A stretch of DNA of 64,000 bases from Flavobacteriales bacterium (lineage in GTDB: Bacteria; Bacteroidota; Bacteroidia; Flavobacteriales_F; PHOS-HE28). The notes beneath the pieces are model-generated. The model was not told the origin of the DNA, did no database searches, and was given only the letters and a program-made list of their open reading frames with translations. The position numbers and the translations under genes are program-made. The stretch spans positions 2,461,497-2,525,496 of the forward strand of contig CP129489.1 of NCBI GenBank assembly GCA_030584065.1, given 5' to 3'. Shown one piece after another: positions 1 through 64,000 of the stretch. Each line of letters opens with the position of its first letter. Position 1 is the stretch's first letter.

Positions 1-863
1 GCGATGGCGTTCTCCACGTTGTGGCGGCCGGGCATCCCCAAGGTCAAGCCCCGGAGCGAATGGCCCTCCGCGATGAGGTCGAAGACATAGAGGCCGTCGC
101 CCACGAAGATGCCCTCCGCCCGTGGCTCACCCGTGCTGCCGATGGCGTAGGTGGTCACCTGCGTGCGGTGGGCGAAGTGCCGGGCGATGCGTTCATGGAC
201 GAGCAGCGGCCCATCGCATTGCACAGCGAACTGGGTGTAGGCCTCGAACATCGCTTCCGGGGTGCCATAGATGTCGAGGTGGTCGGGATCCATGGCGGTG
301 ATGATGCTCTGGGCCGGGCACAGCTTAAGGAAGCTCCGGTCGTACTCATCGGCCTCCACCACGTTGAGCTGGGCATCGTCGTTGAGCAGCACATTGGTGC
401 CGTAGTTGGCGGCAATGCCGCCGAGGAAGGCATTGCAGGGGATCCTTCCTACCGTCAGCAGGTGGGCCAGCATGGTGCTCACGGTGGTCTTGCCATGGGT
501 GCCGGCCACGGCCACCGTGGGCTTGTCCTGCGTCACCAGCCCGAGCACCTCGGCGCGCTTCAGGATGCGCGCCCCCCGCTCCTCCCAGAAGCCCAGGAGC
601 GGGCTGTTGGCGGGAACGGCGGGCGTGCGCACCACCATCACCTCTTCGGGAGGCGCGGTCCGGTACTCCTCCGGGATCAGCTCCGTGCGTTCATTGAACT
701 GCACCTCGATCCCCTCGCTCTGCAGCTGGTTGGTCAGCTCGCTCGGGGTCTTGTCGTAGCCGGCCACCTGCGCTCCCCGGCGGCGGAAGTAGCGCGCCAG
801 GCCGCTCATGCCGATGCCGCCGATGCCGATGAAGAAGAACCGCTTGCCGTCCAGGGTGCTCAT
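1..863 (-). CDS. murC: UDP-N-acetylmuramate--L-alanine ligase (MurC), 3' part missing
   Basis: Cytoplasmic ATP-dependent ligase that adds L-alanine to UDP-MurNAc, the first amino acid of the peptidoglycan stem peptide. About 287 N-terminal residues are present; the family is usually about 450-470 long, so the rest lies beyond base 1. Visible are the N-terminal Rossmann-type motif GIGGIGMSG (residues 13-21) and the Mur ligase P-loop GTHGKTT (121-127), where the His after GT is typical of MurC. The ATG at 863 overlaps the murG stop as ATGA, so translation is probably coupled. Last visible gene of the dcw operon. Confidence 0.97.
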   Translation of the reverse strand, partial: MSTLDGKRFFFIGIGGIGMSGLARYFRRRGAQVAGYDKTPSELTNQLQSEGIEVQFNERTELIPEEYRTAPPEEVMVVRTPAVPANSPLLGFWEERGARILKRAEVLGLVTQDKPTVAVAGTHGKTTVSTMLAHLLTVGRIPCNAFLGGIAANYGTNVLLNDDAQLNVVEADEYDRSFLKLCPAQSIITAMDPDHLDIYGTPEAMFEAYTQFAVQCDGPLLVHERIARHFAHRTQVTTYAIGSTGEPRAEGIFVGDGLYVFDLIAEGHSLRGLTLGMPGRHNVENAI

Positions 864-1978
864 GCGCGTGCCAGTCTGATGACCTCCGCGGCGATGGCCT
901 GCGCCGCATCCGGTTTCGCCATGCCCGCGATGGCCAGCCGCAGGCGATCCAGGGCCCTCTCGTCGCGCAGCAGCTCCAGCGCCTGCGCGCCGAGCCGGCC
1001 CACGGCATCAGCATCGCGCAGCAGCACGGCGGCACCGCGATCGGTGAGGGCCCGGGCGTTGTGGGTCTGATGGTCCTCGGCCGCAGTGGGCAGCGGCACC
1101 AGGATCGCCGGCTTCGCCACGATGGTGAGCTCGCTGACGCTGATCGCGCCGGCGCGGGCCACCACCAGGTCGGCCACGGCATAGGCAAGGTCCATGCGGT
1201 CAACGAACTCATGCACCTTGCAGCGTTCGTAGGATAGCCTATCCACGGCGTCCTGCGCCTGCTTCAGGAAGGGCGTTCCGGTCTGCCACACCACCTGCAG
1301 GCCCGCTTCCTTCCACATGGGCAATGCGGCCTCCACACCACGGTTGATGCCGCGCGCACCAAGGCTGCCACCGGTGATGAATAGGACCGGCGCATCCCCA
1401 TCGAGCCCGAAGTGCTCCAGGCCCCTCGGCCGCTTGCCCTTGAGCCGCACGGTCTCTCCCCGTACAGGGTTTCCGGTGAGCAGCATGCGGTCCCGGGGGA
1501 AATACCGTTCCATGCCGGCATAGGCCACGCAGATGCAATTGGCACGCCGGGCGAGGTGGATGTTCGTCTTGCCCGGGAAGCTGTTCTGCTCCTGGATCAG
1601 CGTGGGCACCGCCATGCGCTGGGCCGCCGCAAGCAGCGGACCGCTCGCATACCCGCCCACGCCGACGGCCACATCCGGCCGGAATCGCTTCAGAAGGGCG
1701 CGCGCCTTCAGCATGCTGCGGAGCAGGCGCCATGGCAGCCCGAGGTTCTTGAGCAGGCTGCCGCGCTGGAAGCCGCGGATGGGCAGGCCCTCGATCTCGA
1801 ACCCGGCGGCCGGCACCTTCGTCATCTCCATCCTGCCTTCAGCGCCCACGAAGAGGAAACGCGCATCCGGCTCGCGTTCGCGCACCGCCTGGGCGATGGC
1901 GATCGCCGGGAAGATGTGCCCCCCGGTGCCGCCGCCGGCGATCATCACCCTAAGCGGTCGCTGTCCGTGGTCGCTCAT
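860..1978 (-). CDS. murG: UDP-GlcNAc--lipid I N-acetylglucosaminyltransferase (MurG)
   Basis: Membrane-associated GT28 glycosyltransferase that converts lipid I to lipid II. The protein is 372 residues, normal for the family. It has the N-terminal glycine loop GGGTGGH (15-21), the central EQNSFPGKTN segment and the GGSLGA motif of the nucleotide-sugar domain. I chose the ATG at 1978 because the glycine loop then sits at the usual distance from the N-terminus; an in-frame start at 2011 would only add a tail. The 5' end overlaps ftsW by 29 bp, and the stop overlaps the murC start by 4 bp. Confidence 0.97.
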   Translation of the reverse strand: MSDHGQRPLRVMIAGGGTGGHIFPAIAIAQAVREREPDARFLFVGAEGRMEMTKVPAAGFEIEGLPIRGFQRGSLLKNLGLPWRLLRSMLKARALLKRFRPDVAVGVGGYASGPLLAAAQRMAVPTLIQEQNSFPGKTNIHLARRANCICVAYAGMERYFPRDRMLLTGNPVRGETVRLKGKRPRGLEHFGLDGDAPVLFITGGSLGARGINRGVEAALPMWKEAGLQVVWQTGTPFLKQAQDAVDRLSYERCKVHEFVDRMDLAYAVADLVVARAGAISVSELTIVAKPAILVPLPTAAEDHQTHNARALTDRGAAVLLRDADAVGRLGAQALELLRDERALDRLRLAIAGMAKPDAAQAIAAEVIRLARA

Positions 1979-3122
1979 CCTTCCTGACGGTTGATTGCTG
2001 CTCGGTGCCACGGCTCACGCTGAGAATGATGCCGATGGCGAGGCAGGTGAACCAGATACTGGTGCCGCCCATGCTCACCAAGGGGAGCGGCTGGCCCGTG
2101 ACCGGCACCAGGTTCACGGCTACAGCCATGTTGATCATGGCCTGCACCACGAGCATGAGCCCGAGGCCCAGGGCGACGAGCGCGCCGAACCGCTTCTCGC
2201 AGCGCTTGGCCACCGCTACCGAACGGTGCAGGAGTATGGTATAGAGCAGGAGAAGCCCCATTCCGCCGAGGATGCTGCCGTACTCCTCCACGATGAACGC
2301 ATAGATCATATCGCTGTAGGGGTGCGGAAGCCAGTTGCGCGATGCCCCGCTGCCCGGCCCATTGGGGAAGAGCCCGCCGGTCGCGATGGCGATCTTGGCA
2401 TGCTCCACCTGGTAGTTCGCATCGGGGTCGGCGGCGCCGGAGCTGAAGGCCTTGAGGCGCGCCGCCCAGGTGGCCATGCGCGGCAGCACGTCGGGGAACG
2501 AGTCGGCGATGAGCAGCAGCAGCGCGAAGGCCGTGATGGCCGATCCGATGAGCAGCGCCAGGTGCTTCAGGGGCACCTGTGCGATGAACATCAGCGTGAC
2601 GCACACGGTGAAGAGCACCGCGGCCGTGCTGAAGTTGGCTGGCAGGATGAGCCCGCAGATCACGCCCACCGGCACCATCAGCTTCAAGGCCACATCGCGC
2701 AGTGTCCACTCGCCCTCGTGCCGCCCCAGCACCCGCGCCAGGTAGGCCACCAGGACGACCTTGGCCAGGTCGCTCGTCTGGAAGCTCTGGTTGATGATGG
2801 GGATGGTGATCCAGCGGCTCGCGTCATTGATGTTGGACCCGAGCAGCAGCGTGAGCAGCAGAAGCCCGGCCGTGACCCAGATGAAGAGCTGAGCCAGCCT
2901 GGAATACACGGCGTACCGGAGCTTGCTGGCGTAGTACATGATGAGCCCCCCGGAACCGAGCATCAGCGCATGCTTGAAGAGGAAGTGGAAGGTGCTGCCA
3001 TCGCGCTTCACCGCCAGGGAGCTGATGGAGCTGTACACCGCCAGCAGGCTGATCACCCCCAGCAAGAGGGCCGTCATCCAGATGGTGCGGTCGCCTTTCA
3101 GCCGGTGCAGGACGGTGTTCAT
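1950..3122 (-). CDS. ftsW: Cell-division lipid II polymerase of the SEDS family (FtsW)
   Basis: 390-residue polytopic inner-membrane protein of the FtsW/RodA/SpoVE family, which polymerises lipid II together with a partner class B PBP at the septum. About ten hydrophobic segments can be read. The conserved C-terminal block MGGTSIWFTCLAIGIIL matches the family signature, and the protein ends in a short basic tail. Its place between murD and murG in a dcw cluster favours FtsW over RodA. Start is ATG; there is a 33-bp gap to the MurD C-domain paralogue upstream. Confidence 0.95.
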   Translation of the reverse strand: MNTVLHRLKGDRTIWMTALLLGVISLLAVYSSISSLAVKRDGSTFHFLFKHALMLGSGGLIMYYASKLRYAVYSRLAQLFIWVTAGLLLLTLLLGSNINDASRWITIPIINQSFQTSDLAKVVLVAYLARVLGRHEGEWTLRDVALKLMVPVGVICGLILPANFSTAAVLFTVCVTLMFIAQVPLKHLALLIGSAITAFALLLLIADSFPDVLPRMATWAARLKAFSSGAADPDANYQVEHAKIAIATGGLFPNGPGSGASRNWLPHPYSDMIYAFIVEEYGSILGGMGLLLLYTILLHRSVAVAKRCEKRFGALVALGLGLMLVVQAMINMAVAVNLVPVTGQPLPLVSMGGTSIWFTCLAIGIILSVSRGTEQQSTVRKDERPRTATA

Positions 3123-3155
3123 GGTGCTTTCGCGTTTCGTTCCGTGGCCTTCGGT

Positions 3156-3653
3156 TCAGAGGTCGCGCACCGCCCGACGGAACTCGGCGCCCCGTTCCTC
3201 ATAGTTGGCGAAGCCGTTGCCGCTCGGGCAGGCCGGGCTGAAGAGGACGGCATCGCCCGCGCAGGCGAGTTCGCGTGCCATGAAAACCGCGGTGCGCAGG
3301 TCATCCGTTCGGTAGAGGTGCGGCGGCAGGCTGTCCTCGGAGCCATCGGCCAGGGGCCCGAAGAGCACCACGGCGCCCACGCGCTCACGCATGAGCTCCT
3401 GCAGGGCACCCTCGCCCATGTCCTCGCTCCATGCGCCTACGATCCAAACGATGCGGCGGTCGATGGTGCCGAGCGACTCCAGCGTGGCGTCGAGGAAGGT
3501 GGCGCGGCTGTCGTTCACGTACAGCACATCGGCCACGCAGGCCACGGCCTCCATGCGGTGCGGGCCCCAGGCCTGCATGGCCGAGAGACGGGCCTCCACC
3601 AATTGCCCCCCGGCGATGCGCAGGTGAGGCTGTCGTTGATCGCGGTCCTCCAT
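3156..3653 (-). CDS. Free-standing MurD C-terminal-domain paralogue
   Basis: 165 residues that align only with the last third of the adjacent MurD, starting in the linker before its C-terminal domain. Shared blocks: VNDSRAT (47-52; MurD has INDSKATN), IVWIVGAWSED against [10 protein letters not shown], and SPACPSGNGF (139-148; MurD has [10 protein letters not shown]) followed by NYEERG. There is no P-loop and no N-terminal UDP-binding domain, so it cannot be a complete ligase. The DSK lysine is Arg here and the GGEDKG lysine is absent, while the Ser and Phe of the SPAC block remain. It lies 12 bp after murD and 33 bp before ftsW. Its role is unknown: a regulatory or scaffold partner of MurD, or a decaying duplicate. 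Confidence 0.85.
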   Translation of the reverse strand: MEDRDQRQPHLRIAGGQLVEARLSAMQAWGPHRMEAVACVADVLYVNDSRATFLDATLESLGTIDRRIVWIVGAWSEDMGEGALQELMRERVGAVVLFGPLADGSEDSLPPHLYRTDDLRTAVFMARELACAGDAVLFSPACPSGNGFANYEERGAEFRRAVRDL

Positions 3654-3665
3654 GATCGGCAGGGG

Positions 3666-5000
3666 TTAGAGGGCCTTGACGGCGGCTTTGAAGCGGCGGC
3701 CGCGGTCCTCGTAGTTCTCGAACAGGTCGAAGCTCGCGCAGGCCGGGCTCAGCAGCACCGCATCGCCCTCCTCGGCCAGGGCATAGGAGGCCTGCACGGC
3801 CTGTTCCGCGCTGGTCGTCTCCACCAGGTCCTTCACCGCGCCTCCGAACGCCTCCTTGATCCGCGCGTTGTCCTTGCCCAGGCAGACGATGGCCTTCACC
3901 TTCTCCTTCACGAGCGGGACGAGCTGGGCGTAGTCATTGCCCTTGTCCTCGCCACCCACGATCCAGATCACCGGCCTGCGCATGCTCTCCAGTGCATACC
4001 AGGCGCTGTTCACATTGGTGGCCTTGCTGTCGTTGATGAACTCCACGCCATTGACCATTCCGGCTCGCTCCAGGCGGTGCTCCACGTTCTGGAAATCGCT
4101 CAGGCTCTCGCGCACGGCATCGTTGCGGATGTCGAGGATGCGGGCGGCGATGCCCGCGGCCATGCTGTTGTACACATTGTGCCTGCCTTGAAGCGCGAGT
4201 TCCTGAATGCTCATATCGAAGGTGGTTTGGTTGGTGTTGATGCGCAGGCGGTCGCCGATGAGGCAAGCGCCCTGCGGAAGGGTGCGTTCGATGGAGAAGG
4301 GCCAGCGGCGGGGGCGCACGGCATGGCCATCGAGCCACGCGGCGATCACGGGGTCGTCGGCGCCATGGATGAAGTGGTCGTCCTCGCCCTGGTTGAGGAG
4401 GATGCGGAACTTGCTCTCCACGTAGCGCTCCATCCGGTACTCGTAGCGGTCCAGGTGGTCCGGCGTGATGTTGAGCAGCATGGCCACATGGGGCCTGAAG
4501 TCACGGATGCCGTCGAGCTGGAAGCTGCTGAGCTCGACCACGTACCAATCGTGGTCGCGCTCGGCCACCAGGCCTGCGAAGGAGGCGCCCACATTGCCGC
4601 CCAATGCGGCATCGACCCCGGCGCGCTGCAGGATGTGGTGGGTGAGCAGCGTGGTGGTGGTCTTGCCGTTGCTTCCGGTGATGGCGATGATCCGACCCTT
4701 GCAGTAGCGATGCGCCAGCTCCACCTCGCTGATCACGGGTATGCCCTGCACGCGCGCTGCGCGGACCAACGCCGCCGTGTCGGGTATGCCGGGGCTCTTC
4801 ACGATCTCGTCGGCCTCCAGGACGCGTGCCGCGGTGTGGCCGCCTTCCTCGAAGCGGACGCCCATGGCCACGAGCGCCTCGCGGTATGGCCGCTTGATAG
4901 CGCCGGCATCGCTCACGAAGACGTCGAGGCCTCGCTGAAGCGCCAGCTTCGCCGCGCCTACGCCGCTCTCCTGCGCCCCCAGCACCACGATCCTCTTCAT
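3666..5000 (-). CDS. murD: UDP-N-acetylmuramoyl-L-alanine--D-glutamate ligase (MurD)
   Basis: Cytoplasmic Mur ligase that adds D-glutamate to UDP-MurNAc-L-Ala. 444 residues, the expected size. N-terminal domain with [13 protein letters not shown], central ATPase domain with P-loop TGSNGKTT (108-115), and C-terminal domain with NDSKATN, GGEDKG and [10 protein letters not shown]. Start ATG at 5000 overlaps the mraY stop (ATGA). The frame stays open further upstream, but that stretch is antisense to nothing and parallel to mraY coding, so I rejected the longer version. Confidence 0.97.
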
Positions 5001-6244
5001 CGCAGCTTCAGGGTTACGATGGAGGCTACGGCGAGCATGATGCCCACGATCCAGAAGCGCGATACGATCTTGCTCTCGTGGATGCCCTTCTTCTGGAAGT
5101 GGTGGTGCAGCGGCGACATCAGGAAGATCCGCCGGCCCTCCCCGTACTTCCGCTTCGTCCACTTGAAGTACGACACTTGCATCACCACGCTCAGGTTCTC
5201 CACCAGGAAGACCCCGCAGAGCAGGGGGATGAGCAGCTCCTTCCGCACGAGGATCGCCAGCGTTGCGATGATCCCGCCGAGCGCCAGGCTGCCGGTATCG
5301 CCCATGAAGACCTGCGCCGGATAGGCGTTGTACCAGAGGAACCCGATGCATGCGCCGAGCAGCGCGCCGATGAACACCGCCAGCTCGCCAGAGCCGGGGA
5401 TGTACATGATATCCAGGTACTCTGAGAAGATGATGTTGCCGCTCACGTAGGCAAGGACCCCCAACGTGAGCACCATGATGGCGCTGGTACCCGTGGCCAG
5501 GCCATCGAGCCCGTCGGTGATGTTGGCGCCGTTGCTGACCGCGGTGATGATGAAGATGACCACCGCGATGTAGATGAGCCAGGTGTATCCGCGCGCCTCG
5601 GGGCCGAAGGGCTTCAGCAGCGACGAATAGTTGAACTCATTGCCCTTCACGAAGGGGATGGTGGTGTTCGGCGACTTGCGGTCCAGCATCCAGTGCACGG
5701 TGCCGTCCTCCTCCGTGATGGTGTGCAGCGACGCGGGATCGAGCTGGTCGGCGAGCACCTCGGGGATCTCCACGCGCGTGCGGATGTCCGGATGGAAGTA
5801 CACCGTGGCGCCGACGATGAGGCCGAGGCCGACCTGACCCACCACCTTGAACCTGCCTGCCAGGCCGCGTTTGTCCTTCTTGAAGACCTTGATGTAGTCG
5901 TCGAGGAAGCCGATGAGGCCCATCCAGACGGTGCTCACCAGCAGCAGGATGATGTAGATGTTGGTGAGCTTGGCGAAGAGCAGCGTGGGGATGATCGTGG
6001 CGGAGAGGATGATGAGGCCGCCCATCGTGGGCGTGCCCTGCTTGCTCAGCTGGCCCTCGAGGCCGAGGTCGCGCACGGTCTCGCCCACCTGCATCCGGCG
6101 CAGCAGACGGATGATGCCCTTGCCGAACCAGAGCGAGATGAGCAGCGATGCGAACACGGCCAGGGCAGCGCGGAACGAGATGTAGCCGAACGCGCCCGAG
6201 CCGGGCAGGCTGTAGCCGATGCTGTCGAAGAGGTGGTAGAGCAT
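4997..6244 (-). CDS. mraY: Phospho-MurNAc-pentapeptide transferase (MraY)
   Basis: Inner-membrane enzyme that moves phospho-MurNAc-pentapeptide from UDP to undecaprenyl phosphate, making lipid I. It has the catalytic block FLDDYIKV (Asp 115/116), the [13 protein letters not shown] motif, [12 protein letters not shown], and the His-rich loop [10 protein letters not shown]. At 415 residues it is longer than the roughly 360 of E. coli MraY because of a soluble insertion at about residues 155-215, which I recall as usual in Bacteroidota. ATG at 6244 directly abuts the murE stop; the 3' end overlaps murD by 4 bp. Confidence 0.97.
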
Positions 6245-7708
6245 CTACTTGTGCAGCAGTTCGAGGGTTTCCTTCAGCACGGCGGCATCGTCGAAAGGGT
6301 GCTTCACCCCCATGATCTCCTGGTAGGTCTCATGGCCCTTCCCCGCCAGGAGCACCACGTCGCCTGGGCGCGCCATGCCCACGGCCTGCCGGATCGCCTC
6401 GCGCCGGTCGGCGTTCACGAACACCCGCCCCTGGTCGCCGGCGGGCACGCCCGCCCGCATCCCTTCGATGATGGACATGGGCTCCTCGCTGCGGGGATTG
6501 TCGCTGGTGAGCACGACGACGGCGCTGAGCGCGGCGGCGATGCGCGCCATCTCCGGCCGCTTGGCGCGGTCGCGGTCGCCGCCGCAGCCCACCACGGTGA
6601 TCACGCGCTCATCACCGCCGCATACGGCGTTGATGGTCTCCAGCACGTTGCGGAGCGCATCGGGGGTGTGGGCGTAATCGACGATGCCCAGCGCACCGGA
6701 GGGCCCGCGCACCACCTGGAAGCGGCCGCGCGGCGGCTCAAGGTCGCTCAAGGCGGTGAGCACGTCGAGCGGCTTCTGCCCCAGTAGCAGCGCCGTGCTG
6801 TATACGGCCAGCAGGTTGCTCGCGTTGAACTCCCCCACGAGCCGCGCATACAGGTCGTGACCGTCCACGTTGAGGTGCAGTCCGGTGAGCTGGTTCTCGA
6901 TGATGCGCGCATGGTGGTCCGCGAGGCTCCGCACGGCATAGGAGCGCTTGGCGGCGCGCGTGTTCTGCACCATCACCGCGCTGTTGGGATCATCGGCGTT
7001 CACCAGCGCGAAGGCGGTCGAGGGCAGGCCGTCGAAGAAGCGCTTCTTGGCTTTGATGTACTCGGCGAACGTGCCGTGATAGTCGAGATGGTCGTGCGTG
7101 ATGTTGGTGAAGACCCCGCCCGCGAAGCGGAGCCCGGTGACCCGATGCTGCACCACGCTGTGGCTGCTCACCTCCATGAAGCAGTGCGTGACGCCGGCTT
7201 CAACCATGGCCGCCAGCAGCTCGTTCAGCTGGACGGCATCGGGCGTGGTATGCGTGCTGGGAATGGCTTTCTGCCCGATCCTCGTCTCCACCGTGCTGAT
7301 GAGGCCGCACTTGGTGCCCAGCGCGCGGAAAAGACGGAAGAGCAGCGTGGCCACGCTGGTCTTGCCGTTGGTGCCCGTGATGCCGATGAGGCTCAGGCGC
7401 TTGCTGGGGTGGTCGTGGAAGTTGGCGGCCACGAGCCCCAGGGCCTCGGCCGCGTCCTTCACGCGCACATAGGCCACTCCATCGGCGAACCGCTCGGGCA
7501 TGCGCTCGCAGAGGATGGCGCTGGCGCCGGCGGCAACCGCCTTCTCGATGAAATCATGGCCATCGGCCCGGGTGCCCGGCACGGCCACGAATGCGGTCAA
7601 GGGCTTCACGGCACGGCTGTCGAAGGCGACCTGCTCGATGGCCGTGTTGGTGCTGCCCTCCACCTGCTCGATGGGGACGCCGTAGAGGATGTCCTTCAGC
7701 AGCTTCAT
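6245..7708 (-). CDS. murE: UDP-MurNAc-L-Ala-D-Glu--2,6-diaminopimelate ligase (MurE)
   Basis: Cytoplasmic Mur ligase that adds the third stem-peptide residue. 487 residues. P-loop TGTNGKT at 111-117, central HDHLDYHGT block, and the motif SDNPRSEEP in the C-terminal domain. DNPR is the known signature for meso-diaminopimelate rather than lysine, so the wall should be DAP-type as in other Gram-negative bacteria. The ATG at 7708 overlaps the upstream PBP stop (ATGA). Confidence 0.97.
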   Translation of the reverse strand: MKLLKDILYGVPIEQVEGSTNTAIEQVAFDSRAVKPLTAFVAVPGTRADGHDFIEKAVAAGASAILCERMPERFADGVAYVRVKDAAEALGLVAANFHDHPSKRLSLIGITGTNGKTSVATLLFRLFRALGTKCGLISTVETRIGQKAIPSTHTTPDAVQLNELLAAMVEAGVTHCFMEVSSHSVVQHRVTGLRFAGGVFTNITHDHLDYHGTFAEYIKAKKRFFDGLPSTAFALVNADDPNSAVMVQNTRAAKRSYAVRSLADHHARIIENQLTGLHLNVDGHDLYARLVGEFNASNLLAVYSTALLLGQKPLDVLTALSDLEPPRGRFQVVRGPSGALGIVDYAHTPDALRNVLETINAVCGGDERVITVVGCGGDRDRAKRPEMARIAAALSAVVVLTSDNPRSEEPMSIIEGMRAGVPAGDQGRVFVNADRREAIRQAVGMARPGDVVLLAGKGHETYQEIMGVKHPFDDAAVLKETLELLHK

Positions 7709-9810
7709 GCCAGCTCGATGAGTATGGTGGCGCCATCGGCGGCGCGCGTGCCCGGCGGGAGCGATTGCCGCTTCACCATGCCGCTTCCCATCACCCGGAC
7801 GCGCAGCCCGCGGTTCTCCAGGATGTAGAGCGCATCGCGCAGGCCCATGCCCAGCACGTTCGGCACGAGCCCGCTGCCATCGGTGGCGATCGCGCGCGGC
7901 CGGGCCGTCACCGCGGAATCACCGGCCTCGGTGGTCACCCACTCGGATTCGCCCTCGAGGCGGAAGGGTACGCCCAGGCCCGCCATCGCCGCGCTGAGGT
8001 CGGCAGCGCGCCCGCTCATGCTCACCGGTGTGCGCGGACCGCTGAGGTCCGCCAGCGGCCGCTCCTGCTGCAGCTCCAGCCGGTTGCTGTAGATCTTGTC
8101 GGCGATGGCCTGGAAGATGGGACCCGCCACGATGTTCCCGTAGTAACCGCTCATGGTTGGGCCATTCACCACCACGATGCAGCTGTACTTGGGCGCGTCG
8201 GCGGGGAAGTAGCCGGCGAAGGAGGCCTGGTAGCTGAGGCCGTGCTGCTTGTAGCTGCCATTGCGGGCCACCTGTGCCGTGCCCGTCTTGCCGGCGATGG
8301 CGAAGTGCGCGCTGCGCAGGTTTGTCGCGGTGCCGCTGTCCACCACGCCCTGCAGCAGCTCGCGAACCGTGGCGAGCGTGCGATCCGAGCAGATGCGCTC
8401 GTTGAGGACGCGGGGCTCGAACTCCTCCACCGTGCGTCCGTTGCGCGATACGCGGGTGACGAGCTGCGGCTGCATCATGCGGCCATTGTTGGCCACCGCG
8501 TTGTAGAAGGTGAGCATCTGCAGGGGCGTCAGCGCCACCTCGTAGCCGATGCTCATCCATGGAAGGCTGATGCCGCTCCAGCCCTTCTCGCCGGGGCCAC
8601 GCAGGGTGGGGACCGCCTCACCGGGGATCATCACGCCGGTGGGCTCATGGAGGCGCATGCGCCTGAGCCCTTCGATGAACCGCTTGGGTTCCTTGCCATA
8701 GGCCTTGTGCACGGCCAGGCTCACACCGGTGTTGAGCGAGAGCTCGAAGGCGCGGCGCACCGTCACCTTGCGGTGCTTGCCGGGGTGGGAGTCCTTCATC
8801 TGCTGGCGGTGGTATTCCACCACGCCCCACCTCGTGTCCACCGTGTCGGTGACGTTGATGAGGCCCTCGTCCAGGCCCACCATGAGGGCCGGCAGCTTGA
8901 AGGTGGAGCCGGGCTCCGTGGCCTGCGCCACCGCGTAGTTCAGCGCCTCCACGTAGGTGCTGTCCTCGGTGCGCGTGAGGTTGCTGATGGCCTTGATGCG
9001 GCCGGTGGCCACCTCCATCACCACCACGCAACCGTACTGCGCGCCATGGTGGTGCAGCTGGCGCTCCAGCTCCGCATCGGCCACGTCCTGCAGGTTGATA
9101 TCGATGGTGGTGTGGATGTCCGTGCCCGGCTCGGGATCCACGCCCTCGCCATCGATCGGCATCCAGGTTCCGCCGGCGAGGCGGCGCTCGAGGCGGCGGC
9201 CGGTGCGGCCCTTAAGCCAGGGATCGAAGCCCGCCTCGAGGCCCACCGCGCTGCTGTCGCGCAGCACATAGCCCACGGAGCGGGCGGCCAGCCGGCCGAA
9301 CGGCCGCGCGCGGACCAGGCGCTTCTCCGTGACCAGTCCGCTCTTGTAGCGCCCCTCACGGTAGAGCGGGAAGCGACGGAGCGCCTGCACCTGCGTGTGG
9401 CTCGCCCGGCGCTTCACCAGGTGGTACCGTTCGCGCCGCTTGCGGGCATCGACCAGGTCGCGCTTGTACTCGGCCGCCGTGCGGTCCTTGAACAGGTCGG
9501 CCAGGTGCCAGGCCAGCGAGTCGATGGCGGTGGCGAAATGCTCATCGGTGAGCGCTTCGGGCACCATGTCCATGCGCACATCGTACTCCGGCACACTCGT
9601 GGCAAGCAGCCGGCCGTCCTCGCTGAAGATGTGGCCTCGCTCGGGCTGCACCGTGCGCCAGGCAGTGCTCACATGCTCGGCCTTGGCCCGCCAGCGCTCG
9701 CCCTCCACCAGCTGGATACGGAAGAGCTGCACGGCGATGGCGAGGGCGAAGAGCACCACGCCCAGGTACACCGCACCCGCCCGCATCACCAATTGCCTAT
9801 TGTCGCTCAT
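7705..9810 (-). CDS. ftsI: Class B penicillin-binding protein with C-terminal PASTA domain (FtsI/PBP3-like)
   Basis: Septal peptidoglycan transpeptidase, 701 residues. One N-terminal membrane anchor (about 10-32), then the dimerisation domain and the transpeptidase domain with all three active-site motifs: STFK (302-305, nucleophile Ser302), SLN (358-360) and KTG (508-510). The last 60 residues form one PASTA-like domain (VPNVLGMGLRDALYILE), which is absent from E. coli FtsI but common in Bacteroidota and Gram-positive homologues. It sits in the dcw cluster after the FtsL-like gene, which supports a division role with FtsW. ATGA overlaps at both ends. Confidence 0.96.
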   Translation of the reverse strand: MSDNRQLVMRAGAVYLGVVLFALAIAVQLFRIQLVEGERWRAKAEHVSTAWRTVQPERGHIFSEDGRLLATSVPEYDVRMDMVPEALTDEHFATAIDSLAWHLADLFKDRTAAEYKRDLVDARKRRERYHLVKRRASHTQVQALRRFPLYREGRYKSGLVTEKRLVRARPFGRLAARSVGYVLRDSSAVGLEAGFDPWLKGRTGRRLERRLAGGTWMPIDGEGVDPEPGTDIHTTIDINLQDVADAELERQLHHHGAQYGCVVVMEVATGRIKAISNLTRTEDSTYVEALNYAVAQATEPGSTFKLPALMVGLDEGLINVTDTVDTRWGVVEYHRQQMKDSHPGKHRKVTVRRAFELSLNTGVSLAVHKAYGKEPKRFIEGLRRMRLHEPTGVMIPGEAVPTLRGPGEKGWSGISLPWMSIGYEVALTPLQMLTFYNAVANNGRMMQPQLVTRVSRNGRTVEEFEPRVLNERICSDRTLATVRELLQGVVDSGTATNLRSAHFAIAGKTGTAQVARNGSYKQHGLSYQASFAGYFPADAPKYSCIVVVNGPTMSGYYGNIVAGPIFQAIADKIYSNRLELQQERPLADLSGPRTPVSMSGRAADLSAAMAGLGVPFRLEGESEWVTTEAGDSAVTARPRAIATDGSGLVPNVLGMGLRDALYILENRGLRVRVMGSGMVKRQSLPPGTRAADGATILIELA

Positions 9811-10214
9811 GGCTTCCGGATCTCCTCCAGTTGTCCCTCCTCGACCTTGATCTTCACCGGCGGCACGCGGCTCTCGCGCAGGCCCAGCGCACCGATGCGC
9901 CCGGCCACCTGGCTCTGCTGCTCCTGCTTCTCCAGCTCGGCGCGCACGGTGATGTACTCGGCGCGCTGCTCCTTCAGCGCAGCCCCGGTCCGTTCCAGCT
10001 CGCGCACGACGCGCTCAGTATGGTAGCCATAGGCGATGTAGACGAGCATGAGCCCCGCGCAGAAGAGCATGAAGGGCATGTTGCGCAGCACGTTCTCGCG
10101 GGTGAGGAAGGAGCCGCTGAGCAGGCTGACGAAGGCGCCCGGCAGCCGTGCCGGCTTCCCGGCCCGCTTGGGCTTCGGCTGCTCCTCCTGCTGCGGCGCT
10201 CGCATGCGGTTCAT
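9807..10214 (-). CDS. ftsL: FtsL-like bitopic division protein
   Basis: 135 residues: a basic cytoplasmic N-terminus (RAPQQEEQPKPKRAGKPARL), one membrane segment (MPFMLFCAGLMLVYIAYGY), then a coiled-coil-rich periplasmic tail (VVRELERTGAALKEQRAEY). This matches FtsL in topology and position (between rsmH and the PBP); sequence identity in this family is always low. ATG at 10214 was chosen because it forms an ATGA overlap with rsmH. Expected to bridge the FtsQ/FtsB-type proteins and the FtsWI synthase. Confidence 0.85.
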   Translation of the reverse strand: MNRMRAPQQEEQPKPKRAGKPARLPGAFVSLLSGSFLTRENVLRNMPFMLFCAGLMLVYIAYGYHTERVVRELERTGAALKEQRAEYITVRAELEKQEQQSQVAGRIGALGLRESRVPPVKIKVEEGQLEEIRKP

Positions 10215-11116
10215 GTGCGTTCGGCTATGCGTAAGCGGGCGCTCCGGGCCCGCGGGTTTCGGTCGATTTCTTCTTCGGTCGGCTTGATGGCCTTGCTGCT
10301 CGTGGGGTTGAATGGCCGCAGCCGATTGCCGTAGAGGTCCTTGCGTTCCTCGCCCGAGGCATCGCCGGCCCGCATCCAGCTCTTCACCAGGCGGTCCTCC
10401 AGGCTGTGGTAGCTGATGATGGCCAGCCGGCCGCCCGGCGCGATGACCTGCTCGCACTGCCGCAGCAGCGATTCGAGCGCGCCCAGCTCATCGTTCACGG
10501 CGATGCGCAGCGCCTGGAAGACCTGTGCGCGGAAGCCGCTCACGTCCCTGCGCGGCGTCACCGGGGCGATGGCCGCCACCAGTTGCTGGGTGGTGGCGAT
10601 GCGCTGCTCCGAGCGTGCGCTGACGATGGCCCTCGCCACGCGTCCGGCGCCTTCCACCTCGCCATAGGTCCTGAGCAGCCCCGCCAGGCGCGCCTCATCC
10701 CATCCGTTCACGATATCAGCCGCTGTGGTGCGCGCGCGGCGGTCCATGCGCATGTCCAAGGGGCCTTCGAACCGGATGCTGAAGCCTCGCTCGCCGCGAT
10801 CGAACTGATGGCTGCTCACGCCAAGGTCGGCGAGCAGCCCATCGATGGGCAGCGCACCCAGGAAGCGCAAGTGGTTGCGGAGCCAGCGGAAGTCGGCCTT
10901 CACGAGCGTGAACCGCGGATCCGCCGGCGCATTGGCCCACGCATCCCGGTCGCGGTCGAAGGCGATCAGGCGCCCATGCGGCCCGAGCCGCTCCAGGATG
11001 GCCCTGCTGTGGCCGCCGCCGCCGAAAGTGGCATCCACGTAGGTGCCGGCGGGGCGGATGTTCAACCCTTCGATACAGGCTTGTAAAAGAACGGGGTCGT
11101 GGTACTCATGCGTCAT
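10211..11116 (-). CDS. rsmH: 16S rRNA (cytosine1402-N4)-methyltransferase RsmH (MraW)
   Basis: SAM-dependent methyltransferase that modifies C1402 of 16S rRNA in the ribosomal P site. 301 residues. N-terminal HEYHDPVLL, SAM-binding loop DATFGGGGHS, LADLGVSSHQFD and FRAQVFQALRIAVNDEL are all family signatures. The C-terminus reads SSKAIKPTEEEIDRNPRARS, also typical. Start ATG at 11116 overlaps mraZ by 11 bp. Confidence 0.97.
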   Translation of the reverse strand: MTHEYHDPVLLQACIEGLNIRPAGTYVDATFGGGGHSRAILERLGPHGRLIAFDRDRDAWANAPADPRFTLVKADFRWLRNHLRFLGALPIDGLLADLGVSSHQFDRGERGFSIRFEGPLDMRMDRRARTTAADIVNGWDEARLAGLLRTYGEVEGAGRVARAIVSARSEQRIATTQQLVAAIAPVTPRRDVSGFRAQVFQALRIAVNDELGALESLLRQCEQVIAPGGRLAIISYHSLEDRLVKSWMRAGDASGEERKDLYGNRLRPFNPTSSKAIKPTEEEIDRNPRARSARLRIAERT

Positions 11117-11570
11117 TGGCCTTGGGCTTGCCCCCCATCACTCGCGCTGCCAGCGACTTGAAGTCCTCTTTCCCGTCGAGCGCACGCCGGTGCAGCTCCT
11201 CGTCCCAGATCTCGATGCGGTCGCCGATGCCCGAGAACACGATGTCCTTGCCCAGCTTGGCATAGTCCATCAGCGGCTTGGGGATCAGCAGTCGCCCGTT
11301 GGCGTCGAGCTCCACCGGCGTGGCCCCATTGAGGAACCGCCGGAGGAACTCCACGTTGTCCGGGTCGAAGCGGTTCAGGCTGCGCACATCGGCGCTGGTC
11401 CTTCTCCACTCCTCCATCGGATAGAGCACGAGGCACTGGCTGAACACATCCCTGTTCACCACGAAGCCCTTGGCCACCTCTCCACCGAGCTGCTTCTTCA
11501 GCGCGGCGGGCAGTAGGGCCCGGCTCTTGGCGTCCAGGGTGCTGGGGTATTCTCCGAGCAGGTCCAGCAT
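11106..11570 (-). CDS. mraZ: MraZ, transcriptional regulator of the dcw operon
   Basis: DNA-binding protein of the AbrB-like superfamily that represses its own dcw operon in the bacteria studied. 154 residues with two tandem MraZ domains, each with its characteristic segment: STLDAKSRALLPAAL near the N-terminus and ELDANGRLLIPKPL in the second half. I placed the start at the ATG at 11570 (MLDLLGEYPS), which fits family length; longer in-frame versions run into the promoter. Putative MraZ boxes lie just upstream. Confidence 0.96.
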   Translation of the reverse strand: MLDLLGEYPSTLDAKSRALLPAALKKQLGGEVAKGFVVNRDVFSQCLVLYPMEEWRRTSADVRSLNRFDPDNVEFLRRFLNGATPVELDANGRLLIPKPLMDYAKLGKDIVFSGIGDRIEIWDEELHRRALDGKEDFKSLAARVMGGKPKANDA

Positions 11571-11594
11571 TGCGCATGCACGAGGGAATCGCAG

Positions 11595-11602
11595 CGAAAG
11601 TA
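11595..11602 (-). promoter_or_regulatory. -7 promoter element for the mraZ-led dcw operon
   Basis: TACTTTCG on the minus strand, close to the Bacteroidota -7 consensus TAnnTTTG, 24 bp before the mraZ ATG. The GTGGG repeats begin about 10 bp upstream of it, so MraZ bound there would cover the -33 region. Inferred from sequence only. Confidence 0.5.
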
Positions 11603-11611
11603 GAGGGCGTT

Positions 11612-11640
11612 TGCCCACTTACTCCCACAAACTACCCCGT
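11612..11640 (-). promoter_or_regulatory. Putative MraZ operator: three 10-bp-spaced boxes
   Basis: Read on the minus strand this holds GGGGTAGTTT, GTGGGAGTAA and GTGGGCAAAC in direct succession: (G/T)GGG boxes with an exact 10-bp period. MraZ of E. coli and Mycoplasma is known to bind TGGGN-type direct repeats with 5-bp spacers upstream of mraZ. The position directly upstream of the inferred -7 element fits autorepression. Confidence 0.7.
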
Positions 11641-11989
11641 TTTCGTCTCCTTGTTGATAATTCTTCAACGCCGAAGGTGTGCAAAAGTTGTCACACAAGC
11701 GCATCAGCACTAGAAAAGTCTGAGAATCAGCAGTGGGAGATCGTGGGCATTGTTAACAACAGATCTCCTACTTCCGCCTTCAACCTTTGCCGCTCACCCA
11801 CCTATCATCTCACTGGTTATGAGGGCTATCCAGAGCAACAGCTCAGAGGAGCCTCTGCCAAGCATCCCGGCCCCTCCGCCGTGATCGGCCCCGCACCGTT
11901 GGCGCCATGGCCCGCTGCCGCCACGGTGCCGCCCCCCCTCCCATCGCCCTTCCTCGGCGCCGGCTTGGACCAGCTTTTCCGCGCTCCCC

Positions 11990-11997
11990 TACATTTG
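11990..11997 (+). promoter_or_regulatory. -7 promoter element before the alpha/beta hydrolase gene
   Basis: TACATTTG, a perfect match to TAnnTTTG, with a TTG 22 bp upstream (11965-11967). Only 10 bp separate it from the ATG at 12008, implying a leader of a few bases or none. Confidence 0.6.
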
Positions 11998-12007
11998 GTC
12001 GCACACC

Positions 12008-12769
12008 ATGCCGCACGCACTCAAGCAGGAAGGCGAGTTCCACTACCTCGAAGCCGGTGAAGGGCCGCCGATCGTGCTGCTCCACGGCCTGTTCGGCGCC
12101 CTGAGCAACTTCCAGCCGCTCTTCGACCACTTCACCGCGCATTACCGGGTGCTGGTGCCCATGCTGCCGCTCTACACGCTGCCGATGCTGAACACCAACG
12201 TGCCGGCACTGGCGGATTTCCTCGACCGCTTCCTGCGGCACAAGGGGCTGGAGCGCGTGAACCTGCTGGGCAATTCACTTGGAGGCCATGTGGCGCTCAT
12301 CTATTGTACCAAGCACGCCGAACGCGTGCGGACCCTTACCCTCACCGGCAGCAGCGGGCTCTACGAGAACGCATTCGGAGGCAGCTTCCCCCGGCGCGAG
12401 GACAAGGAGTACCTGCGCAAGAAGATCGCCCTCACCTTCCATGACCCCAGGCACGTGACCGATGAGCTCGTGGAGGAGTGCTACGTGACGGTGAACGACA
12501 AGGCCAAGCTCATCCGCATCCTCTCACTGGCCAAGAGCGCCATCCGCCACAACATGGCCAAGGAGATCCCGAAGATGGCCATGCCCGTGCTCCTCATCTG
12601 GGGACGGCAGGACACCATCACGCCGCCGGAGGTGGCCGATGAGTTCCACAGCCTTTTCCCCAGGAGCGAGCTCCATTGGATCGACGGCTGCGGCCATGCG
12701 CCCATGATGGAGCACCCCGAGGAATTCAACAGGATCCTGGAGGGCTGGCTGGCCAGGACCCTGGCATGA
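12008..12769 (+). CDS. Alpha/beta-hydrolase fold protein
   Basis: 253 residues with a complete catalytic triad: nucleophile Ser90 in GNSLGG, Asp202 in GRQDTITP and His230 in GCGHAPMMEHP; the oxyanion segment is LLHGLFG (24-30). It is a single-domain hydrolase, probably cytoplasmic because there is no signal peptide. Its substrate cannot be told from sequence. It lies divergent from mraZ and upstream of engB, an order I recall from other Flavobacteriia. Confidence 0.9.
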   Translation: MPHALKQEGEFHYLEAGEGPPIVLLHGLFGALSNFQPLFDHFTAHYRVLVPMLPLYTLPMLNTNVPALADFLDRFLRHKGLERVNLLGNSLGGHVALIYCTKHAERVRTLTLTGSSGLYENAFGGSFPRREDKEYLRKKIALTFHDPRHVTDELVEECYVTVNDKAKLIRILSLAKSAIRHNMAKEIPKMAMPVLLIWGRQDTITPPEVADEFHSLFPRSELHWIDGCGHAPMMEHPEEFNRILEGWLARTLA

Positions 12770-12844
12770 TGCCCTGCCGAGCTTCAGGGCCGGAAGGTCT
12801 GCCGCGCACAGCGGCATGAGGCGCCTCCAACGAACCCCAGCGGC

Positions 12845-13486
12845 ATGAAATCCCTAAGGGCCGAGCACCTTACCAGCGGACGCGAGGCGAAGCATTGGGC
12901 GCCGCCAATGCTGCCCGAATATGCCTTCATAGGCCGCAGCAACGTGGGCAAGAGCTCTCTGATCAACATGCTCTGCGCCATCCGGAAGCTGGCGCGCGTG
13001 AGCAACACCCCGGGCCGCACGCGGAACGTGGAGCACTTCCGGGTTGAGGGCACCCTTACCAGCGACCGGCCATGGATGCTCGCCGACCTTCCCGGTTACG
13101 GCTTCGCCAAGGCCAGCAAGGCCGACCGCGCGGTATGGGAGCGCATGATCCATACCTACCTGCTGAAGCGCGAGAACCTGCAATGCGTGTTCCTGCTCAT
13201 CGACTCGCGGCTCGAGCCGCAGGACAATGACCTCGGCATGGTGCAGTGGCTCGGCGAGCGGGGCATCCCCTTCTGCATCGTCTTCACCAAGGCCGATAAG
13301 CTCTCGCCCCCCAAGGTGCAGGCCAGCATCGCGCGCTTCCGGCGCAAGCTGCTGGAGACCTGGGAGACCCTGCCGCCCATGCACACCACCAGCACCGCGA
13401 CCGGAGAAGGTCGCGAAGGGATCCTGGCCTTCATCGAAGAGGTGAATGCGCGATGGGAAGGCCGGTGGCCGCAGGGCGCTCAATGA
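12845..13486 (+). CDS. engB: Ribosome-biogenesis GTPase EngB (YihA/YsxC)
   Basis: 213-residue TRAFAC-class GTPase needed for late assembly of the large ribosomal subunit. G1 motif GRSNVGKSS (30-38), G3 DLPGYG (81-86) and G4 TKAD (148-151) are all present, with the switch segment NTPGRTR between G1 and G3. Length is normal. It starts at ATG 12845, 75 bp after the hydrolase, and converges on gldC. Confidence 0.97.
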   Translation: MKSLRAEHLTSGREAKHWAPPMLPEYAFIGRSNVGKSSLINMLCAIRKLARVSNTPGRTRNVEHFRVEGTLTSDRPWMLADLPGYGFAKASKADRAVWERMIHTYLLKRENLQCVFLLIDSRLEPQDNDLGMVQWLGERGIPFCIVFTKADKLSPPKVQASIARFRRKLLETWETLPPMHTTSTATGEGREGILAFIEEVNARWEGRWPQGAQ

Positions 13487-13546
13487 TCATGCGCCGGCGC
13501 TCCGCCTGCCGCTTGAAGGCAGCCGGCCCCGAGCCCCTGCGCAGGC

Positions 13547-13876
13547 TCAGTCCTTCAGCCCCGGCAGCATGTGCTCGGCGAAATACGCCGCGAAGTCGCG
13601 CATCTGGGCAGCCATCCTGCCCTCGCCCGTCGCCCGCTCGAAGGTGTCGGCCATCGTGAGGATGTTCTGATGGAAGAAGGCTTTCATCTCCTCCACGGTC
13701 ATCTCCTTCGTCCACAGATCGATGCGCAGCGTGTTGCGCTCCTGCTCGTCCCAGATGGAGAGGAGCACGGCCTTGCTCGCGCTCTGCGTTCCGCCGTCCT
13801 CGGCCGTCCAATCGATCCGCTCGGGGACGCGATTGTCATCGAGGGTGACGCGCAGGGTGATGTCAGAGGTCTTCAT
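13547..13876 (-). CDS. gldC: Gliding motility protein GldC
   Basis: 109 residues, the family length. It matches GldC of gliding Flavobacteria: TLDDNRVPERIDWTAEDGG near the N-terminus, then LRIDLWTKEMTVEEMKAFFH and FERATGEGRMAAQMRDF. GldC is a cytoplasmic accessory protein that improves gliding; its biochemical role is not known. It follows gldB by 74 bp in the same direction, as in Flavobacterium johnsoniae. Confidence 0.95.
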   Translation of the reverse strand: MKTSDITLRVTLDDNRVPERIDWTAEDGGTQSASKAVLLSIWDEQERNTLRIDLWTKEMTVEEMKAFFHQNILTMADTFERATGEGRMAAQMRDFAAYFAEHMLPGLKD

Positions 13877-13950
13877 GGGGAGGGATGCGTTGGGTTGTGC
13901 TTGCGGCGCAGCCGGGCCACGATTGGCTGGTGATTGTGCGCCAGTTCGGC

Positions 13951-14991
13951 CTATCGCGGTTTGTAGGCCTTGAGGACAGCCCGCGGATCGTCAATGGCGA
14001 AGAGCTGCGGGTAAGTGGTGCCGGGGTGCTCCTTGAGGTAGGCCTGCACCATGCGCAGCCCTATCCATTCCCCCAGGTGGCCCGGGCTCTCGCGCGGCAT
14101 GCCGTTGGTGAAGGGCCCGTCGTTCATCCAACGGCCGATGTCCTCGCCCTTGCGGCTGTAGAGCTGGTCCTTGCCCACCAGCTCCTTCCAGATCGCGTAT
14201 TCGTTGGCCTCGCACCAGGCCAGCTGCTCGGGGCTGAAGGCGAGCTTGCGGTGCGCCGGGGTCTCGGGGAGCAGCGCATCGAGCAGGGCCATCACCTTCC
14301 CGGTCTCCACCAGGTTGCTCAGCAGGTCGCCCCCGCTGACATCGCGCGTGTAGTGCACGAGCAGCCAGCCCTTCACTGCGCTGGGCACGAGCATTTCCGG
14401 TTCCATGCGGCTCTTCACGTAGTGCGGGAAGGCTTCCGGCGCCAGGTAGCCGATGACGCGGTGCCCCTTGCCGATGAACCATTCCACGCCCACGCCCAGC
14501 ACGCTGTCCGTGGGGAAGATGCCGTAATTGTACCCCGAGTTGAACGCCACCACGCGCGGGGTGAGGCTGTCCGGGAAGAGGCCTTTGAGACGGGTGAATG
14601 CCAGCGATAGCTGCACGCGCTGCGGCTCCAGGTCGCCGAGCACGCTATCCACCGCCTGCTGCGCATCGCGCCAATCGGGGTCGAGCACGAAGCGGTGCAG
14701 CACCATCGGCAGCCGGGGATCGCCGATCGGAGCGCCCTGCAGGATGTCCTCGATGTAGATGCGGTAGAACTCGCCGTACCGTGCGTAGGCCTTCAGGCTG
14801 GTGGCCGTCATGCTGTCCGGCGGGGCATGGAAGAGGTCCTGGTCGAGCCGCTCGATGCGGATCTCCACGGGCTCCGCCTCCGGGACAGGCGGTCCGTCGG
14901 GGCCGCCGCAGGCCGGCAGGGCGCAGGCGGCAATGATCAGCACGGTATTCGCTGGGCGCGGGAACCGCTCTTTACTTTCGCACTCGAACAT
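13951..14991 (-). CDS. gldB: Gliding motility lipoprotein GldB
   Basis: 346 residues. A lipoprotein signal peptide ends in the lipobox ALPAC (Cys28), and the mature part has family-typical segments such as RVVAFNSGYNYGIFPTDSVLG, read here as VVAFNSGYNYGIFP, and KGWLLVHYTRDVSGGDLLSN. GldB is an envelope lipoprotein essential for gliding in F. johnsoniae. The frame is open further upstream, but the ATG at 14991 puts the signal peptide at the N-terminus and lies 6 bp after a perfect -7 element (14998-15005), so I prefer it. It pairs with gldC. Confidence 0.9.
   Translation of the reverse strand: MFECESKERFPRPANTVLIIAACALPACGGPDGPPVPEAEPVEIRIERLDQDLFHAPPDSMTATSLKAYARYGEFYRIYIEDILQGAPIGDPRLPMVLHRFVLDPDWRDAQQAVDSVLGDLEPQRVQLSLAFTRLKGLFPDSLTPRVVAFNSGYNYGIFPTDSVLGVGVEWFIGKGHRVIGYLAPEAFPHYVKSRMEPEMLVPSAVKGWLLVHYTRDVSGGDLLSNLVETGKVMALLDALLPETPAHRKLAFSPEQLAWCEANEYAIWKELVGKDQLYSRKGEDIGRWMNDGPFTNGMPRESPGHLGEWIGLRMVQAYLKEHPGTTYPQLFAIDDPRAVLKAYKPR
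14973..14980 (+). promoter_or_regulatory. -7 promoter element for the outer-membrane barrel gene
   Basis: TACTTTCG, 24 bp before the ATG at 15005. It lies inside the first codons of the divergent gldB gene. Confidence 0.5.
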
Positions 14992-14997
14992 CGAGCC

Positions 14998-15005
14998 CAA
15001 ACCTA
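14998..15005 (-). promoter_or_regulatory. -7 promoter element for gldB
   Basis: TAGGTTTG on the minus strand, a perfect TAnnTTTG match ending 6 bp before the gldB ATG (14991). It overlaps the first base of the start codon of the divergent barrel gene. Confidence 0.55.
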
Positions 15006-15736
15006 TGAAGACCGCAACGTCCCGCATCGGAGGGAAGGCCTTTGCCGCCCTCGCCATTGCCCTGATGGGCGTTCTCTCCACCCAGGCGCAGGACGACGTG
15101 GGCGTCCGCTTCGGCCTGAAGCTGAGCCCCAACATGGGCTGGGTGAACCCCGATAGCAAGAACATCAAGGCCGGCGGTGCAGGCTTGGGCTACACCTTCG
15201 GCCTGCTCCTCGAGCTGCCCATCGGCACCACCGGCAATTACCGGTTCGCCACGGGCCTCAACCTGAACAACATGGTGGCGAAGTGGCAGCAGGACTTCGA
15301 GTACTTCGATGCCCCGGGCGGGCCGAAGAAGCTGAAGGAACTTGAGACGGATGTGAAGCTGCAGTACATCGAGCTGCCGCTCACCATCAAGCTCATGACC
15401 AACGAGATCGGCTACATGCGGTACTACGCGGTGGTGGGTGCCGGCAATGCCTTCAATATCCGCGCACGGGCCGATTACGTGGTGCCGCAGTACTACGCGA
15501 ATGCCCCCACCCTGGTCGAGAAGTTCGAGGAGGTGACGGACGAGAACCTCCAAGACGACATCGCGCTCTACAAGGCCTCGCTCATCGTGGGCGCCGGCCT
15601 GGAGTACAACTTCAGCGGCAACACCAGCCTGGTGACGGGCATAACCTATAACAACGGGTTCACCAACATACTCGATGTGGATGGCGTGAAGGCACGCGCG
15701 CACTACCTCGAGCTCACCGTGGGCGTCTTCTTCTGA
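15005..15736 (+). CDS. Outer-membrane beta-barrel protein, PorT-like family
   Basis: 243 residues with a Sec signal peptide (basic MKTATSRIGGK, hydrophobic core, cut near TQAQ, about residue 29) and alternating amphipathic strands ending in aromatic YLELTVGVFF, as expected of an 8-strand barrel of the OMP_b-brl_2 (PorT-like) type. PorT itself is a T9SS component, but this family has many paralogues, so I do not assign the name. The ATG at 15005 was chosen over longer in-frame starts because of the signal peptide and the promoter. It sits between gldB and nadE. Confidence 0.8.
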   Translation: MKTATSRIGGKAFAALAIALMGVLSTQAQDDVGVRFGLKLSPNMGWVNPDSKNIKAGGAGLGYTFGLLLELPIGTTGNYRFATGLNLNNMVAKWQQDFEYFDAPGGPKKLKELETDVKLQYIELPLTIKLMTNEIGYMRYYAVVGAGNAFNIRARADYVVPQYYANAPTLVEKFEEVTDENLQDDIALYKASLIVGAGLEYNFSGNTSLVTGITYNNGFTNILDVDGVKARAHYLELTVGVFF

Positions 15737-15758
15737 GCCCGCCGATACGGATTCGGGA

Positions 15759-15786
15759 AGCCCTGCCGAACTTGGCAGGGCTTTTC
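15759..15786 (+). terminator. Rho-independent terminator
   Basis: Nine-bp perfect stem AGCCCTGCC / GGCAGGGCT with loop GAACTT, followed by a TTTT run. It lies after the barrel gene and 13 bp before nadE, so nadE probably has its own promoter or depends on read-through. Confidence 0.85.
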
Positions 15787-15798
15787 CATTGCAACGCT

Positions 15799-16596
15799 AT
15801 GCAGACAGCACGCATCATCGACCACATCACCGACTGGCTCCGCTCCTATTGCGGGCGCAACGGCCAGCGTGGCTTCGTCATCGGTATCAGCGGCGGCATC
15901 GACAGCGCCGTGACCAGTGCGCTCTGCGCCCGCACCGGCCTGCCCACGCTCTGCGTGGAGATGCCCATCCACCAGGCCTTCAGCCAGGTGCAGCGCGCGC
16001 AGGACCACATCGCGTGGCTGCGCCAGCGGCACCCCAACGTGCAGGTGGAGGTGGTGAAGCTCACCCCCGTCTTCGACCAGCTGGTGGCCGCCTTCCCCAA
16101 GCCCGACGGCGACCACCAGCTGCAGCTGTCGCTCGCCAACACCAGGGCGCGGCTGAGGATGACCACGCTATACTACTTCGCCGGCCTGCTCCGCTTCCTG
16201 GTTGCGGGAACCGGCAACAAGGTGGAGGACTTCGGCATCGGCTTCTTCACCAAGTACGGTGATGGCGGGGTGGACCTGTCGCCCATCGCCGACCTCACCA
16301 AGACCGAGGTGTACGCCGTGGCGCGCGAGCTGGGCATCATCGAGAGCATCCTGCAGGCCAAGCCCACCGATGGCCTCTGGGGCGACGACCGCAGCGACGA
16401 GGACCAGATCGGCGCGAGCTATCCGGAGCTGGAATGGGCCATGGACCTGCGCGAGCGCGGCCTTGAGGCGGAGGCGCTCGGGCTCACGCCCCGGCAGCGC
16501 GAGGTGCTCGCCATCTTCGATCGGCGGCAGGCGGCCAACGCGCACAAGATGACGCTGCCCCCGGTGTGCGCGATACCCGCGGAACTGAAGCGCTGA
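15799..16596 (+). CDS. nadE: NAD(+) synthase, ammonia-dependent type (NadE)
   Basis: Amidates deamido-NAD to NAD, the last step of NAD synthesis. 265 residues: only the synthetase domain, no glutaminase domain. PP-loop SGGIDS at 31-36, then GTGNKVEDFGIGFFTKYGDGG and DLSPIADLTKTEVY, here partly quoted, which are the ATP and substrate segments. The ATG at 15799 gives MQTARIIDHI as N-terminus; a longer in-frame start at 15772 would lie in the terminator stem. Converges on korB with a 3-bp gap. Confidence 0.96.
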   Translation: MQTARIIDHITDWLRSYCGRNGQRGFVIGISGGIDSAVTSALCARTGLPTLCVEMPIHQAFSQVQRAQDHIAWLRQRHPNVQVEVVKLTPVFDQLVAAFPKPDGDHQLQLSLANTRARLRMTTLYYFAGLLRFLVAGTGNKVEDFGIGFFTKYGDGGVDLSPIADLTKTEVYAVARELGIIESILQAKPTDGLWGDDRSDEDQIGASYPELEWAMDLRERGLEAEALGLTPRQREVLAIFDRRQAANAHKMTLPPVCAIPAELKR

Positions 16597-16599
16597 GCG

Positions 16600-17628
16600 C
16601 TACGCAATGGTCCAGGTGTGCTCGCCCTTGAGCAGCGCGTCCAGGTCGCCTGTGCCCTTCACCTCCTTCGCGCGCCTCACCTGAGCCTGCAGCTTCTCCT
16701 CGTGCGTGGGGCGGTCGGCCACATAGAACACGCCGAAGGGGCGCGGGAAGGCGCCCTCATGGCGCGGGTCCTCGAAGAGGCGCACGAGGATGGAAGCCTT
16801 GAAGTTGTCTCGCTCATCGTGGATCCAGCAGTCGTTGGGCGAGAAGTCCGGGCCGATGTCGATCACGCGCGGCCTCATGTCCTTGATGCAGATGCCCTTG
16901 GTGCCGCCTGCGAAGGTGAGCGGCTTGCCGTGCTCCACGAAGAGCGTATGCGTCGGCTTGCTGGCCTTCTCCGTGAAGACCTCGAAGGCGCCGTCGTTGA
17001 ATACGTTGCAGTTCTGGTAGATCTCCACGAGCGAGGTGCCGCGATGCGCATCAGCGCGGGCGAGCACCTCGCGCATGTGCTTCGGGTCGCGGTCCATGCT
17101 GCGGGCGATGAAGGTGCCATCGGATCCCTTCACCAGCGCGAGCGGGTTGAATGGATGATCGGTACTGCCCATCGGCGTGCTGCGCGTCACGGCTCCTTCG
17201 GGCGAGGTGGGCGAGTACTGGCCCTTGGTGAGGCCGTAGATCTCATTGTTGAAGAGCAGCACGTTCACATCCACGTTGCGGCGCAGCAGATGGATGATGT
17301 GGTTGCCGCCGATGCTGAGCGCGTCGCCGTCGCCCGTGATCATCCATACGCTGAGATCGGGGCGCACGCTGCGCAGGCCGCTCACGATGGCCGGCGCGCG
17401 TCCGTGGATGCCGTGCAGGCCATAGGTATCCAGGTAGTATGGGAAGCGCGAGCTGCAGCCGATGCCGCTGATGAAGACCACCTCTTCCTTCTTCCTGCCG
17501 CTCTGCTCCAGCAGCGTCTGCACCTGCTTCAGGATGCTGTAGTCGCCGCAGCCGGGACACCAGCGCACCTCCTGGTCGCTCGCGAAATCCACCTTCTCCG
17601 CGGGCGCGGATCCATTCACGGCGCTCAT
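16600..17628 (-). CDS. korB: 2-oxoacid:ferredoxin oxidoreductase, beta subunit (KorB-like)
   Basis: 342 residues; the thiamine-diphosphate-binding subunit of a two-subunit 2-oxoacid:ferredoxin oxidoreductase, probably acting on 2-oxoglutarate in the TCA cycle. Cys24 and Cys27 in WCPGCGDY, plus Cys58 in SGIGCSSRFPYY, can ligate the 4Fe-4S cluster. The TPP motif is GDGDALSIGGNH (99-) followed by LLFNNEIYGLTKGQ. Its start overlaps the korA stop (ATGA). Substrate choice (2-oxoglutarate or pyruvate) is inferred from family resemblance. Confidence 0.93.
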   Translation of the reverse strand: MSAVNGSAPAEKVDFASDQEVRWCPGCGDYSILKQVQTLLEQSGRKKEEVVFISGIGCSSRFPYYLDTYGLHGIHGRAPAIVSGLRSVRPDLSVWMITGDGDALSIGGNHIIHLLRRNVDVNVLLFNNEIYGLTKGQYSPTSPEGAVTRSTPMGSTDHPFNPLALVKGSDGTFIARSMDRDPKHMREVLARADAHRGTSLVEIYQNCNVFNDGAFEVFTEKASKPTHTLFVEHGKPLTFAGGTKGICIKDMRPRVIDIGPDFSPNDCWIHDERDNFKASILVRLFEDPRHEGAFPRPFGVFYVADRPTHEEKLQAQVRRAKEVKGTGDLDALLKGEHTWTIA

Positions 17629-19490
17629 TTCCTCAGCAGGTTTAGCACGGCCTCTTTGATCTCCGCGCTGGTGAAAGGCAAACCTTGGATCTTGTTAAGG
17701 CCTTGTGCATCCACGAGGAATTCCGCGCGGAGCAGCTGTCGCAGCTGGCCGCTGTTCATCTCGGGAACCAGCACCTGCTTGTACTTCTTCAGCAGCGGCC
17801 CCAGACCTTTGTTGAAGGGGAAGAGGTGGCGCAGGTGCACGTGCGCCACGCTGCGGCCCTCGGCCTGCAACTCGAGCGCGGCTGTCCGAATCGCGCCGTA
17901 CGTGCTGCCCCAGCCCACGATGAGGACATCACCTTCGGGGGGGCCGCTGTCCAACCGGATGGGCTTGAAGCGGTCGGCTATCCGCGCGACCTTCTCGGCG
18001 CGCAGGCGCACCATCAATTCATGGTTCCTCGGCTCGTAGCTGATGTTGCCGGTCTTGTCCTGCTTCTCGATGCCGCCGATGCGGTGCTGGAGCGCCGGCT
18101 GTCCGGGAAGCGCCCATGGGCGCACGCCGCGCTCGTCGCGCAAGTAAGGCAGGAACCGCTCGCCATCGTTCGGTGCCTTGATGAAGGGCGGGGCGATCTC
18201 CGGCAGATCGCCCGACTGCGGGAAGCGCCAGGGCTCCGCGCCGTTGGCGATGTAGCCGTCGGTGAGCAGGATCACGGGCGTCATGTGCTCCAGTGCGATC
18301 TGCACCGCCTCGAAGGCCATATCGAAGCAGTCGATGGGCGTGCTGGCCGCGATCACGGGGATGGGCGCTTCGCCGTTGCGGCCATGCACCGCCTGCCAGA
18401 GGTCGGCCTGCTCGGTCTTGGTGGGCAGGCCCGTGCTGGGGCCGCCGCGCTGCACGTTCACGATCACCAGGGGCAGCTCGAGCATGAACGCGAGTCCCAT
18501 GGCCTCCGTCTTCAGCGCGACCCCGGGGCCACTGCTGGCCGTCACGCCCAGCGCCCCGCCATAGCTGGCACCGATGGCCGAAGCGATGGCGGCGATCTCA
18601 TCCTCTGCCTGGAAGGTGACCACCCCGAAGTTCTTGTGGCGCGAGAGCTCGTGCAGGATGTCGCTGGCCGGCGTGATGGGGTAGCTGCCATAGAAGAGGC
18701 CCAGCTTCGCCTTCTGCGCGCCCGCCACCAGGCCCAGCGCCACGCCCTGGTTACCGGTGATGCTGCGGTATGTGCCCTTGGGCATCGGCGCGGGCTTCAC
18801 CTCGAAGCGCGTGGTGAAGGTCTCGCTGGTATCCCCGAAATGGTAACCGGCCTTGAGCGCGCGCAGGTTGGCCTCGAGCAGGTCCGGCTTCCTGGCGAAC
18901 TTCTGCTGCAGGAAGCGCTCGCTGCTCTCCATCCCCCGGTTGAACATCCAGTTGATGAAGCCGAGCACGAACATGTTCTTGCAGCGGTCCTTCTCCTTCA
19001 TGCCGAGGGTGAGGCCCTCGAGGGCGGCACGCGTCATCTTGGTGACATCCACGCTGTGGAGCACGTACTGCGCCAAGGTGCCGTCGGTGAGCGGGTCGGC
19101 CTCGTCGATGTAGCCCGCGAGGCGCAGGTTCTTCTTGTCGAAGCCATCGCTATTGGCGATGATGATGCCGCCAGGCTTCAGCTTGTTGAGGTTCGCCTTG
19201 AGCGCCGCGGCGTTCATCACCACCAGAACGTCGCACTGGTCGCCGGGAGTGAAGACCTCCACGCTGCCGAAGTGGAGCTGGAAGCCGCTCACGCCGGCGA
19301 GGGTGCCCTGCGGCGCCCGGATCTCGGCCGGGAAATTCGGGAAGGTGCTGACATCATTGCCGAAGAGCGCACTGCTGTCCGTGAACTGCGCGCCGGTGAG
19401 CTGGATGCCGTCGCCGCTGTCGCCGGCGAAGAGGATGACCACGTTCCGCCGTTCCTCGACGGCCTTGGCCTGCTGCGTTCCTGTAGGCAT
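17625..19490 (-). CDS. korA: 2-oxoacid:ferredoxin oxidoreductase, fused gamma-alpha subunit (KorA-like)
   Basis: 621 residues. The N-terminal third is the gamma domain (VILFAGDSGDGIQLTGAQF); the rest is the alpha/pyrimidine-binding domain with YGSYPITPASDILHELS and the C-terminal transketolase-like domain with VGWGSTYGAI. The fused layout with a separate beta subunit and no ferredoxin subunit is the usual Bacteroidota form. The ATG at 19490 was preferred to a start at 19562 because a -7-like TACCTTCG (19503-19510) lies between them. Confidence 0.93.
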   Translation of the reverse strand: MPTGTQQAKAVEERRNVVILFAGDSGDGIQLTGAQFTDSSALFGNDVSTFPNFPAEIRAPQGTLAGVSGFQLHFGSVEVFTPGDQCDVLVVMNAAALKANLNKLKPGGIIIANSDGFDKKNLRLAGYIDEADPLTDGTLAQYVLHSVDVTKMTRAALEGLTLGMKEKDRCKNMFVLGFINWMFNRGMESSERFLQQKFARKPDLLEANLRALKAGYHFGDTSETFTTRFEVKPAPMPKGTYRSITGNQGVALGLVAGAQKAKLGLFYGSYPITPASDILHELSRHKNFGVVTFQAEDEIAAIASAIGASYGGALGVTASSGPGVALKTEAMGLAFMLELPLVIVNVQRGGPSTGLPTKTEQADLWQAVHGRNGEAPIPVIAASTPIDCFDMAFEAVQIALEHMTPVILLTDGYIANGAEPWRFPQSGDLPEIAPPFIKAPNDGERFLPYLRDERGVRPWALPGQPALQHRIGGIEKQDKTGNISYEPRNHELMVRLRAEKVARIADRFKPIRLDSGPPEGDVLIVGWGSTYGAIRTAALELQAEGRSVAHVHLRHLFPFNKGLGPLLKKYKQVLVPEMNSGQLRQLLRAEFLVDAQGLNKIQGLPFTSAEIKEAVLNLLRK

Positions 19491-19502
19491 GGAATTCCGG
19501 CG

Positions 19503-19510
19503 CGAAGGTA
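19503..19510 (-). promoter_or_regulatory. -7 promoter element for korAB
   Basis: TACCTTCG on the minus strand, 12 bp before the korA ATG. One base off TAnnTTTG. Confidence 0.45.
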
Positions 19511-19587
19511 GGGCTGCGTCGTTGGGCGTGGGGGTGACCACCGTCACCGCAGCAAGCAACACGGCTGGCGCCCGGATGTTCGCGCCC

Positions 19588-19872
19588 TCAGGCGGTAAGG
19601 CCCGCCCCCGGCTCCCGAACGGGCAGGTTGACGGCCTCCACGCTCAGGATGGCGGGCGCCGCGCGCTTGATGGCCTCCTCCACACCGGCCTTCATGGTCA
19701 TGGGCACCATGGCGCAGCTGGTGCAGGCTCCATGAAGGCGCACCCGGGCCACGCCTTCGGCCGTCACCTCCTCCAGGGTGATGTCGCCGCCATCGGCCTC
19801 GAGGAAGGGCCGCAGCTCACCGAGGGCTTCCCGAATGCGGGCCTCCAACGATTCACGTTCCATGCGGTCCAT
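19588..19872 (-). CDS. NifU C-terminal-domain (NfuA-type) Fe-S carrier protein
   Basis: 94 residues consisting of one NifU C-terminal domain. LRPFLEADGGDITLEEV and HGACTSCAMVPMTMKAGVE are family segments; the CTSC motif holds the two cysteines that bind a 4Fe-4S cluster between two subunits. It lies 3 bp after mrp and is probably cotranscribed, which fits a role in delivering Fe-S clusters to apoproteins. Start may be MDRMERES (used here) or the ATG three codons later. Confidence 0.9.
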   Translation of the reverse strand: MDRMERESLEARIREALGELRPFLEADGGDITLEEVTAEGVARVRLHGACTSCAMVPMTMKAGVEEAIKRAAPAILSVEAVNLPVREPGAGLTA

Positions 19873-19875
19873 GGC

Positions 19876-20940
19876 TCAGGCGGGCATGGCATGCAGCACC
19901 TTGTCGGCGACTGCGGCGCAAAGATGGCCGAACGGCTCGGCAGCAGGCGTACCGCCCTGCAGTACAGCCGGCCGGCCCACGTCACCCGCCTCTCGCACGC
20001 TCTGAATCAGCGGCACCTCGCCCAGGAAGGGAACGCCCAGCTCCTCGGCCAGCGCCTTCGCCCCCCCCCTGCCGAAGATGTAGTAGCGATTGCCCGGCAG
20101 CTCGGCCGGTGTGAACCAGGCCATGTTCTCCACGATGCCCAGCACCGGCACGTTCACGCTGGGAAGCCTGAACATGCCAACACCCTTGCGCGCATCGATG
20201 AGGGCCACCGGCTGCGGCGTGCTCACGATGATGGCGCCCGAGAGGGGCACCGCCTGCACGAGCGAGAGGTGGATGTCGCCGGTGCCCGGCGGCAGGTCGA
20301 TGAGCATGAGGTCGAGTTCGCCCCAGTCCACATCCTTGATCATCTGTTCCAGCGCCTTGGTGGCCATGGGACCGCGCCACACGATGGCCTGATCGGTCTG
20401 AGCGAAGAAGCCGATGCTGAGGAGCTTCACCCCGTAGCTCTCCACGGGGACGATCCAATGCTTGCCGTCCCGCTCGCGCGTTCCGGGCTTCTCATGCACC
20501 ACGTCGAACATCAACGGCATGCTGGGACCGTAGATATCGGCGTCGATGAGGCCCACGCGCAATCCGCGCGCGGCGAGGCCGGCAGCGAGGTTGGCGGTGA
20601 TGGTGCTCTTGCCCACGCCGCCCTTGCCGCTGGCTATGGCTACGATGTGCTTCACGTGGGGCAGCACCTTGCGCACGCTGGCGCGCTCGCCACTGAGGGG
20701 AGACACCTGCACCCGCACATCGACCTCCTGGCCCAGCGCCTGCTTGAGGTTGAAGATCATCGCCTCCTCCATGCGCTTGCGGCTGTGCATGGCGGGATTG
20801 CTCACCTCAACGCTCACATGGACGGCACGGCCTTCGATGCGGATATCGCGCACCAGCCCAAGGGCCACGATGTCCTTCTTCAGGTCGGGCTCAATGATGC
20901 GCGATAGGGCGGAACGGACCGCGTCTGGCGTTACCGGCAT
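19876..20940 (-). CDS. mrp: Mrp/NBP35-family iron-sulfur carrier ATPase
   Basis: 354-residue P-loop ATPase of the Mrp (ApbC) family, with an N-terminal MIP18-like (DUF59) domain (about 1-95) and an ATPase domain with deviant Walker A ASGKGGVGKST. IDADIYGPSMP and DLPPGTGDIHLSL are also diagnostic. The CxxC found in many Mrp proteins is replaced by NMAWFTPAELPGN, and only one cysteine exists in the protein. I recall this as common in Bacteroidota. Heads a pair with the NifU-like gene. Confidence 0.94.
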   Translation of the reverse strand: MPVTPDAVRSALSRIIEPDLKKDIVALGLVRDIRIEGRAVHVSVEVSNPAMHSRKRMEEAMIFNLKQALGQEVDVRVQVSPLSGERASVRKVLPHVKHIVAIASGKGGVGKSTITANLAAGLAARGLRVGLIDADIYGPSMPLMFDVVHEKPGTRERDGKHWIVPVESYGVKLLSIGFFAQTDQAIVWRGPMATKALEQMIKDVDWGELDLMLIDLPPGTGDIHLSLVQAVPLSGAIIVSTPQPVALIDARKGVGMFRLPSVNVPVLGIVENMAWFTPAELPGNRYYIFGRGGAKALAEELGVPFLGEVPLIQSVREAGDVGRPAVLQGGTPAAEPFGHLCAAVADKVLHAMPA

Positions 20941-20953
20941 GACAAAGGGTGGG

Positions 20954-20961
20954 CGAAATTA
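20954..20961 (-). promoter_or_regulatory. -7 promoter element for mrp
   Basis: TAATTTCG on the minus strand, 13 bp before the mrp ATG. Confidence 0.45.
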
Positions 20962-21017
20962 GGCAACCCCGGACCCTGTCCCGACACGTCCGCAAGGGCT
21001 ACGGGCGGAGCGGCCCG

Positions 21018-21476
21018 CTAGTGCTGCCCCGCCTTCCCGGAGCCGCCTGGCGCCGGAATCGACACCTCCACGCCATCGTTCTCCAACAGCCAGAGCTGTG
21101 CCATGGAGGGGTCATCGAAGTAGGCTACGCTGGCCGCAGAGGCCGGAATGGTGCTGACCATGTTGTCCACTGCGATTACCTGGAGGCCATCGGTGCCGCT
21201 CACGATTGCGATGCGGACCAGGCCGGCCTCGAGGAGCCTCGGAATCACCTCCCGCTCGCTCCAAGCCCGGTCCGCGAAGAGGATGGAGCCCAGGCCACGG
21301 GAGTCGCTCAGGAAGTGCTTCAGCCCGAAATCCCTCACGGCCTTGAGCACAGCAAGCGAGGGCGCGCGATAGGCCTCTCCGGTCGCGCTGCACCGCCAGG
21401 TGAGCCGAACCAGATGCTGTTGCGGGTGGACCTCCACCTGGGCGTGGTCGCTGGAAAAGGTGATCTGCGCTTCCAT
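21018..21476 (-). CDS. Conserved hypothetical protein, possible STAS/SpoIIAA-like fold
   Basis: 152 residues, no signal peptide or membrane segment. The pattern of short strands and helices (YRAPSLAVLKAVRDFGLKHF, SDSRGLGSI, IAIVSGTDGLQVIAVDN) resembles the SpoIIAA-like proteins common in Bacteroidota, but I cannot name a family with certainty. The C-terminus is low in complexity (PAPGGSGKAGQH). It is monocistronic, 77 bp downstream of nothing in the same direction and facing away from mrp's promoter. Function unknown. Confidence 0.7.
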   Translation of the reverse strand: MEAQITFSSDHAQVEVHPQQHLVRLTWRCSATGEAYRAPSLAVLKAVRDFGLKHFLSDSRGLGSILFADRAWSEREVIPRLLEAGLVRIAIVSGTDGLQVIAVDNMVSTIPASAASVAYFDDPSMAQLWLLENDGVEVSIPAPGGSGKAGQH

Positions 21477-21603
21477 GGCTGATCCGATTGAGCCAGCAAG
21501 CTAATGCGCGACGGAACGGATTGCACGGCCCGCCCCGGAAAGCGCCTCCGCTCCTTGCGGATCCACCACTTCTGGGAGCACGGCCCGGCTCCTCTTCCGC
21601 CGC

Positions 21604-21993
21604 TCAGAGCCGAAGCTCGGTCACCGGATCCCAGAACCGGGCTGCGAAGTCCACCACTTGGTCGTCCTTCACACGCACGCCTTCCCCCTCCAGCAGCTTC
21701 TGCATGCGGTCATCCGGGCCGAAGTGGTGCTTGCCGGTGAGGATGCCCGCGCTGTTCACCACGCGATGCGCCGGTACGGGCGGCTTCACGGTGTGGCTGT
21801 TATTCATGCAATACCCGACGATACGGGCCGACCGTGCCGCACCAAGGTACTTGGCGATCGCGCCATAGCTCGTCACCCGCCCGCACGGGATCCGGCGCAC
21901 CACATCCATCACATCAGCGAAGAAGTCACGCTGCTGGACCGCCCCCGCTCGCAGCTGCTTCCTAGGTGCTTTGCCGTTCGCGCCCATGATCAT
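21604..21993 (-). CDS. Alkyltransferase-like (ATL) DNA-binding protein
   Basis: 129 residues homologous to the C-terminal DNA-binding domain of O6-methylguanine-DNA methyltransferase: RRIPCGRVTSYGAIAKYLG (helix-turn-helix region), GYCMNNS, then PVPAHRVVNSAG. In true methyltransferases the last motif is PCHRV with the acceptor Cys; here it is PAHRV, so it cannot accept an alkyl group. Known ATL proteins bind alkylated guanine and hand it to nucleotide excision repair. Start ATG 21993 overlaps the upstream stop (ATGA). Third gene of a trmB operon. Confidence 0.9.
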   Translation of the reverse strand: MIMGANGKAPRKQLRAGAVQQRDFFADVMDVVRRIPCGRVTSYGAIAKYLGAARSARIVGYCMNNSHTVKPPVPAHRVVNSAGILTGKHHFGPDDRMQKLLEGEGVRVKDDQVVDFAARFWDPVTELRL

Positions 21994-22460
21994 GCCGCTG
22001 GTCGTGCAGCGATCCATCGCCTGAAGCGTTCCACAGCATCGGTGCCGGAGAGGTCGGGCTTGGCCGGAATCGGCATCCGTCCGGCTGAGGTGCACCGCTG
22101 GCAAAGCCTGTCGAGCTCGGATACGCGCACCACATATGACCACGGAACCTCGCTCCGCGCACCGGATGAGGTCGTGCCCACGAACCGATCCGCATCGACC
22201 GTGAATCGCCGCTCCTCGTTGACTTGTTGATTGTCCTTTCGACTGGCCCATGCGGCAAGGACCACCATTCGAATGACCGGCAGGGAAAAGAGCACAAGCC
22301 CGTGGAAGCGGAGCGCCCCTGCCGCGGAAAGGAACGCGCAGGCCCCGACACCGACGAACACGGCATGCAACCACCACGCCTTGCGAAGCCAAGCCTTCAT
22401 CAGCAGCCAGGGATACACCGACCGCGTGAGGCGCATGGGCTTGAGCGTGATGGCATCCAT
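21990..22460 (-). CDS. Small membrane protein, possibly YcxB-like
   Basis: 156 residues with two closely spaced membrane segments (about 27-48 and 52-70: AVFVGVGACAFLSAAGAL and HGLVLFSLPVIRMVVLAAWA). The soluble tail has a VPWSYVVRVSEL segment and ends in a short helix (AVERFRRWIAARP), the layout of YcxB-like proteins; similarity is faint. It lies 3 bp after trmB and overlaps the ATL gene by 4 bp. Function unknown. Confidence 0.7.
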   Translation of the reverse strand: MDAITLKPMRLTRSVYPWLLMKAWLRKAWWLHAVFVGVGACAFLSAAGALRFHGLVLFSLPVIRMVVLAAWASRKDNQQVNEERRFTVDADRFVGTTSSGARSEVPWSYVVRVSELDRLCQRCTSAGRMPIPAKPDLSGTDAVERFRRWIAARPAA

Positions 22461-22463
22461 GCC

Positions 22464-23144
22464 TCAGTCCAGCGAGAACCGGACGTAATGGATCGTACGG
22501 CCTTCCTCCAGCCACATGCTCTCGTAGTAGGTCCGGATGCCCAGGACAGCCTGTTCCTCAGGCGATGCGCGATGCATGAGGTCGGCATAGATGTCGGCGC
22601 TATGCTCATGGATGCGCAAACCCTGCTCTTCGATCATCTCCAGCGTGTATTCGTACAGCACCGGGCTGTCGGTCTTCAGGTGCACCAGTCCCCCGGGCTT
22701 CAGGATCTCCTTGTAGCGCGCAAGGAAGATCGGGCTGGTGAGGCGCTTGCGGGGCTTGCCCAGCTGCGGGTCGCTGAAGGTGAGCCAGACCTCATCCACC
22801 TCCTGCGGACCGAAGCACCGCGTGACATGGTCAACATGGGTGCGCAGGAAACCCACGTTGCTCAGGCCTTCCTCCCGCGCATTCCGGGCACCGCGCCAGA
22901 TGCGTGCGCCTTTGATGTCCACCCCGATGTAGCACCGCTCCGGATTCAGCCGAGCCAGGCCCAGGGTGTATTCGCCGCGCCCGCAGCCCAGTTCGAGCAC
23001 CAAGGGCGCCTCGCGCTGGAAGAAATCAGCGTTCCAGCGGCCTTTCAGCGGGAAGCTGCCCTGCACGAGCTCCTCGAACGCGGGCTGCACCACATGCTCG
23101 AAGGTGAGGTTCTCGGCGAAGCGAGCCAGTTTGTTCTTACCCAT
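22464..23144 (-). CDS. trmB: tRNA (guanine46-N7)-methyltransferase TrmB
   Basis: 226-residue SAM-dependent methyltransferase that makes m7G46 in the variable loop of tRNAs. SAM-binding segment LELGCGRGEYTLGLA, then GVDIKGARIW, and the family motif WLTFSDPQLGKPRKRLTSP, where the Asp-Pro and basic residues contact tRNA. Length is normal. A -7 element (23184-23191) lies 39 bp upstream. First gene of a three-gene operon with the YcxB-like and ATL genes. Confidence 0.95.
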   Translation of the reverse strand: MGKNKLARFAENLTFEHVVQPAFEELVQGSFPLKGRWNADFFQREAPLVLELGCGRGEYTLGLARLNPERCYIGVDIKGARIWRGARNAREEGLSNVGFLRTHVDHVTRCFGPQEVDEVWLTFSDPQLGKPRKRLTSPIFLARYKEILKPGGLVHLKTDSPVLYEYTLEMIEEQGLRIHEHSADIYADLMHRASPEEQAVLGIRTYYESMWLEEGRTIHYVRFSLD

Positions 23145-23183
23145 GCTTTACCCGGCTGCACGCGGGCCTACCGGAGAGGGGCG

Positions 23184-23191
23184 CGAAGGTA
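23184..23191 (-). promoter_or_regulatory. -7 promoter element for the trmB operon
   Basis: TACCTTCG on the minus strand between trmB and the divergent glycosyltransferase gene. Confidence 0.4.
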
Positions 23192-23273
23192 GCCCCCGGG
23201 CGATAGCCGGCGGGTTGTCGAACTTGCCGCAGCTTAACGATCGCATCACGTCGCCGCACGCACCTTCGCCGAC

Positions 23274-24341
23274 ATGTTCAACGGAGCCCGCATCCTGGTT
23301 GCACCGCTCGACTGGGGCCTGGGCCACGCATCGCGGTGCGTGCCGATCATCCGCAGGCTGGTCGAACTCGGCGCGCAACCGGTGATCGGGGCCGACAAGG
23401 GCCCGCTGGAGCTGCTCCGCCGGGAATTCCCTGACCTGGAGCATGTGGTGCTGCCCGGTGTCGAGATTCGCTACGGCCGCGGCCCCAGCCAGCTATGGAG
23501 CATGGCCCGCCAGTTCCCGGCCATGGTGCGGAGCGTGCACGCCGAGCGGGCGCTCTTCGAACGGCTCCGGCCGGAACTGCGGCTGAACGCGGTGATCAGC
23601 GACCAGCGGTTCGGCATCCGCAGCCCCGACCTCCACAGTGTGCTCATCACGCACCAGGTCTTCCCGTACACGCCCTTCGCGCAACGCGCCTTGCGCCGGG
23701 TGAATCGCCTGCACATCAGCCGCTTCAACCGCTGCTGGGTGATGGATGAACCGGAAGCGCCGGGGCTGGCCGGCGAACTCTCCCATGGACGCCCGTGGCC
23801 TGGCAATGCGCGATACATCGGAACAGTGAGCCGGCTGCAGCGGGAAGGGCCTGCGGAGGGCCCTTATGATACGGTAGCGGTGATCAGCGGCCCGGAGCCC
23901 CAGCGCACGCTCCTCGAGCACCGGCTCATCAGCCAACTGTCCTCACTTCCCGGCCGCCACCTCCTCGTGCTCGGGCTGCCTGGCTTGGACCGCCAGGAAC
24001 AGGTGGGGACGCTGGCCATCCGTGCCCATCTCGATGGGGCTGCGCTCGGTGCGGCCCTGCGCGGGGCCCGCCTTATCATCTCGCGGAGCGGCTACACCAC
24101 CCTGATGGACCTCGCGGCCTTGGGACGCTCGGCTCTCGTTGTGCCCACTCCCGGTCAGCTGGAGCAGGAATACCTGGGTGAGCTGCATCGCCGCACCGGG
24201 CGTTTCGTGGTGCAGGTGCAGGAAGCGCTCGACGTGCGCCGCGCGCTCCGCGAAGCGCTGCCACCCCGAGCTGAGCCGGTGAGCGCGCACGCACCGCTTC
24301 TGGAAAGCGCCTTGGAAGAGCTGGCGGCCGCCCTCTGCTGA
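23274..24341 (+). CDS. MurG-like (GT28/GT1-fold) glycosyltransferase
   Basis: 355 residues of GT-B fold: N-terminal VAPLDWGLGHASRCVPIIRR is the typical opening of Bacteroidota proteins annotated as glycosyltransferases of this type, and the C-terminal half has LIISRSGYTTLMDLAALG, the nucleotide-sugar site. No signal peptide. The acceptor is unknown; a role in lipid or surface glycosylation is only inference. It ends 23 bp before the NUC1 nuclease gene, which has its own promoter. Confidence 0.85.
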   Translation: MFNGARILVAPLDWGLGHASRCVPIIRRLVELGAQPVIGADKGPLELLRREFPDLEHVVLPGVEIRYGRGPSQLWSMARQFPAMVRSVHAERALFERLRPELRLNAVISDQRFGIRSPDLHSVLITHQVFPYTPFAQRALRRVNRLHISRFNRCWVMDEPEAPGLAGELSHGRPWPGNARYIGTVSRLQREGPAEGPYDTVAVISGPEPQRTLLEHRLISQLSSLPGRHLLVLGLPGLDRQEQVGTLAIRAHLDGAALGAALRGARLIISRSGYTTLMDLAALGRSALVVPTPGQLEQEYLGELHRRTGRFVVQVQEALDVRRALREALPPRAEPVSAHAPLLESALEELAAALC

Positions 24342-24352
24342 GGCACTCCCGT

Positions 24353-24360
24353 TACTTTGC
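24353..24360 (+). promoter_or_regulatory. -7 promoter element for the NUC1 nuclease gene
   Basis: TACTTTGC ending 4 bp before the ATG at 24365. Transcription would start at or next to the start codon. Confidence 0.5.
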
Positions 24361-24364
24361 GGCC

Positions 24365-25609
24365 ATGCCGAAACGGTACGCCCTTCTTCTTTGCTCCCTT
24401 TCCTACGCACTGGCAACGGCAGCGCAGGACGACCTGGACCAGCGGCTCAACCGGCTGATGGAACATGGCGCACGGCTTCGCGAGCAGCAGCAGGCCCTCA
24501 CCGCCAGGCTCGACTCGACCAAGCTGGCCATCATCCGGCGCGACCTGCTCGCCAAAGGCCTGCCGAAGCTCGAGGCCGGCGAGACCCTCATCACGCACCC
24601 GGGCCACCTGCTCGTGTACAGCGAACGGCACGAGCAGGCCAAATGGGTCGCGCACATCGCTTCGCCGGACCTCATCACCGGCAGCCTGGCCCGCATCGAC
24701 TCATTCCTTCCCGATCCCAAGGTGAGCACGGGCACCGCGGTCACGGCCGATTACTGGAACAGCGGTTACGACCGCGGGCACCTGGTGCCGAGCGCCGATA
24801 TGCGGTGGAACGGCGATGCCCTGCTGGCCACCTACTACTACAGCAACATCAGCCCGCAGAAGCCTGAGCTGAACCGCGGCACGTGGGCGGAGCTGGAGGA
24901 TTGGGGGCGCCGCTACGTGAACTTCAGCAAGCGCCGGGTATTCGTGGTCACAGGCCCTGTGCTCCGGGAGGACCTGCCCACCCTGCAGAAAGCGGACAGG
25001 AAGAATGAGGTGAGCATCCCGGAGCTCTTCTGGAAGGTGATCGCCGACCTGGATGGCGAGCAGCCCAAGGCCATTGCCTTCGTGATGCGGAATGCCGCAC
25101 AGGAATACCCGCCCATCAGCTACGCCGTCCCCGTGGACAGCGTGGAGCGCCTCACCGGCCTGGACTTCTTCCATGCGCTGGACGATGCCACGGAAGCGCG
25201 CATCGAGGCCATGCGCGAGCCGCAGGACTGGTATGCCGAGGGCGATCCCTTCTTCGGCGAGGCCGAGCCGTTGCGGGCACCGCTCCCCAAGGGCATGTTC
25301 AACACGGTGCAGGCGAAATACCACATCGGCAAGACGGCCACGGTATGCGGCACCGTGGTGAGCACCCGCAAGACCGCGAAGGCCAAGGCCATCTACCTCA
25401 ACTTCGACCGGATGCACCCGCATCAGGACTTCTATGCCACCATCTGGGAGTACAACGGGCCCAATTTCAGCTACGACCCTGAGACCCATTTCCTTCAGAA
25501 GAAGGTCTGCGTAACGGGCAAGGTGACGGTGTTCGACGACATCCCCCGTATCAGCATCAACAACGAGAATGAAGTGATGCTCTACGACGAGGCCGTGACC
25601 GGGCGCTGA
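24365..25609 (+). CDS. Secreted DNA/RNA non-specific endonuclease (NUC1) with C-terminal OB-like domain
   Basis: 414 residues. Sec signal peptide (about 1-20), a helical coiled-coil stretch (22-60), then a beta-beta-alpha-Me nuclease domain with the active-site motif DRGH (136-139, His139 as general base) followed by LVPSADM and a metal-binding Asn in YYYSNISPQKPELNRG. After residue 300 comes a beta-rich part (KTATVCGTVVSTRKTAKAKA, VCVTGKVTVFDDIPRI) that looks like an OB-fold. Export suggests degradation of extracellular or periplasmic nucleic acid. The stop abuts the stop of the convergent histidine kinase gene. Confidence 0.92.
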   Translation: MPKRYALLLCSLSYALATAAQDDLDQRLNRLMEHGARLREQQQALTARLDSTKLAIIRRDLLAKGLPKLEAGETLITHPGHLLVYSERHEQAKWVAHIASPDLITGSLARIDSFLPDPKVSTGTAVTADYWNSGYDRGHLVPSADMRWNGDALLATYYYSNISPQKPELNRGTWAELEDWGRRYVNFSKRRVFVVTGPVLREDLPTLQKADRKNEVSIPELFWKVIADLDGEQPKAIAFVMRNAAQEYPPISYAVPVDSVERLTGLDFFHALDDATEARIEAMREPQDWYAEGDPFFGEAEPLRAPLPKGMFNTVQAKYHIGKTATVCGTVVSTRKTAKAKAIYLNFDRMHPHQDFYATIWEYNGPNFSYDPETHFLQKKVCVTGKVTVFDDIPRISINNENEVMLYDEAVTGR

Positions 25610-26647
25610 TCAATCGGGACGCTGCAGCGTGAAGGTGAATGTGGTGCCCTTGCCCTCCACGCTTTTCACCGTGATGCTCTGCCCATGGGCATCGATGATG
25701 TGCTTGACGATGGCCAGGCCCAGTCCCGAGCCGCCCTCGTTCCGGGCGCGGCTCTTGCCCACTCTGTAGAAGCGCTCGAACAGCCGCGGAAGGTGCTCGG
25801 GGCTGATGCCGATGCCATCGTCCGCCACCTCCACGGCCACCTGGTCGCCGAGCAGGTAGCTTGAAACGTGGCAGCCCCCCCCCTCACGGCCGTAGTTGAT
25901 GGCATTCGTGAACAGGTTCACCAGCACCTGCATCAGCCGATCGCGATCCACCCGCACAGGTGTGCCGCGCTCCACGCCGTTGACCAGCTTCACCCCTTTG
26001 GATGCGCTCTGCAGTTCAAGGGATTCGATGGCGTCGCGCACCACCTCATGGAGGTCCACCACCGCAAGCCGGAGGTCCATAACGCCGCTCTCGAGCTTCG
26101 AGATCATGTCCAGGTCCTCCACGATCTTCATCAGGCGGTCGACTCCGTTGGAGGCGCGCTCCAGGAAGTCGCGGTTCACCTTCTCGTCCTCCAGCCCGCC
26201 TTCCAGCAGCGTAAGGATGTAGCCTTGGATGTTGAAGATGGGCGTCTTCAGCTCATGGGCCAGGTTGCCTATGAATTCGCGGCGGAACTTCTCGCGTTCC
26301 TGCAGCTCGCGGATCTCCGTGCGCCGCTCGCTGGCCCATTCCGCCACCTCCGCATTCACCCTGCTGAGCTCATCGCCCGCAGCGGTCCGCTCCGGCGCAG
26401 GCCTCCCGCGCCGCAGATCGTGAACGGTGCGATAGAGCGTCTTGATCCGCCCATGCACGAAACGCTCGATGCCGAATGAGAACGTTGCGTATGCCACCCC
26501 GAGGATGGCCAGCGCGCACAGGAACGGCCACCAGGGCGCCAGGGATGAACCGGCGATGTCGGCGCCCATGCCAGCCAGCAGGCCACCGATGGCCGCCACC
26601 GCCATGGAGGCGAGCAATGCGATCTGGCGTGGGGTGAGTTGGCCCAT
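25610..26647 (-). CDS. PhoR-like membrane sensor histidine kinase
   Basis: 345 residues. Two membrane segments (about 9-27 and 40-58) with a very short external loop, a linker helix, then DHp domain with phospho-acceptor His131 in NLAHELKTP and a HATPase domain with NLFTNAINYG (N box), ADDGIGI and EGGSGLGLAIVKH. PhoR/WalK class. The short sensor loop suggests it senses within the membrane or through a partner. No response regulator is adjacent; the divergent neighbour is a Na/Pi cotransporter with a PhoU-like tail, so phosphate sensing is a reasonable guess. The ATG at 26647 was preferred because a -7-like element overlaps the start at 26674. Confidence 0.9.
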   Translation of the reverse strand: MGQLTPRQIALLASMAVAAIGGLLAGMGADIAGSSLAPWWPFLCALAILGVAYATFSFGIERFVHGRIKTLYRTVHDLRRGRPAPERTAAGDELSRVNAEVAEWASERRTEIRELQEREKFRREFIGNLAHELKTPIFNIQGYILTLLEGGLEDEKVNRDFLERASNGVDRLMKIVEDLDMISKLESGVMDLRLAVVDLHEVVRDAIESLELQSASKGVKLVNGVERGTPVRVDRDRLMQVLVNLFTNAINYGREGGGCHVSSYLLGDQVAVEVADDGIGISPEHLPRLFERFYRVGKSRARNEGGSGLGLAIVKHIIDAHGQSITVKSVEGKGTTFTFTLQRPD

Positions 26648-26764
26648 GACGGTGCGTGCCGGCACGTAGGGCAAGTTTACCCCCGAGCGGGGATGCCCGA
26701 CAGGCAGGACCGGTGATTTAACCTTTCCGAAACACAGGCCGGGTAGCTTGCGCCGCCATTCCCC

Positions 26765-28450
26765 ATGCGCTTCGGGCTGATCGAGTTCCTTACCCTCGCT
26801 GGGTCGCTGGGCCTCTTCATCTATGGGATGAAGGTGATGAGCGAAGGCCTCCAGAAAGTAGCGGGGCGCCGCATGCGCAACGTGCTGGCCAGCATGACGG
26901 CCAACCGCTTGCGGGGCGTCCTCACGGGCTTGGTGAGCACCGGGGTGATCCAGAGCAGCAGCGCGGCCACCGTGATGGTGGTCGGCTTCGTGAACGCCGG
27001 ATTGCTTTCGGTGCGTCAGGCGATCAGCGTGATCATGGGCGCCAACATCGGCACCACCTTGAAGGCCGTGCTGTTCAGCTGGGCGGTGTTCGCCGATGTG
27101 AGCATCACCAAGCTGGCCATCCCCATCATCGGCATCGCCTTCCCGCTGCTGTTCATGAGGGCGCCTCGGGCCCGAGCAGGCGCCGAATTCCTGCTAGGCG
27201 CAGCCCTGCTCTTCCTCGGCATCGAGTTCCTCAAGCAGTCGGTCCCCGCCCCCTCGCCGGAGGCGCTGCGCTTCCTCCATGGGCTCAGCGACCGGGGCAT
27301 GCTCTCCGTGGTGCTGTTCGTGCTCATCGGCGCCGCGCTGGCGGCGGTCATCCAGTCCTCGAGCGCCTCCATCGCACTCACCCTGGTGCTCTGCGAGAAC
27401 GGGACCATCGGCTATGACATGGCCGCAGCGCTGGTGCTGGGCGAGAACATCGGCACCACGGTAACGGCGAACATCGCCGCCCTTGTGGCCAGTGCATGGG
27501 CCAAGCGCACGGCACGCGCCCACCTGCTGTTCAACCTCATCGGCGTGGCCTGGGCGCTGCTCCTGTTCAGGCCATACCTCGACCTCATCGACCGCTACGT
27601 GGCAGCCACCTTCGGCGCCTCGCCCTATTACGACCATGCCTCGATCATGTGGGCGCTCACCGCGCTCCACATCAGCTTCAATGTGACCAACACCCTGCTG
27701 CTGGTCGGATTCGTGCCCCTGCTTGAGCGCATCGTTACATGGATGGTGCCCGCCCGCACCCAGCTGGATGAGGAATACCGGCTGGAATACCTCGATGCTG
27801 ACATCCCCCTCTCCCCCGAGGTCTCCCTCATCGAGGCACGTCGTGAGATCGCCCGATTCGGCCGTGTCACCCATGAGATGCTGGGCATGACGCGCGAACT
27901 GCTCACCGCGCGCGAGAGCGTGCAGCGCGACCGGCTCATGCAGCGCATGGCCCGATACGAGCAGCTCACCGACCGCATCGAGGTGGAGGTGGGCAAGTAC
28001 CTTACCAAGACCAGTACCGAGGCGCGCAACGAGGAGGTCACCCAGCGCATCCGCGGCATGCTCAGCATCGTGGGCGACCTGGAGCGCGTGGGCGACATCT
28101 TCTTCCAGATGAGCAAGGCCATGGAGCGCAAGCTCGATGACCGCGTCTGGTTCACACCGGAGCAGCGGCAGGACCTCTCCGGCATGCTCGACCTGCTGGA
28201 CCAGGCCTTCGAGGTGATGCACCGCAACCTGGATGCGGACCAGGACCTCGTGCGGCTGGATGAGGCCGTGGAGGCCGAGCAGCGCATCAATGCCTTGCGC
28301 GACCAACTGAGGCACAAGCATTGGAAGAGCATCGAGGAGGGCGACTACAACGTTCGCAGCGGCCTCGTCTACCACGATCTGTTCAGCAGCTGCGAGAAGG
28401 TGGGCGACCACCTGATCAACGTCTCCGAGGCGCTCGCCGGCGAGATGTGA
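26765..28450 (+). CDS. Na+/phosphate cotransporter family protein with PhoU-like C-terminal domain
   Basis: 561 residues. Two NptA/PNaS repeats carry the paired signatures VIQSSSAATVMVVGFVNAG (about 61-79) and VIQSSSASIALTLVL (about 194-208), each followed by GANIGTT or GENIGTT. The C-terminal 200 residues are helical and PhoU-like (RFGRVTHEMLGMTRELL, GDLERVGDIFFQMSKAME). Expected to import phosphate with sodium at the inner membrane. It lies divergent from the PhoR-like kinase with 117 bp between the start codons. Confidence 0.93.
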   Translation: MRFGLIEFLTLAGSLGLFIYGMKVMSEGLQKVAGRRMRNVLASMTANRLRGVLTGLVSTGVIQSSSAATVMVVGFVNAGLLSVRQAISVIMGANIGTTLKAVLFSWAVFADVSITKLAIPIIGIAFPLLFMRAPRARAGAEFLLGAALLFLGIEFLKQSVPAPSPEALRFLHGLSDRGMLSVVLFVLIGAALAAVIQSSSASIALTLVLCENGTIGYDMAAALVLGENIGTTVTANIAALVASAWAKRTARAHLLFNLIGVAWALLLFRPYLDLIDRYVAATFGASPYYDHASIMWALTALHISFNVTNTLLLVGFVPLLERIVTWMVPARTQLDEEYRLEYLDADIPLSPEVSLIEARREIARFGRVTHEMLGMTRELLTARESVQRDRLMQRMARYEQLTDRIEVEVGKYLTKTSTEARNEEVTQRIRGMLSIVGDLERVGDIFFQMSKAMERKLDDRVWFTPEQRQDLSGMLDLLDQAFEVMHRNLDADQDLVRLDEAVEAEQRINALRDQLRHKHWKSIEEGDYNVRSGLVYHDLFSSCEKVGDHLINVSEALAGEM

Positions 28451-28459
28451 CCGCGCCCC

Positions 28460-28966
28460 TCAGGGCGCCACCTTCACCGGATCGCTGACCACCGTATTGC
28501 TGGTGTGCAGTGCGCGGTCAACCAAGCGCGCGGAGATGCGGACGGTATCGAACGGATTGCCCGGCACGATGGGCCAAGGCTTCAACGCCACGGCAATCTC
28601 CCCCTCCAGCGCCTTATTCTGGCCGGTGGGTGTGATGCGCGGGATGCGGTAGTACAGCGGGAGCGCGAAGTCCACGCGCGTCCACACGCCGTTCCGGAGC
28701 TCATCGTAATCCAGGAAGAGGTTGTGGTAGTAGGTCGACCCGGTGTCGAACGGCGGCTGATTGTCACCGCCGTCCAGGCCCACATCCCCGTCACCATCGG
28801 TGAAACCGATGACGAAGGAGGCCGAATCCTGGTATTGGGTGAACGATCGGAAGGTGATGACCGGCTCCACCGGGAACTCCTCCGGCTTGCGGCAGCCGAG
28901 CACCGCCGCCATGGCGATGGCCAGGAGCCCGGCTACTTTTACCCGCGAGGTGCGCATCGGTCGCAT
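28460..28966 (-). CDS. Small lipoprotein of unknown function
   Basis: 168 residues with a lipoprotein signal peptide ending in the lipobox VLGC (Cys25). The mature part has an acidic GFTDGDGDVGLDGGDN segment, possibly calcium binding, and a beta-rich remainder. It resembles lipoproteins widespread in Bacteroidota without a named function. A perfect -7 element (28972-28979) ends 5 bp before the ATG at 28966; a second in-frame ATG lies at 28957. Converges on the Na/Pi cotransporter with a 9-bp gap. Confidence 0.8.
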   Translation of the reverse strand: MRPMRTSRVKVAGLLAIAMAAVLGCRKPEEFPVEPVITFRSFTQYQDSASFVIGFTDGDGDVGLDGGDNQPPFDTGSTYYHNLFLDYDELRNGVWTRVDFALPLYYRIPRITPTGQNKALEGEIAVALKPWPIVPGNPFDTVRISARLVDRALHTSNTVVSDPVKVAP

Positions 28967-28971
28967 TGTTC

Positions 28972-28979
28972 CAAAGGTA
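28972..28979 (-). promoter_or_regulatory. -7 promoter element for the small lipoprotein gene
   Basis: TACCTTTG on the minus strand, a perfect TAnnTTTG. Its first base is also the first base of the start codon of the divergent LuxE-like gene at 28979. Confidence 0.6.
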
Positions 28980-29992
28980 TGCCGCCAGCGGTGCCACAGC
29001 CCAGCCCCACCCTCTTCCGGGAGCAGGTCCTGGCCGTCCGCACCGCTGAGGAGTTCAACGCCGCCGCCCTTGGATTATTCCGTCTGCATGCCTCCTCGAA
29101 CCCTGTGTACCGGGGATTCCTTGAAGGACTGGGGCAGGACCCGGCCGAGGTGCGCGAGGTGGCTGGCATCCCGTTCCTCCCCATCACGGCGTTCCGCCGG
29201 CATACCGTGCTGCTTGAGGGGCTCAAGCCCACGATCACGTTCACCAGCAGCGGCACCACCGCCTCCGTCACCAGCCGGCACCCCGTGCCCTGGCCGGACC
29301 TCTACGAGCGGTCCTTCATGGCTTCCTTCACTGCTGCCTATGGCCCGCCTCAGGGTTGGCGCATACTGGCGCTGCTGCCCTCCTACCTCGAGCGCTCGGG
29401 CAGCTCTTTGGTCCATATGGCTGAGCGCCTCATCGCGGCCACGGGCGATGCGCTCAGCGGCACCTACCTCTACCGGTACGACGAGCTGGCGGAGGCGCTC
29501 CGCCGCTCGGAGGCAGAAGGCCGGCCCACCCTGCTGCTCGGCGTCACCTTCGCCCTCCTCGACCTGGCCGAGCACCATCCGATGCCGCTGCGCCATACCG
29601 TGATCATGGAGACGGGCGGCATGAAAGGGCGCCGGCCCGAATTGGTGCGGGAGGAGCTGCACCGGATACTGCGTGAGGCCTTCGGGGTGCCGGCCATCCA
29701 CAGCGAGTACGGCATGACGGAACTGCTCTCGCAGGCCTGGAGCGGCGGGGAGGGCGTATACCGGTGCCCGCCGTGGATGCGGGTACGCATACGCGAGGTG
29801 AACGACCCGTTCGCTACGGTGCCGGACGGCCGAACGGGAGGCCTCGACATCATCGACCTCGCCAACGTGGCCAGTTGCCCCTTCATCAGCACGCAAGACC
29901 TGGGGCGCAGGCACCAGGACGGGGCCTTCGAGGTGCTGGGCCGCTTCGACAACAGCGATGCGCGGGGGTGCAACCTGCTCCTTGAGGTCTAG
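28979..29992 (+). CDS. LuxE-like acyl-protein synthetase
   Basis: 337 residues of the LuxE/PaaK adenylate-forming family. [18 protein letters not shown] is the phosphate-binding loop; [11 protein letters not shown] is the aromatic-Gly-x-Thr-Glu motif of the adenylation site; and [13 protein letters not shown] and [11 protein letters not shown] follow near the C-terminus. LuxE proteins activate fatty acids and transfer them to a cysteine. No luxC, luxD or acyl-carrier gene is nearby, so the acceptor is unknown. Stop codon shares CTAG with the tyrS stop. Confidence 0.87.
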
Positions 29993-31266
29993 CCCGCCAC
30001 CTTCACCAGGAAGTAGTTCTTCTTGCCCCGTTGCAGCAGGAGGAAACGCCGATCGGCATCCGCAGTCCACGCCTCCTCCACCTTCTGGCGATTCACGCTG
30101 ATGCTGCCTTCCTTCAAGGCACGCTTCGCTTCGCCCTTGCTGGGAAGGAAGCCCGTCAGCTCCGTGAGCAGATCGGTGATTGCGGCGCCCATGAGGCGCT
30201 CGCGCGGAACCTCGGCCTGCGGCACCCCCTCAAACACCTCGAGCCATTGCCGGTCCGTGAGGCGGTCCAACGCATCGGCCGTGGCATTGCCGAAGAGGAT
30301 CTCGCTCGCCTGCTGCGCAGCCTTCAGCTCTTCCCGGCCATGGACCCGGCTCGTGATCTCCTCCGCCAGCGCCCTCTGCAAGGCCCGCTGGTGCGGCGCC
30401 TTGGCATGCTCGGCAATCAGGGCCTCCACCCGCTCCTGCTCCCAGGTGGTGAAGATCCGCAGGCACTTCTCCGACTCCGCGTCGGCAGTATTGAGCCAGA
30501 ACTGGTAGAACCTGTAAGGCGAGGTGCGCTTCGCATCGAGCCAGATGTTGCCGCCCTCGCTCTTGCCGAATTTGCTGCCATCGGCCTTGGTGAGCAGCGG
30601 CGTGGTGATGGCGAAGGCAGGGTTGCTGACGGCCTCCTCTCCCCCCATGCGCCGGATGAGCTCCGTACCGGTGGTGATGTTGCCCCACTGGTCGCTGCCC
30701 CCCATCTGGAAGCGCACGCCCTTGTGCTTCCAGAGCCAGTAGAAGTCGTAACCCTGCACCAGCTGATAGCTGAACTCGGTGAAGCTGATGCCCGTCTCCA
30801 AGCGGCTCTTCACGCTGTCCTTCGACATCATGTAGTTCACGGTGATGTGCTTGCCCACCTCACGGATGAAGCGCAGGAAGCCCATGTCCTTGAACCAGTC
30901 GTAGTTGTTCACGAGCTCGGCCGCGTTCGGGCCGCTGAAATCGATGAAGCGCTCGAGCTGCGCCTGCACGCAAGCCTGGTTATGGCGCAGCGCATCCTCG
31001 TCGAGCAGGTTGCGCTCGGCGCTCTTGCCGCTGGGATCGCCCACCATGCCAGTGGCGCCGCCGACCAGCGCGATGGGCGTGTTGCCGCAGCGCTGGAAGT
31101 GCACCAGCATCATGATCTGTACCATGTTGCCCACATGGAGGCTGTCCGCCGTGGGGTCGAAGCCGATGTAGCCGCGCTGGGGGCCCTTGGACAATTGCTC
31201 CTCGGCGCCGGGCATGCTGTCATGCAGCAGGCCTCGCCAGCGCAGTTCCTCGATATAGTTCCTCAT
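29989..31266 (-). CDS. tyrS: Tyrosyl-tRNA synthetase (TyrS)
   Basis: Class I aminoacyl-tRNA synthetase, 425 residues. HIGH-type motif HVGNM (44-48) after FDPTADSL, and KMSKS-type motif KFGKS in [30 protein letters not shown] is the tyrosine-binding region, and the C-terminus is an S4-like RNA-binding domain ([18 protein letters not shown]). All expected parts are present. Start ATG 31266, with a -7 element at 31295-31302. Confidence 0.97.
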
Positions 31267-31294
31267 GACGCTTCACCCGCCCGGCGGGCGGCAG

Positions 31295-31302
31295 CGAAGG
31301 TA
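31295..31302 (-). promoter_or_regulatory. -7 promoter element for tyrS
   Basis: TACCTTCG on the minus strand. It is back to back with the element for the epimerase gene at 31324. Confidence 0.4.
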
Positions 31303-31323
31303 GCCGGAGGCGGGCGGAGGGGC

Positions 31324-31331
31324 TACCTTTC
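31324..31331 (+). promoter_or_regulatory. -7 promoter element for the epimerase gene
   Basis: TACCTTTC(G), 10 bp before the ATG at 31342. Confidence 0.45.
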
Positions 31332-31341
31332 GCTCCCCCGC

Positions 31342-32343
31342 ATGGATCTCGTAACCGGCGCCACCGGCATCGTGGGCACGCATGTGCTCCTCGAGCTCCT
31401 CCGTGCCGGGAGGCCGGTGCGTGCGCTGCACCGCGCCGACAGCGATCGGGGAATCGTGCAGCGGGTCTTCCGCCACTATGGCCACGAGGGGTTGGCCGGC
31501 CGCATCGAATGGGCCCAAGGCGACCTTCAGGATGTCGACGCACTGCGCGATGCGCTACAGGGCATCACGCACGTCTATCATGCCGCAGCGGTCGTGAGCT
31601 TCGACCCGCGCCACGCACGGTCGATGTATGCGGTGAACGCGGGGGGAACTGCGAATCTCGTGGACATGGCCCTGGAGGCGGGTGTGTGCAGGCTGTGCCA
31701 CGTAAGCTCCACCGCAGCCATCGGGTCCGCCGGCGCCGGTGCGGTGCGGGATGAGTCGATGCCCTGGGCCGACGTGGCGGGGACATCGGACTACTCCCGC
31801 AGCAAGCATCTGGCGGAAATGGAGGTGCAGCGCGGCATCGCGGAAGGGCTTGATGCAGTGATCGTGAACCCGAGCGTGATCATCGGGCCCGGTGCCCCGG
31901 GCCGCAGCAGCATGGCGCTCCTCACCCGGCTCCGCAAGGGAACACGCTTCTACACGCGGGGCACCAATGCATTCGTCGATGCCCGCGACGTGGCGGCATG
32001 CATGGTGGCCCTCATTGAGCGCGGCTCCTGCGGCGAACGCTACCTGATCCCCGGCGAGAACGCCACCTACCGCAGCCTGTTCGAGGCCGCCTGCCGCGCA
32101 TTCGGGAACCCGGCGCCTACCTGGGAGGCGAAGGCATGGATGCTCCATCTGGCCTGGAGGGCGGAACGGCTGCGCAGCCTGCTCACGGGCTCCTCTCCCT
32201 TGGTCACCCGCACCGCCGTTGCCAGCGCCCTTGCGCGCCGCTCGTACAGCGGCGCTAAGGCTGCGGAGCTCCTGGGCTACCGGTTCAGGGCCTTGGAGGA
32301 GTCCGTGGCCAACGCGGCATCCTTCGCCGCCGCTGCATCGTGA
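31342..32343 (+). CDS. NAD(P)-dependent epimerase/dehydratase (extended SDR)
   Basis: 333 residues. N-terminal nucleotide-binding motif TGATGIVG (5-12), the AAAVVSF segment, and the catalytic YSRSK (YxxxK). NPSVIIGPGAPGR and FVDARDVA are typical of extended short-chain dehydrogenases acting on nucleotide sugars or related substrates. No signal peptide. Its substrate is not clear. The last 67 bp overlap the 3' end of the convergent DUF4296 gene. Confidence 0.9.
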   Translation: MDLVTGATGIVGTHVLLELLRAGRPVRALHRADSDRGIVQRVFRHYGHEGLAGRIEWAQGDLQDVDALRDALQGITHVYHAAAVVSFDPRHARSMYAVNAGGTANLVDMALEAGVCRLCHVSSTAAIGSAGAGAVRDESMPWADVAGTSDYSRSKHLAEMEVQRGIAEGLDAVIVNPSVIIGPGAPGRSSMALLTRLRKGTRFYTRGTNAFVDARDVAACMVALIERGSCGERYLIPGENATYRSLFEAACRAFGNPAPTWEAKAWMLHLAWRAERLRSLLTGSSPLVTRTAVASALARRSYSGAKAAELLGYRFRALEESVANAASFAAAAS

Positions 32344-32672
32344 AGGCGCTCGTCCTTCATCACCCGCAGCCGCTCCACAACAGCTTCATACACCGCCTGC
32401 ATCGCCTCCGGCCGGGCGGCATAGTGGTCGAAGCTCCTGCGGAATGCCGCGCTGTCGATGCCATGCTCCGCGAATACCTCGGCATAGCAGCTATCCGGAT
32501 CCGAGGTCGCTGGCTGCATCATGGCGATCTCCTGATTCAGCCGCGCCTCCACCAGCGTCATGTCGACCATGATGCCCACGAACCGCTCCCGGGGCAGTAC
32601 CTCTTCCGGCACGGGGTCTGCAGGGCGGCAGCCGCACGCGAGCAGGAGCAGCAGAATGGCAACGGGCCTCAT
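32277..32672 (-). CDS. DUF4296 lipoprotein
   Basis: 131 residues with a short lipoprotein signal peptide (MRPVAILLLLLAC, Cys13). The mature part has the DUF4296 pattern: FVGIMVDMTLVEARLNQ, YAEVFAEHGIDSAAFRRSFD and YEAVVERLR. Function unknown; widespread in Flavobacteriia next to dihydroorotase. Start overlaps the dihydroorotase stop (ATGA). Confidence 0.88.
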   Translation of the reverse strand: MRPVAILLLLLACGCRPADPVPEEVLPRERFVGIMVDMTLVEARLNQEIAMMQPATSDPDSCYAEVFAEHGIDSAAFRRSFDHYAARPEAMQAVYEAVVERLRVMKDERLHDAAAAKDAALATDSSKALNR

Positions 32673-34015
32673 CGGTCGAACATGAGCCGCTCTCCGCGCG
32701 CATCGCCGTCCACCCGGCCATCGGCGTAGACCTGCCGGCCATTCACCCAGGTGCGCAGGACCTTCGCATGGAACCTCTGGCCCTCAAAGGGCGACCAGCC
32801 GCATTTGCTCAGGAGGCCATTGCGCGTGACGGTCCACGGCGCATCGAGGTCCACCAGCACGAGATCGGCCTTGAAGCCCTCGCGCACATAGCCCCGCTCG
32901 GCGATGCGGAAGAGCCTCGCGGGCGCGTGACAGAGCTTCTCGACCACCTGCTCGATGGTGAATACGCCTTCGCGCGCCAACTCCAGCATCGCCGGCAGTG
33001 CATGCTGCACCAGGGGGCCGCCGCTCGGGCACTGGCGGTACCTCTGTGCCTTCTCCTCGAGCGTGTGAGGCGCATGATCGGTGGCCACCACATCGATGCG
33101 GCCCTCGTCCACGGCCCTGCGGATGGCATCGCGGTCGGCTGCTGTCTTCACGGCAGGGTTCCACTTGATCAGGCTGCCCTTCGCGGCGTAGTCGGCATCG
33201 GTGAACCAGAGGTGATGGACACAGGCCTCAGCCGTGATGCGCTTACCCTCCACCGGCCCCGGTTCGAAGAGCCCTACCTCCTTCGCCGTGCTGATGTGCA
33301 GTACATGCAGGCGCGTACCGAAGGCCTTCGCCCGCGCCACCGCAGTGCTGCTCGAACGATAGCAGGCCTCGGCGCTGCGGATGAACGGATGCTCCTCGAT
33401 GGGGATGTCCTCTCCGTAGCGTTCGATGCGCCTCTCGAGCTCCTGCCTGATGAGAGGGTCATCCTCGGCATGGATGGCGAGCAGCAGGTGCGCGCGGCGG
33501 AAGAGCTCGTCGAGGGCATGCTCCTCGGTGATCACCATGTCGCCGGTGCTGCTCCCGAGGAAGGCTTTGAGCCCGCAGACCCGGCGGGGGTCGGTGCGCA
33601 CCACCTCCTCGATGTTGCGCTCGCCGCAGCCCATGTAGAAGGAGTAGTTCACCACGCTGGAGGCCGCTCCGAGGCGGTACTTCTCCTCTAGCAGCTCCTG
33701 GGTGAGGGTCTGCGGAACGGTGTTGGGCATCTCCATGTAGCTGGTGATGCCGCCAGCGGCTGCGGCCATGCTGCCGTGCGCGATGTCCTCCTTGTGGGTC
33801 AGCCCGGGCTCGCGGAAATGGACCTGGTCATCGATGGCGCCCGGCAGCAGGTGGCGTCCGGCAGCATCCACCTCCCGTGCCCCAGGCACCGCGCCGATGC
33901 CCTCCGGAGCGACCCTGGCGATCCGATCGGCCTCCAGGAGCACATCGGCCTGCACCGAGAGGCCCTCATTCACTACGACCGCATCTCTTATCAGCGTGCG
34001 TTCCATGGCCATCAT
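32669..34015 (-). CDS. pyrC: Dihydroorotase (PyrC, type I amidohydrolase)
   Basis: 448 residues; closes carbamoyl-aspartate to dihydroorotate in pyrimidine synthesis. Amidohydrolase metal site: DDQVHFREPG, where the usual HxH is QxH; the carbamylated-lysine region GLKAFLGSSTG; AIHAEDD; HVLHIST; and the catalytic Asp in VATDHAPH. I recall the QxH form from other Bacteroidota dihydroorotases. The ATG at 34015 forms an ATGA overlap with the upstream glycosyltransferase gene. Confidence 0.92.
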   Translation of the reverse strand: MMAMERTLIRDAVVVNEGLSVQADVLLEADRIARVAPEGIGAVPGAREVDAAGRHLLPGAIDDQVHFREPGLTHKEDIAHGSMAAAAGGITSYMEMPNTVPQTLTQELLEEKYRLGAASSVVNYSFYMGCGERNIEEVVRTDPRRVCGLKAFLGSSTGDMVITEEHALDELFRRAHLLLAIHAEDDPLIRQELERRIERYGEDIPIEEHPFIRSAEACYRSSSTAVARAKAFGTRLHVLHISTAKEVGLFEPGPVEGKRITAEACVHHLWFTDADYAAKGSLIKWNPAVKTAADRDAIRRAVDEGRIDVVATDHAPHTLEEKAQRYRQCPSGGPLVQHALPAMLELAREGVFTIEQVVEKLCHAPARLFRIAERGYVREGFKADLVLVDLDAPWTVTRNGLLSKCGWSPFEGQRFHAKVLRTWVNGRQVYADGRVDGDARGERLMFDR

Positions 34016-34731
34016 TTGATCCACCCGCCGAAGCGCATCTGCAGAACGCCGATCATCGCCTCGCGGAAGATGCTGGTGTTCATCTTGCTCGTCCCCTTCT
34101 CCCGGTCGATGAAGGTGATGGGCACCTCCGCGATCCGGAACCCTTTCCGCCGGGCGCGGTACTTCATCTCGATCTGGAAGGCATAGCCGACGAACCGCAC
34201 CTCATCCAGCGGGATCGCCTCCAATACGCGCCGCGTGTAGCAGACGAATCCGGCAGTGGTGTCGCGCACGCCGAGCCAGAGCACGGCGCGCACGTAGAGC
34301 GACGCGCAGTAGCTGAGCAGCACACGGTCCCAGCTCCAATCCTTCACATGGCCGCCCTTCACATAGCGCGAGCCCACGCTCATGTCCGCACCGTGGTCTG
34401 CGCAAGCCTTGTAGAGGCGGACAAGGTCATCCGGGTCGTGCGAGAAATCCGCATCCATCTCGAAGATGAACGCATAGCCCTCCGCCAACGCCCATTTGAA
34501 GCCCGCGATGTACGCCGTTCCCAAGCCGAGCTTGCCCTGTCGCTCGATCAGGTGCACGCGCCCGGGATGCAAGGCCATCATCTCCCGCACGATCGCTGCG
34601 GTGCCATCCGGGGATCCATCGTCCACCACCAGTGCATCGAATGCGGGATCGAGGCGGAGCGCATGCGCGAGAATGTCGCGGATGTTCTCCCGTTCGTTGT
34701 AGGTGGGGATGATGACGAGTCGCTGCGCCAA
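34012..34731 (-). CDS. Polyprenol-phosphate mannosyltransferase-like GT2 (DPM1-like)
   Basis: 239-residue family 2 glycosyltransferase: VVDDGSPDGT for nucleotide-sugar binding, the metal-binding DxD in FEMDADFSHDPDDL, and SRYVKGG. No C-terminal membrane anchors, as in soluble Dpm1. Likely makes a polyprenyl-phosphate sugar donor for exported glycoconjugates. The only reasonable start is a TTG at 34731, 7 bp after a -7-like TATCTTCG. First of three coupled genes with pyrC and DUF4296; 33 bp after the giant surface protein. Confidence 0.9.
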   Translation of the reverse strand: MAQRLVIIPTYNERENIRDILAHALRLDPAFDALVVDDGSPDGTAAIVREMMALHPGRVHLIERQGKLGLGTAYIAGFKWALAEGYAFIFEMDADFSHDPDDLVRLYKACADHGADMSVGSRYVKGGHVKDWSWDRVLLSYCASLYVRAVLWLGVRDTTAGFVCYTRRVLEAIPLDEVRFVGYAFQIEMKYRARRKGFRIAEVPITFIDREKGTSKMNTSIFREAMIGVLQMRFGGWIK

Positions 34732-34738
34732 GGCGGAG

Positions 34739-34746
34739 CGAAGATA
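34739..34746 (-). promoter_or_regulatory. -7 promoter element for the DPM1-like gene
   Basis: TATCTTCG on the minus strand, 7 bp before the TTG start at 34731, in the short gap after the giant gene. Confidence 0.4.
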
Positions 34747-34764
34747 GACCGCCGCACCCGGGCC

Positions 34765-37700
34765 TCACCGAAGCAGGGTGACATGGCCGATGCGCTCGAC
34801 GCGGTCGCCGCTGTAGGCGTCCTTTACGCGCACCTGCCAGACGTACACATCGGATGGGGCATCCGAGCCATCGGGCAACCGGCCATCCCATGCGATGCCG
34901 GGCGTTTCACTGCCGAAGACCTGGAGGCCCCAGCGATCGAACACCTCGAAGCGATAGTAGCGTTCATCTATGCCGACCACGACCGGCACGAAGCCCTCAT
35001 TGCGCGCATCCTCATTCGGGGTGAATGTGTTGGGCACCCAAAGCACCATGCCATCCTCCAGCGTGATGTAGCGGCACACGGTATCCGCGCACTGCGCGGA
35101 GGCGTAAGCGAGCAGGCAGACCCCATACGTGTCGCCGATGACGGCGGGGAACGTGTACTGGAGGTCCACCGCCTCGGAGACCGGCTGCCCATTGATTAGC
35201 CAGGCATAGTCGGCGGCTCCTGTGCTCGCATTGCTGAAGAAGGCCGTGGGCTGCAGGGTGGTAATGGCTTCCGGGAGCATGCCGAATGCCGCGGTCGGCT
35301 GGGCATACACGGTGACCGCGCCGTCCAGTGTCACCGTGTCGGCACCGCACCCGTTCCCGGCATCCACAATGAGCGTGACATCATAGCTGCCCGGCGCAGC
35401 ATAGATGTGCGTGAAGGGCGCGCATTGCTCCACAACCTGGCCGTCGCCCAGGAACCACGTGCATGTTCCATTGCCGGTATAGCCATGGGAGAAGTCGATC
35501 TCGACCGGAGCGCACTCACCTCCGCTCAGCGCCTCGAATGACGCCACAGCGGGAGGGACCACCGAGATGGAGACCGTGGCGCTCTCCTGCGGGCAAGGCG
35601 AGGCCGGTGTCACCGTGTAGGTATAATCGCCGGAAGCATCCACGGCCGGGTCGAAAACGGCGGTGGTCAAGGGCCCTGCCGGTCCGGTCCATGTTCCTCC
35701 AGTGTCCGGGCTGCCGCCCAGCGATGCGAAGAGGTCGACCGACGGATCGCTGGAGCAGAGCGCGAAGGCGCTGTCCAGACCGGCGTTCGCCGCCGTCGCC
35801 ACAGCCACGAGCACCACGGCCGAATCATTCACGCAGGGCAACGAACCCAAGACCGTGTACGTGTATGTGCCGGGCGTGGACGCACCCGGGTCGAACACGC
35901 CGTTGGCCGGAACGCCATCCGGACCGATCCAATAACCGCCGGCCTGGGGGGAGCCGCCAAGGCCATCCAGCAATGCCATGGGCGCAGCTGATGCACAGAG
36001 CGCGAGTGATCCGTCCTCCCCGGCGAATGCGACCGGGTGGATGACCACGAGGACCGTGGAGCTGGCGGATGGGCAAGGGGCGTCGCCAGCGACCAAGTAG
36101 GTGTAGACCCCTGCCGCGTGAGCGACGGGATCGAGGATGGCGCCGTGCGGGGACCCATCGGGTGCCGCCCATGTGCCGCCGGCATCCAAAGTCCCCGCAA
36201 GGCCATCGAATAGTGATTGGGGCGAGCCGTTGGAGCAGAACGTCAATGTGCCGCTCACCCCGGCCAAGGGTGCTTGCGAAACGGCAATGGTCAGGACTGC
36301 ATCATCAGACGGGCAGGAACTCGTTCCTGGAACCACATAGCTGTAGGCTCCGGCTATCGACACCCCTGGCGTGAACCAAGCTGGCACTACGGACCCACTG
36401 GCATCGGACCAAGCCCCGCCCGAGCCCGGTGTTCCGCCCAACTGCTCGACCAGCGCGAAAGGCGGATCGCTGCTGCACACCGTAATCGACGCATCCTCGC
36501 CGGCATAGGCGCCAGGGAGGATATTGACGGTCACGATGGAGACAGCGTCAGGACAGGCAGATCCCGCGAGGATGTAGGACTGTTCACCGCCAGTATCCGA
36601 TGCAGAATCGAAAATCCCGTCAAAGGGTGTTCCATCTGGATGCGTCCAAGTGCCACCTGCATCAGGACTCCCGCCGAGCACGGTGAACAGATTCACTGCC
36701 GCTGCGCCGGGGCAGAGATCGATGCTGGCATCCACGCCAGGATTGCTGGGCTGCTCCTCCGCTACCACGACTTGAGCAATTGCATCACTGCAAGGCGCAG
36801 CCGCCGAAACGGTGTACGTGTATACGCCCGGGCTCATCGTGACCGGATCGTAGCTGCCGCCAACCACCGCGCTCGGGCCGCTCCAGCTCCCGCCCGCATC
36901 GGGGCTGCCGCCAAGCTGCGCGAACAGGTCCAGCGCGATGCCATCGCCGCACACCGTGGCGCTGCCGTCCGTGCCCGCATCCGGCGAGCTCGTCTCGGTC
37001 ACCGTCACCGTCGCCGATGCGTTCGCGCAGGGCGCCGTGCCCGCCACCGTGTACGTGTACACCCCGGGGTCCATCGCGGCCGGGTCGTAGTTGCCGCCAG
37101 CAACAGGTGATGGGCCGCTCCAGCTGCCGCCGGCATCAGGGCTGCCGCCAAGCTGCGCGAGGAGGCTCACCGCTGCGCCCGCATCGCAGACCGTCAGCGT
37201 GCCGCTGCTCCCGGCATCCGCAGGTGCGCTCTCGGTGACGGTCACCGTGGCGCTGCTGCTCACGCACGGCGCAGCCGCCGTGAGCGTGTAGGTGTACACC
37301 CCGGGATCCATCGTGACCGGATCGTAGCTGCCGCCAACCACCGCGCTCGGGCCGCTCCAGCTCCCGCCCGCATCGGGGCTGCCGCCAAGCTGCGCGAACA
37401 GGTCCAGCGCGATGCCATCGCCGCACACCGTGGCGCTGCCGTCCGTGCCCGCATCCGGCGAGCTCGTCTCGGTCACCGTCACCGTCGCCGATGCGTTCGC
37501 GCAGGGCGCCGTGCCCGCCACCGTGTACGTGTACACCCCGGGGTCCATCGCGGCCGGGTCGTAGTTGCCGCCAGCAACAGGTGATGGGCCGCTCCAGCTG
37601 CCGCCGGCATCAGGGCTGCCGCCAAGCTGCGCGAGGAGGCTCACCGCTGCGCCCGCATCGCAGACCGTCAGCGTGCCGCTGCTCCCGGCATCCGCAGGTG

Positions 37701-40700
37701 CGCTCTCGGTGACGGTCACCGTGGCGCTGCTGCTCACGCACGGCGCAGCCGCCGTGAGCGTGTAGGTGTACGCCCCGGGATCCATCGTGACCGGATCGTA
37801 GCTGCCGCCAACCACCGCGCTCGGGCCGCTCCAGCTCCCGCCCGCATCGGGGCTGCCGCCAAGCTGCGCGAACAGGTCCAGCGCGATGCCATCGCCGCAC
37901 ACCGTGGCGCTGCCGTCCGTGCCCGCATCCGGCGAGCTCGTCTCGGTCACCGTCACCGTCGCCGATGCGTTCGCGCAGGGCGCCGTGCCCGCCACCGTGT
38001 ACGTGTACACCCCGGGGTCCATCGCGGCCGGGTCGTAGTTGCCGCCAGCAACAGGTGATGGGCCGCTCCAGCTGCCGCCGGCATCAGGGCTGCCGCCAAG
38101 CTGCGCGAGGAGGCTCACCGCTGCGCCCGCATCGCAGACCGTCAGCGTGCCGCTGCTCCCGGCATCCGCAGGTGCGCTCTCGGTGACGGTCACCGTGGCG
38201 CTGCTGCTCACGCACGGCGCAGCCGCCGTGAGCGTGTAGGTGTACGCCCCGGGATCCATCGTGACCGGATCGTAGCTGCCGCCAACCACCGCGCTCGGGC
38301 CGCTCCAGCTCCCGCCCGCATCGGGGCTGCCGCCAAGCTGCGCGAACAGGTCCAGCGCGACGCCATCGCCGCACACCGTGGCGCTGCCGTCCGTGCCCGC
38401 ATCCGGCGAGCTCGTCTCGGTCACCGTCACCGTCGCCGATGCGTTCGCGCAGGGCGCCGTGCCCGCCACCGTGTACGTGTACACCCCGGGGTCCATCGCG
38501 GCCGGGTCGTAGTTGCCGCCAGCAACAGGTGATGGGCCGCTCCAGCTGCCGCCAGCATCAGGGCTGCCGCCAAGCTGCGCGAGGAGGCTCACCGCTGCGC
38601 CCGCATCGCAGACCGTCAGCGTGCCGCTGCTCCCGGCATCCGCAGGCGCGCTCTCGGTGATGGTCACCGTGGCGCTGCTGCTCACGCACGGCGCAGCCGC
38701 CGTGAGCGTGTAGGTGTACGCCCCGGGATCCATCGTCGACGGATCGTAGCTGCCGCCAACCACCGCGCTCGGGCCGCTCCAGCTCCCGCCCGCATCGGGG
38801 CTGCCGCCAAGCTGCGCGAACAGGTCCAGCGCGACGCCATCGCCGCACACCGTGGCGCTGCCGTCCGTACCCGCATCCGGCGAGCTCGTCTCGGTCACCG
38901 TCACCGTCGCCGATGCGCTCGCGCAGGGAGCCGTGCCCGCCACCGTGTACGTGTACACCCCGGGGTCCATCGCGGCCGGGTCGTAGTTGCCGCCAGCAAC
39001 AGGTGATGGGCCGCTCCAGCTGCCGCCCGCATCAGGGCTGCCGCCAAGCTGCGCGAGGAGGCTCACCGCTGCGCCCGCATCGCAGACCGTCAGCGTGCCG
39101 CTGCTCCCGGCATCCGCAGGCGCGCTCTCGGTGACGGTCACCGTGGCGCTGCTGCTCACGCACGGCGCAGCCGCCGTGAGCGTGTAGGTGTACGCCCCGG
39201 GATCCATCGTGACCGGATCGTAGCTGCCGCCAACCACCGCGCTCGGGCCGCTCCAGCTCCCGCCCGCATCGGGGCTGCCGCCAAGCTGCGCGAACAGGTC
39301 CAGCGCGACGCCATCGCCGCACACCGTGGCGCTGCCGTCCGTGCCCGCATCCGGCGAGTTCGTCTCGGTCACCGTCACCGTCGCCGATGCGTTCGCGCAG
39401 GGCGCCGTGCCCGTCACCGTGTAGGTATATGCCCCGGGTACCATCGTGGCCGGGTCGTAGCTCCCGCCCGCCACGGGGCTCGGGCCGCTCCAGCTCCCGC
39501 CCGCATCGGGGCTGCCGCCCAAGGAGGCTGCCAGCGCGGCTGCTCCGCTCGTCGAGCACAGCGTCAGCGTTCCGTCCGTCCCCGCATCAGGCGCCGCGTT
39601 CTCCGTCACCGTCACTGTCGCCGATGCGTTCGCGCAGGGCGTCACGCCCGTCACCGTGTACGTGTACACCCCGGGGGCCATCGTGGCGGGGTCGTAGTTG
39701 CCGCCAGCTACAGGTGATGGGCCGCTCCAGGCGCCGCCCGCCTGCGGTGATCCACCCAGTTGGGCGAACAGCGACTGCGCGGCGCCATCGCTGCACACCG
39801 TCAGCGTGCCGTTGGTGCCCGCATCCGACGCGGCGTTCTCCGTCACCGTCACCGTCGCCGATGCGTTCGCGCAAGGCGCCGTGCCCGTCACCGTGTAGGT
39901 GTACACCCCGGGGGCCATCGTGGCCGGGTCGTAGCTCCCGCCAGCAACAGGTGATGGGCCGCTCCACGTGCCGCCCGCATCGGGGCTGCCGCCCAAGGAG
40001 GCTGCCAGCGCGGCTGCTCCGCTCGTCGAGCACAGCGTCAGCGTTCCGTCCGTCCCCGCATCAGGCGCCGCGTTCTCCGTCACCGTCACTGTCGCCGATG
40101 CGTTCGCGCAGGGCGTCACGCCCGTCACCGTGTACGTGTACACCCCGGGGGCCATCGTGGCGGGGTCGTAGTTGCCGCCAGCTACAGGTGATGGGCCGCT
40201 CCAGGCGCCGCCCGCCTGCGGTGATCCACCCAGTTGGGCGAACAGCGACTGCGCGGCGCCATCGCTGCACACCGTCAGCGTGCCGTTGGTGCCCGCATCC
40301 GACGCGGCGTTCTCCGTCACCGTCACCGTCGCCGATGCGTTCGCGCAAGGCGCCGTGCCCGTCACCGTGTAGGTGTACACCCCGGGGGCCATCGTGGCCG
40401 GGTCGTAGCTCCCGCCAGCAACAGGTGATGGGCCGCTCCACGTGCCGCCCGCATCGGGGCTGCCGCCCAAGGAGGCTACCAGCGCGGCTGCTCCGCTCGT
40501 CGAGCACAGCGTCAGCGTTCCGTCCGTCCCCGCATCCGGCGCCGCGTTCTCCGTCACCGTCACTGTCGCCGTGGCGTTCGTGCAGGGCGCCGTGCCCGTC
40601 ACCGTGTACGTGTACACCCCGGGGGCCATCGTGGCGGGGTCGTAGTTGCCGCCAGCTACAGGTGATGGGCCGCTCCAGCTGCCGCCCGCATCAGGGCTGC

Positions 40701-43700
40701 CGCCAAGCTGCGCGAGGAGGCTCACCGCTGCGCCCGCATCGCAGACCGTCAGCGTGCCGTTGGTGCCCGCATCCGGCGCGGCGTTCTCCGTCACCGTCAC
40801 CGTCGCCGATGCGTTCGCGCAAGGCGCTGTGCCCGCTACCGTGTAGGTGTAAACCCCAGGGTCCATCGTGGCCGGGTCGTAGCTCCCGCCCGCCACGGGG
40901 CTCGGGCCGCTCCAGCTCCCGCCCGCTTGCGGGCTGCCGCCCAGCTGCGCGAACAGGCTCACCGCTGCGCTCGTGCTGCAAAGGGTCACGGTGCCGTTGG
41001 TCCCGGCGTTCGGCGCCGCGTTCTCCGTCACCGTCACCGTCGCCGTGGCGTTCGCGCAGGGCGCCGTGCCCGTCACCGTGTAGGTGTACACCCCGGGGGC
41101 CATCGCGGCCGGGTCGTAGCTCCCGCCAGCAACAGGTGATGGGCCGCTCCACGCGCCGCCCGCCTGCGGTGATCCACCCAGTTGGGCGAACAGCGACTGT
41201 GCGGCGCCATCGCTGCACACCGTCAGCGTGCCGTTGGTGCCCGCATCCGGCGCCGCGTTCTCCGTCACCGTCACCGTCGCCGATGCGTTCGCGCAGGGCG
41301 CCGTGCCCGCCACCGTGTACGTGTACACCCCGGGGGGCATCGTGGCCGGGTCGTAGCTCCCGCCAGCTACAGGTGATGGGCCGCTCCAGGCGCCGCCCGC
41401 CTGCGGTGATCCACCCAGTTGGGCGAACAGCGACTGTGCGGCGCCATCGCTGCACACCGTCAGCGTGCCGTTGGTGCCCGCATCCGGCGCCGCGTTCTCC
41501 GTCACCGTCACCGTCGCCGATGCGTTCGCGCAGGGCGCCGTGCCCGTGACCGTGTAGGTATATGCCCCGGGTACCATCGTGGCCGGGTCGTAGCTCCCGC
41601 CCGCCACGGGGCTCGGGCCGCTCCAGCTCCCGCCCGCATCGGGGCTGCCGCCCAAGGAGGCTGCCAGCGCGGCTGCTCCGCTCGTCGAGCACAGCGTCAG
41701 CGTTCCGTCCGTCCCCGCATCCGGCGCCGCGTTCTCCGTCACCGTCACTGTGGCCGTGGCGTTCGTGCAGGGCGCCGTGCCCGTCACCGTGTACGTGTAC
41801 ACCCCGGGGGCCATCGTGGCGGGGTCGTAGTTGCCGCCAGCTACAGGTGATGGGCCGCTCCAGCTGCCGCCCGCATCAGGGCTGCCGCCAAGCTGCGCGA
41901 GGAGGCTCACCGCTGCGCCCGCATCGCAGACCGTCAGCGTGCCGTTGGTGCCCGCATCCGGCGCGGCGTTCTCCGTCACCGTCACCGTCGCCGATGCGTT
42001 CGCGCAAGGCGCTGTGCCCGCTACCGTGTAGGTGTAAACCCCGGGGTCCATCGCGGCCGGGTCGTAGCTCCCGCCAGCAACAGGTGATGGGCCGCTCCAC
42101 GCGCCGCCCGCCTGCGGTGATCCACCCAGTTGGGCGAACAGCGACTGCGCGGCGCCATCGCTGCACACCGTCAGCGTGCCGTTGGTGCCCGCATCCGACG
42201 CGGCGTTCTCCGTCACCGTCACCGTCGCCGTGGCGTTCGCGCAGGGCGCTGTGCCCGCTACCGTGTAGGTGTAAACCCCAGGGTCCATCGCGGCCGGGTC
42301 GTAGCTGCCGCCAGCAACAGGTGATGGGCCGCTCCAGCTGCCGCCCGCTTGCGGGCTGCCGCCCAGCTGCGCGAACAGGCTCACCGCTGCGCTCGTGCTG
42401 CAAAGGGTCACGGTGCCGTTGGTCCCGGCGTTCGGCGCCGCGTTCTCCGTCACCGTCACCGTCGCCGTGGCGTTCGCGCAGGGCGCCGTGCCCGTCACCG
42501 TGTAGGTGTACACCCCGGGGTCCATCGTGGCCGGGTCGTAGCTGCCGCCAGCAACAGGTGATGGGCCGCTCCAGCTGCCGCCCGCTTGCGGGCTGCCGCC
42601 CAGCTGCGCGAACAGGCTCACCGCTGCGCTCGTGCTGCAAAGGGTCACGGTGCCGTTGGTCCCGGCGTTCGGCGCCGCGTTCTCCGTCACCGTCACCGTC
42701 GCCGTGGCGTTCGCGCAAGGCGCTGTGCCCGCTACCGTGTAGGTGTAAACCCCAGGGTCCATCGTGGCCGGGTCGTAGCTGCCGCCAGCAACAGGTGATG
42801 GGCCGCTCCAGCTGCCGCCCGCTTGCGGGCTGCCGCCCAGCTGCGCGAACAGGCTCACCGCTGCGCTCGTGCTGCAAAGGGTCACGGTGCCGTTGGTCCC
42901 GGCGTTCGGCGCCGCGTTCTCCGTCACCGTCACCGTCGCCGTGGCGTTCGCGCAGGGCGGTGCGCTGGGCACCGTGTAGGTGTATACCCCAGGCGCCATG
43001 GTGACCGGGTTGTACAATCCACCAGCCACCGGGCTCGGGCCGCTCCACGTTCCACCGGCATCGGGTGCGCCGCCGAGGACTGTGAGCAGGCTGAAGGATG
43101 CCCCATTGCCGCAAACCGCGATGGTTCCATCCGTACCTGCGTCGCTCGTGGCACCTTGATTCACGGTAACCGTTGCGGAAGCATTCTGGCAGCCATTTCC
43201 GACCGTATAGGTGTAGGCACCGTATAGGTCGTTGGAAGGGTCGAAGAGCCCTGGGTGCGACGCACCATTGGGCCCGGTCCACACACCGCCTGCATCCGGG
43301 GAGCCGCCGAGCTGTCCGAAAAGATTGATGGCCGGCGTACCGGCGCATGAAGAAATCACCACGGATGTGCCGGGGTCCGGCGGAATCGGCGGGGGCGTAA
43401 CCACGGTGATGGTCAGCTCATAACTGGAGAGGTTCTCCAACGGACACGCGTTGTCATTGACATTGATCAGTACCGAGGCTGGGGAGAGCCCGAGATCAGG
43501 GGTCCAGCAAATGGTTGCCACCGCCGGATTGGAACCCGACACCGAGAACGTGGCGCCGGGCAGCTGGGACGTGACTTGGGAGGCCAGCGTGACGACAGCC
43601 AGCGGATCAACGTCACTGAAGGACAGATCAACACAGAACGGTATGCCGTCGCAGACCTGGATGCCCGTCGCACTGGTGATGACTCCATTGGAGATCGATG

Positions 43701-44556
43701 TAGGTCCCAGGTTGGTCGCCGGCGGGTCGATGCACGGAATCACAATGAACAGGAAGTCCCGCATCACGGTACCAATCAGCTGCCCCAAGGCATTGTAGGA
43801 TGCGACCTGCAGCGCCACCACATAGCTGCCGGTTATCGTAGGGGTGAAGTTGATCTGTCCGGTGTTGGGATTGAGCGTCACACCCGGAATGGGCGTGCCG
43901 GCAGTGAAGCCCGGGATATAGTTCACGTTGGTCGGCGCCGGAGCTGCGAAGCGCGCGCTGATGAACGAGTATACCAGCGTGTTCCCGTCGGCGTCGGTCA
44001 CCTCCGGGTTGTAAGAGACAGGCGTGCCCACGCACACATACGGGATGGACTGGTCGCCGAACTGGGGGGATTGGTCGCAAAGCCCTCCAGCATTGTTGAT
44101 GGTTGCCGCCACGTACATGCCGGGGGTCAGCTGCACGTTCTGGGTGGTGGCGCGGCAGCAAATGCTCCAGCTGATCGTCCACGCGTTACAGGGGGACAGT
44201 ACGATCGTAGTCTGGAACCGGTAGTGCCGGATGCCTGGAAGAGTGCCCCCGTTGCAGGTGCTGTTGGCCAGTTGGGAGCCGCAGAGCTGGGAAACCTCTT
44301 CGGTTTGAACGAGGGGAATATTGGGCAAGGAGAATGAGACCCCGCAGTTATTGGAGAAATTGAGCGTCTGGGGCGTGATGGGGGCTCCCGAGCAGTCCAG
44401 GAAGAGATCGAGGGTGATCCTGTACTGATTGGGGCCTACGCACTCATAGGTGATGTTGGCACCGGAGTAATGATCGGCCCTGGCTTCAGCCAAGCCCCAC
44501 CCCATGGCGAGGACAACGATCACCAATCGACGAAATGCACCGAACCGCTCAACCAT
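34765..44556 (-). CDS. Giant repetitive surface protein with type B T9SS sorting domain
   Basis: About 3,263 residues. Signal peptide 1-22 (MVERFGAFRRLVIVVLAMGW); a Cys-rich N-terminal region (23-470); diverged Ig-like/PKD-like copies to 548; 26 repeats of exactly 79 residues (549-2602) built around LCSTSAAVSLFAQLGGSP, WSGPSPVAGG and PGVYTYTV; five diverged copies (to about 3000); a PKD-like domain (WFLGDGQ, HIYAAPGSYDVTLIVD); and a gliding-associated C-terminal domain (VPNTFTPNEDARNEGF, FDRWGLQVF, GHVTLLR) directing export and attachment by T9SS. Residues 267-3161 contain no Lys or Arg. Start ATG 44556 was chosen because the -7 element at 44602-44609 excludes earlier starts. Probable adhesin or surface fibre; ligand unknown. 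Confidence 0.93.
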   Translation of the reverse strand: MVERFGAFRRLVIVVLAMGWGLAEARADHYSGANITYECVGPNQYRITLDLFLDCSGAPITPQTLNFSNNCGVSFSLPNIPLVQTEEVSQLCGSQLANSTCNGGTLPGIRHYRFQTTIVLSPCNAWTISWSICCRATTQNVQLTPGMYVAATINNAGGLCDQSPQFGDQSIPYVCVGTPVSYNPEVTDADGNTLVYSFISARFAAPAPTNVNYIPGFTAGTPIPGVTLNPNTGQINFTPTITGSYVVALQVASYNALGQLIGTVMRDFLFIVIPCIDPPATNLGPTSISNGVITSATGIQVCDGIPFCVDLSFSDVDPLAVVTLASQVTSQLPGATFSVSGSNPAVATICWTPDLGLSPASVLINVNDNACPLENLSSYELTITVVTPPPIPPDPGTSVVISSCAGTPAINLFGQLGGSPDAGGVWTGPNGASHPGLFDPSNDLYGAYTYTVGNGCQNASATVTVNQGATSDAGTDGTIAVCGNGASFSLLTVLGGAPDAGGTWSGPSPVAGGLYNPVTMAPGVYTYTVPSAPPCANATATVTVTENAAPNAGTNGTVTLCSTSAAVSLFAQLGGSPQAGGSWSGPSPVAGGSYDPATMDPGVYTYTVAGTAPCANATATVTVTENAAPNAGTNGTVTLCSTSAAVSLFAQLGGSPQAGGSWSGPSPVAGGSYDPATMDPGVYTYTVTGTAPCANATATVTVTENAAPNAGTNGTVTLCSTSAAVSLFAQLGGSPQAGGSWSGPSPVAGGSYDPAAMDPGVYTYTVAGTAPCANATATVTVTENAASDAGTNGTLTVCSDGAAQSLFAQLGGSPQAGGAWSGPSPVAGGSYDPAAMDPGVYTYTVAGTAPCANASATVTVTENAAPDAGTNGTLTVCDAGAAVSLLAQLGGSPDAGGSWSGPSPVAGGNYDPATMAPGVYTYTVTGTAPCTNATATVTVTENAAPDAGTDGTLTLCSTSGAAALAASLGGSPDAGGSWSGPSPVAGGSYDPATMVPGAYTYTVTGTAPCANASATVTVTENAAPDAGTNGTLTVCSDGAAQSLFAQLGGSPQAGGAWSGPSPVAGGSYDPATMPPGVYTYTVAGTAPCANASATVTVTENAAPDAGTNGTLTVCSDGAAQSLFAQLGGSPQAGGAWSGPSPVAGGSYDPAAMAPGVYTYTVTGTAPCANATATVTVTENAAPNAGTNGTVTLCSTSAAVSLFAQLGGSPQAGGSWSGPSPVAGGSYDPATMDPGVYTYTVAGTAPCANASATVTVTENAAPDAGTNGTLTVCDAGAAVSLLAQLGGSPDAGGSWSGPSPVAGGNYDPATMAPGVYTYTVTGTAPCTNATATVTVTENAAPDAGTDGTLTLCSTSGAAALVASLGGSPDAGGTWSGPSPVAGGSYDPATMAPGVYTYTVTGTAPCANASATVTVTENAASDAGTNGTLTVCSDGAAQSLFAQLGGSPQAGGAWSGPSPVAGGNYDPATMAPGVYTYTVTGVTPCANASATVTVTENAAPDAGTDGTLTLCSTSGAAALAASLGGSPDAGGTWSGPSPVAGGSYDPATMAPGVYTYTVTGTAPCANASATVTVTENAASDAGTNGTLTVCSDGAAQSLFAQLGGSPQAGGAWSGPSPVAGGNYDPATMAPGVYTYTVTGVTPCANASATVTVTENAAPDAGTDGTLTLCSTSGAAALAASLGGSPDAGGSWSGPSPVAGGSYDPATMVPGAYTYTVTGTAPCANASATVTVTETNSPDAGTDGSATVCGDGVALDLFAQLGGSPDAGGSWSGPSAVVGGSYDPVTMDPGAYTYTLTAAAPCVSSSATVTVTESAPADAGSSGTLTVCDAGAAVSLLAQLGGSPDAGGSWSGPSPVAGGNYDPAAMDPGVYTYTVAGTAPCASASATVTVTETSSPDAGTDGSATVCGDGVALDLFAQLGGSPDAGGSWSGPSAVVGGSYDPSTMDPGAYTYTLTAAAPCVSSSATVTITESAPADAGSSGTLTVCDAGAAVSLLAQLGGSPDAGGSWSGPSPVAGGNYDPAAMDPGVYTYTVAGTAPCANASATVTVTETSSPDAGTDGSATVCGDGVALDLFAQLGGSPDAGGSWSGPSAVVGGSYDPVTMDPGAYTYTLTAAAPCVSSSATVTVTESAPADAGSSGTLTVCDAGAAVSLLAQLGGSPDAGGSWSGPSPVAGGNYDPAAMDPGVYTYTVAGTAPCANASATVTVTETSSPDAGTDGSATVCGDGIALDLFAQLGGSPDAGGSWSGPSAVVGGSYDPVTMDPGAYTYTLTAAAPCVSSSATVTVTESAPADAGSSGTLTVCDAGAAVSLLAQLGGSPDAGGSWSGPSPVAGGNYDPAAMDPGVYTYTVAGTAPCANASATVTVTETSSPDAGTDGSATVCGDGIALDLFAQLGGSPDAGGSWSGPSAVVGGSYDPVTMDPGVYTYTLTAAAPCVSSSATVTVTESAPADAGSSGTLTVCDAGAAVSLLAQLGGSPDAGGSWSGPSPVAGGNYDPAAMDPGVYTYTVAGTAPCANASATVTVTETSSPDAGTDGSATVCGDGIALDLFAQLGGSPDAGGSWSGPSAVVGGSYDPVTMSPGVYTYTVSAAAPCSDAIAQVVVAEEQPSNPGVDASIDLCPGAAAVNLFTVLGGSPDAGGTWTHPDGTPFDGIFDSASDTGGEQSYILAGSACPDAVSIVTVNILPGAYAGEDASITVCSSDPPFALVEQLGGTPGSGGAWSDASGSVVPAWFTPGVSIAGAYSYVVPGTSSCPSDDAVLTIAVSQAPLAGVSGTLTFCSNGSPQSLFDGLAGTLDAGGTWAAPDGSPHGAILDPVAHAAGVYTYLVAGDAPCPSASSTVLVVIHPVAFAGEDGSLALCASAAPMALLDGLGGSPQAGGYWIGPDGVPANGVFDPGASTPGTYTYTVLGSLPCVNDSAVVLVAVATAANAGLDSAFALCSSDPSVDLFASLGGSPDTGGTWTGPAGPLTTAVFDPAVDASGDYTYTVTPASPCPQESATVSISVVPPAVASFEALSGGECAPVEIDFSHGYTGNGTCTWFLGDGQVVEQCAPFTHIYAAPGSYDVTLIVDAGNGCGADTVTLDGAVTVYAQPTAAFGMLPEAITTLQPTAFFSNASTGAADYAWLINGQPVSEAVDLQYTFPAVIGDTYGVCLLAYASAQCADTVCRYITLEDGMVLWVPNTFTPNEDARNEGFVPVVVGIDERYYRFEVFDRWGLQVFGSETPGIAWDGRLPDGSDAPSDVYVWQVRVKDAYSGDRVERIGHVTLLR
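36751..39357 (-). repeat. Higher-order 474-bp repeat (alternating A/B units)
   Basis: Eleven units in which type CGDG(V/I)ALDLFAQ (pairs with WSGPSAVVGG) strictly alternates with type CDAGAAVSLLAQ (pairs with WSGPSPVAGG). The pairs are nearly identical at the DNA level, so the two-unit block was probably the amplified element. Confidence 0.93.
39595..40542 (-). repeat. Recent duplication of a 474-bp two-unit block
   Basis: 39595-40068 and 40069-40542 read as near-identical DNA: the long stretches I compared match base for base, and the proteins differ only by Ala/Val in LAASLGG against LVASLGG. This is the youngest visible copy event in the array. Confidence 0.85.
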
Positions 44557-44601
44557 CACCGTGGGTCCTTGCCTATCCACTTTGGCGGGACAACAAGCCA
44601 T

Positions 44602-44609
44602 CAAAAGTA
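44602..44609 (-). promoter_or_regulatory. -7 promoter element for the giant surface protein gene
   Basis: TACTTTTG on the minus strand, a perfect TAnnTTTG, 45 bp before the ATG at 44556. Confidence 0.55.
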
Positions 44610-44737
44610 CGCAAACCCGTTTGTATCCAGAGCCTTACGCATGTTCCACATTCATTCCACTAGACGATTCCTAAGCCGTGTACGTTGGCTGATCCGATTT
44701 AACGCCATGGTGACATCCCCTGCATCACCCTCCGGGC

Positions 44738-44745
44738 TACTTTTG
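44738..44745 (+). promoter_or_regulatory. -7 promoter element for the TonB receptor operon
   Basis: TACTTTTG, a perfect TAnnTTTG, 79 bp before the ATG at 44825, giving a leader of about 70 bases. Confidence 0.5.
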
Positions 44746-44824
44746 CCGGCCCAATTCGCCAAGGCAACGCCCGCCTTGAAAGCTTTCCGCATTGCGCCGC
44801 ACCCACGCCCAGCCTGAGCCCAGC

Positions 44825-47386
44825 ATGCCGAGTCCACTGCCCATTTCCGCCCTCCGCCGGCCTTTGGTCCTGGGCCTTCTCCTTGCTGCCGCTCCGGCGG
44901 CAAAGGCCCAGATCGACACCCTCCTCAACGCTCCGGCGGCCGATACCACCGATGCGGCCAACACGCCCCGGCTGCCGGTGTACACCCTCACCACCGACGA
45001 CCTGGATGGCGAACTGGGGAACCAGGACATCAGCGGCATCCTGCAATCCTCCAGGGACCCCTTCACCGCAGTAGCGGGCTTCAACTTCGGCCAGGCGCGA
45101 TTCAGGATCCGTGGTTACGATGGCGAGAACACGCTCGTTACGATCAATGGCGTGCGTGTGAACGACCTGGAGACCGGCTGGGCGGTCTGGAGCAATTGGG
45201 CCGGCCTCAACGACGTGACCCGGTGGATGCAGGTGCGGACCGGAATCGGGCCGAGCCGGCTGCTTTTCGGCAGCATTGGCGGCACCACCGACATGAACAT
45301 CCAGGCAAGCGCGCTGCGCAAAGGGGTAAGGGTGTCCTACGCCAGCGCCAATCGCGCCTACCGCAACCGCATCATGGCCACCTATGCCACCGGGATGAAC
45401 GCCAAAGGATGGGCCTTTGCCTTCAGCGGCTCCCGCCGGTGGGCGGAGGAAGGCTATGTGGAGGGCACCTCTTTCGACGCCTATTCGTACTTCCTGGCGG
45501 CGGAGAAGCGCTTCAACGACCAGCATAGCATAAGCCTCAGCGGCTTCGGCGCCCCGATTGTCCAAGGCCGGCAAGGCTTGGCGGTCCAGGAGGCCTATGA
45601 CCTGGCCGGGACCCCATTCTACAACCCCAACTGGGGCTATCAGGCGGGTCAGAAGCGGAATGCCAAGATGAGCCGTGACCACAAGCCGATGATCATGGCC
45701 ACCCACAACTTCCGGCTCAGCGATGCTGCGAAGCTCACCACGTCAGCGTATTACACCTTCGGCCGGGATGGCCTTACGGGGCTGAATTGGTTCGATGCCA
45801 AGGACCCGCGCCCCGACTACTACCGGTACCTGCCGAGCTACTACAGGTTCGAGGACAGCCACCTCTACGACGACCGTGTCAGGGCTTGGGAGAACGATGT
45901 GAACACCCGGCAGATCGACTGGGACCAGCTGTACTTCGCCAACGGCAAGAACCTCTATCTGGTGCAGAACGCCAATGGACAGGCCGGAAAGACCGAGATC
46001 GGCTACCGCAGCAAGTACATCGTGGAGGAGGTCAGGGCCGACCCCACCCGCTTCGGCATCAATAGCGTATGGAACAAGGACCTTGACGAACGCACCCACC
46101 TGACCATCGGCGGGAGCTTCCACAAGCAGCGCACGCACTACTTCCGGGTGGTGGACGACCTGCTCGGCGGCCAGTTCTGGTTGGACATCGACCAGTTCGC
46201 TGACCGCGATTTCAATGACACCACGATCTCGCAGAACGACCTGGACGTCCCGAACAAGTTGGTGCGCGAGGGCGATGTCTTCGGCCACGACTACGAAATC
46301 CACACGCAGTACGCGAACATCTTCGCCCAGTGGGAGAAGAAGTGGACCAAGCTGGAGGCCTACGCCGGCGTGGACATCTCGCACACCAGCTTTTGGCGCG
46401 AGGGACGGCTCCGCAACGGCCGCTTCCCGGATGAATCCTTCGGCGAGGGCGAGAAGCATCGGTTCGCCGGGTTCGGCGCCAAGGCCGGCGGCATCTACAA
46501 GCTGACCGGGCGCCACTTCATCACGGCGAATGCCACCTACATCGTGCGCCCCCCCGCGAGCAATGTGGCCTACATCGCGCCGCGCGTCCGCGATGCGGTG
46601 CTCACCGGGCTCACCCCGGAGTCGACCTACGGCGCCGACCTGAGTTACGTGCTGAAGGCTCCCCGCGTAAAGGGGCGCGCAACGGTGTACTACACCCGCA
46701 TCATGGACCAGGCTTGGAACCGCAGCTACTACCACGACGAGTTCCTGACCATCGTGAACTACGCCATGACCGCCGTGGACCAGCTGCACCAAGGGGTGGA
46801 AATCGGGGTGGAAGCGAACCTGACGAGCACTTGGCAGCTCACCGCCGTGCATGCCGGAGGCAGCTACACGTATGACTCACGGCCAACGGCCACCGTCACC
46901 CGCAACAACAGCGAGGAAGTGTTCGCCCAGGACCGCACCATTTACTGGAAGGGCTACCGTGTTGGCGGCATGCCCCAGTCCGCCTCATCGCTGGGGCTGC
47001 GGTACAATTCACCCAAGTTCTGGTTCGCTGGAGCAAGCGCGAACTTCTTCCAGCACATCTACCTCGACCCGAACCCGGACCGCCGCACCGAGGACGCGCT
47101 GGAGAACCTCGTCACCAGTGACCCCCAATGGAACGAGCTCCTGGAACAGACCCGCCTGGACGACAACCTGACGGTTGACTTCTTCGCGGGAAAGAGCTGG
47201 CTCATCAACAGGAAGTACCGCCTGGCCGTCAATGTATCGGTAAGCAATGTGCTCGACAACCGCGACTTCCGCGTGGGCGGCTTCGAGCAGCTGCGCTACG
47301 ATCGCATGGACGTGAACCGGTTCCCGCCCAAGTACAGCTACCTCTTCGGACGGAACTACTTCGCCATGCTCACCTTCAGCTTCTAA
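44825..47386 (+). CDS. TonB-dependent outer-membrane receptor
   Basis: 853 residues. Signal peptide (cut near AKAQ, about 28), plug domain with FRIRGYDGENTLVTINGVRV and NWAGLNDVTRWMQVRTGIGPS, then a long 22-strand-type barrel ending in YLFGRNYFAMLTFSF with a C-terminal Phe. No N-terminal carboxypeptidase-like domain, so not of SusC type. First gene of an operon with a DUF5689 lipoprotein and a T9SS cargo, so probably imports a substrate captured or processed by those. Start is the ATG at 44825. Confidence 0.93.
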   Translation: MPSPLPISALRRPLVLGLLLAAAPAAKAQIDTLLNAPAADTTDAANTPRLPVYTLTTDDLDGELGNQDISGILQSSRDPFTAVAGFNFGQARFRIRGYDGENTLVTINGVRVNDLETGWAVWSNWAGLNDVTRWMQVRTGIGPSRLLFGSIGGTTDMNIQASALRKGVRVSYASANRAYRNRIMATYATGMNAKGWAFAFSGSRRWAEEGYVEGTSFDAYSYFLAAEKRFNDQHSISLSGFGAPIVQGRQGLAVQEAYDLAGTPFYNPNWGYQAGQKRNAKMSRDHKPMIMATHNFRLSDAAKLTTSAYYTFGRDGLTGLNWFDAKDPRPDYYRYLPSYYRFEDSHLYDDRVRAWENDVNTRQIDWDQLYFANGKNLYLVQNANGQAGKTEIGYRSKYIVEEVRADPTRFGINSVWNKDLDERTHLTIGGSFHKQRTHYFRVVDDLLGGQFWLDIDQFADRDFNDTTISQNDLDVPNKLVREGDVFGHDYEIHTQYANIFAQWEKKWTKLEAYAGVDISHTSFWREGRLRNGRFPDESFGEGEKHRFAGFGAKAGGIYKLTGRHFITANATYIVRPPASNVAYIAPRVRDAVLTGLTPESTYGADLSYVLKAPRVKGRATVYYTRIMDQAWNRSYYHDEFLTIVNYAMTAVDQLHQGVEIGVEANLTSTWQLTAVHAGGSYTYDSRPTATVTRNNSEEVFAQDRTIYWKGYRVGGMPQSASSLGLRYNSPKFWFAGASANFFQHIYLDPNPDRRTEDALENLVTSDPQWNELLEQTRLDDNLTVDFFAGKSWLINRKYRLAVNVSVSNVLDNRDFRVGGFEQLRYDRMDVNRFPPKYSYLFGRNYFAMLTFSF

Positions 47387-47400
47387 CGCACACCGCACGC

Positions 47401-48666
47401 ATGACCCGCAATATTCTTCTCTTCCTCTCCGCTGCAGCGCTGCTGCTGGCCTCTTGCGAAAAGGAGCTCGATACCCCGCCCCAGAGGACCCTGCCGGTTG
47501 GCGAGGTGCTCACGGTGGCACAGCTTCGAGGTCTCTACTCCGGCACGCCCAAGCGCTTCGGTGGCGACAGCAGCGTCTACGCCGTGGTGACCGCCGACGA
47601 GCAGAACGGCAACCTCTACAAGAACGTCTACGTGCAGGACCACACCGGAGGCATCGTCATCCGCCTGGTGAACTCCGGGGGACTGTACCAAGGGGACAGC
47701 ATCCGCATCTACCTTCCCGGTACGATACTCAGCTCCTATCGCGGCATGCTGCAGCTCGATAGCGTCGATGTGGACAATAACACGGTGAAGCAGGCCGTGG
47801 GCGTGCAGAAGCAGCCCCAGCTGGTGACCGTCGCACAAGTGACCCCGGATATGCAAGGCAAGCTGGTTCGGCTGGAGGGCGTCGAGTTCATCCAGGCCGA
47901 GGTTGGGCAGCCTTACGCCGATGCGGTGAACCAGGTGACCGTGAACCGGACGCTGAGCGACTGCAGCGCCAACATCATCGTCCGCAACAGCGGCTATGCC
48001 AACTTCGCCGGTCAACCGCTTCCCGCAGGCAACGGCAGCTTCGTTGCGGTAGTGGGGCAGTTCGACGATGACATGCAGCTGTTCATCCGGAACATCGCAG
48101 AGGTGCAGCTCACCGGTGACCGCTGCGACCCCTTTCCCGAGCTCTGCGCCGCCGCTTCAGCCGTTCAGGAGGATTTCGGCACCACCACCGCCAACGTGGA
48201 CGTGGACCTGGACTGCTGGAACAACCAGGCCCAGCTCGGCAGCCGTTTCTGGCGCGGCACCTCGGTGAGCGGGAACATGGCCGTGCAGGCGACCTCGTTC
48301 TCCTCGAGCAATGCCAGCGATGTATCCTGGCTGGTCACCCCGCCGGTCACCTACAGCCCCGGCATGACCCTCTCGTTCCGCTCGCAGCGCGGATTCGGCG
48401 TGGCCGGCCACGATCCCTTCGCGCTCTTCATCAGTACCAATTACAGCATCGGCAACCTGGCCACGGCCAATTGGGCGCCGCTTACGTGCGCCTATGCCAC
48501 CCCGTCCACAGCCGACCAGGTGTGGGTGGAGAGCGGTGCAGTGGACCTTGGGGCCGCCCTGCCCCCCGGCTACACCGGGGCCTTCGTGGTGGGCTTCCGC
48601 TACACCGGAAGCGGCCCGAACGGCCAGACAACGAACTTCCGGATCGACGACGTCCAGATCCAATGA
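47401..48666 (+). CDS. DUF5689 surface lipoprotein
   Basis: 421 residues. Lipoprotein signal peptide with lipobox LLASC (Cys19). The N-terminal half is DUF5689-like: VYAVVTADEQNGNLYKNVYV, GGIVIRL and GDSIRIYLPG are OB-like strands. The C-terminal half (from about 245) is a beta-sandwich of the cleaved-adhesin kind (EDFGT, CWNNQAQ, LVTPPVTY, FRYTGSG). Such proteins sit next to TonB receptors in Bacteroidota and probably bind substrate on the cell surface. 14 bp after the receptor gene. Confidence 0.88.
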   Translation: MTRNILLFLSAAALLLASCEKELDTPPQRTLPVGEVLTVAQLRGLYSGTPKRFGGDSSVYAVVTADEQNGNLYKNVYVQDHTGGIVIRLVNSGGLYQGDSIRIYLPGTILSSYRGMLQLDSVDVDNNTVKQAVGVQKQPQLVTVAQVTPDMQGKLVRLEGVEFIQAEVGQPYADAVNQVTVNRTLSDCSANIIVRNSGYANFAGQPLPAGNGSFVAVVGQFDDDMQLFIRNIAEVQLTGDRCDPFPELCAAASAVQEDFGTTTANVDVDLDCWNNQAQLGSRFWRGTSVSGNMAVQATSFSSSNASDVSWLVTPPVTYSPGMTLSFRSQRGFGVAGHDPFALFISTNYSIGNLATANWAPLTCAYATPSTADQVWVESGAVDLGAALPPGYTGAFVVGFRYTGSGPNGQTTNFRIDDVQIQ

Positions 48667-48684
48667 CCACCAAACCCTAATGTC

Positions 48685-50025
48685 ATGAGAACAGCAGTAC
48701 TCGCCCTTGCCGTCATGTGGTCCGCAGCAGCGGGCGCACAGGTTTTCACCAGCGGCTTCGAGACCTGGAACGACACAGTGCCCGCTGAATGGATGGGCAG
48801 CAAGACCTCGTTGAGCGCCGACAGCGTGACCCAGGTGACCACGGATGTGCATGGCGGCACCTTCGCCGTGCGCCTCCAGAACAGCACCACGAGCCATCGG
48901 CGGTTCACCACGCAACCGGTACCCGTCACCAACGGGGCCATCTACGATGTGACCTACTGGGTGCGCGGCACCGGCGAGATCAGGACCGGCCTCTTCGATG
49001 ACCGGCCCTCGGGCGGCACTTCAGGATACGCGCCCTACACCAACTACTTCGTCTCCACCGGCAGCACCTGGACGCAGGTGACCCAGCAGATCTCCGCCGC
49101 CAACGACTTCGCCTCCGCCGAGTTCATCCTGTCCGTCCGCAGCACGGCCGGCCCGGAACACCTGGTGGTGGACGATGTGACGATCACCGAAGCCGCCCCG
49201 CCCGAGCCCGTGAGCATCTACGCCATCCAGTTCACCGCCGATCCGGGCGGCGCTTCGCCGCTCGCCGGTCAGATCGTGACCACGGGGGGCATCGTCACCG
49301 CGGTGGACACCATCGGGGCCGATAGCTACTTCATCCAGAGCGGCACGGGGCCGTGGACGGGCATCTACGTGAATGATGCCACCAACGCGGTGGCCCTCGG
49401 CGACAGCGTCATCATCACGGCCTCCGTGGAGGAAAGCTTCCAGTACACCCGCCTCACCAACGTCACCTCCTTCGCGGCAGAGGGCGGTTTCGCCGTGCCT
49501 GCCGCCGAAGTGCTCACCCCCAACCAAGCCAATGAGGAGCAATGGGAGGGCGTGCTGGTGAAGGTGCCGGATGTCGGCTGCACGGCGCTGCCCGACAACT
49601 TCGGCGAATGGCTCGCCACCAGCACCACCGGGGGCAGCATCATGATCAACGACCTGCTCTTCGCGTACACCCCGACCGTGGGGACCTTCTACACCATCAC
49701 CGGTGTGATGAACTACAGCTTCAACGCCCGCAAGCTGGAGCCCCGCTTCCTCGCCGACATCGAGTTCGGCAGCGGCGTGGCGGAGCAGGCGCAAGGCGCC
49801 TTGCTGGCCTACCCGAACCCCACCAACGGCATGGTGCGGCTCAGCGGCTGGGAGCCCAACGGTGGGGCGGACTTCAGCGTCACGGATGCCGCTGGACGCC
49901 TGGTCCTCAGCGGCCCGCTGATGAACCCTGTGGCCGACCTCGCCGGCCTGCCTGATGGCGCATACACGCTCTCCCTGCGCACGGCCGAGTCCGTGATCCG
50001 CACCCGCGTGGTGGTGCAGCGCTGA
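48685..50025 (+). CDS. Secreted OB-domain protein with type A T9SS sorting domain
   Basis: 446 residues. Signal peptide (cut near AGAQ, 19), a carbohydrate-binding-like beta-sandwich (FETWNDTVPAEWMG to about 165), then an OB-like domain (ASPLAGQIVTTGGIVTAVD, DSYFIQSG, GIYVND, VIITASVEE) of the kind found before the nuclease domain in YhcR/ExeM extracellular nucleases, and a C-terminal type A sorting domain (LLAYPNPTNGMVRLSG, YTLSLRTAESVIRTRVVVQR). No catalytic domain of its own is visible. Third gene of the receptor operon. Confidence 0.87.
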   Translation: MRTAVLALAVMWSAAAGAQVFTSGFETWNDTVPAEWMGSKTSLSADSVTQVTTDVHGGTFAVRLQNSTTSHRRFTTQPVPVTNGAIYDVTYWVRGTGEIRTGLFDDRPSGGTSGYAPYTNYFVSTGSTWTQVTQQISAANDFASAEFILSVRSTAGPEHLVVDDVTITEAAPPEPVSIYAIQFTADPGGASPLAGQIVTTGGIVTAVDTIGADSYFIQSGTGPWTGIYVNDATNAVALGDSVIITASVEESFQYTRLTNVTSFAAEGGFAVPAAEVLTPNQANEEQWEGVLVKVPDVGCTALPDNFGEWLATSTTGGSIMINDLLFAYTPTVGTFYTITGVMNYSFNARKLEPRFLADIEFGSGVAEQAQGALLAYPNPTNGMVRLSGWEPNGGADFSVTDAAGRLVLSGPLMNPVADLAGLPDGAYTLSLRTAESVIRTRVVVQR

Positions 50026-50037
50026 GGGGACCAGTGA

Positions 50038-50080
50038 GCACGAGGCCCCGGCTTGGAGGTTCCAAGGCGGGGCTTCGTGC
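50038..50080. terminator. Long bidirectional hairpin between convergent genes
   Basis: GCACGAGGCCCCG pairs with CGGGGCTTCGTGC, and inside it CTTGGA pairs with TCCAAG around a GGT loop: 19 base pairs with one G-U and one G-G mismatch. No T run follows on either strand. Placed between the T9SS cargo gene and the EEP lipoprotein gene, it probably stops transcription from both sides. Confidence 0.7.
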
Positions 50081-50091
50081 ATCCGGGAGGC

Positions 50092-51126
50092 TCACACCTC
50101 CTTCACGAGGATCAGGAAGACCGGGAAGTGGTCGCTGTAGCCATCCTGATAGGTGTCACCGACGAAGGTGCGGTTGGGATAGCCGGCGAAGTTCCCTTCG
50201 GTCTGGCGCAGGTACGGCTCATTGTAGATCCGCGCACCATAGTACCTGTAGCGCCCTCCCTGACCGCTCACCAGGCCCGGTGAGACGAGCACCTGGTCGA
50301 ACAGGTTCCACGAGTCGCGCCACGCCAGGGAACCGATGCCCTTCTGATAGGGCTCATGCATGGGATTGAAGAATGTGCCATCCACTGCCTTGGCCCTGTC
50401 GCCCGTGGCGCCGAAGAAACGGGTCACGCTGGCATTCACGGGGTCATCATTCAGGTCTCCCATGTACAAGATGCGCGCGTCGGCGTTCGCGGCCAGCAGC
50501 GAATCGACGATGCGCCGCCCAAGCTCAGCGGCCGCCTTGCGCTTGGGGGCGCTGCGCTGCTCCCCTCCGCGCCGCGACGGCCAGTGCGCCACGATGACAT
50601 GCGTGGTGTCACCGTCCAGGACACCGCTCACCAGCAACTGGTCGCGCGTGCGGAACGCGGTGTCAGCGACGTGCAGGCGGTAGCTCCTGTGCGCGTAAAC
50701 CTTGTAGATCGCTGGATTGTAGATGAGCGCAACGTCGACGCCTCTTCGGTCGGGCCCATCCTCGTGAACCACCCGGTAGCCGCGCCCCTTCAGCGCCTCA
50801 CGGGACACCAGGTCCTCCACCACCCGCTTGTTCTCCACCTCCGCGAGGCCCACGATGGCCATGCCCTGCGGATGCAGGTCCTTGCCCATCGCCGCGATGA
50901 CGCCCGCGGTCTTCTCCAGCTTGCGCCAGTACCGCTGGCTGCCCCATTGCTTGGCGCTGCCCGGCAGGAACTCAGCATCGTCCACTCCAGGGGCATCCAG
51001 CGTGTCGTAGATGTTCTCCACGTTGTAGAATCCGACCAGAGCAGCCTGATACTCCTTCTTCGCCTGTCCACAGGCCATGAGGGGCAGGAGCATCACGAAA
51101 GGGGCCAGGGCGAAGAAGTGGCGCAT
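50092..51126 (-). CDS. Endonuclease/exonuclease/phosphatase-family lipoprotein
   Basis: 344 residues. Lipoprotein signal peptide with lipobox LMAC (Cys19). EEP-fold catalytic motifs: FYNVENIYDT (metal-binding Asn), GLAEVEN (metal-binding Glu), VAHWPSR (His), GDLNDDP (Asp/Asn) and GYSDHFPV (C-terminal Asp-His). All active-site residues of the DNase I-like fold are present. Acts outside the cytoplasm, probably on DNA, RNA or phosphodiesters. It faces the TonB/DUF5689/OB-domain operon, which suggests joint use of extracellular nucleic acid. Confidence 0.93.
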   Translation of the reverse strand: MRHFFALAPFVMLLPLMACGQAKKEYQAALVGFYNVENIYDTLDAPGVDDAEFLPGSAKQWGSQRYWRKLEKTAGVIAAMGKDLHPQGMAIVGLAEVENKRVVEDLVSREALKGRGYRVVHEDGPDRRGVDVALIYNPAIYKVYAHRSYRLHVADTAFRTRDQLLVSGVLDGDTTHVIVAHWPSRRGGEQRSAPKRKAAAELGRRIVDSLLAANADARILYMGDLNDDPVNASVTRFFGATGDRAKAVDGTFFNPMHEPYQKGIGSLAWRDSWNLFDQVLVSPGLVSGQGGRYRYYGARIYNEPYLRQTEGNFAGYPNRTFVGDTYQDGYSDHFPVFLILVKEV

Positions 51127-51202
51127 GCGGCGGAGCTATGGGCGGCCAAATTAGACCGCTCCGGCGCTTCACTTCGAAGTCCGTGCCGATCATCCCGCCA
51201 AC

Positions 51203-51832
51203 TCACCGGGGCATGAGCAGCGGGTGGCGCTCATTATAGTGCCGCAGGAAGCGGAACAGGGCCTCATCGCTGTTCCGCTGCTTCTTCGGCAGGCGGCGGA
51301 ATTCCTCCTGAAGGAGCGGGTCATGCGCCAGTGCAGCATCCATGCCGGCGGCATCGAAGGGAAGTGCCCGCCCGGTCTCCATATCGATCAGCTGTTGCAC
51401 GAGCACGGTCCGCGTGACGGTCCCCGCCCCGTACAGGAAGGGGTCCCAATCCCTGTAGGAGCGCTCGTAGAGCATGTGGGCCAGGCTGCCCATCAGCCCG
51501 ATGCGGAAGAAACCGTCGCCTGCTGCGACATAGACCACATCGTTCTGGCAGAATCCCCAGATCCGATCCAGCCGGATCGATTGGACCCCGCCGGTATCCG
51601 GCTGGTAGCGGAGGCGGCTGAGCACGGCGCGCAGATCACGCACCGGAAGACCTTGGTCGTCCCGTAGGCGCTCGAGGGGAACGGAGGGCGCATTGTAGCG
51701 GAACGCCCGAAAGTCGAGGTAGATGCCCTCCCGCAGGTCCATCCCGCCCTGGTAAGGCGCCCAAAGTGTATCGGCCTGGCCGAAAGCCGCCATGACCAGA
51801 CCCCCGGCCGCCCAAGCCAGCAGCAGCCTCAT
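51203..51832 (-). CDS. Secreted hypothetical protein
   Basis: 209 residues with a signal peptide ([20 protein letters not shown]). The mature part starts with a GGMDLREGIYLDFRAFRYNAP segment and ends basic (RRLPKKQRNSDEALFRFLRH). I do not recognise a named family. The ATG at 51832 forms an ATGA overlap with the hydrolase stop; a start three codons earlier is possible. It is the last gene of the pdxJ-hydrolase operon. Confidence 0.75.
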   Translation of the reverse strand: MRLLLAWAAGGLVMAAFGQADTLWAPYQGGMDLREGIYLDFRAFRYNAPSVPLERLRDDQGLPVRDLRAVLSRLRYQPDTGGVQSIRLDRIWGFCQNDVVYVAAGDGFFRIGLMGSLAHMLYERSYRDWDPFLYGAGTVTRTVLVQQLIDMETGRALPFDAAGMDAALAHDPLLQEEFRRLPKKQRNSDEALFRFLRHYNERHPLLMPR

Positions 51833-52623
51833 CCCGCGCATTGCCGAATCCAGGCAATCACCTCGTCCGGGGCCTGCGCATGAACCCAATGGCCTGCGAA
51901 GGGGACGGTCTCCACCCTGCTGCGCAGGAACTGCTCCCGGATGGCGGGGATATCCTCGCGCAGGATGTAATCGCTCTGGCCGCCCCTGATGAACAGCGTG
52001 GGCACGGACACCGTCTCCGGGCCGATCGATGCGAGGATGGCATCCAGGTCACGCTCCAGCAGGGGCACGTTCATGCGCCAGGCCAGCTGATCATCGGTCC
52101 TCCAGTACAGGTTCTTGAGGAGGAACTGCACCACGCCGGGCTCCTTCACATGGGCGGCGATGTGCGCCTCGACCTCCTTCCGTGAACGGCCGCTGGAAAG
52201 GTCGGCCGTGCGCAGCGCATGGATGATGTGCGCGTGGTTGTTCGCGTGCTCCTTGGGGCTGATGTCGATGACCACCAGGTGGCGTAGCAGGCCGGGCCAG
52301 CGCTGCGCGAAGACCATCGCCGCCTTGCCGCCCATGCTGTGGCCCACGAGCACGATGCCTTGCAGGCCGAGGCGCTGCACCAGGGCATGCACATCGGCCG
52401 CCATCAGCCCGTAGGAAGTGGTATCCGTGTGCGGCGACCGGCCATGGTCCCGCAGGTCGACGAGGACCACATCGAGCGCCGGCACCCCCGGCACCGTGGG
52501 CTCTGATAGCTCCTTGCCGATGCTGCCCCAATTGTCGCTGGTGCCGAAGAGCCCGTGCAGGATCACCACCGGGACGGATCCGGGTGCACCCAGCCTGCGG
52601 TAATGAAGGTCGACCGCGCTCAT
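51829..52623 (-). CDS. Alpha/beta hydrolase, YbfF-like esterase
   Basis: 264 residues. Oxyanion segment [12 protein letters not shown], nucleophile elbow GHSMGG, acidic residue in RGGQSDYI and catalytic His in [11 protein letters not shown]; this follows the pattern of the YbfF esterase family ([21 protein letters not shown]). Cytoplasmic. The substrate is unknown; YbfF-type enzymes cleave acyl esters or acyl-CoA in vitro. Coupled to pdxJ (ATGA) and to the downstream secreted protein (ATGA). Confidence 0.9.
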
Positions 52624-53333
52624 CGCAGCTCCCGCAGGTAGAGTTGCACGGTGTTCGCCATGCCGTGTAGGAGGGCATCACAGATGAGGGCATGCCCGAT
52701 GGAGACCTCCAGTACCTCAGGCACATGCTGCACGAACCAGCGCAGGTTCTGCAGGTCAAGGTCGTGGCCGGCGTTGACTCCCAGCCCCAATTGCGCAGCG
52801 CGCTCGGCTGCCCGCACGAATGGTGCCACCGCAGCCCGGGGATCGCGACTGAAGCCGGCGGCATACGGCTCGGTGTAGAGCTCAATGCGGTCCGCGCCGG
52901 TTTCAGCGGCATGCGCGATCTGCTCGGTGTCCGTGCCCATGAAAAGCGAGGCACGCAGGCCCTCGGAGCGGATGCGCGCCACGGCCGCCTTCAGCTCGTC
53001 CTTCCGCCCGCGGGCATCCCATCCGGCATTGCTGGTGAGGACGCCCGGCGGGTCCGGCACCAAGGTCACCTGGTCCGGGCGCACCTCGCACACCAGGTCC
53101 AGGAATGCGGCATCAGGGAAGCCCTCGATGTTGTACTCGGTGGTGACCACCGCCCGCAGCGCACGCGCATCGGCACGGCGGATATGGCGCTCATCGGGCC
53201 TGGGGTGCACCGTGATGCCGTGCGCCCCGAACCGCTGGATCTCCTCCGCCCACCGGAGCACATCGGGGTTGTTGCCGCCCCGCGCGTTGCGCAGTGTGGC
53301 CAGCTTGTTGATGTTGACGCTGAGGCGTGTCAC
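52620..53333 (-). CDS. pdxJ: Pyridoxine 5'-phosphate synthase (PdxJ)
   Basis: 237 residues; last step of the DXP-dependent vitamin B6 pathway, joining 1-deoxyxylulose 5-phosphate and 3-amino-2-oxopropyl phosphate. TIM barrel with [16 protein letters not shown] at the N-terminus, [13 protein letters not shown] and [11 protein letters not shown]. No ATG exists near the N-terminus; the GTG at 53333 fits the family start, and a perfect -7 element lies at 53376-53383. First gene of a three-gene operon. Confidence 0.95.
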
Positions 53334-53345
53334 CCGTGGTTCCGT

Positions 53346-53352
53346 TACTTTG
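53346..53352 (+). promoter_or_regulatory. -7-like promoter element for the CBS gene and downstream operon
   Basis: TACTTTG, 38 bp before the ATG at 53391, lying to the left of the opposing pdxJ element so that the two promoters cross. Confidence 0.4.
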
Positions 53353-53375
53353 AACCGCTCCCTGCGCGGACGGTG

Positions 53376-53383
53376 CAAAAGTA
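53376..53383 (-). promoter_or_regulatory. -7 promoter element for pdxJ
   Basis: TACTTTTG on the minus strand, a perfect TAnnTTTG, 42 bp before the GTG start of pdxJ. Confidence 0.55.
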
Positions 53384-53390
53384 GCCGGCC

Positions 53391-54068
53391 ATGGAGCCTA
53401 CCGCCATGCACGCCATCGACCTCATCACCGCCGACATCCCGCCGCTGCGCCCGCAGGACGATGCAGGCCGCGCGCTGGACTGGATGGAGGAGTTCAAGGT
53501 GAGCCACCTGCCCGTGGTGGAGGGCCAGCGCCTGGTGGGCCTCGTGAAGGATCAGGACCTCGTGGACCGCAACGATGCGCGCGCCACTGTGGCCAGCGTG
53601 ATGGACAGCGTGGAGCTCCCCTATGCTCGTGCCGGACAGCACATCTACGAGGTGATGAAGCTCTTCAGCGAGCGCGGGCTCACCGTAGTGCCCGTGCTGG
53701 ATGAACTGGGCGTGTACCAAGGGGCCATCACCGAGCATGAGGCCCTCAAGCGGCTCGCGCAGGTGACCAATATCCATGAGCCGGGAAGCATCGTGGTGCT
53801 GGAGATGAACGTGCGCGACTACAGCCTGCACGAGATCGCCAGGCTGGTTGAATCGAATGACGGCAAGGTGCTGAGCGTGTACACCCGCACCCTGCCCGAT
53901 TCCACGCGCATCGAGGTGACGCTGAAGATCAACCGCGAGGACATCAGCGATGTGCTGCGGAGCTTCGAGCGCTACGACTACTTCGTGAAGACAACCTACC
54001 AAGGGAGCAAGCTCCACGACGACCTGCGCGACCGATTCGAGGAGCTGATGCGCTTCATCAACCCGTGA
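53391..54068 (+). CDS. CBS-domain protein
   Basis: 225 residues with two CBS motifs (about 8-130: [19 protein letters not shown] and [18 protein letters not shown]) and a C-terminal ACT-like part ([20 protein letters not shown]). CBS pairs usually bind adenosyl ligands and regulate partner proteins. No enzymatic domain. First gene of the envelope operon that continues with nadK, porG-like, uppS and bamA, an order conserved in Bacteroidota. Confidence 0.92.
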
Positions 54069-55477
54069 CCCGTCTCGCGCGACCGCTGCTCCTCCTGCTC
54101 CTGACCGGACCGACGGCAGCCGCCCTGGCGCAGCAGACGGCCCTTGCTGAAGGGCGCGTACTGGTGATGGGCGTGACCGTGGCGGGCAACAAGGCCACCA
54201 AGGAGCGCATCATCGTGCGCGAGGTACTGGTGCGCGAGGGGGACACGCTCACCCAGACCGCCCTCTACGAGCGCCTCGAGCGCAGCCGCCAGAACCTGAT
54301 GAACACCGGGCTCTTCAACACCGTGTCGGTGCTGCCGGTGTACCTGGACCTGACGCATGTGATGGTGGAGGTGTCCGTGAACGAGCGGTGGACCATCTGG
54401 CCCTCCCCCATCTTCCAGCTGGCCGACCCGAACTTCAACACCTGGTGGCGGACCTTCAATCGCGATGGCGACCGCGTGAACTATGGCGGATACCTCTACA
54501 AGTACAATTTCCGCGGGCGCAACGAGACCATCTACCTGAAGGCCCAATTCGGCTATGCGCGCCAGTTCGGGTTCCGCTACAAGGTGCCGAACGTGGATGC
54601 GCGGCAGCGCTGGGGCATCAGCATCGGGGCCTCTTACACCGAACAGGCCGAGGTGACCGCGGGCACCCTCGCGAACCGGCGCCTCCTGCTGCGGCGCGCC
54701 AATGGCCCCAACCGCAACGAGCAGAAAGCGGACCTCGAGGTGAGCCTCAGGCCCAGCCATGATGTCCGCCACTTCTTACGCGCGGGGTTCGTGCAGGCGG
54801 CGGTGAGCGATACCGTGCTGGAAGTGGCTGCGGAGTACTTCGCTGGCGGCGGCGGCGCTACACGGTTCCTGAGCATCGGCTACGGCATGGTATGGGACCG
54901 CCGCGACATGAGGGCCTACCCCCGTTCGGGGCACTTCGCAGAATTGCGCATCGACCGGCTCGGCCTCGGCCTGCTCGATGTGAATGCGCCCGGCATCACC
55001 ACCGCATACGCCAGCCTGAAGAAATGGTGGAAGCTGGGCGAACCCGTGAGCCTTGCGGCGGGGCTGCGCGGAAAGGGCACGCTGGGCACGCCGCCTTACT
55101 ATGTGCAGGAAGGGCTGGGCTATGCCCACTACGTCCGCGGCTATGAGTACTATGTCATCGACGGCGAGGCCTTCGTCCTGGGCAAAGGCAACCTGGTGGT
55201 GCAGCTGCTGCGGCCGCGCACGCGGCGCGCCGAATTCATGCCCGCCGAGGCCTTCCGCACGCTCTACTTGGCCCTCTATCTCAACCTATACGCTGACGCC
55301 GGCCGGGTATGGGACAGTCGGTACGCGGCGGCGAACCCCTTGGCCGGTGCCTGGATGAGCGGGTACGGCGCAGGCCTCGACCTGGTGACAAGCTATGATC
55401 AGGTGGTGCGTGCCGAATACACGCTGAACGCCCTTGGCGAGCATGGCTTCTTCCTACATTTCACGCAACCTTTCTGA
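54065..55477 (+). CDS. Small Omp85-family outer-membrane protein (one POTRA plus barrel)
   Basis: 470 residues. Signal peptide (cut near ALAQ, 22), one POTRA domain (about 30-112: [36 protein letters not shown]), then a bacterial surface antigen barrel ending in [11 protein letters not shown] with a C-terminal Phe. Much shorter than BamA (842 residues, same operon). Starts with GTG overlapping the CBS stop (GTGA). Could be a TamA-like or a specialised translocation protein; its partner is not known. Confidence 0.85.
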
Positions 55478-55480
55478 GCC

Positions 55481-56365
55481 ATGCGCGCAGCGGTGAACGG
55501 ACGCGGGATGGATGCTGCCATGGCCCCCATGGTGGCCCAGGTGCTGGAGCGGATGCGCACCGCCGGAATCAGCCCGGTGCTCTCCCCCCAGCTGGCCGAC
55601 TGGATGGCCCGCAGCGGCGCTCCTCCTGCCGACGCCACGCTGCCCCCCACGGACCCCGGCCGCCAGGACATCGACCTCTGCATCAGCCTCGGGGGCGATG
55701 GCACACTGCTCGACACGGTGGCGATGATGGGCCGCGCCGGCATCCCGGTGCTCGGCATCAACCTGGGGCGGCTGGGCTTCCTGAGCAACGTTCGCCTCGA
55801 GGAGGTGGATCACGCCCTCACGGCACTGCGGGCGGGCCGCTATGCGCTGCAGGACCGCTCGCTCCTCGAAGTCACCGGGCATGACGCACTCCTCGGCGAG
55901 GCCAATTTCGCCCTCAACGAGGTAAGCGTGCACAAGCGCGACACCAGCACCATGCTCGCAGTGCATGTGCACCTGGGCAACGATTACCTCAACACCTACT
56001 GGGCGGATGGACTGATCATCGCCACCCCTACCGGCAGTACAGCCTATTCGCTCAGCTGCGGCGGGCCCATCCTCTACCCCACCAGCGATGCCCTGGTGAT
56101 CAACCCCATCTGTCCGCACAACCTCAATGTGCGGCCCTTCGTGATTCCCGACCACTTCACGATCACCCTTCAATTGGAAGCACGCTCCGAGCTGTGCCTG
56201 CTGAACCTCGACGCCCGCAGCCACCCCATTGAGGGCCGGAGCTCGGTCATGATCCAGCGCGCCCCCTTCTCCATGAAGATGGTGCAGCTCGAAGGGCACG
56301 ATTTCCTCCGCACCCTGCGCGAGAAGCTCAATTGGGGATTGGACGCGCGCAGCGGAAGACCGTGA
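55481..56365 (+). CDS. nadK: NAD kinase (NadK)
   Basis: Phosphorylates NAD to NADP. 294 residues. GGDGTLLDT is the conserved NAD-kinase motif, with GINLGRLGFLSNV and TPTGSTAYSLSCGGPILYP following in order. Length is typical. 3 bp after the small Omp85 gene. A bacterial CBS-nadK pairing next to envelope genes is common in Bacteroidota. Confidence 0.97.
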   Translation: MRAAVNGRGMDAAMAPMVAQVLERMRTAGISPVLSPQLADWMARSGAPPADATLPPTDPGRQDIDLCISLGGDGTLLDTVAMMGRAGIPVLGINLGRLGFLSNVRLEEVDHALTALRAGRYALQDRSLLEVTGHDALLGEANFALNEVSVHKRDTSTMLAVHVHLGNDYLNTYWADGLIIATPTGSTAYSLSCGGPILYPTSDALVINPICPHNLNVRPFVIPDHFTITLQLEARSELCLLNLDARSHPIEGRSSVMIQRAPFSMKMVQLEGHDFLRTLREKLNWGLDARSGRP

Positions 56366-56432
56366 CTGGATTGTTTTCACGAATCTTAACGACCGGATTC
56401 CCAGCACGTTACTGCGTCATCGGGCAGACCGA

Positions 56433-56440
56433 TACCTTCG
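56433..56440 (+). promoter_or_regulatory. -7 promoter element before the porG-like gene
   Basis: TACCTTCG, 53 bp before the ATG at 56494, in the 128-bp gap after nadK; it may give the porG-like, uppS and bamA part its own transcription. Confidence 0.4.
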
Positions 56441-56493
56441 CCCGGCCAAGACAGCCGGATACCACCGGCCAAGCACTTCCGTTGAGACTGCCG

Positions 56494-57335
56494 ATGCACC
56501 GCTGGTTCCTTCCTCTCCTGCTCATCCTGAACGGCTTGGCCGTCACCGGACAGGTGAATGAGCTTGGGCTGACCGTCGGCGCCACTTACTACATCGGCGA
56601 CCTGAACCCCTACCGCCACTACCCGAAGGACACCAAGCTCGCCGGCGGCATCGTCTTCCGCCATAACCTCACCGACCGGTATGCCCTTCGGCTCCAAGGC
56701 CTTTACGGAACGCTCCAGGCCTACGACAGCGATTCGCCGGACAGCCTTCAGCAGCTGCGCAACCTCCACTTCCGGGCCCCGCTTTTCGAAGCCTCCCTGC
56801 TGCTCGAGATCAACTTCTTCAAGTACAGGTCCAAGGGCAAGGACGCGAAGAAGTGGACTCCCTTCGTCTTCGGCGGATTGGCCTACTTCAGGGCCAGTCC
56901 CAAGGCGCAGCTCGATGACACCTGGTACGACCTGCAGCAGCTGGGCACCGAAGGGCAAAGCACCACGCAAGGCGACAAGCTTTATGCGGTCGACCATATG
57001 GCGATTCCCTTCGGGGCAGGGCTCAAGCTCAATGCCGGCCGGATCGACTTCCAGCTGGAATGGGGCATGCGGCGCACCTGGACCGATTACATCGACGACG
57101 TGAGCGGCGCCTACTTCGACAACGACGTGCTAGCCTTCGAGAACGGGCCGCTCGCCGCAGCCCTGGCCGACCGGTCGGGGCTGGAGGACCGCATCCCCGG
57201 CTATAGCAACACGGGGCGGGCGCGCGGGGACGCCAACACGCGTGACTGGTACGTCTACTCCGGCCTCACCATCACCTATGTCATCAGCCGCTTCTCCGAC
57301 TGCGATGAGCAGTATAACTGGATGAAGCGCAGGCG

Positions 57336-57339
<4 letters not shown>
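56494..57339 (+). CDS. porG: DUF6089 / PorG-like T9SS outer-membrane protein
   Basis: 281 residues. Signal peptide (MHRWFLPLLLILNGLAVTGQ), then NELGLTVGATYYIGDLNP, which is the typical DUF6089 opening, and beta strands to the end. Members include PorG of Porphyromonas gingivalis, needed for type IX secretion, and I recall the same position next to uppS, bamA and ompH there. The ATG at 56494 was chosen for the signal peptide; an earlier in-frame start lies inside nadK. T9SS function here is inferred from family and synteny. Confidence 0.8.
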
Positions 57340-58139
<800 letters not shown>

Positions 58140-58140
58140 G

Positions 58141-60669
58141 ATGCGCGCGCTCCTCGTCCTCACCCTTGCGGTTGCCAGCATCGCGGCAGCGCAGGCCCAG
58201 CAGCCCAGCATGGACTACGGGGTGCCTCAGACCTACGAGATCGGCGGCATCACCGTGAGCGGGACCCGCACGGTGGACCCGAACGCGGTGAAGCTCTTCA
58301 GCGGCCTGCAGGTAGGTGACAAGGTGGAGGTGCCCGGCGACCGCATCAGCCGCGCCGTGCGCAACCTGTGGGACCAGAAGCTGTTCAGCGACGTGGCGGT
58401 CGAAGCCGCCGAGATACGGGGGCGCACCATCTTCCTTCACATCGTGGTGGCTGAGAAGCCCAGACTGTCCCGCTACAAGTACAACGGCGTGAGCAAGGGC
58501 GAGGCCGAGAAGCTCGATGAGCAGGTGGGCCTGGCGCGCGGCCAGCAGGTGAACGAGGCGCTGCTGGCGCGCGTTCGGCAGTCCATCCGCACCTATTACG
58601 TGGACAAGGGCTTCCTCATGGCCGATGTGCGCATGCGCGAGGTGCCCGATACGCTGCGCTCAGCGCTGGAGAACAGCGTGGTGCTCTTCGTGGACGTGGA
58701 CCGCGGCGCCCGTATGCGCATCCAGGACGTGGATTTCCAGGGCAACGAGGCGCTGGCCGATGCCCGCCTGCGGCGCGCCATGAAGAAGACCAAGCGCAAG
58801 CGCTGGTACAATTTCCTCTCCGGAAGCAAGTTCATCCCTGCGGAGTACAAAGCCGACAAGGCGCGGGTCATCGAGACCTACAACAATGAGGGCCACCGCA
58901 ACGCCATGATCACGCGCGACACCATGTACCAGGTGAGCCGCAAGCGGGTGCGCGTCGAAGTGGAGGTGGACGAAGGGCAGAAGTTCTATTTCCGCAACAT
59001 CACGTGGACCGGCAATACCAAGTACCGCACCAGCCGGCTGGACAGCATCCTGGGCATCCGCAAGGGCGATGTGTACAGCAAGAAGACCCTGGACAGCCGG
59101 CTGTACATGAATCCCACGGGCCGCGACGTGAGCTCCCTCTACATGGACGACGGCTACCTCTCCTTCTACCCGGAGCCGATCGAAGTGATGGCCGAAGGCG
59201 ACAGCATCGACCTGGAGATCCGCGTCCGTGAGGGCCGCCAGTACCGCATCCGCAACGTGATCATCAAGGGGAACTCGAAGACCAACGAGCACGTCATCCG
59301 GCGCGAGATCCGCACCAAGCCCGGGCAGCTGTTCAATCGCAGCGATGTGATCCGCACTCAACGCGAAATCGCCCAGCTGGGCTACTTCGACCAGGAGAAG
59401 CTGGGCGTGAACCCCATCCCCGACCCGCGCACAGGCCTGGTGGACCTGGAGTACACCGTGGAGGAGCGGCCCAGCGACAGGCTGGAGCTGAGCGGAGGCT
59501 ATGGCGCGGGCCGCGTGGTGATGAGCCTGGGGCTCTCCTTCACGAATTTCAGCCTGCGCAAGATCACGGACCCCTCGTCGTACCAGCCCCTGCCAGCCGG
59601 CGACGGGCAGACCCTGAATCTACGGGCGCAGACCAATGGCCGGTTCTTCCAGAGCTACAGCCTCTCCTTCGTGGAGCCCTGGCTGGGCGGGCGCAAGCCC
59701 AATGCGCTCAGCTTCTCCGTCTACCACAGCGTGCAGACCAACGGGGAGGCCCGCTACGTGAGCACCGAGGCCGGGCGCGTGGAGAACCCGCGGCGCCAAT
59801 CGCTGCTCATCAGCGGCATCACCCTCGGCTTGGGCAAACGGCTACAGGTGCCGGACGACTTCTTCATCCTGCGCCAGAACCTCTCCTACCAGCTCTACGA
59901 TCTGCGCAATTACAGCAGCGGCCAGGTCATCTTCGCCTTCAGCAACGGCACCAGCAACGTGCTCGCTTACAGCGCTCAGCTGTCGCGCAACTCGGTCGAT
60001 GCGCCGTTCTTCGCCCGCTCCGGCTCCGATGTCACCGTTTCGGTGAAGGCCACACCGCCCTTCTCACTGCTCCAGCCGGCACGCGACTGGGCCGCCCTCC
60101 CGGCGGAGCAGCGCTACAACTGGGCGGAGTTCCACAAGTGGAAGTTCACCACGCAATGGTTCAACCGCATCACGCGATCCAAGAGCCAGCACGACCTGGT
60201 GCTGATGGTGCGCGCAGGCTACGGCTTCCTGGGCCGATACAACAATGCCATCGGCGACTCGCCCTTCGAGCGCTTCTACCTCGGCGGAGCGGCGCTCACC
60301 GGCTTCCAGCTGGACGGCCGTGAAATCGTGGGGCTCCGCGGCTACGACGACTTCTCCCTGTCGCCCCAGACCGGCAACTTCGTGGTGAGCAAGTACACGG
60401 CCGAGCTGCGCTTCCCGGTTTCGCTCAACCCCCAGGCCACCATCTACACCCTCGGCTTCGTCCAGGCCGGCAACACCTGGGGCAGCTTCGACCAGTTCAA
60501 CCCCTTCAAGCTCTATCGCAGCGCGGGCGTCGGTCTCCGCCTATTCCTGCCCATGTTCGGCCCCATGGGACTCGACTACGGATGGCGCCTGGACGATGTC
60601 CCAACGGCCCCGAACATGGCCAAGAGCCAGTTCCATTTCACCATCGGCATAGATCTTGGCGAGCTCTAG
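58141..60669 (+). CDS. bamA: Outer-membrane protein assembly factor BamA
   Basis: 842 residues. Signal peptide (cut near AQAQ, 20), five POTRA domains (about 30-430, beginning YEIGGITVSGTRTVDPNAV) and a 16-strand Omp85 barrel with GLRGYDDFSLSP in place of the usual VRGF/Y motif of the lid loop, ending in FTIGIDLGEL. Core of the BAM complex that inserts outer-membrane beta-barrels. Directly follows uppS and precedes the chaperones, as in other Bacteroidota. Confidence 0.96.
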   Translation: MRALLVLTLAVASIAAAQAQQPSMDYGVPQTYEIGGITVSGTRTVDPNAVKLFSGLQVGDKVEVPGDRISRAVRNLWDQKLFSDVAVEAAEIRGRTIFLHIVVAEKPRLSRYKYNGVSKGEAEKLDEQVGLARGQQVNEALLARVRQSIRTYYVDKGFLMADVRMREVPDTLRSALENSVVLFVDVDRGARMRIQDVDFQGNEALADARLRRAMKKTKRKRWYNFLSGSKFIPAEYKADKARVIETYNNEGHRNAMITRDTMYQVSRKRVRVEVEVDEGQKFYFRNITWTGNTKYRTSRLDSILGIRKGDVYSKKTLDSRLYMNPTGRDVSSLYMDDGYLSFYPEPIEVMAEGDSIDLEIRVREGRQYRIRNVIIKGNSKTNEHVIRREIRTKPGQLFNRSDVIRTQREIAQLGYFDQEKLGVNPIPDPRTGLVDLEYTVEERPSDRLELSGGYGAGRVVMSLGLSFTNFSLRKITDPSSYQPLPAGDGQTLNLRAQTNGRFFQSYSLSFVEPWLGGRKPNALSFSVYHSVQTNGEARYVSTEAGRVENPRRQSLLISGITLGLGKRLQVPDDFFILRQNLSYQLYDLRNYSSGQVIFAFSNGTSNVLAYSAQLSRNSVDAPFFARSGSDVTVSVKATPPFSLLQPARDWAALPAEQRYNWAEFHKWKFTTQWFNRITRSKSQHDLVLMVRAGYGFLGRYNNAIGDSPFERFYLGGAALTGFQLDGREIVGLRGYDDFSLSPQTGNFVVSKYTAELRFPVSLNPQATIYTLGFVQAGNTWGSFDQFNPFKLYRSAGVGLRLFLPMFGPMGLDYGWRLDDVPTAPNMAKSQFHFTIGIDLGEL

Positions 60670-60680
60670 GAGCCATCGCC

Positions 60681-60688
60681 TACTTTCG
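60681..60688 (+). promoter_or_regulatory. -7 promoter element before the first ompH/skp gene
   Basis: TACTTTCG in the 30-bp gap after bamA, 11 bp before the ATG at 60700. Confidence 0.45.
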
Positions 60689-60699
60689 ACACCCTACGC

Positions 60700-61371
60700 A
60701 TGCGCCGCCTCCTCCGTTCCGCGATCCTCGCGCTGCTGCCCCTGATGGCGGCATTGCCGGCCAACGCCCAGCGCGTGGCCTTCGTGAACACCAAGTACAT
60801 CCTCGATCAGCTGCCCGAGTACGAAACGGCCCAGAAGGAGCTGGACCGCCTCTCCAAGCAATGGCAGGAGGAGATCGATGAGCGACACCAGACCATCAGG
60901 CGCCTGCGCGATGCATACAACGCCGAGGCCATCCTGCTCACCGAGGACATGAAGCGCTCCCGCTTGGAGGAAATCGAATCAAAGGAGCGTGATGCGCGCG
61001 ACCTGCAGAAGCGGCGGTTCGGCCCGCAGGGCGACCTCTTCAAGAAGCGCCAGGAGCTGATCCAGCCGATCCAGGACCGTGTCTACAACGCGGTGAAGGA
61101 AGTGGCCGGCACCAGCTATGTCGCCGTGTTCGACATCGGCGGGCAGAACGGCGGCAACCTGCTGTTCGCCAGCGACAAGTACGACAAGAGCGACGCCGTG
61201 CTCAAGAAGCTCGGCATCCGCCCCAAGCGCGAGGGCACCGGACCAGCCAAGGACGACGAGGAGTTCGGCGAGCCCCCCCAGGAGGAGCCCGGCAAGGACG
61301 GCGGTCGGGATGGCGGCCGCAACCAAGCCGCGCCACGCACCGGCGGCGGTGAAGAGAAACAACCACGATGA
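60700..61371 (+). CDS. OmpH/Skp-family periplasmic chaperone, first copy
   Basis: 223 residues. Signal peptide (cut near ANAQ, 24), RVAFVNTKYILDQLPEYE opening typical of Skp, a long charged coiled coil (50-130), and a low-complexity tail rich in Gly, Glu and Arg (GKDGGRDGGRNQAAPRTGGG). Skp holds unfolded outer-membrane proteins in the periplasm for BamA. The disordered tail is longer than in the second copy. Confidence 0.92.
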   Translation: MRRLLRSAILALLPLMAALPANAQRVAFVNTKYILDQLPEYETAQKELDRLSKQWQEEIDERHQTIRRLRDAYNAEAILLTEDMKRSRLEEIESKERDARDLQKRRFGPQGDLFKKRQELIQPIQDRVYNAVKEVAGTSYVAVFDIGGQNGGNLLFASDKYDKSDAVLKKLGIRPKREGTGPAKDDEEFGEPPQEEPGKDGGRDGGRNQAAPRTGGGEEKQPR

Positions 61372-61892
61372 ACACGACAACCATGATGAAGCAACTCGTT
61401 CTCACCCTCTGCCTTCTCTTCGCTACAGGGCAAGCGGCAATGGCCCAGCAGGTCAAGCTCGGCCACATCGACCGCCAAAAACTGCTGCTGACCCTGCCCG
61501 AGCGCAAGGGCGCCGAGGAGAAGATGCAGGCCTTCGCCAAGACCCTCGATGAGCGGCTGAAGGCCATGGGTGCGGAGTACCAGGCCAAGGTGGCCGATGC
61601 GCAGGCCCGCGCCGACAAGATGACCCAGACGGAGAAGGAAATGGCCGTGCGCGAGATCAATGAGCTCGAGCAGCGCATCCAGACAGCCCAGGAGAAGGCC
61701 CAGGAGGACCTCGCGAAGCAGGAGGAAGAGCTCCTGAAGCCGATGGTGGAGCGCACCAACCAGGCCATCAAGGATGTGGCTGACGAGAAGGGCTTCACCT
61801 ACATCTTCGACATCAGCACCGGCTTCGTCCTTTACTTTGACAAGGGCGAGGACATCATGCCCCTGGTGAAGGCCAAGCTGGGCATCCAATAA
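61368..61892 (+). CDS. OmpH/Skp-family periplasmic chaperone, second copy
   Basis: 174 residues. Signal peptide (cut near AMAQ, 27), VKLGHIDRQKLLLTLPE opening and a long coiled coil (45-125), ending without an extension, as usual for Skp. Its ATG overlaps the stop of the first copy (ATGA). Pairs of ompH genes after bamA are usual in Bacteroidota. Confidence 0.92.
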   Translation: MNTTTMMKQLVLTLCLLFATGQAAMAQQVKLGHIDRQKLLLTLPERKGAEEKMQAFAKTLDERLKAMGAEYQAKVADAQARADKMTQTEKEMAVREINELEQRIQTAQEKAQEDLAKQEEELLKPMVERTNQAIKDVADEKGFTYIFDISTGFVLYFDKGEDIMPLVKAKLGIQ

Positions 61893-61899
61893 GCGACAC

Positions 61900-62724
61900 G
61901 TGGCCGGCAGCGACCGCCCCATCGGCATCTTCGATTCCGGTATCGGCGGGCTGACGGTGGCAGCGGCCATTCGGCAGGCGCTCCCCCGGGAGCGCCTGCT
62001 CTATTTCGGGGACAACCTGCACATGCCCTACGGCGCACGTTCGCTCAGCGAGGTGCGCGGGTTCTCCATGGGCATCACCGAGGCGCTCCTCGCCCAGGGA
62101 TGCAAGCTCATCGTCATCGCCTGCAACACGGCCAGCGCGGCCGCCCTGGCCGAGGTGCGCCGGCGCTGGCCCGAGCTGGCCTTCGTGGGCATGGAGCCGG
62201 CCGTGAAGCCTGCCGCCGAGCAGACGCGCACCGGCGTGGTGGGGGTGATCGCCACGGTGGCCACCTTCCAGAGCGAGCTCTACGCATCCATCGTGGAGCG
62301 CTTCTCCCAAGGCGTGGAGGTGCTGCATCAGCCCTGCCCGGGCCTGGTGAAGCAGATCGAGGCGGGCGAATTCGATACGCCTGCCACGGAAGCGATGCTG
62401 CGCGGATGGCTCGAGCCCATGATAGCGCGGAACATCGATGCCCTGGTGCTGGGCTGCACGCACTACCCCATCGTACGGCCGCTGATCGAGCGCATCGTGG
62501 GGCCGCACGTTCGGGTCATCGACCCCGCTCCTGCGGTGGCGCGCCAGACCGCACGGCTGCTCGAGGAGCGGGGGCTCCTGGCTCCCACTGATGCTGCGGG
62601 CGGCATGCGCATCTGGACGAGCGGCAGTCCGGCAGCGTTCCGAAGCATGATGCGCCGCATGGGCTTGCCCGACGCCCCGGTGGCACAGGCCGCCTGGTTC
62701 GATGGCGCGCTCAGCCTTCCTTGA
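61900..62724 (+). CDS. murI: Glutamate racemase (MurI)
   Basis: Makes D-glutamate for MurD. 274 residues with both catalytic cysteines: Cys75 in IACNTASA and Cys186 in LGCTHYP, plus IGIFDSGIGGLTVAAAI at the N-terminus. Starts with GTG at 61900; no suitable ATG is nearby. The last 14 bp overlap the 3' end of the convergent gamma-carbonic anhydrase gene. Confidence 0.96.
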   Translation: MAGSDRPIGIFDSGIGGLTVAAAIRQALPRERLLYFGDNLHMPYGARSLSEVRGFSMGITEALLAQGCKLIVIACNTASAAALAEVRRRWPELAFVGMEPAVKPAAEQTRTGVVGVIATVATFQSELYASIVERFSQGVEVLHQPCPGLVKQIEAGEFDTPATEAMLRGWLEPMIARNIDALVLGCTHYPIVRPLIERIVGPHVRVIDPAPAVARQTARLLEERGLLAPTDAAGGMRIWTSGSPAAFRSMMRRMGLPDAPVAQAAWFDGALSLP

Positions 62725-63229
62725 ACCAGGAGGCGTACATGCCATAGTTGCGGGCGATCCGCTCGATCTCGTTCCGCGATAGGTCCGCGCTCACCGGGCC
62801 GATGCGCTTGGCAGGAACCCCGGCCATGAGGCTGCCGGGCTCGACCACGGTATTCTGCAGCACCACCGCTCCCGCAGCGATCACGCTGCCCTCGCCGATC
62901 ACGGCATGGTCCATCACGATGGCCCCCATGCCGATGAGCACCTTGTCCATCACCGTGCACCCGTGCACGATGGCATTATGCCCGATGCTCACATCGCTGC
63001 CGATGGTGAGCGCTGCGCGCTCGTAGGTGCAGTGCAGCACCGCGCCGTCCTGGATGTTCACCCGATGGCCGATGCGGATGGCGTTCACATCGCCGCGCAC
63101 CACGGCATTGAACCAGACGCTGCAGCCGTCGCCCATCACGGTGTCACCGATCACCACAGCCGTCTCCGCCAAGTAGCAGTCGCCTCCGAATCGCGGGCTG
63201 AAGCCCCGTACGCTCCGTATCAGTGCCAT
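62711..63229 (-). CDS. Gamma-class carbonic anhydrase family protein
   Basis: 172 residues forming a left-handed beta-helix of hexapeptide repeats. The three zinc-binding histidines are present: His66 (GAVLHC), His84 and His89 (SIGHNAIVHG). The family (YrdA/CaiE/PaaY) includes active anhydrases and proteins without known activity; the catalytic Glu loop of Cam is missing. Last gene of a metal-related trio. Confidence 0.9.
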   Translation of the reverse strand: MALIRSVRGFSPRFGGDCYLAETAVVIGDTVMGDGCSVWFNAVVRGDVNAIRIGHRVNIQDGAVLHCTYERAALTIGSDVSIGHNAIVHGCTVMDKVLIGMGAIVMDHAVIGEGSVIAAGAVVLQNTVVEPGSLMAGVPAKRIGPVSADLSRNEIERIARNYGMYASWFKEG

Positions 63230-63232
63230 GGC

Positions 63233-63586
63233 TCAGGGCTTCGTTTCAGGCAGCTTGCCGCAGCCCTCCTTCTGGCAGCAATCCGGCAGCTTGGCGAAGG
63301 CCTTGGGGTCGCCGGGCACGCCATCGGCCGAGTAACCGAGCTTCACCAATGCCGCGCGCAGGCCAGCGGGACTGTTCTTCCGTGCGTCGTACTCGATATG
63401 GACGGTGGAGGAGGCCAGATCCACCACGACCTTCTTCACTCCCTTCTCATAGATGAGCTCCCCCTCGATGGTCTGCACGCACATGTCGCAGACCGTACTG
63501 CTCACGATATCGAGGTGCGCGGGGGCCTTCTGTGCGGCAAGGCTGATCCAGCAGCCGATGAGCAGAGCGGTAACGATGGTTCTCAT
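63233..63586 (-). CDS. Exported heavy-metal-associated (HMA) domain protein
   Basis: 117 residues. Signal peptide (MRTIVTALLIGCWISLAAQ), one HMA domain with metal-binding CDMC (Cys33, Cys36), and a C-terminal Cys cluster (DCCQKEGC) that could add further metal ligands. Probably a periplasmic copper-binding protein. ATG overlaps the TonB receptor stop (ATGA), and the gene ends 3 bp before the anhydrase start, so the three are one operon. Confidence 0.9.
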   Translation of the reverse strand: MRTIVTALLIGCWISLAAQKAPAHLDIVSSTVCDMCVQTIEGELIYEKGVKKVVVDLASSTVHIEYDARKNSPAGLRAALVKLGYSADGVPGDPKAFAKLPDCCQKEGCGKLPETKP

Positions 63587-64000
63587 GATGGGTTCTTCGT
63601 TTGAAGGGTGTAGCGGAGACCGCCATAGACCATGGCCTTGTTGGTGGGCCCCCAGATCAAACTGGCGTCAAAGTACGGGCCATAGGGATCGTCGGGCGCA
63701 ATCACCTGGCGCTGCTGCAGGGTTCCTGTCAGGTTCTCGCCTCCCAAGTAGAACTCCCAAGCACCTGCCACATGCGTGACCTGCGCATGCAAGGTGGAGT
63801 ATGCCGGAGAGCGCTCCGGGAAGCGGAGCTCCTCCACGGGATTGGGACGCGTATCCGGTATCCGGCCCTGGCCGAAGACGTTCAGGCTGATGTCGAACCG
63901 CCAGCGCTCATCGCGGCTGGCGTAGGCCAAGTCAATGAGGCCCCGGTGCGAGGGCGTAAAGGGACGGTCGAGGAGGCGGCCGTCGTAGGTGGTGCGCACC
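63583..64000 (-). CDS. TonB-dependent receptor, C-terminal part (cut by window end)
   Basis: The last 138 or so residues of an outer-membrane barrel: RGLIDLAYASRDERWRFDIS, AGAWEFYLGGENLTGTLQQR, GPYFDASLIWGPTNKAMVYG and GLRYTL, all typical of the C-terminal strands of TonB-dependent receptors. The remainder lies beyond base 64000. Its operon with an HMA-domain protein suggests a metal, most likely copper, as substrate. Confidence 0.88.
   Translation of the reverse strand, partial: VRTTYDGRLLDRPFTPSHRGLIDLAYASRDERWRFDISLNVFGQGRIPDTRPNPVEELRFPERSPAYSTLHAQVTHVAGAWEFYLGGENLTGTLQQRQVIAPDDPYGPYFDASLIWGPTNKAMVYGGLRYTLQTKNPS

Follow-up and report, generated by a model that had tools for sequence, protein, structure and literature searches.

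How can a protein do without lysine and arginine over most of its length, and is their absence maintained by selection or merely left behind by the amplification of a repeat? This question is raised by a gene on the minus strand of the window, by which we mean the whole stretch of 64,000 nucleotides that was analysed. According to the preliminary description, the protein lacks Lys and Arg from residue 267 to residue 3161. A residue count over the ATG frame confirmed it: the longest Lys/Arg-free run comprises 2,895 residues, which is 88.7% of the 3,263 residues, and its flanks are VM-R-DF and C-R-YITL. The reported absence of His from the 26-copy core (residues 562–2615 when counted from the TTG) was found to be correct, and so was the statement that the diverged copies beyond the array are also devoid of Lys and Arg, as 841 of the 2,895 residues of the run lie outside it. 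The run is acidic, with a pI of 4.05 and a net charge of about −211 at pH 7. The binomial probability of such a run is about 10^-141 at the K+R content of the sampled proteome (10.6%, from 340 heuristic ORFs sampled over about 550 kb of the genome), a figure that ignores repetition; the decisive test is the one of K/R gains given below, which takes repetition into account. Chance and sequencing error were rejected because the frame is unbroken, the genome is a single contig and dozens of independent relatives share the property. The features of the locus are collected in Table 1.

Table 1. Features of the gene and of its translated protein, in positions of the window
Feature	Positions	Strand	Basis or remark
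Whole gene from ATG	34765..44556	minus	3,263 aa; in-frame TTG 16 codons upstream at 44604
Predicted signal peptide, Sec, MVERFGAFRRLVIVVLAMGWGLAEARA	44476..44556	minus	by eye in the translation
N-terminal domain (DHYSGANITYEC...), ~248 aa, presumed tip	43732..44475	minus	conserved; matches in Bacteroidota genomes
Lys/Arg-free stretch, 2,895 residues	35074..43758	minus	ATG residues 267–3161
33 Ig-like units, ~75–79 aa	35566..43380	minus	iterated profile search
26-copy tandem array, period 237 bp (79 aa)	36760..42921	minus	Tandem Repeats Finder
PKD domain (PF18911)	35329..35529	minus	hmmscan E 2.4e-8, over cut-off
T9SS type B C-terminal sorting domain (CHU_C PF13585 / TIGR04131), Lys/Arg-containing	34768..35037	minus	profile match

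The frame is open from 34765 to 44604 if the TTG is the start and from 34765 to 44556 if it is the ATG, TTG numbering being 16 higher. The codon-position GC of the gene (0.62/0.64/0.81) supports a single, unbroken frame. The product belongs to the T9SS type B surface proteins of Flavobacteriales and has a predicted signal peptide; its earlier designation as a surface protein is borne out by this peptide together with the sorting domain. CHU_C PF13585 matches the C terminus with an E-value of 2.4e-10 and 40.8 bits, compared to a cut-off of 27, whereas TIGR04131 gave 38.9 bits in the genome search and 31.8 bits in the protein scan, the cut-off being 35. SprA (TIGR04189) is encoded in the genome, with a score of 2,569 bits. 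The N-terminal domain has matches in 90 of the 98 Bacteroidota genomes, with several copies per genome, and is 100% identical in the Flavobacteriales MAG UBA2426, which places the host within Flavobacteriales; searches with it returned no Pfam family above cut-off and no PDB relative by sequence. It is probably a widespread unnamed domain that forms the tip of such stalks. SprB repeats (PF13573) were matched neither by the whole protein nor by single units. The adjoining genes encode a dihydroorotase and a TonB-plug protein, and the window holds no PorP/SprF-like carrier gene, even if 12 PorP-family genes are present genome-wide, most of them close to other type B genes. An adjacent gene of this kind is common, not universal, among T9SS type B cargo, and it is not a defining trait. 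Elsewhere in the window there are a type A T9SS protein (48685–50025, plus) that carries CBM_4_9 and weakly matches extracellular nucleases of the ExeM/NucH type, and a DNA/RNA non-specific endonuclease (24365–25609).

Each of the 33 Ig-like units contains two Cys and one Trp, and the two Cys are invariant, which suggests one predicted disulfide per module. The identity between units of the array is 0.78 at lag 1 and 0.90 at lag 2, and the 26 copies comprise 23 distinct DNA units and 20 different amino-acid units. The array thus has a two-unit higher-order period, and its lag-2 identity shows that a double unit of 158 aa has expanded recently. An AlphaFold2 model of one unit is beta-rich with a mean pLDDT of 87, and the PDB structures closest to it are Ig-type domains (Z up to 6.7, 2.8 Å over 76 residues), with Z 8 taken as the level of a clear match; Foldseek returned no match to the model at an E-value under 0.001. 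The structure model of two units was poor (pLDDT 56) and was left unused.

Compared with the proteome and with related repeat proteins, the composition singled out by the preliminary description is truly depleted, but it is not unique. Among the 41 type B proteins read in the genome, eight have K/R-free runs longer than 1,000 aa, and the run of one paralogue (G000, 2266431–2276000) reaches 2,920 aa and exceeds that of the protein considered here. The last 95 residues of the type B proteins of the genome, which include the sorting domain, contain 5–12% Lys+Arg. In full-length orthologues of the genus, the runs comprise 2,499, 2,498, 3,221 and 3,620 residues. For a set of 40 type B ORFs with 33–59% GC, drawn from other families within the class, the median K+R of the core is 1.7%, compared to 10.8% in flanking ORFs, in a sample that is not random but taken from the best sorting-domain matches with preference for long ORFs. 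Shorter type B proteins are less depleted in this sample, several of them not markedly. Two SprB-repeat proteins of other families, L238 and L220, have K/R-free runs of 2,638 and 2,725 aa in genomes of 43–48% GC, and L237, with Ig_7, Big_2 and HYR domains, has one of 1,288 residues; the habit therefore spans unrelated repeat families at low and high GC. The absence of Lys and Arg is a class property of giant type B proteins, of which the present protein is an extreme case. Two relatives deserve separate mention. Paralogue L094 (G000:C1:2757561-2766206, minus) is built of the same Ig units, which here do contain Arg/Lys, most of it within YRYRL of a single strand; a PorP-like gene adjoins this paralogue, which may be a shaft with a different role. 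The frame of orthologue L110 (G021:C2) stops inside the repeats, without a sorting domain, possibly due to a frameshift or an assembly error.

The argument for selection was examined at codon level with 383 repeat units pooled from the protein, its paralogues and its orthologues. In a subset of 143 units that are pairwise less than 60% identical, there are only 33 K/R in 10,636 residues. Gains of Lys or Arg were counted by parsimony on a codon tree and compared to an expectation from one-step codon neighbours, with transitions weighted twofold. The 33 units of the protein show no gain against 36.6 expected, among 309 inferred amino-acid changes; the paralogue shows none against 45.7, and the orthologues nine against 391. 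The sorting domains of the same genome, used as control, gained K/R at the neutral rate (163 against 152 expected). Since many of the inferred changes are multi-step, the absolute numbers of gains are rough; the difference from the sorting domain is nevertheless large. Asp was gained at or above the neutral rate, whereas gains of His were about 5-fold and those of Glu about 2.5-fold below it. Amplification alone is refuted by this test, and the absence of K/R is kept by purifying selection visible at the codon level. The earlier preference for selection over mere amplification has thus been upheld by the diverged units and by the gain test.

The depletion is restricted to T9SS cargo, above all to shafts. 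Signal-bearing proteins without a T9SS domain, recognized heuristically by a simple pattern, have a median K+R of 11.4% in this genome, equal to that of signal-less proteins, and therefore Sec export itself is not the cause. The median is 4.35% for type A T9SS cargo, and the larger type B cores of the genome, pooled, have 1.3%. Within proteins, K+R density peaks close to the N-terminal end, which is presumed to be the tip, and has its minimum in the shaft; between proteins, the longer ones are more depleted (rho −0.68 in the class sample and −0.53 in this genome). Relative to flanking genes, 20 large proteins retain 0.07x of Lys, 0.066x of Arg and 0.13x of His. In the class sample, Lys and Arg are depleted to the same degree, whereas in this genome Lys is the more strongly depleted of the two. 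Besides, the type B cores of the genome are depleted in Glu, His and Met and enriched in Asn, Trp and Tyr; the depletion of Glu, His and Met indicates that small beta-forming residues are preferred in general, which accounts for part of the bias.

We lean, with slightly more confidence than doubt, towards the reading that the protein is a T9SS type B stalk in which purifying selection against positive charge keeps Lys and Arg out of the shaft. Such a stalk would exit through Sec and then SprA, its C-terminal domain would hold it at the outer membrane, and about 33 Ig-like modules with disulfides would form the shaft that displays its N-terminal tip domain. A tandem array would multiply any cationic patch by its copy number, so that a single bad residue could turn the shaft into a polycation-like fibre, which would cling to the cell's own anionic surface, to exopolysaccharide and to DNA. 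With neutral and negative residues only, the shaft would stay extended and inert, leaving binding to the tip, and it would also be immune to trypsin-like and Arg/Lys-specific proteases. Not sticking to the own cell surface, together with resistance to trypsin-like proteases, is probably the reason for the loss of Lys and Arg. We infer that the main target is charge and not proteolysis; the outer-membrane anchoring, the disulfides and the adhesive tip are predicted in the same manner.

Several observations bear on the role of charge. The K/R that are left over have acids at ±2 in 1.4–1.55x excess, compared to about 1.0 in ordinary proteins, and net-positive windows of 9–25 residues occur at 0.76–0.83x of their frequency in shuffles, compared to 0.93–0.95 in ordinary proteins. 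No type B core of the genome is net positive, whereas 163 of the 340 background proteins are. The equal loss of Lys and Arg, the lesser loss of His and the acids beside leftover K/R favour positive charge as the property selected against, although acids next to K/R hinder trypsin too, so that this last signal is not exclusive to charge. The fibre had been described as strongly acidic, which holds for this protein but not as a shared trait, as some K/R-poor relatives have only 2–3% Asp+Glu; a strongly negative shaft is therefore not required, and the common factor is that there is no positive charge.

Trypsin resistance, to which the composition had earlier been related, may be a strong rival of selection against charge or a joint benefit. 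If a trypsin-like or gingipain-like (Arg/Lys-specific) protease, of the cell itself or of a neighbour, cut the fibre once, the fibre would be severed and its distal part lost. The equal depletion of Lys and Arg fits this protection, as do its greater strength along the shaft and in longer proteins and the presence in the genome of two C25 peptidases and three trypsin-family proteins. In F. johnsoniae, deletion of porV was used to stop the export of endogenous proteases digesting a surface HaloTag-SprB448 (PMC10994853); since secreted PorV-dependent proteases attack this SprB fusion, protease pressure is plausible, maybe jointly with charge. However, Pro after leftover K/R is not in excess (39 against 44.5 and 70 against 78.2 expected), and the inter-Ig linkers contain 0.48% K/R compared to 0.16% within units, a difference that involves only eight linker residues, so that K/R are not scarcest where exposure is greatest. 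In addition, His, which trypsin ignores, is depleted, whereas the chymotryptic residues Tyr and Trp are not. These data do not establish trypsin-proofing as the reason for the composition, and we consider protection from proteases a plausible but less likely explanation. The second C25 (gingipain-family) peptidase lies in a 1,776-aa frame (G000:C1:3882281-3883372) and is a candidate source of Arg/Lys-specific protease pressure; the stronger C25 match, at 2134647, is possibly PorU.

The secretion route itself might also purge long chains of positive residues if such residues pass SecYEG more slowly against the membrane potential. The rate of Sec transport is limited by Arg, and E. coli Sec substrates favour Lys over Arg (PMC9110029), a pattern that the stalk of E. 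coli YeeJ fits (R 1.2%, K 4.2%); moreover, the depletion grows with protein length. The same work, however, predicts that Lys replaces Arg, and Lys is not spared here. Sec-exported proteins without a T9SS domain are undepleted, the sorting domains pass the same channels with 3–14% K+R (genome and class sample), and T9SS proteins with 6–8% K+R also occur. An Arg-specific Sec bottleneck was rejected given that Lys is lost equally and Sec-only proteins are undepleted, and we regard secretion kinetics as an improbable cause. Hardly any credit can be given to a neutral by-product, in which a K/R-less ancestral unit was amplified, or base composition or nitrogen or energy saving shaped the protein. 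The recent expansion of the array, with its high lag-2 identity and few amino-acid units, is visible, but Lys and Arg are nearly absent from the diverged units as well and their gains are purged. Base composition is discarded as cause by a depletion that is alike across GC 0.32–0.67, and saving of nitrogen or energy is contradicted by the enrichment of nitrogen-rich Asn and of costly Trp and Tyr in the type B cores of the genome. Incompatibility of the fold with K/R was rejected too, as L094 bears Arg/Lys in the same domain, at the YRYR positions. The Bacteroidetes O-glycosylation motif is D[ST][AILMTV]; it occurs five times compared to 17 in shuffles, which gives no sign of O-glycosylation.

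Taken alone, the protein adds another member to the T9SS type B stalks, and the class-wide rule matters more. We think it fairly probable that the shafts of giant T9SS proteins follow throughout Bacteroidota a rule of "no positive charge", to which unrelated repeat families (the Ig-like unit, SprB and Ig_7/Big_2/HYR) have come independently, which purifying selection enforces and which depends neither on base composition nor on a Sec bottleneck. If this is true, a compositional signature would separate the inert shaft from the binding tip in giant adhesins. Furthermore, proteins of at least 300 kDa would give almost no tryptic peptides, so that trypsin-based surface proteomics of Bacteroidota would be blind to such stalks. 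The rule would also provide a direct way of testing whether surface fibres are limited by charge stickiness, by proteolysis or by the speed of secretion. Our search of the open-access literature found no paper stating this rule for shafts, nor any on Lys/Arg-free giant surface proteins of Bacteroidota.

Known systems share some of these traits. SprB of Flavobacterium johnsoniae (PF13573, CHU_C) has, like the present protein, a very long repetitive shaft and a type B sorting domain, as well as a signal peptide, which is predicted here, and its SprB-repeat relatives L238 and L220 have the same K/R-free shaft; the present protein differs from SprB in its repeat family, has no PorP/SprF-like neighbour and shows no evidence of a gliding role. 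Ig_7 (PF19081) provides Ig-like modules in CHU_C proteins, as found here, and the Ig_7-bearing L237 shares the long K/R-free run, although the unit itself is not matched by PF19081. The grappling hook GhpA of the Aureispira predator (PDB 9g8b, 9fly, 9fls, 9flx, 9flv) is also a giant Bacteroidota surface protein, whose fragments make up five of the ten best Foldseek matches to the repeat unit; these matches are weak (best E 0.029, TM 0.51), and sequence similarity between both proteins was not found. YeeJ, an inverse autotransporter of E. coli, is likewise a Sec-exported giant with a Thr-rich stalk of tandem Ig-like domains, and its stalk is modestly depleted, with 5.4% K+R compared to 8.0% in neighbouring genes. 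It differs in its secretion route, in a longest K/R-free run of only 58 residues and in that Lys is kept while Arg is reduced. By analogy with YeeJ, partial depletion of K/R may be general for stalks, whereas the near-total loss is not.
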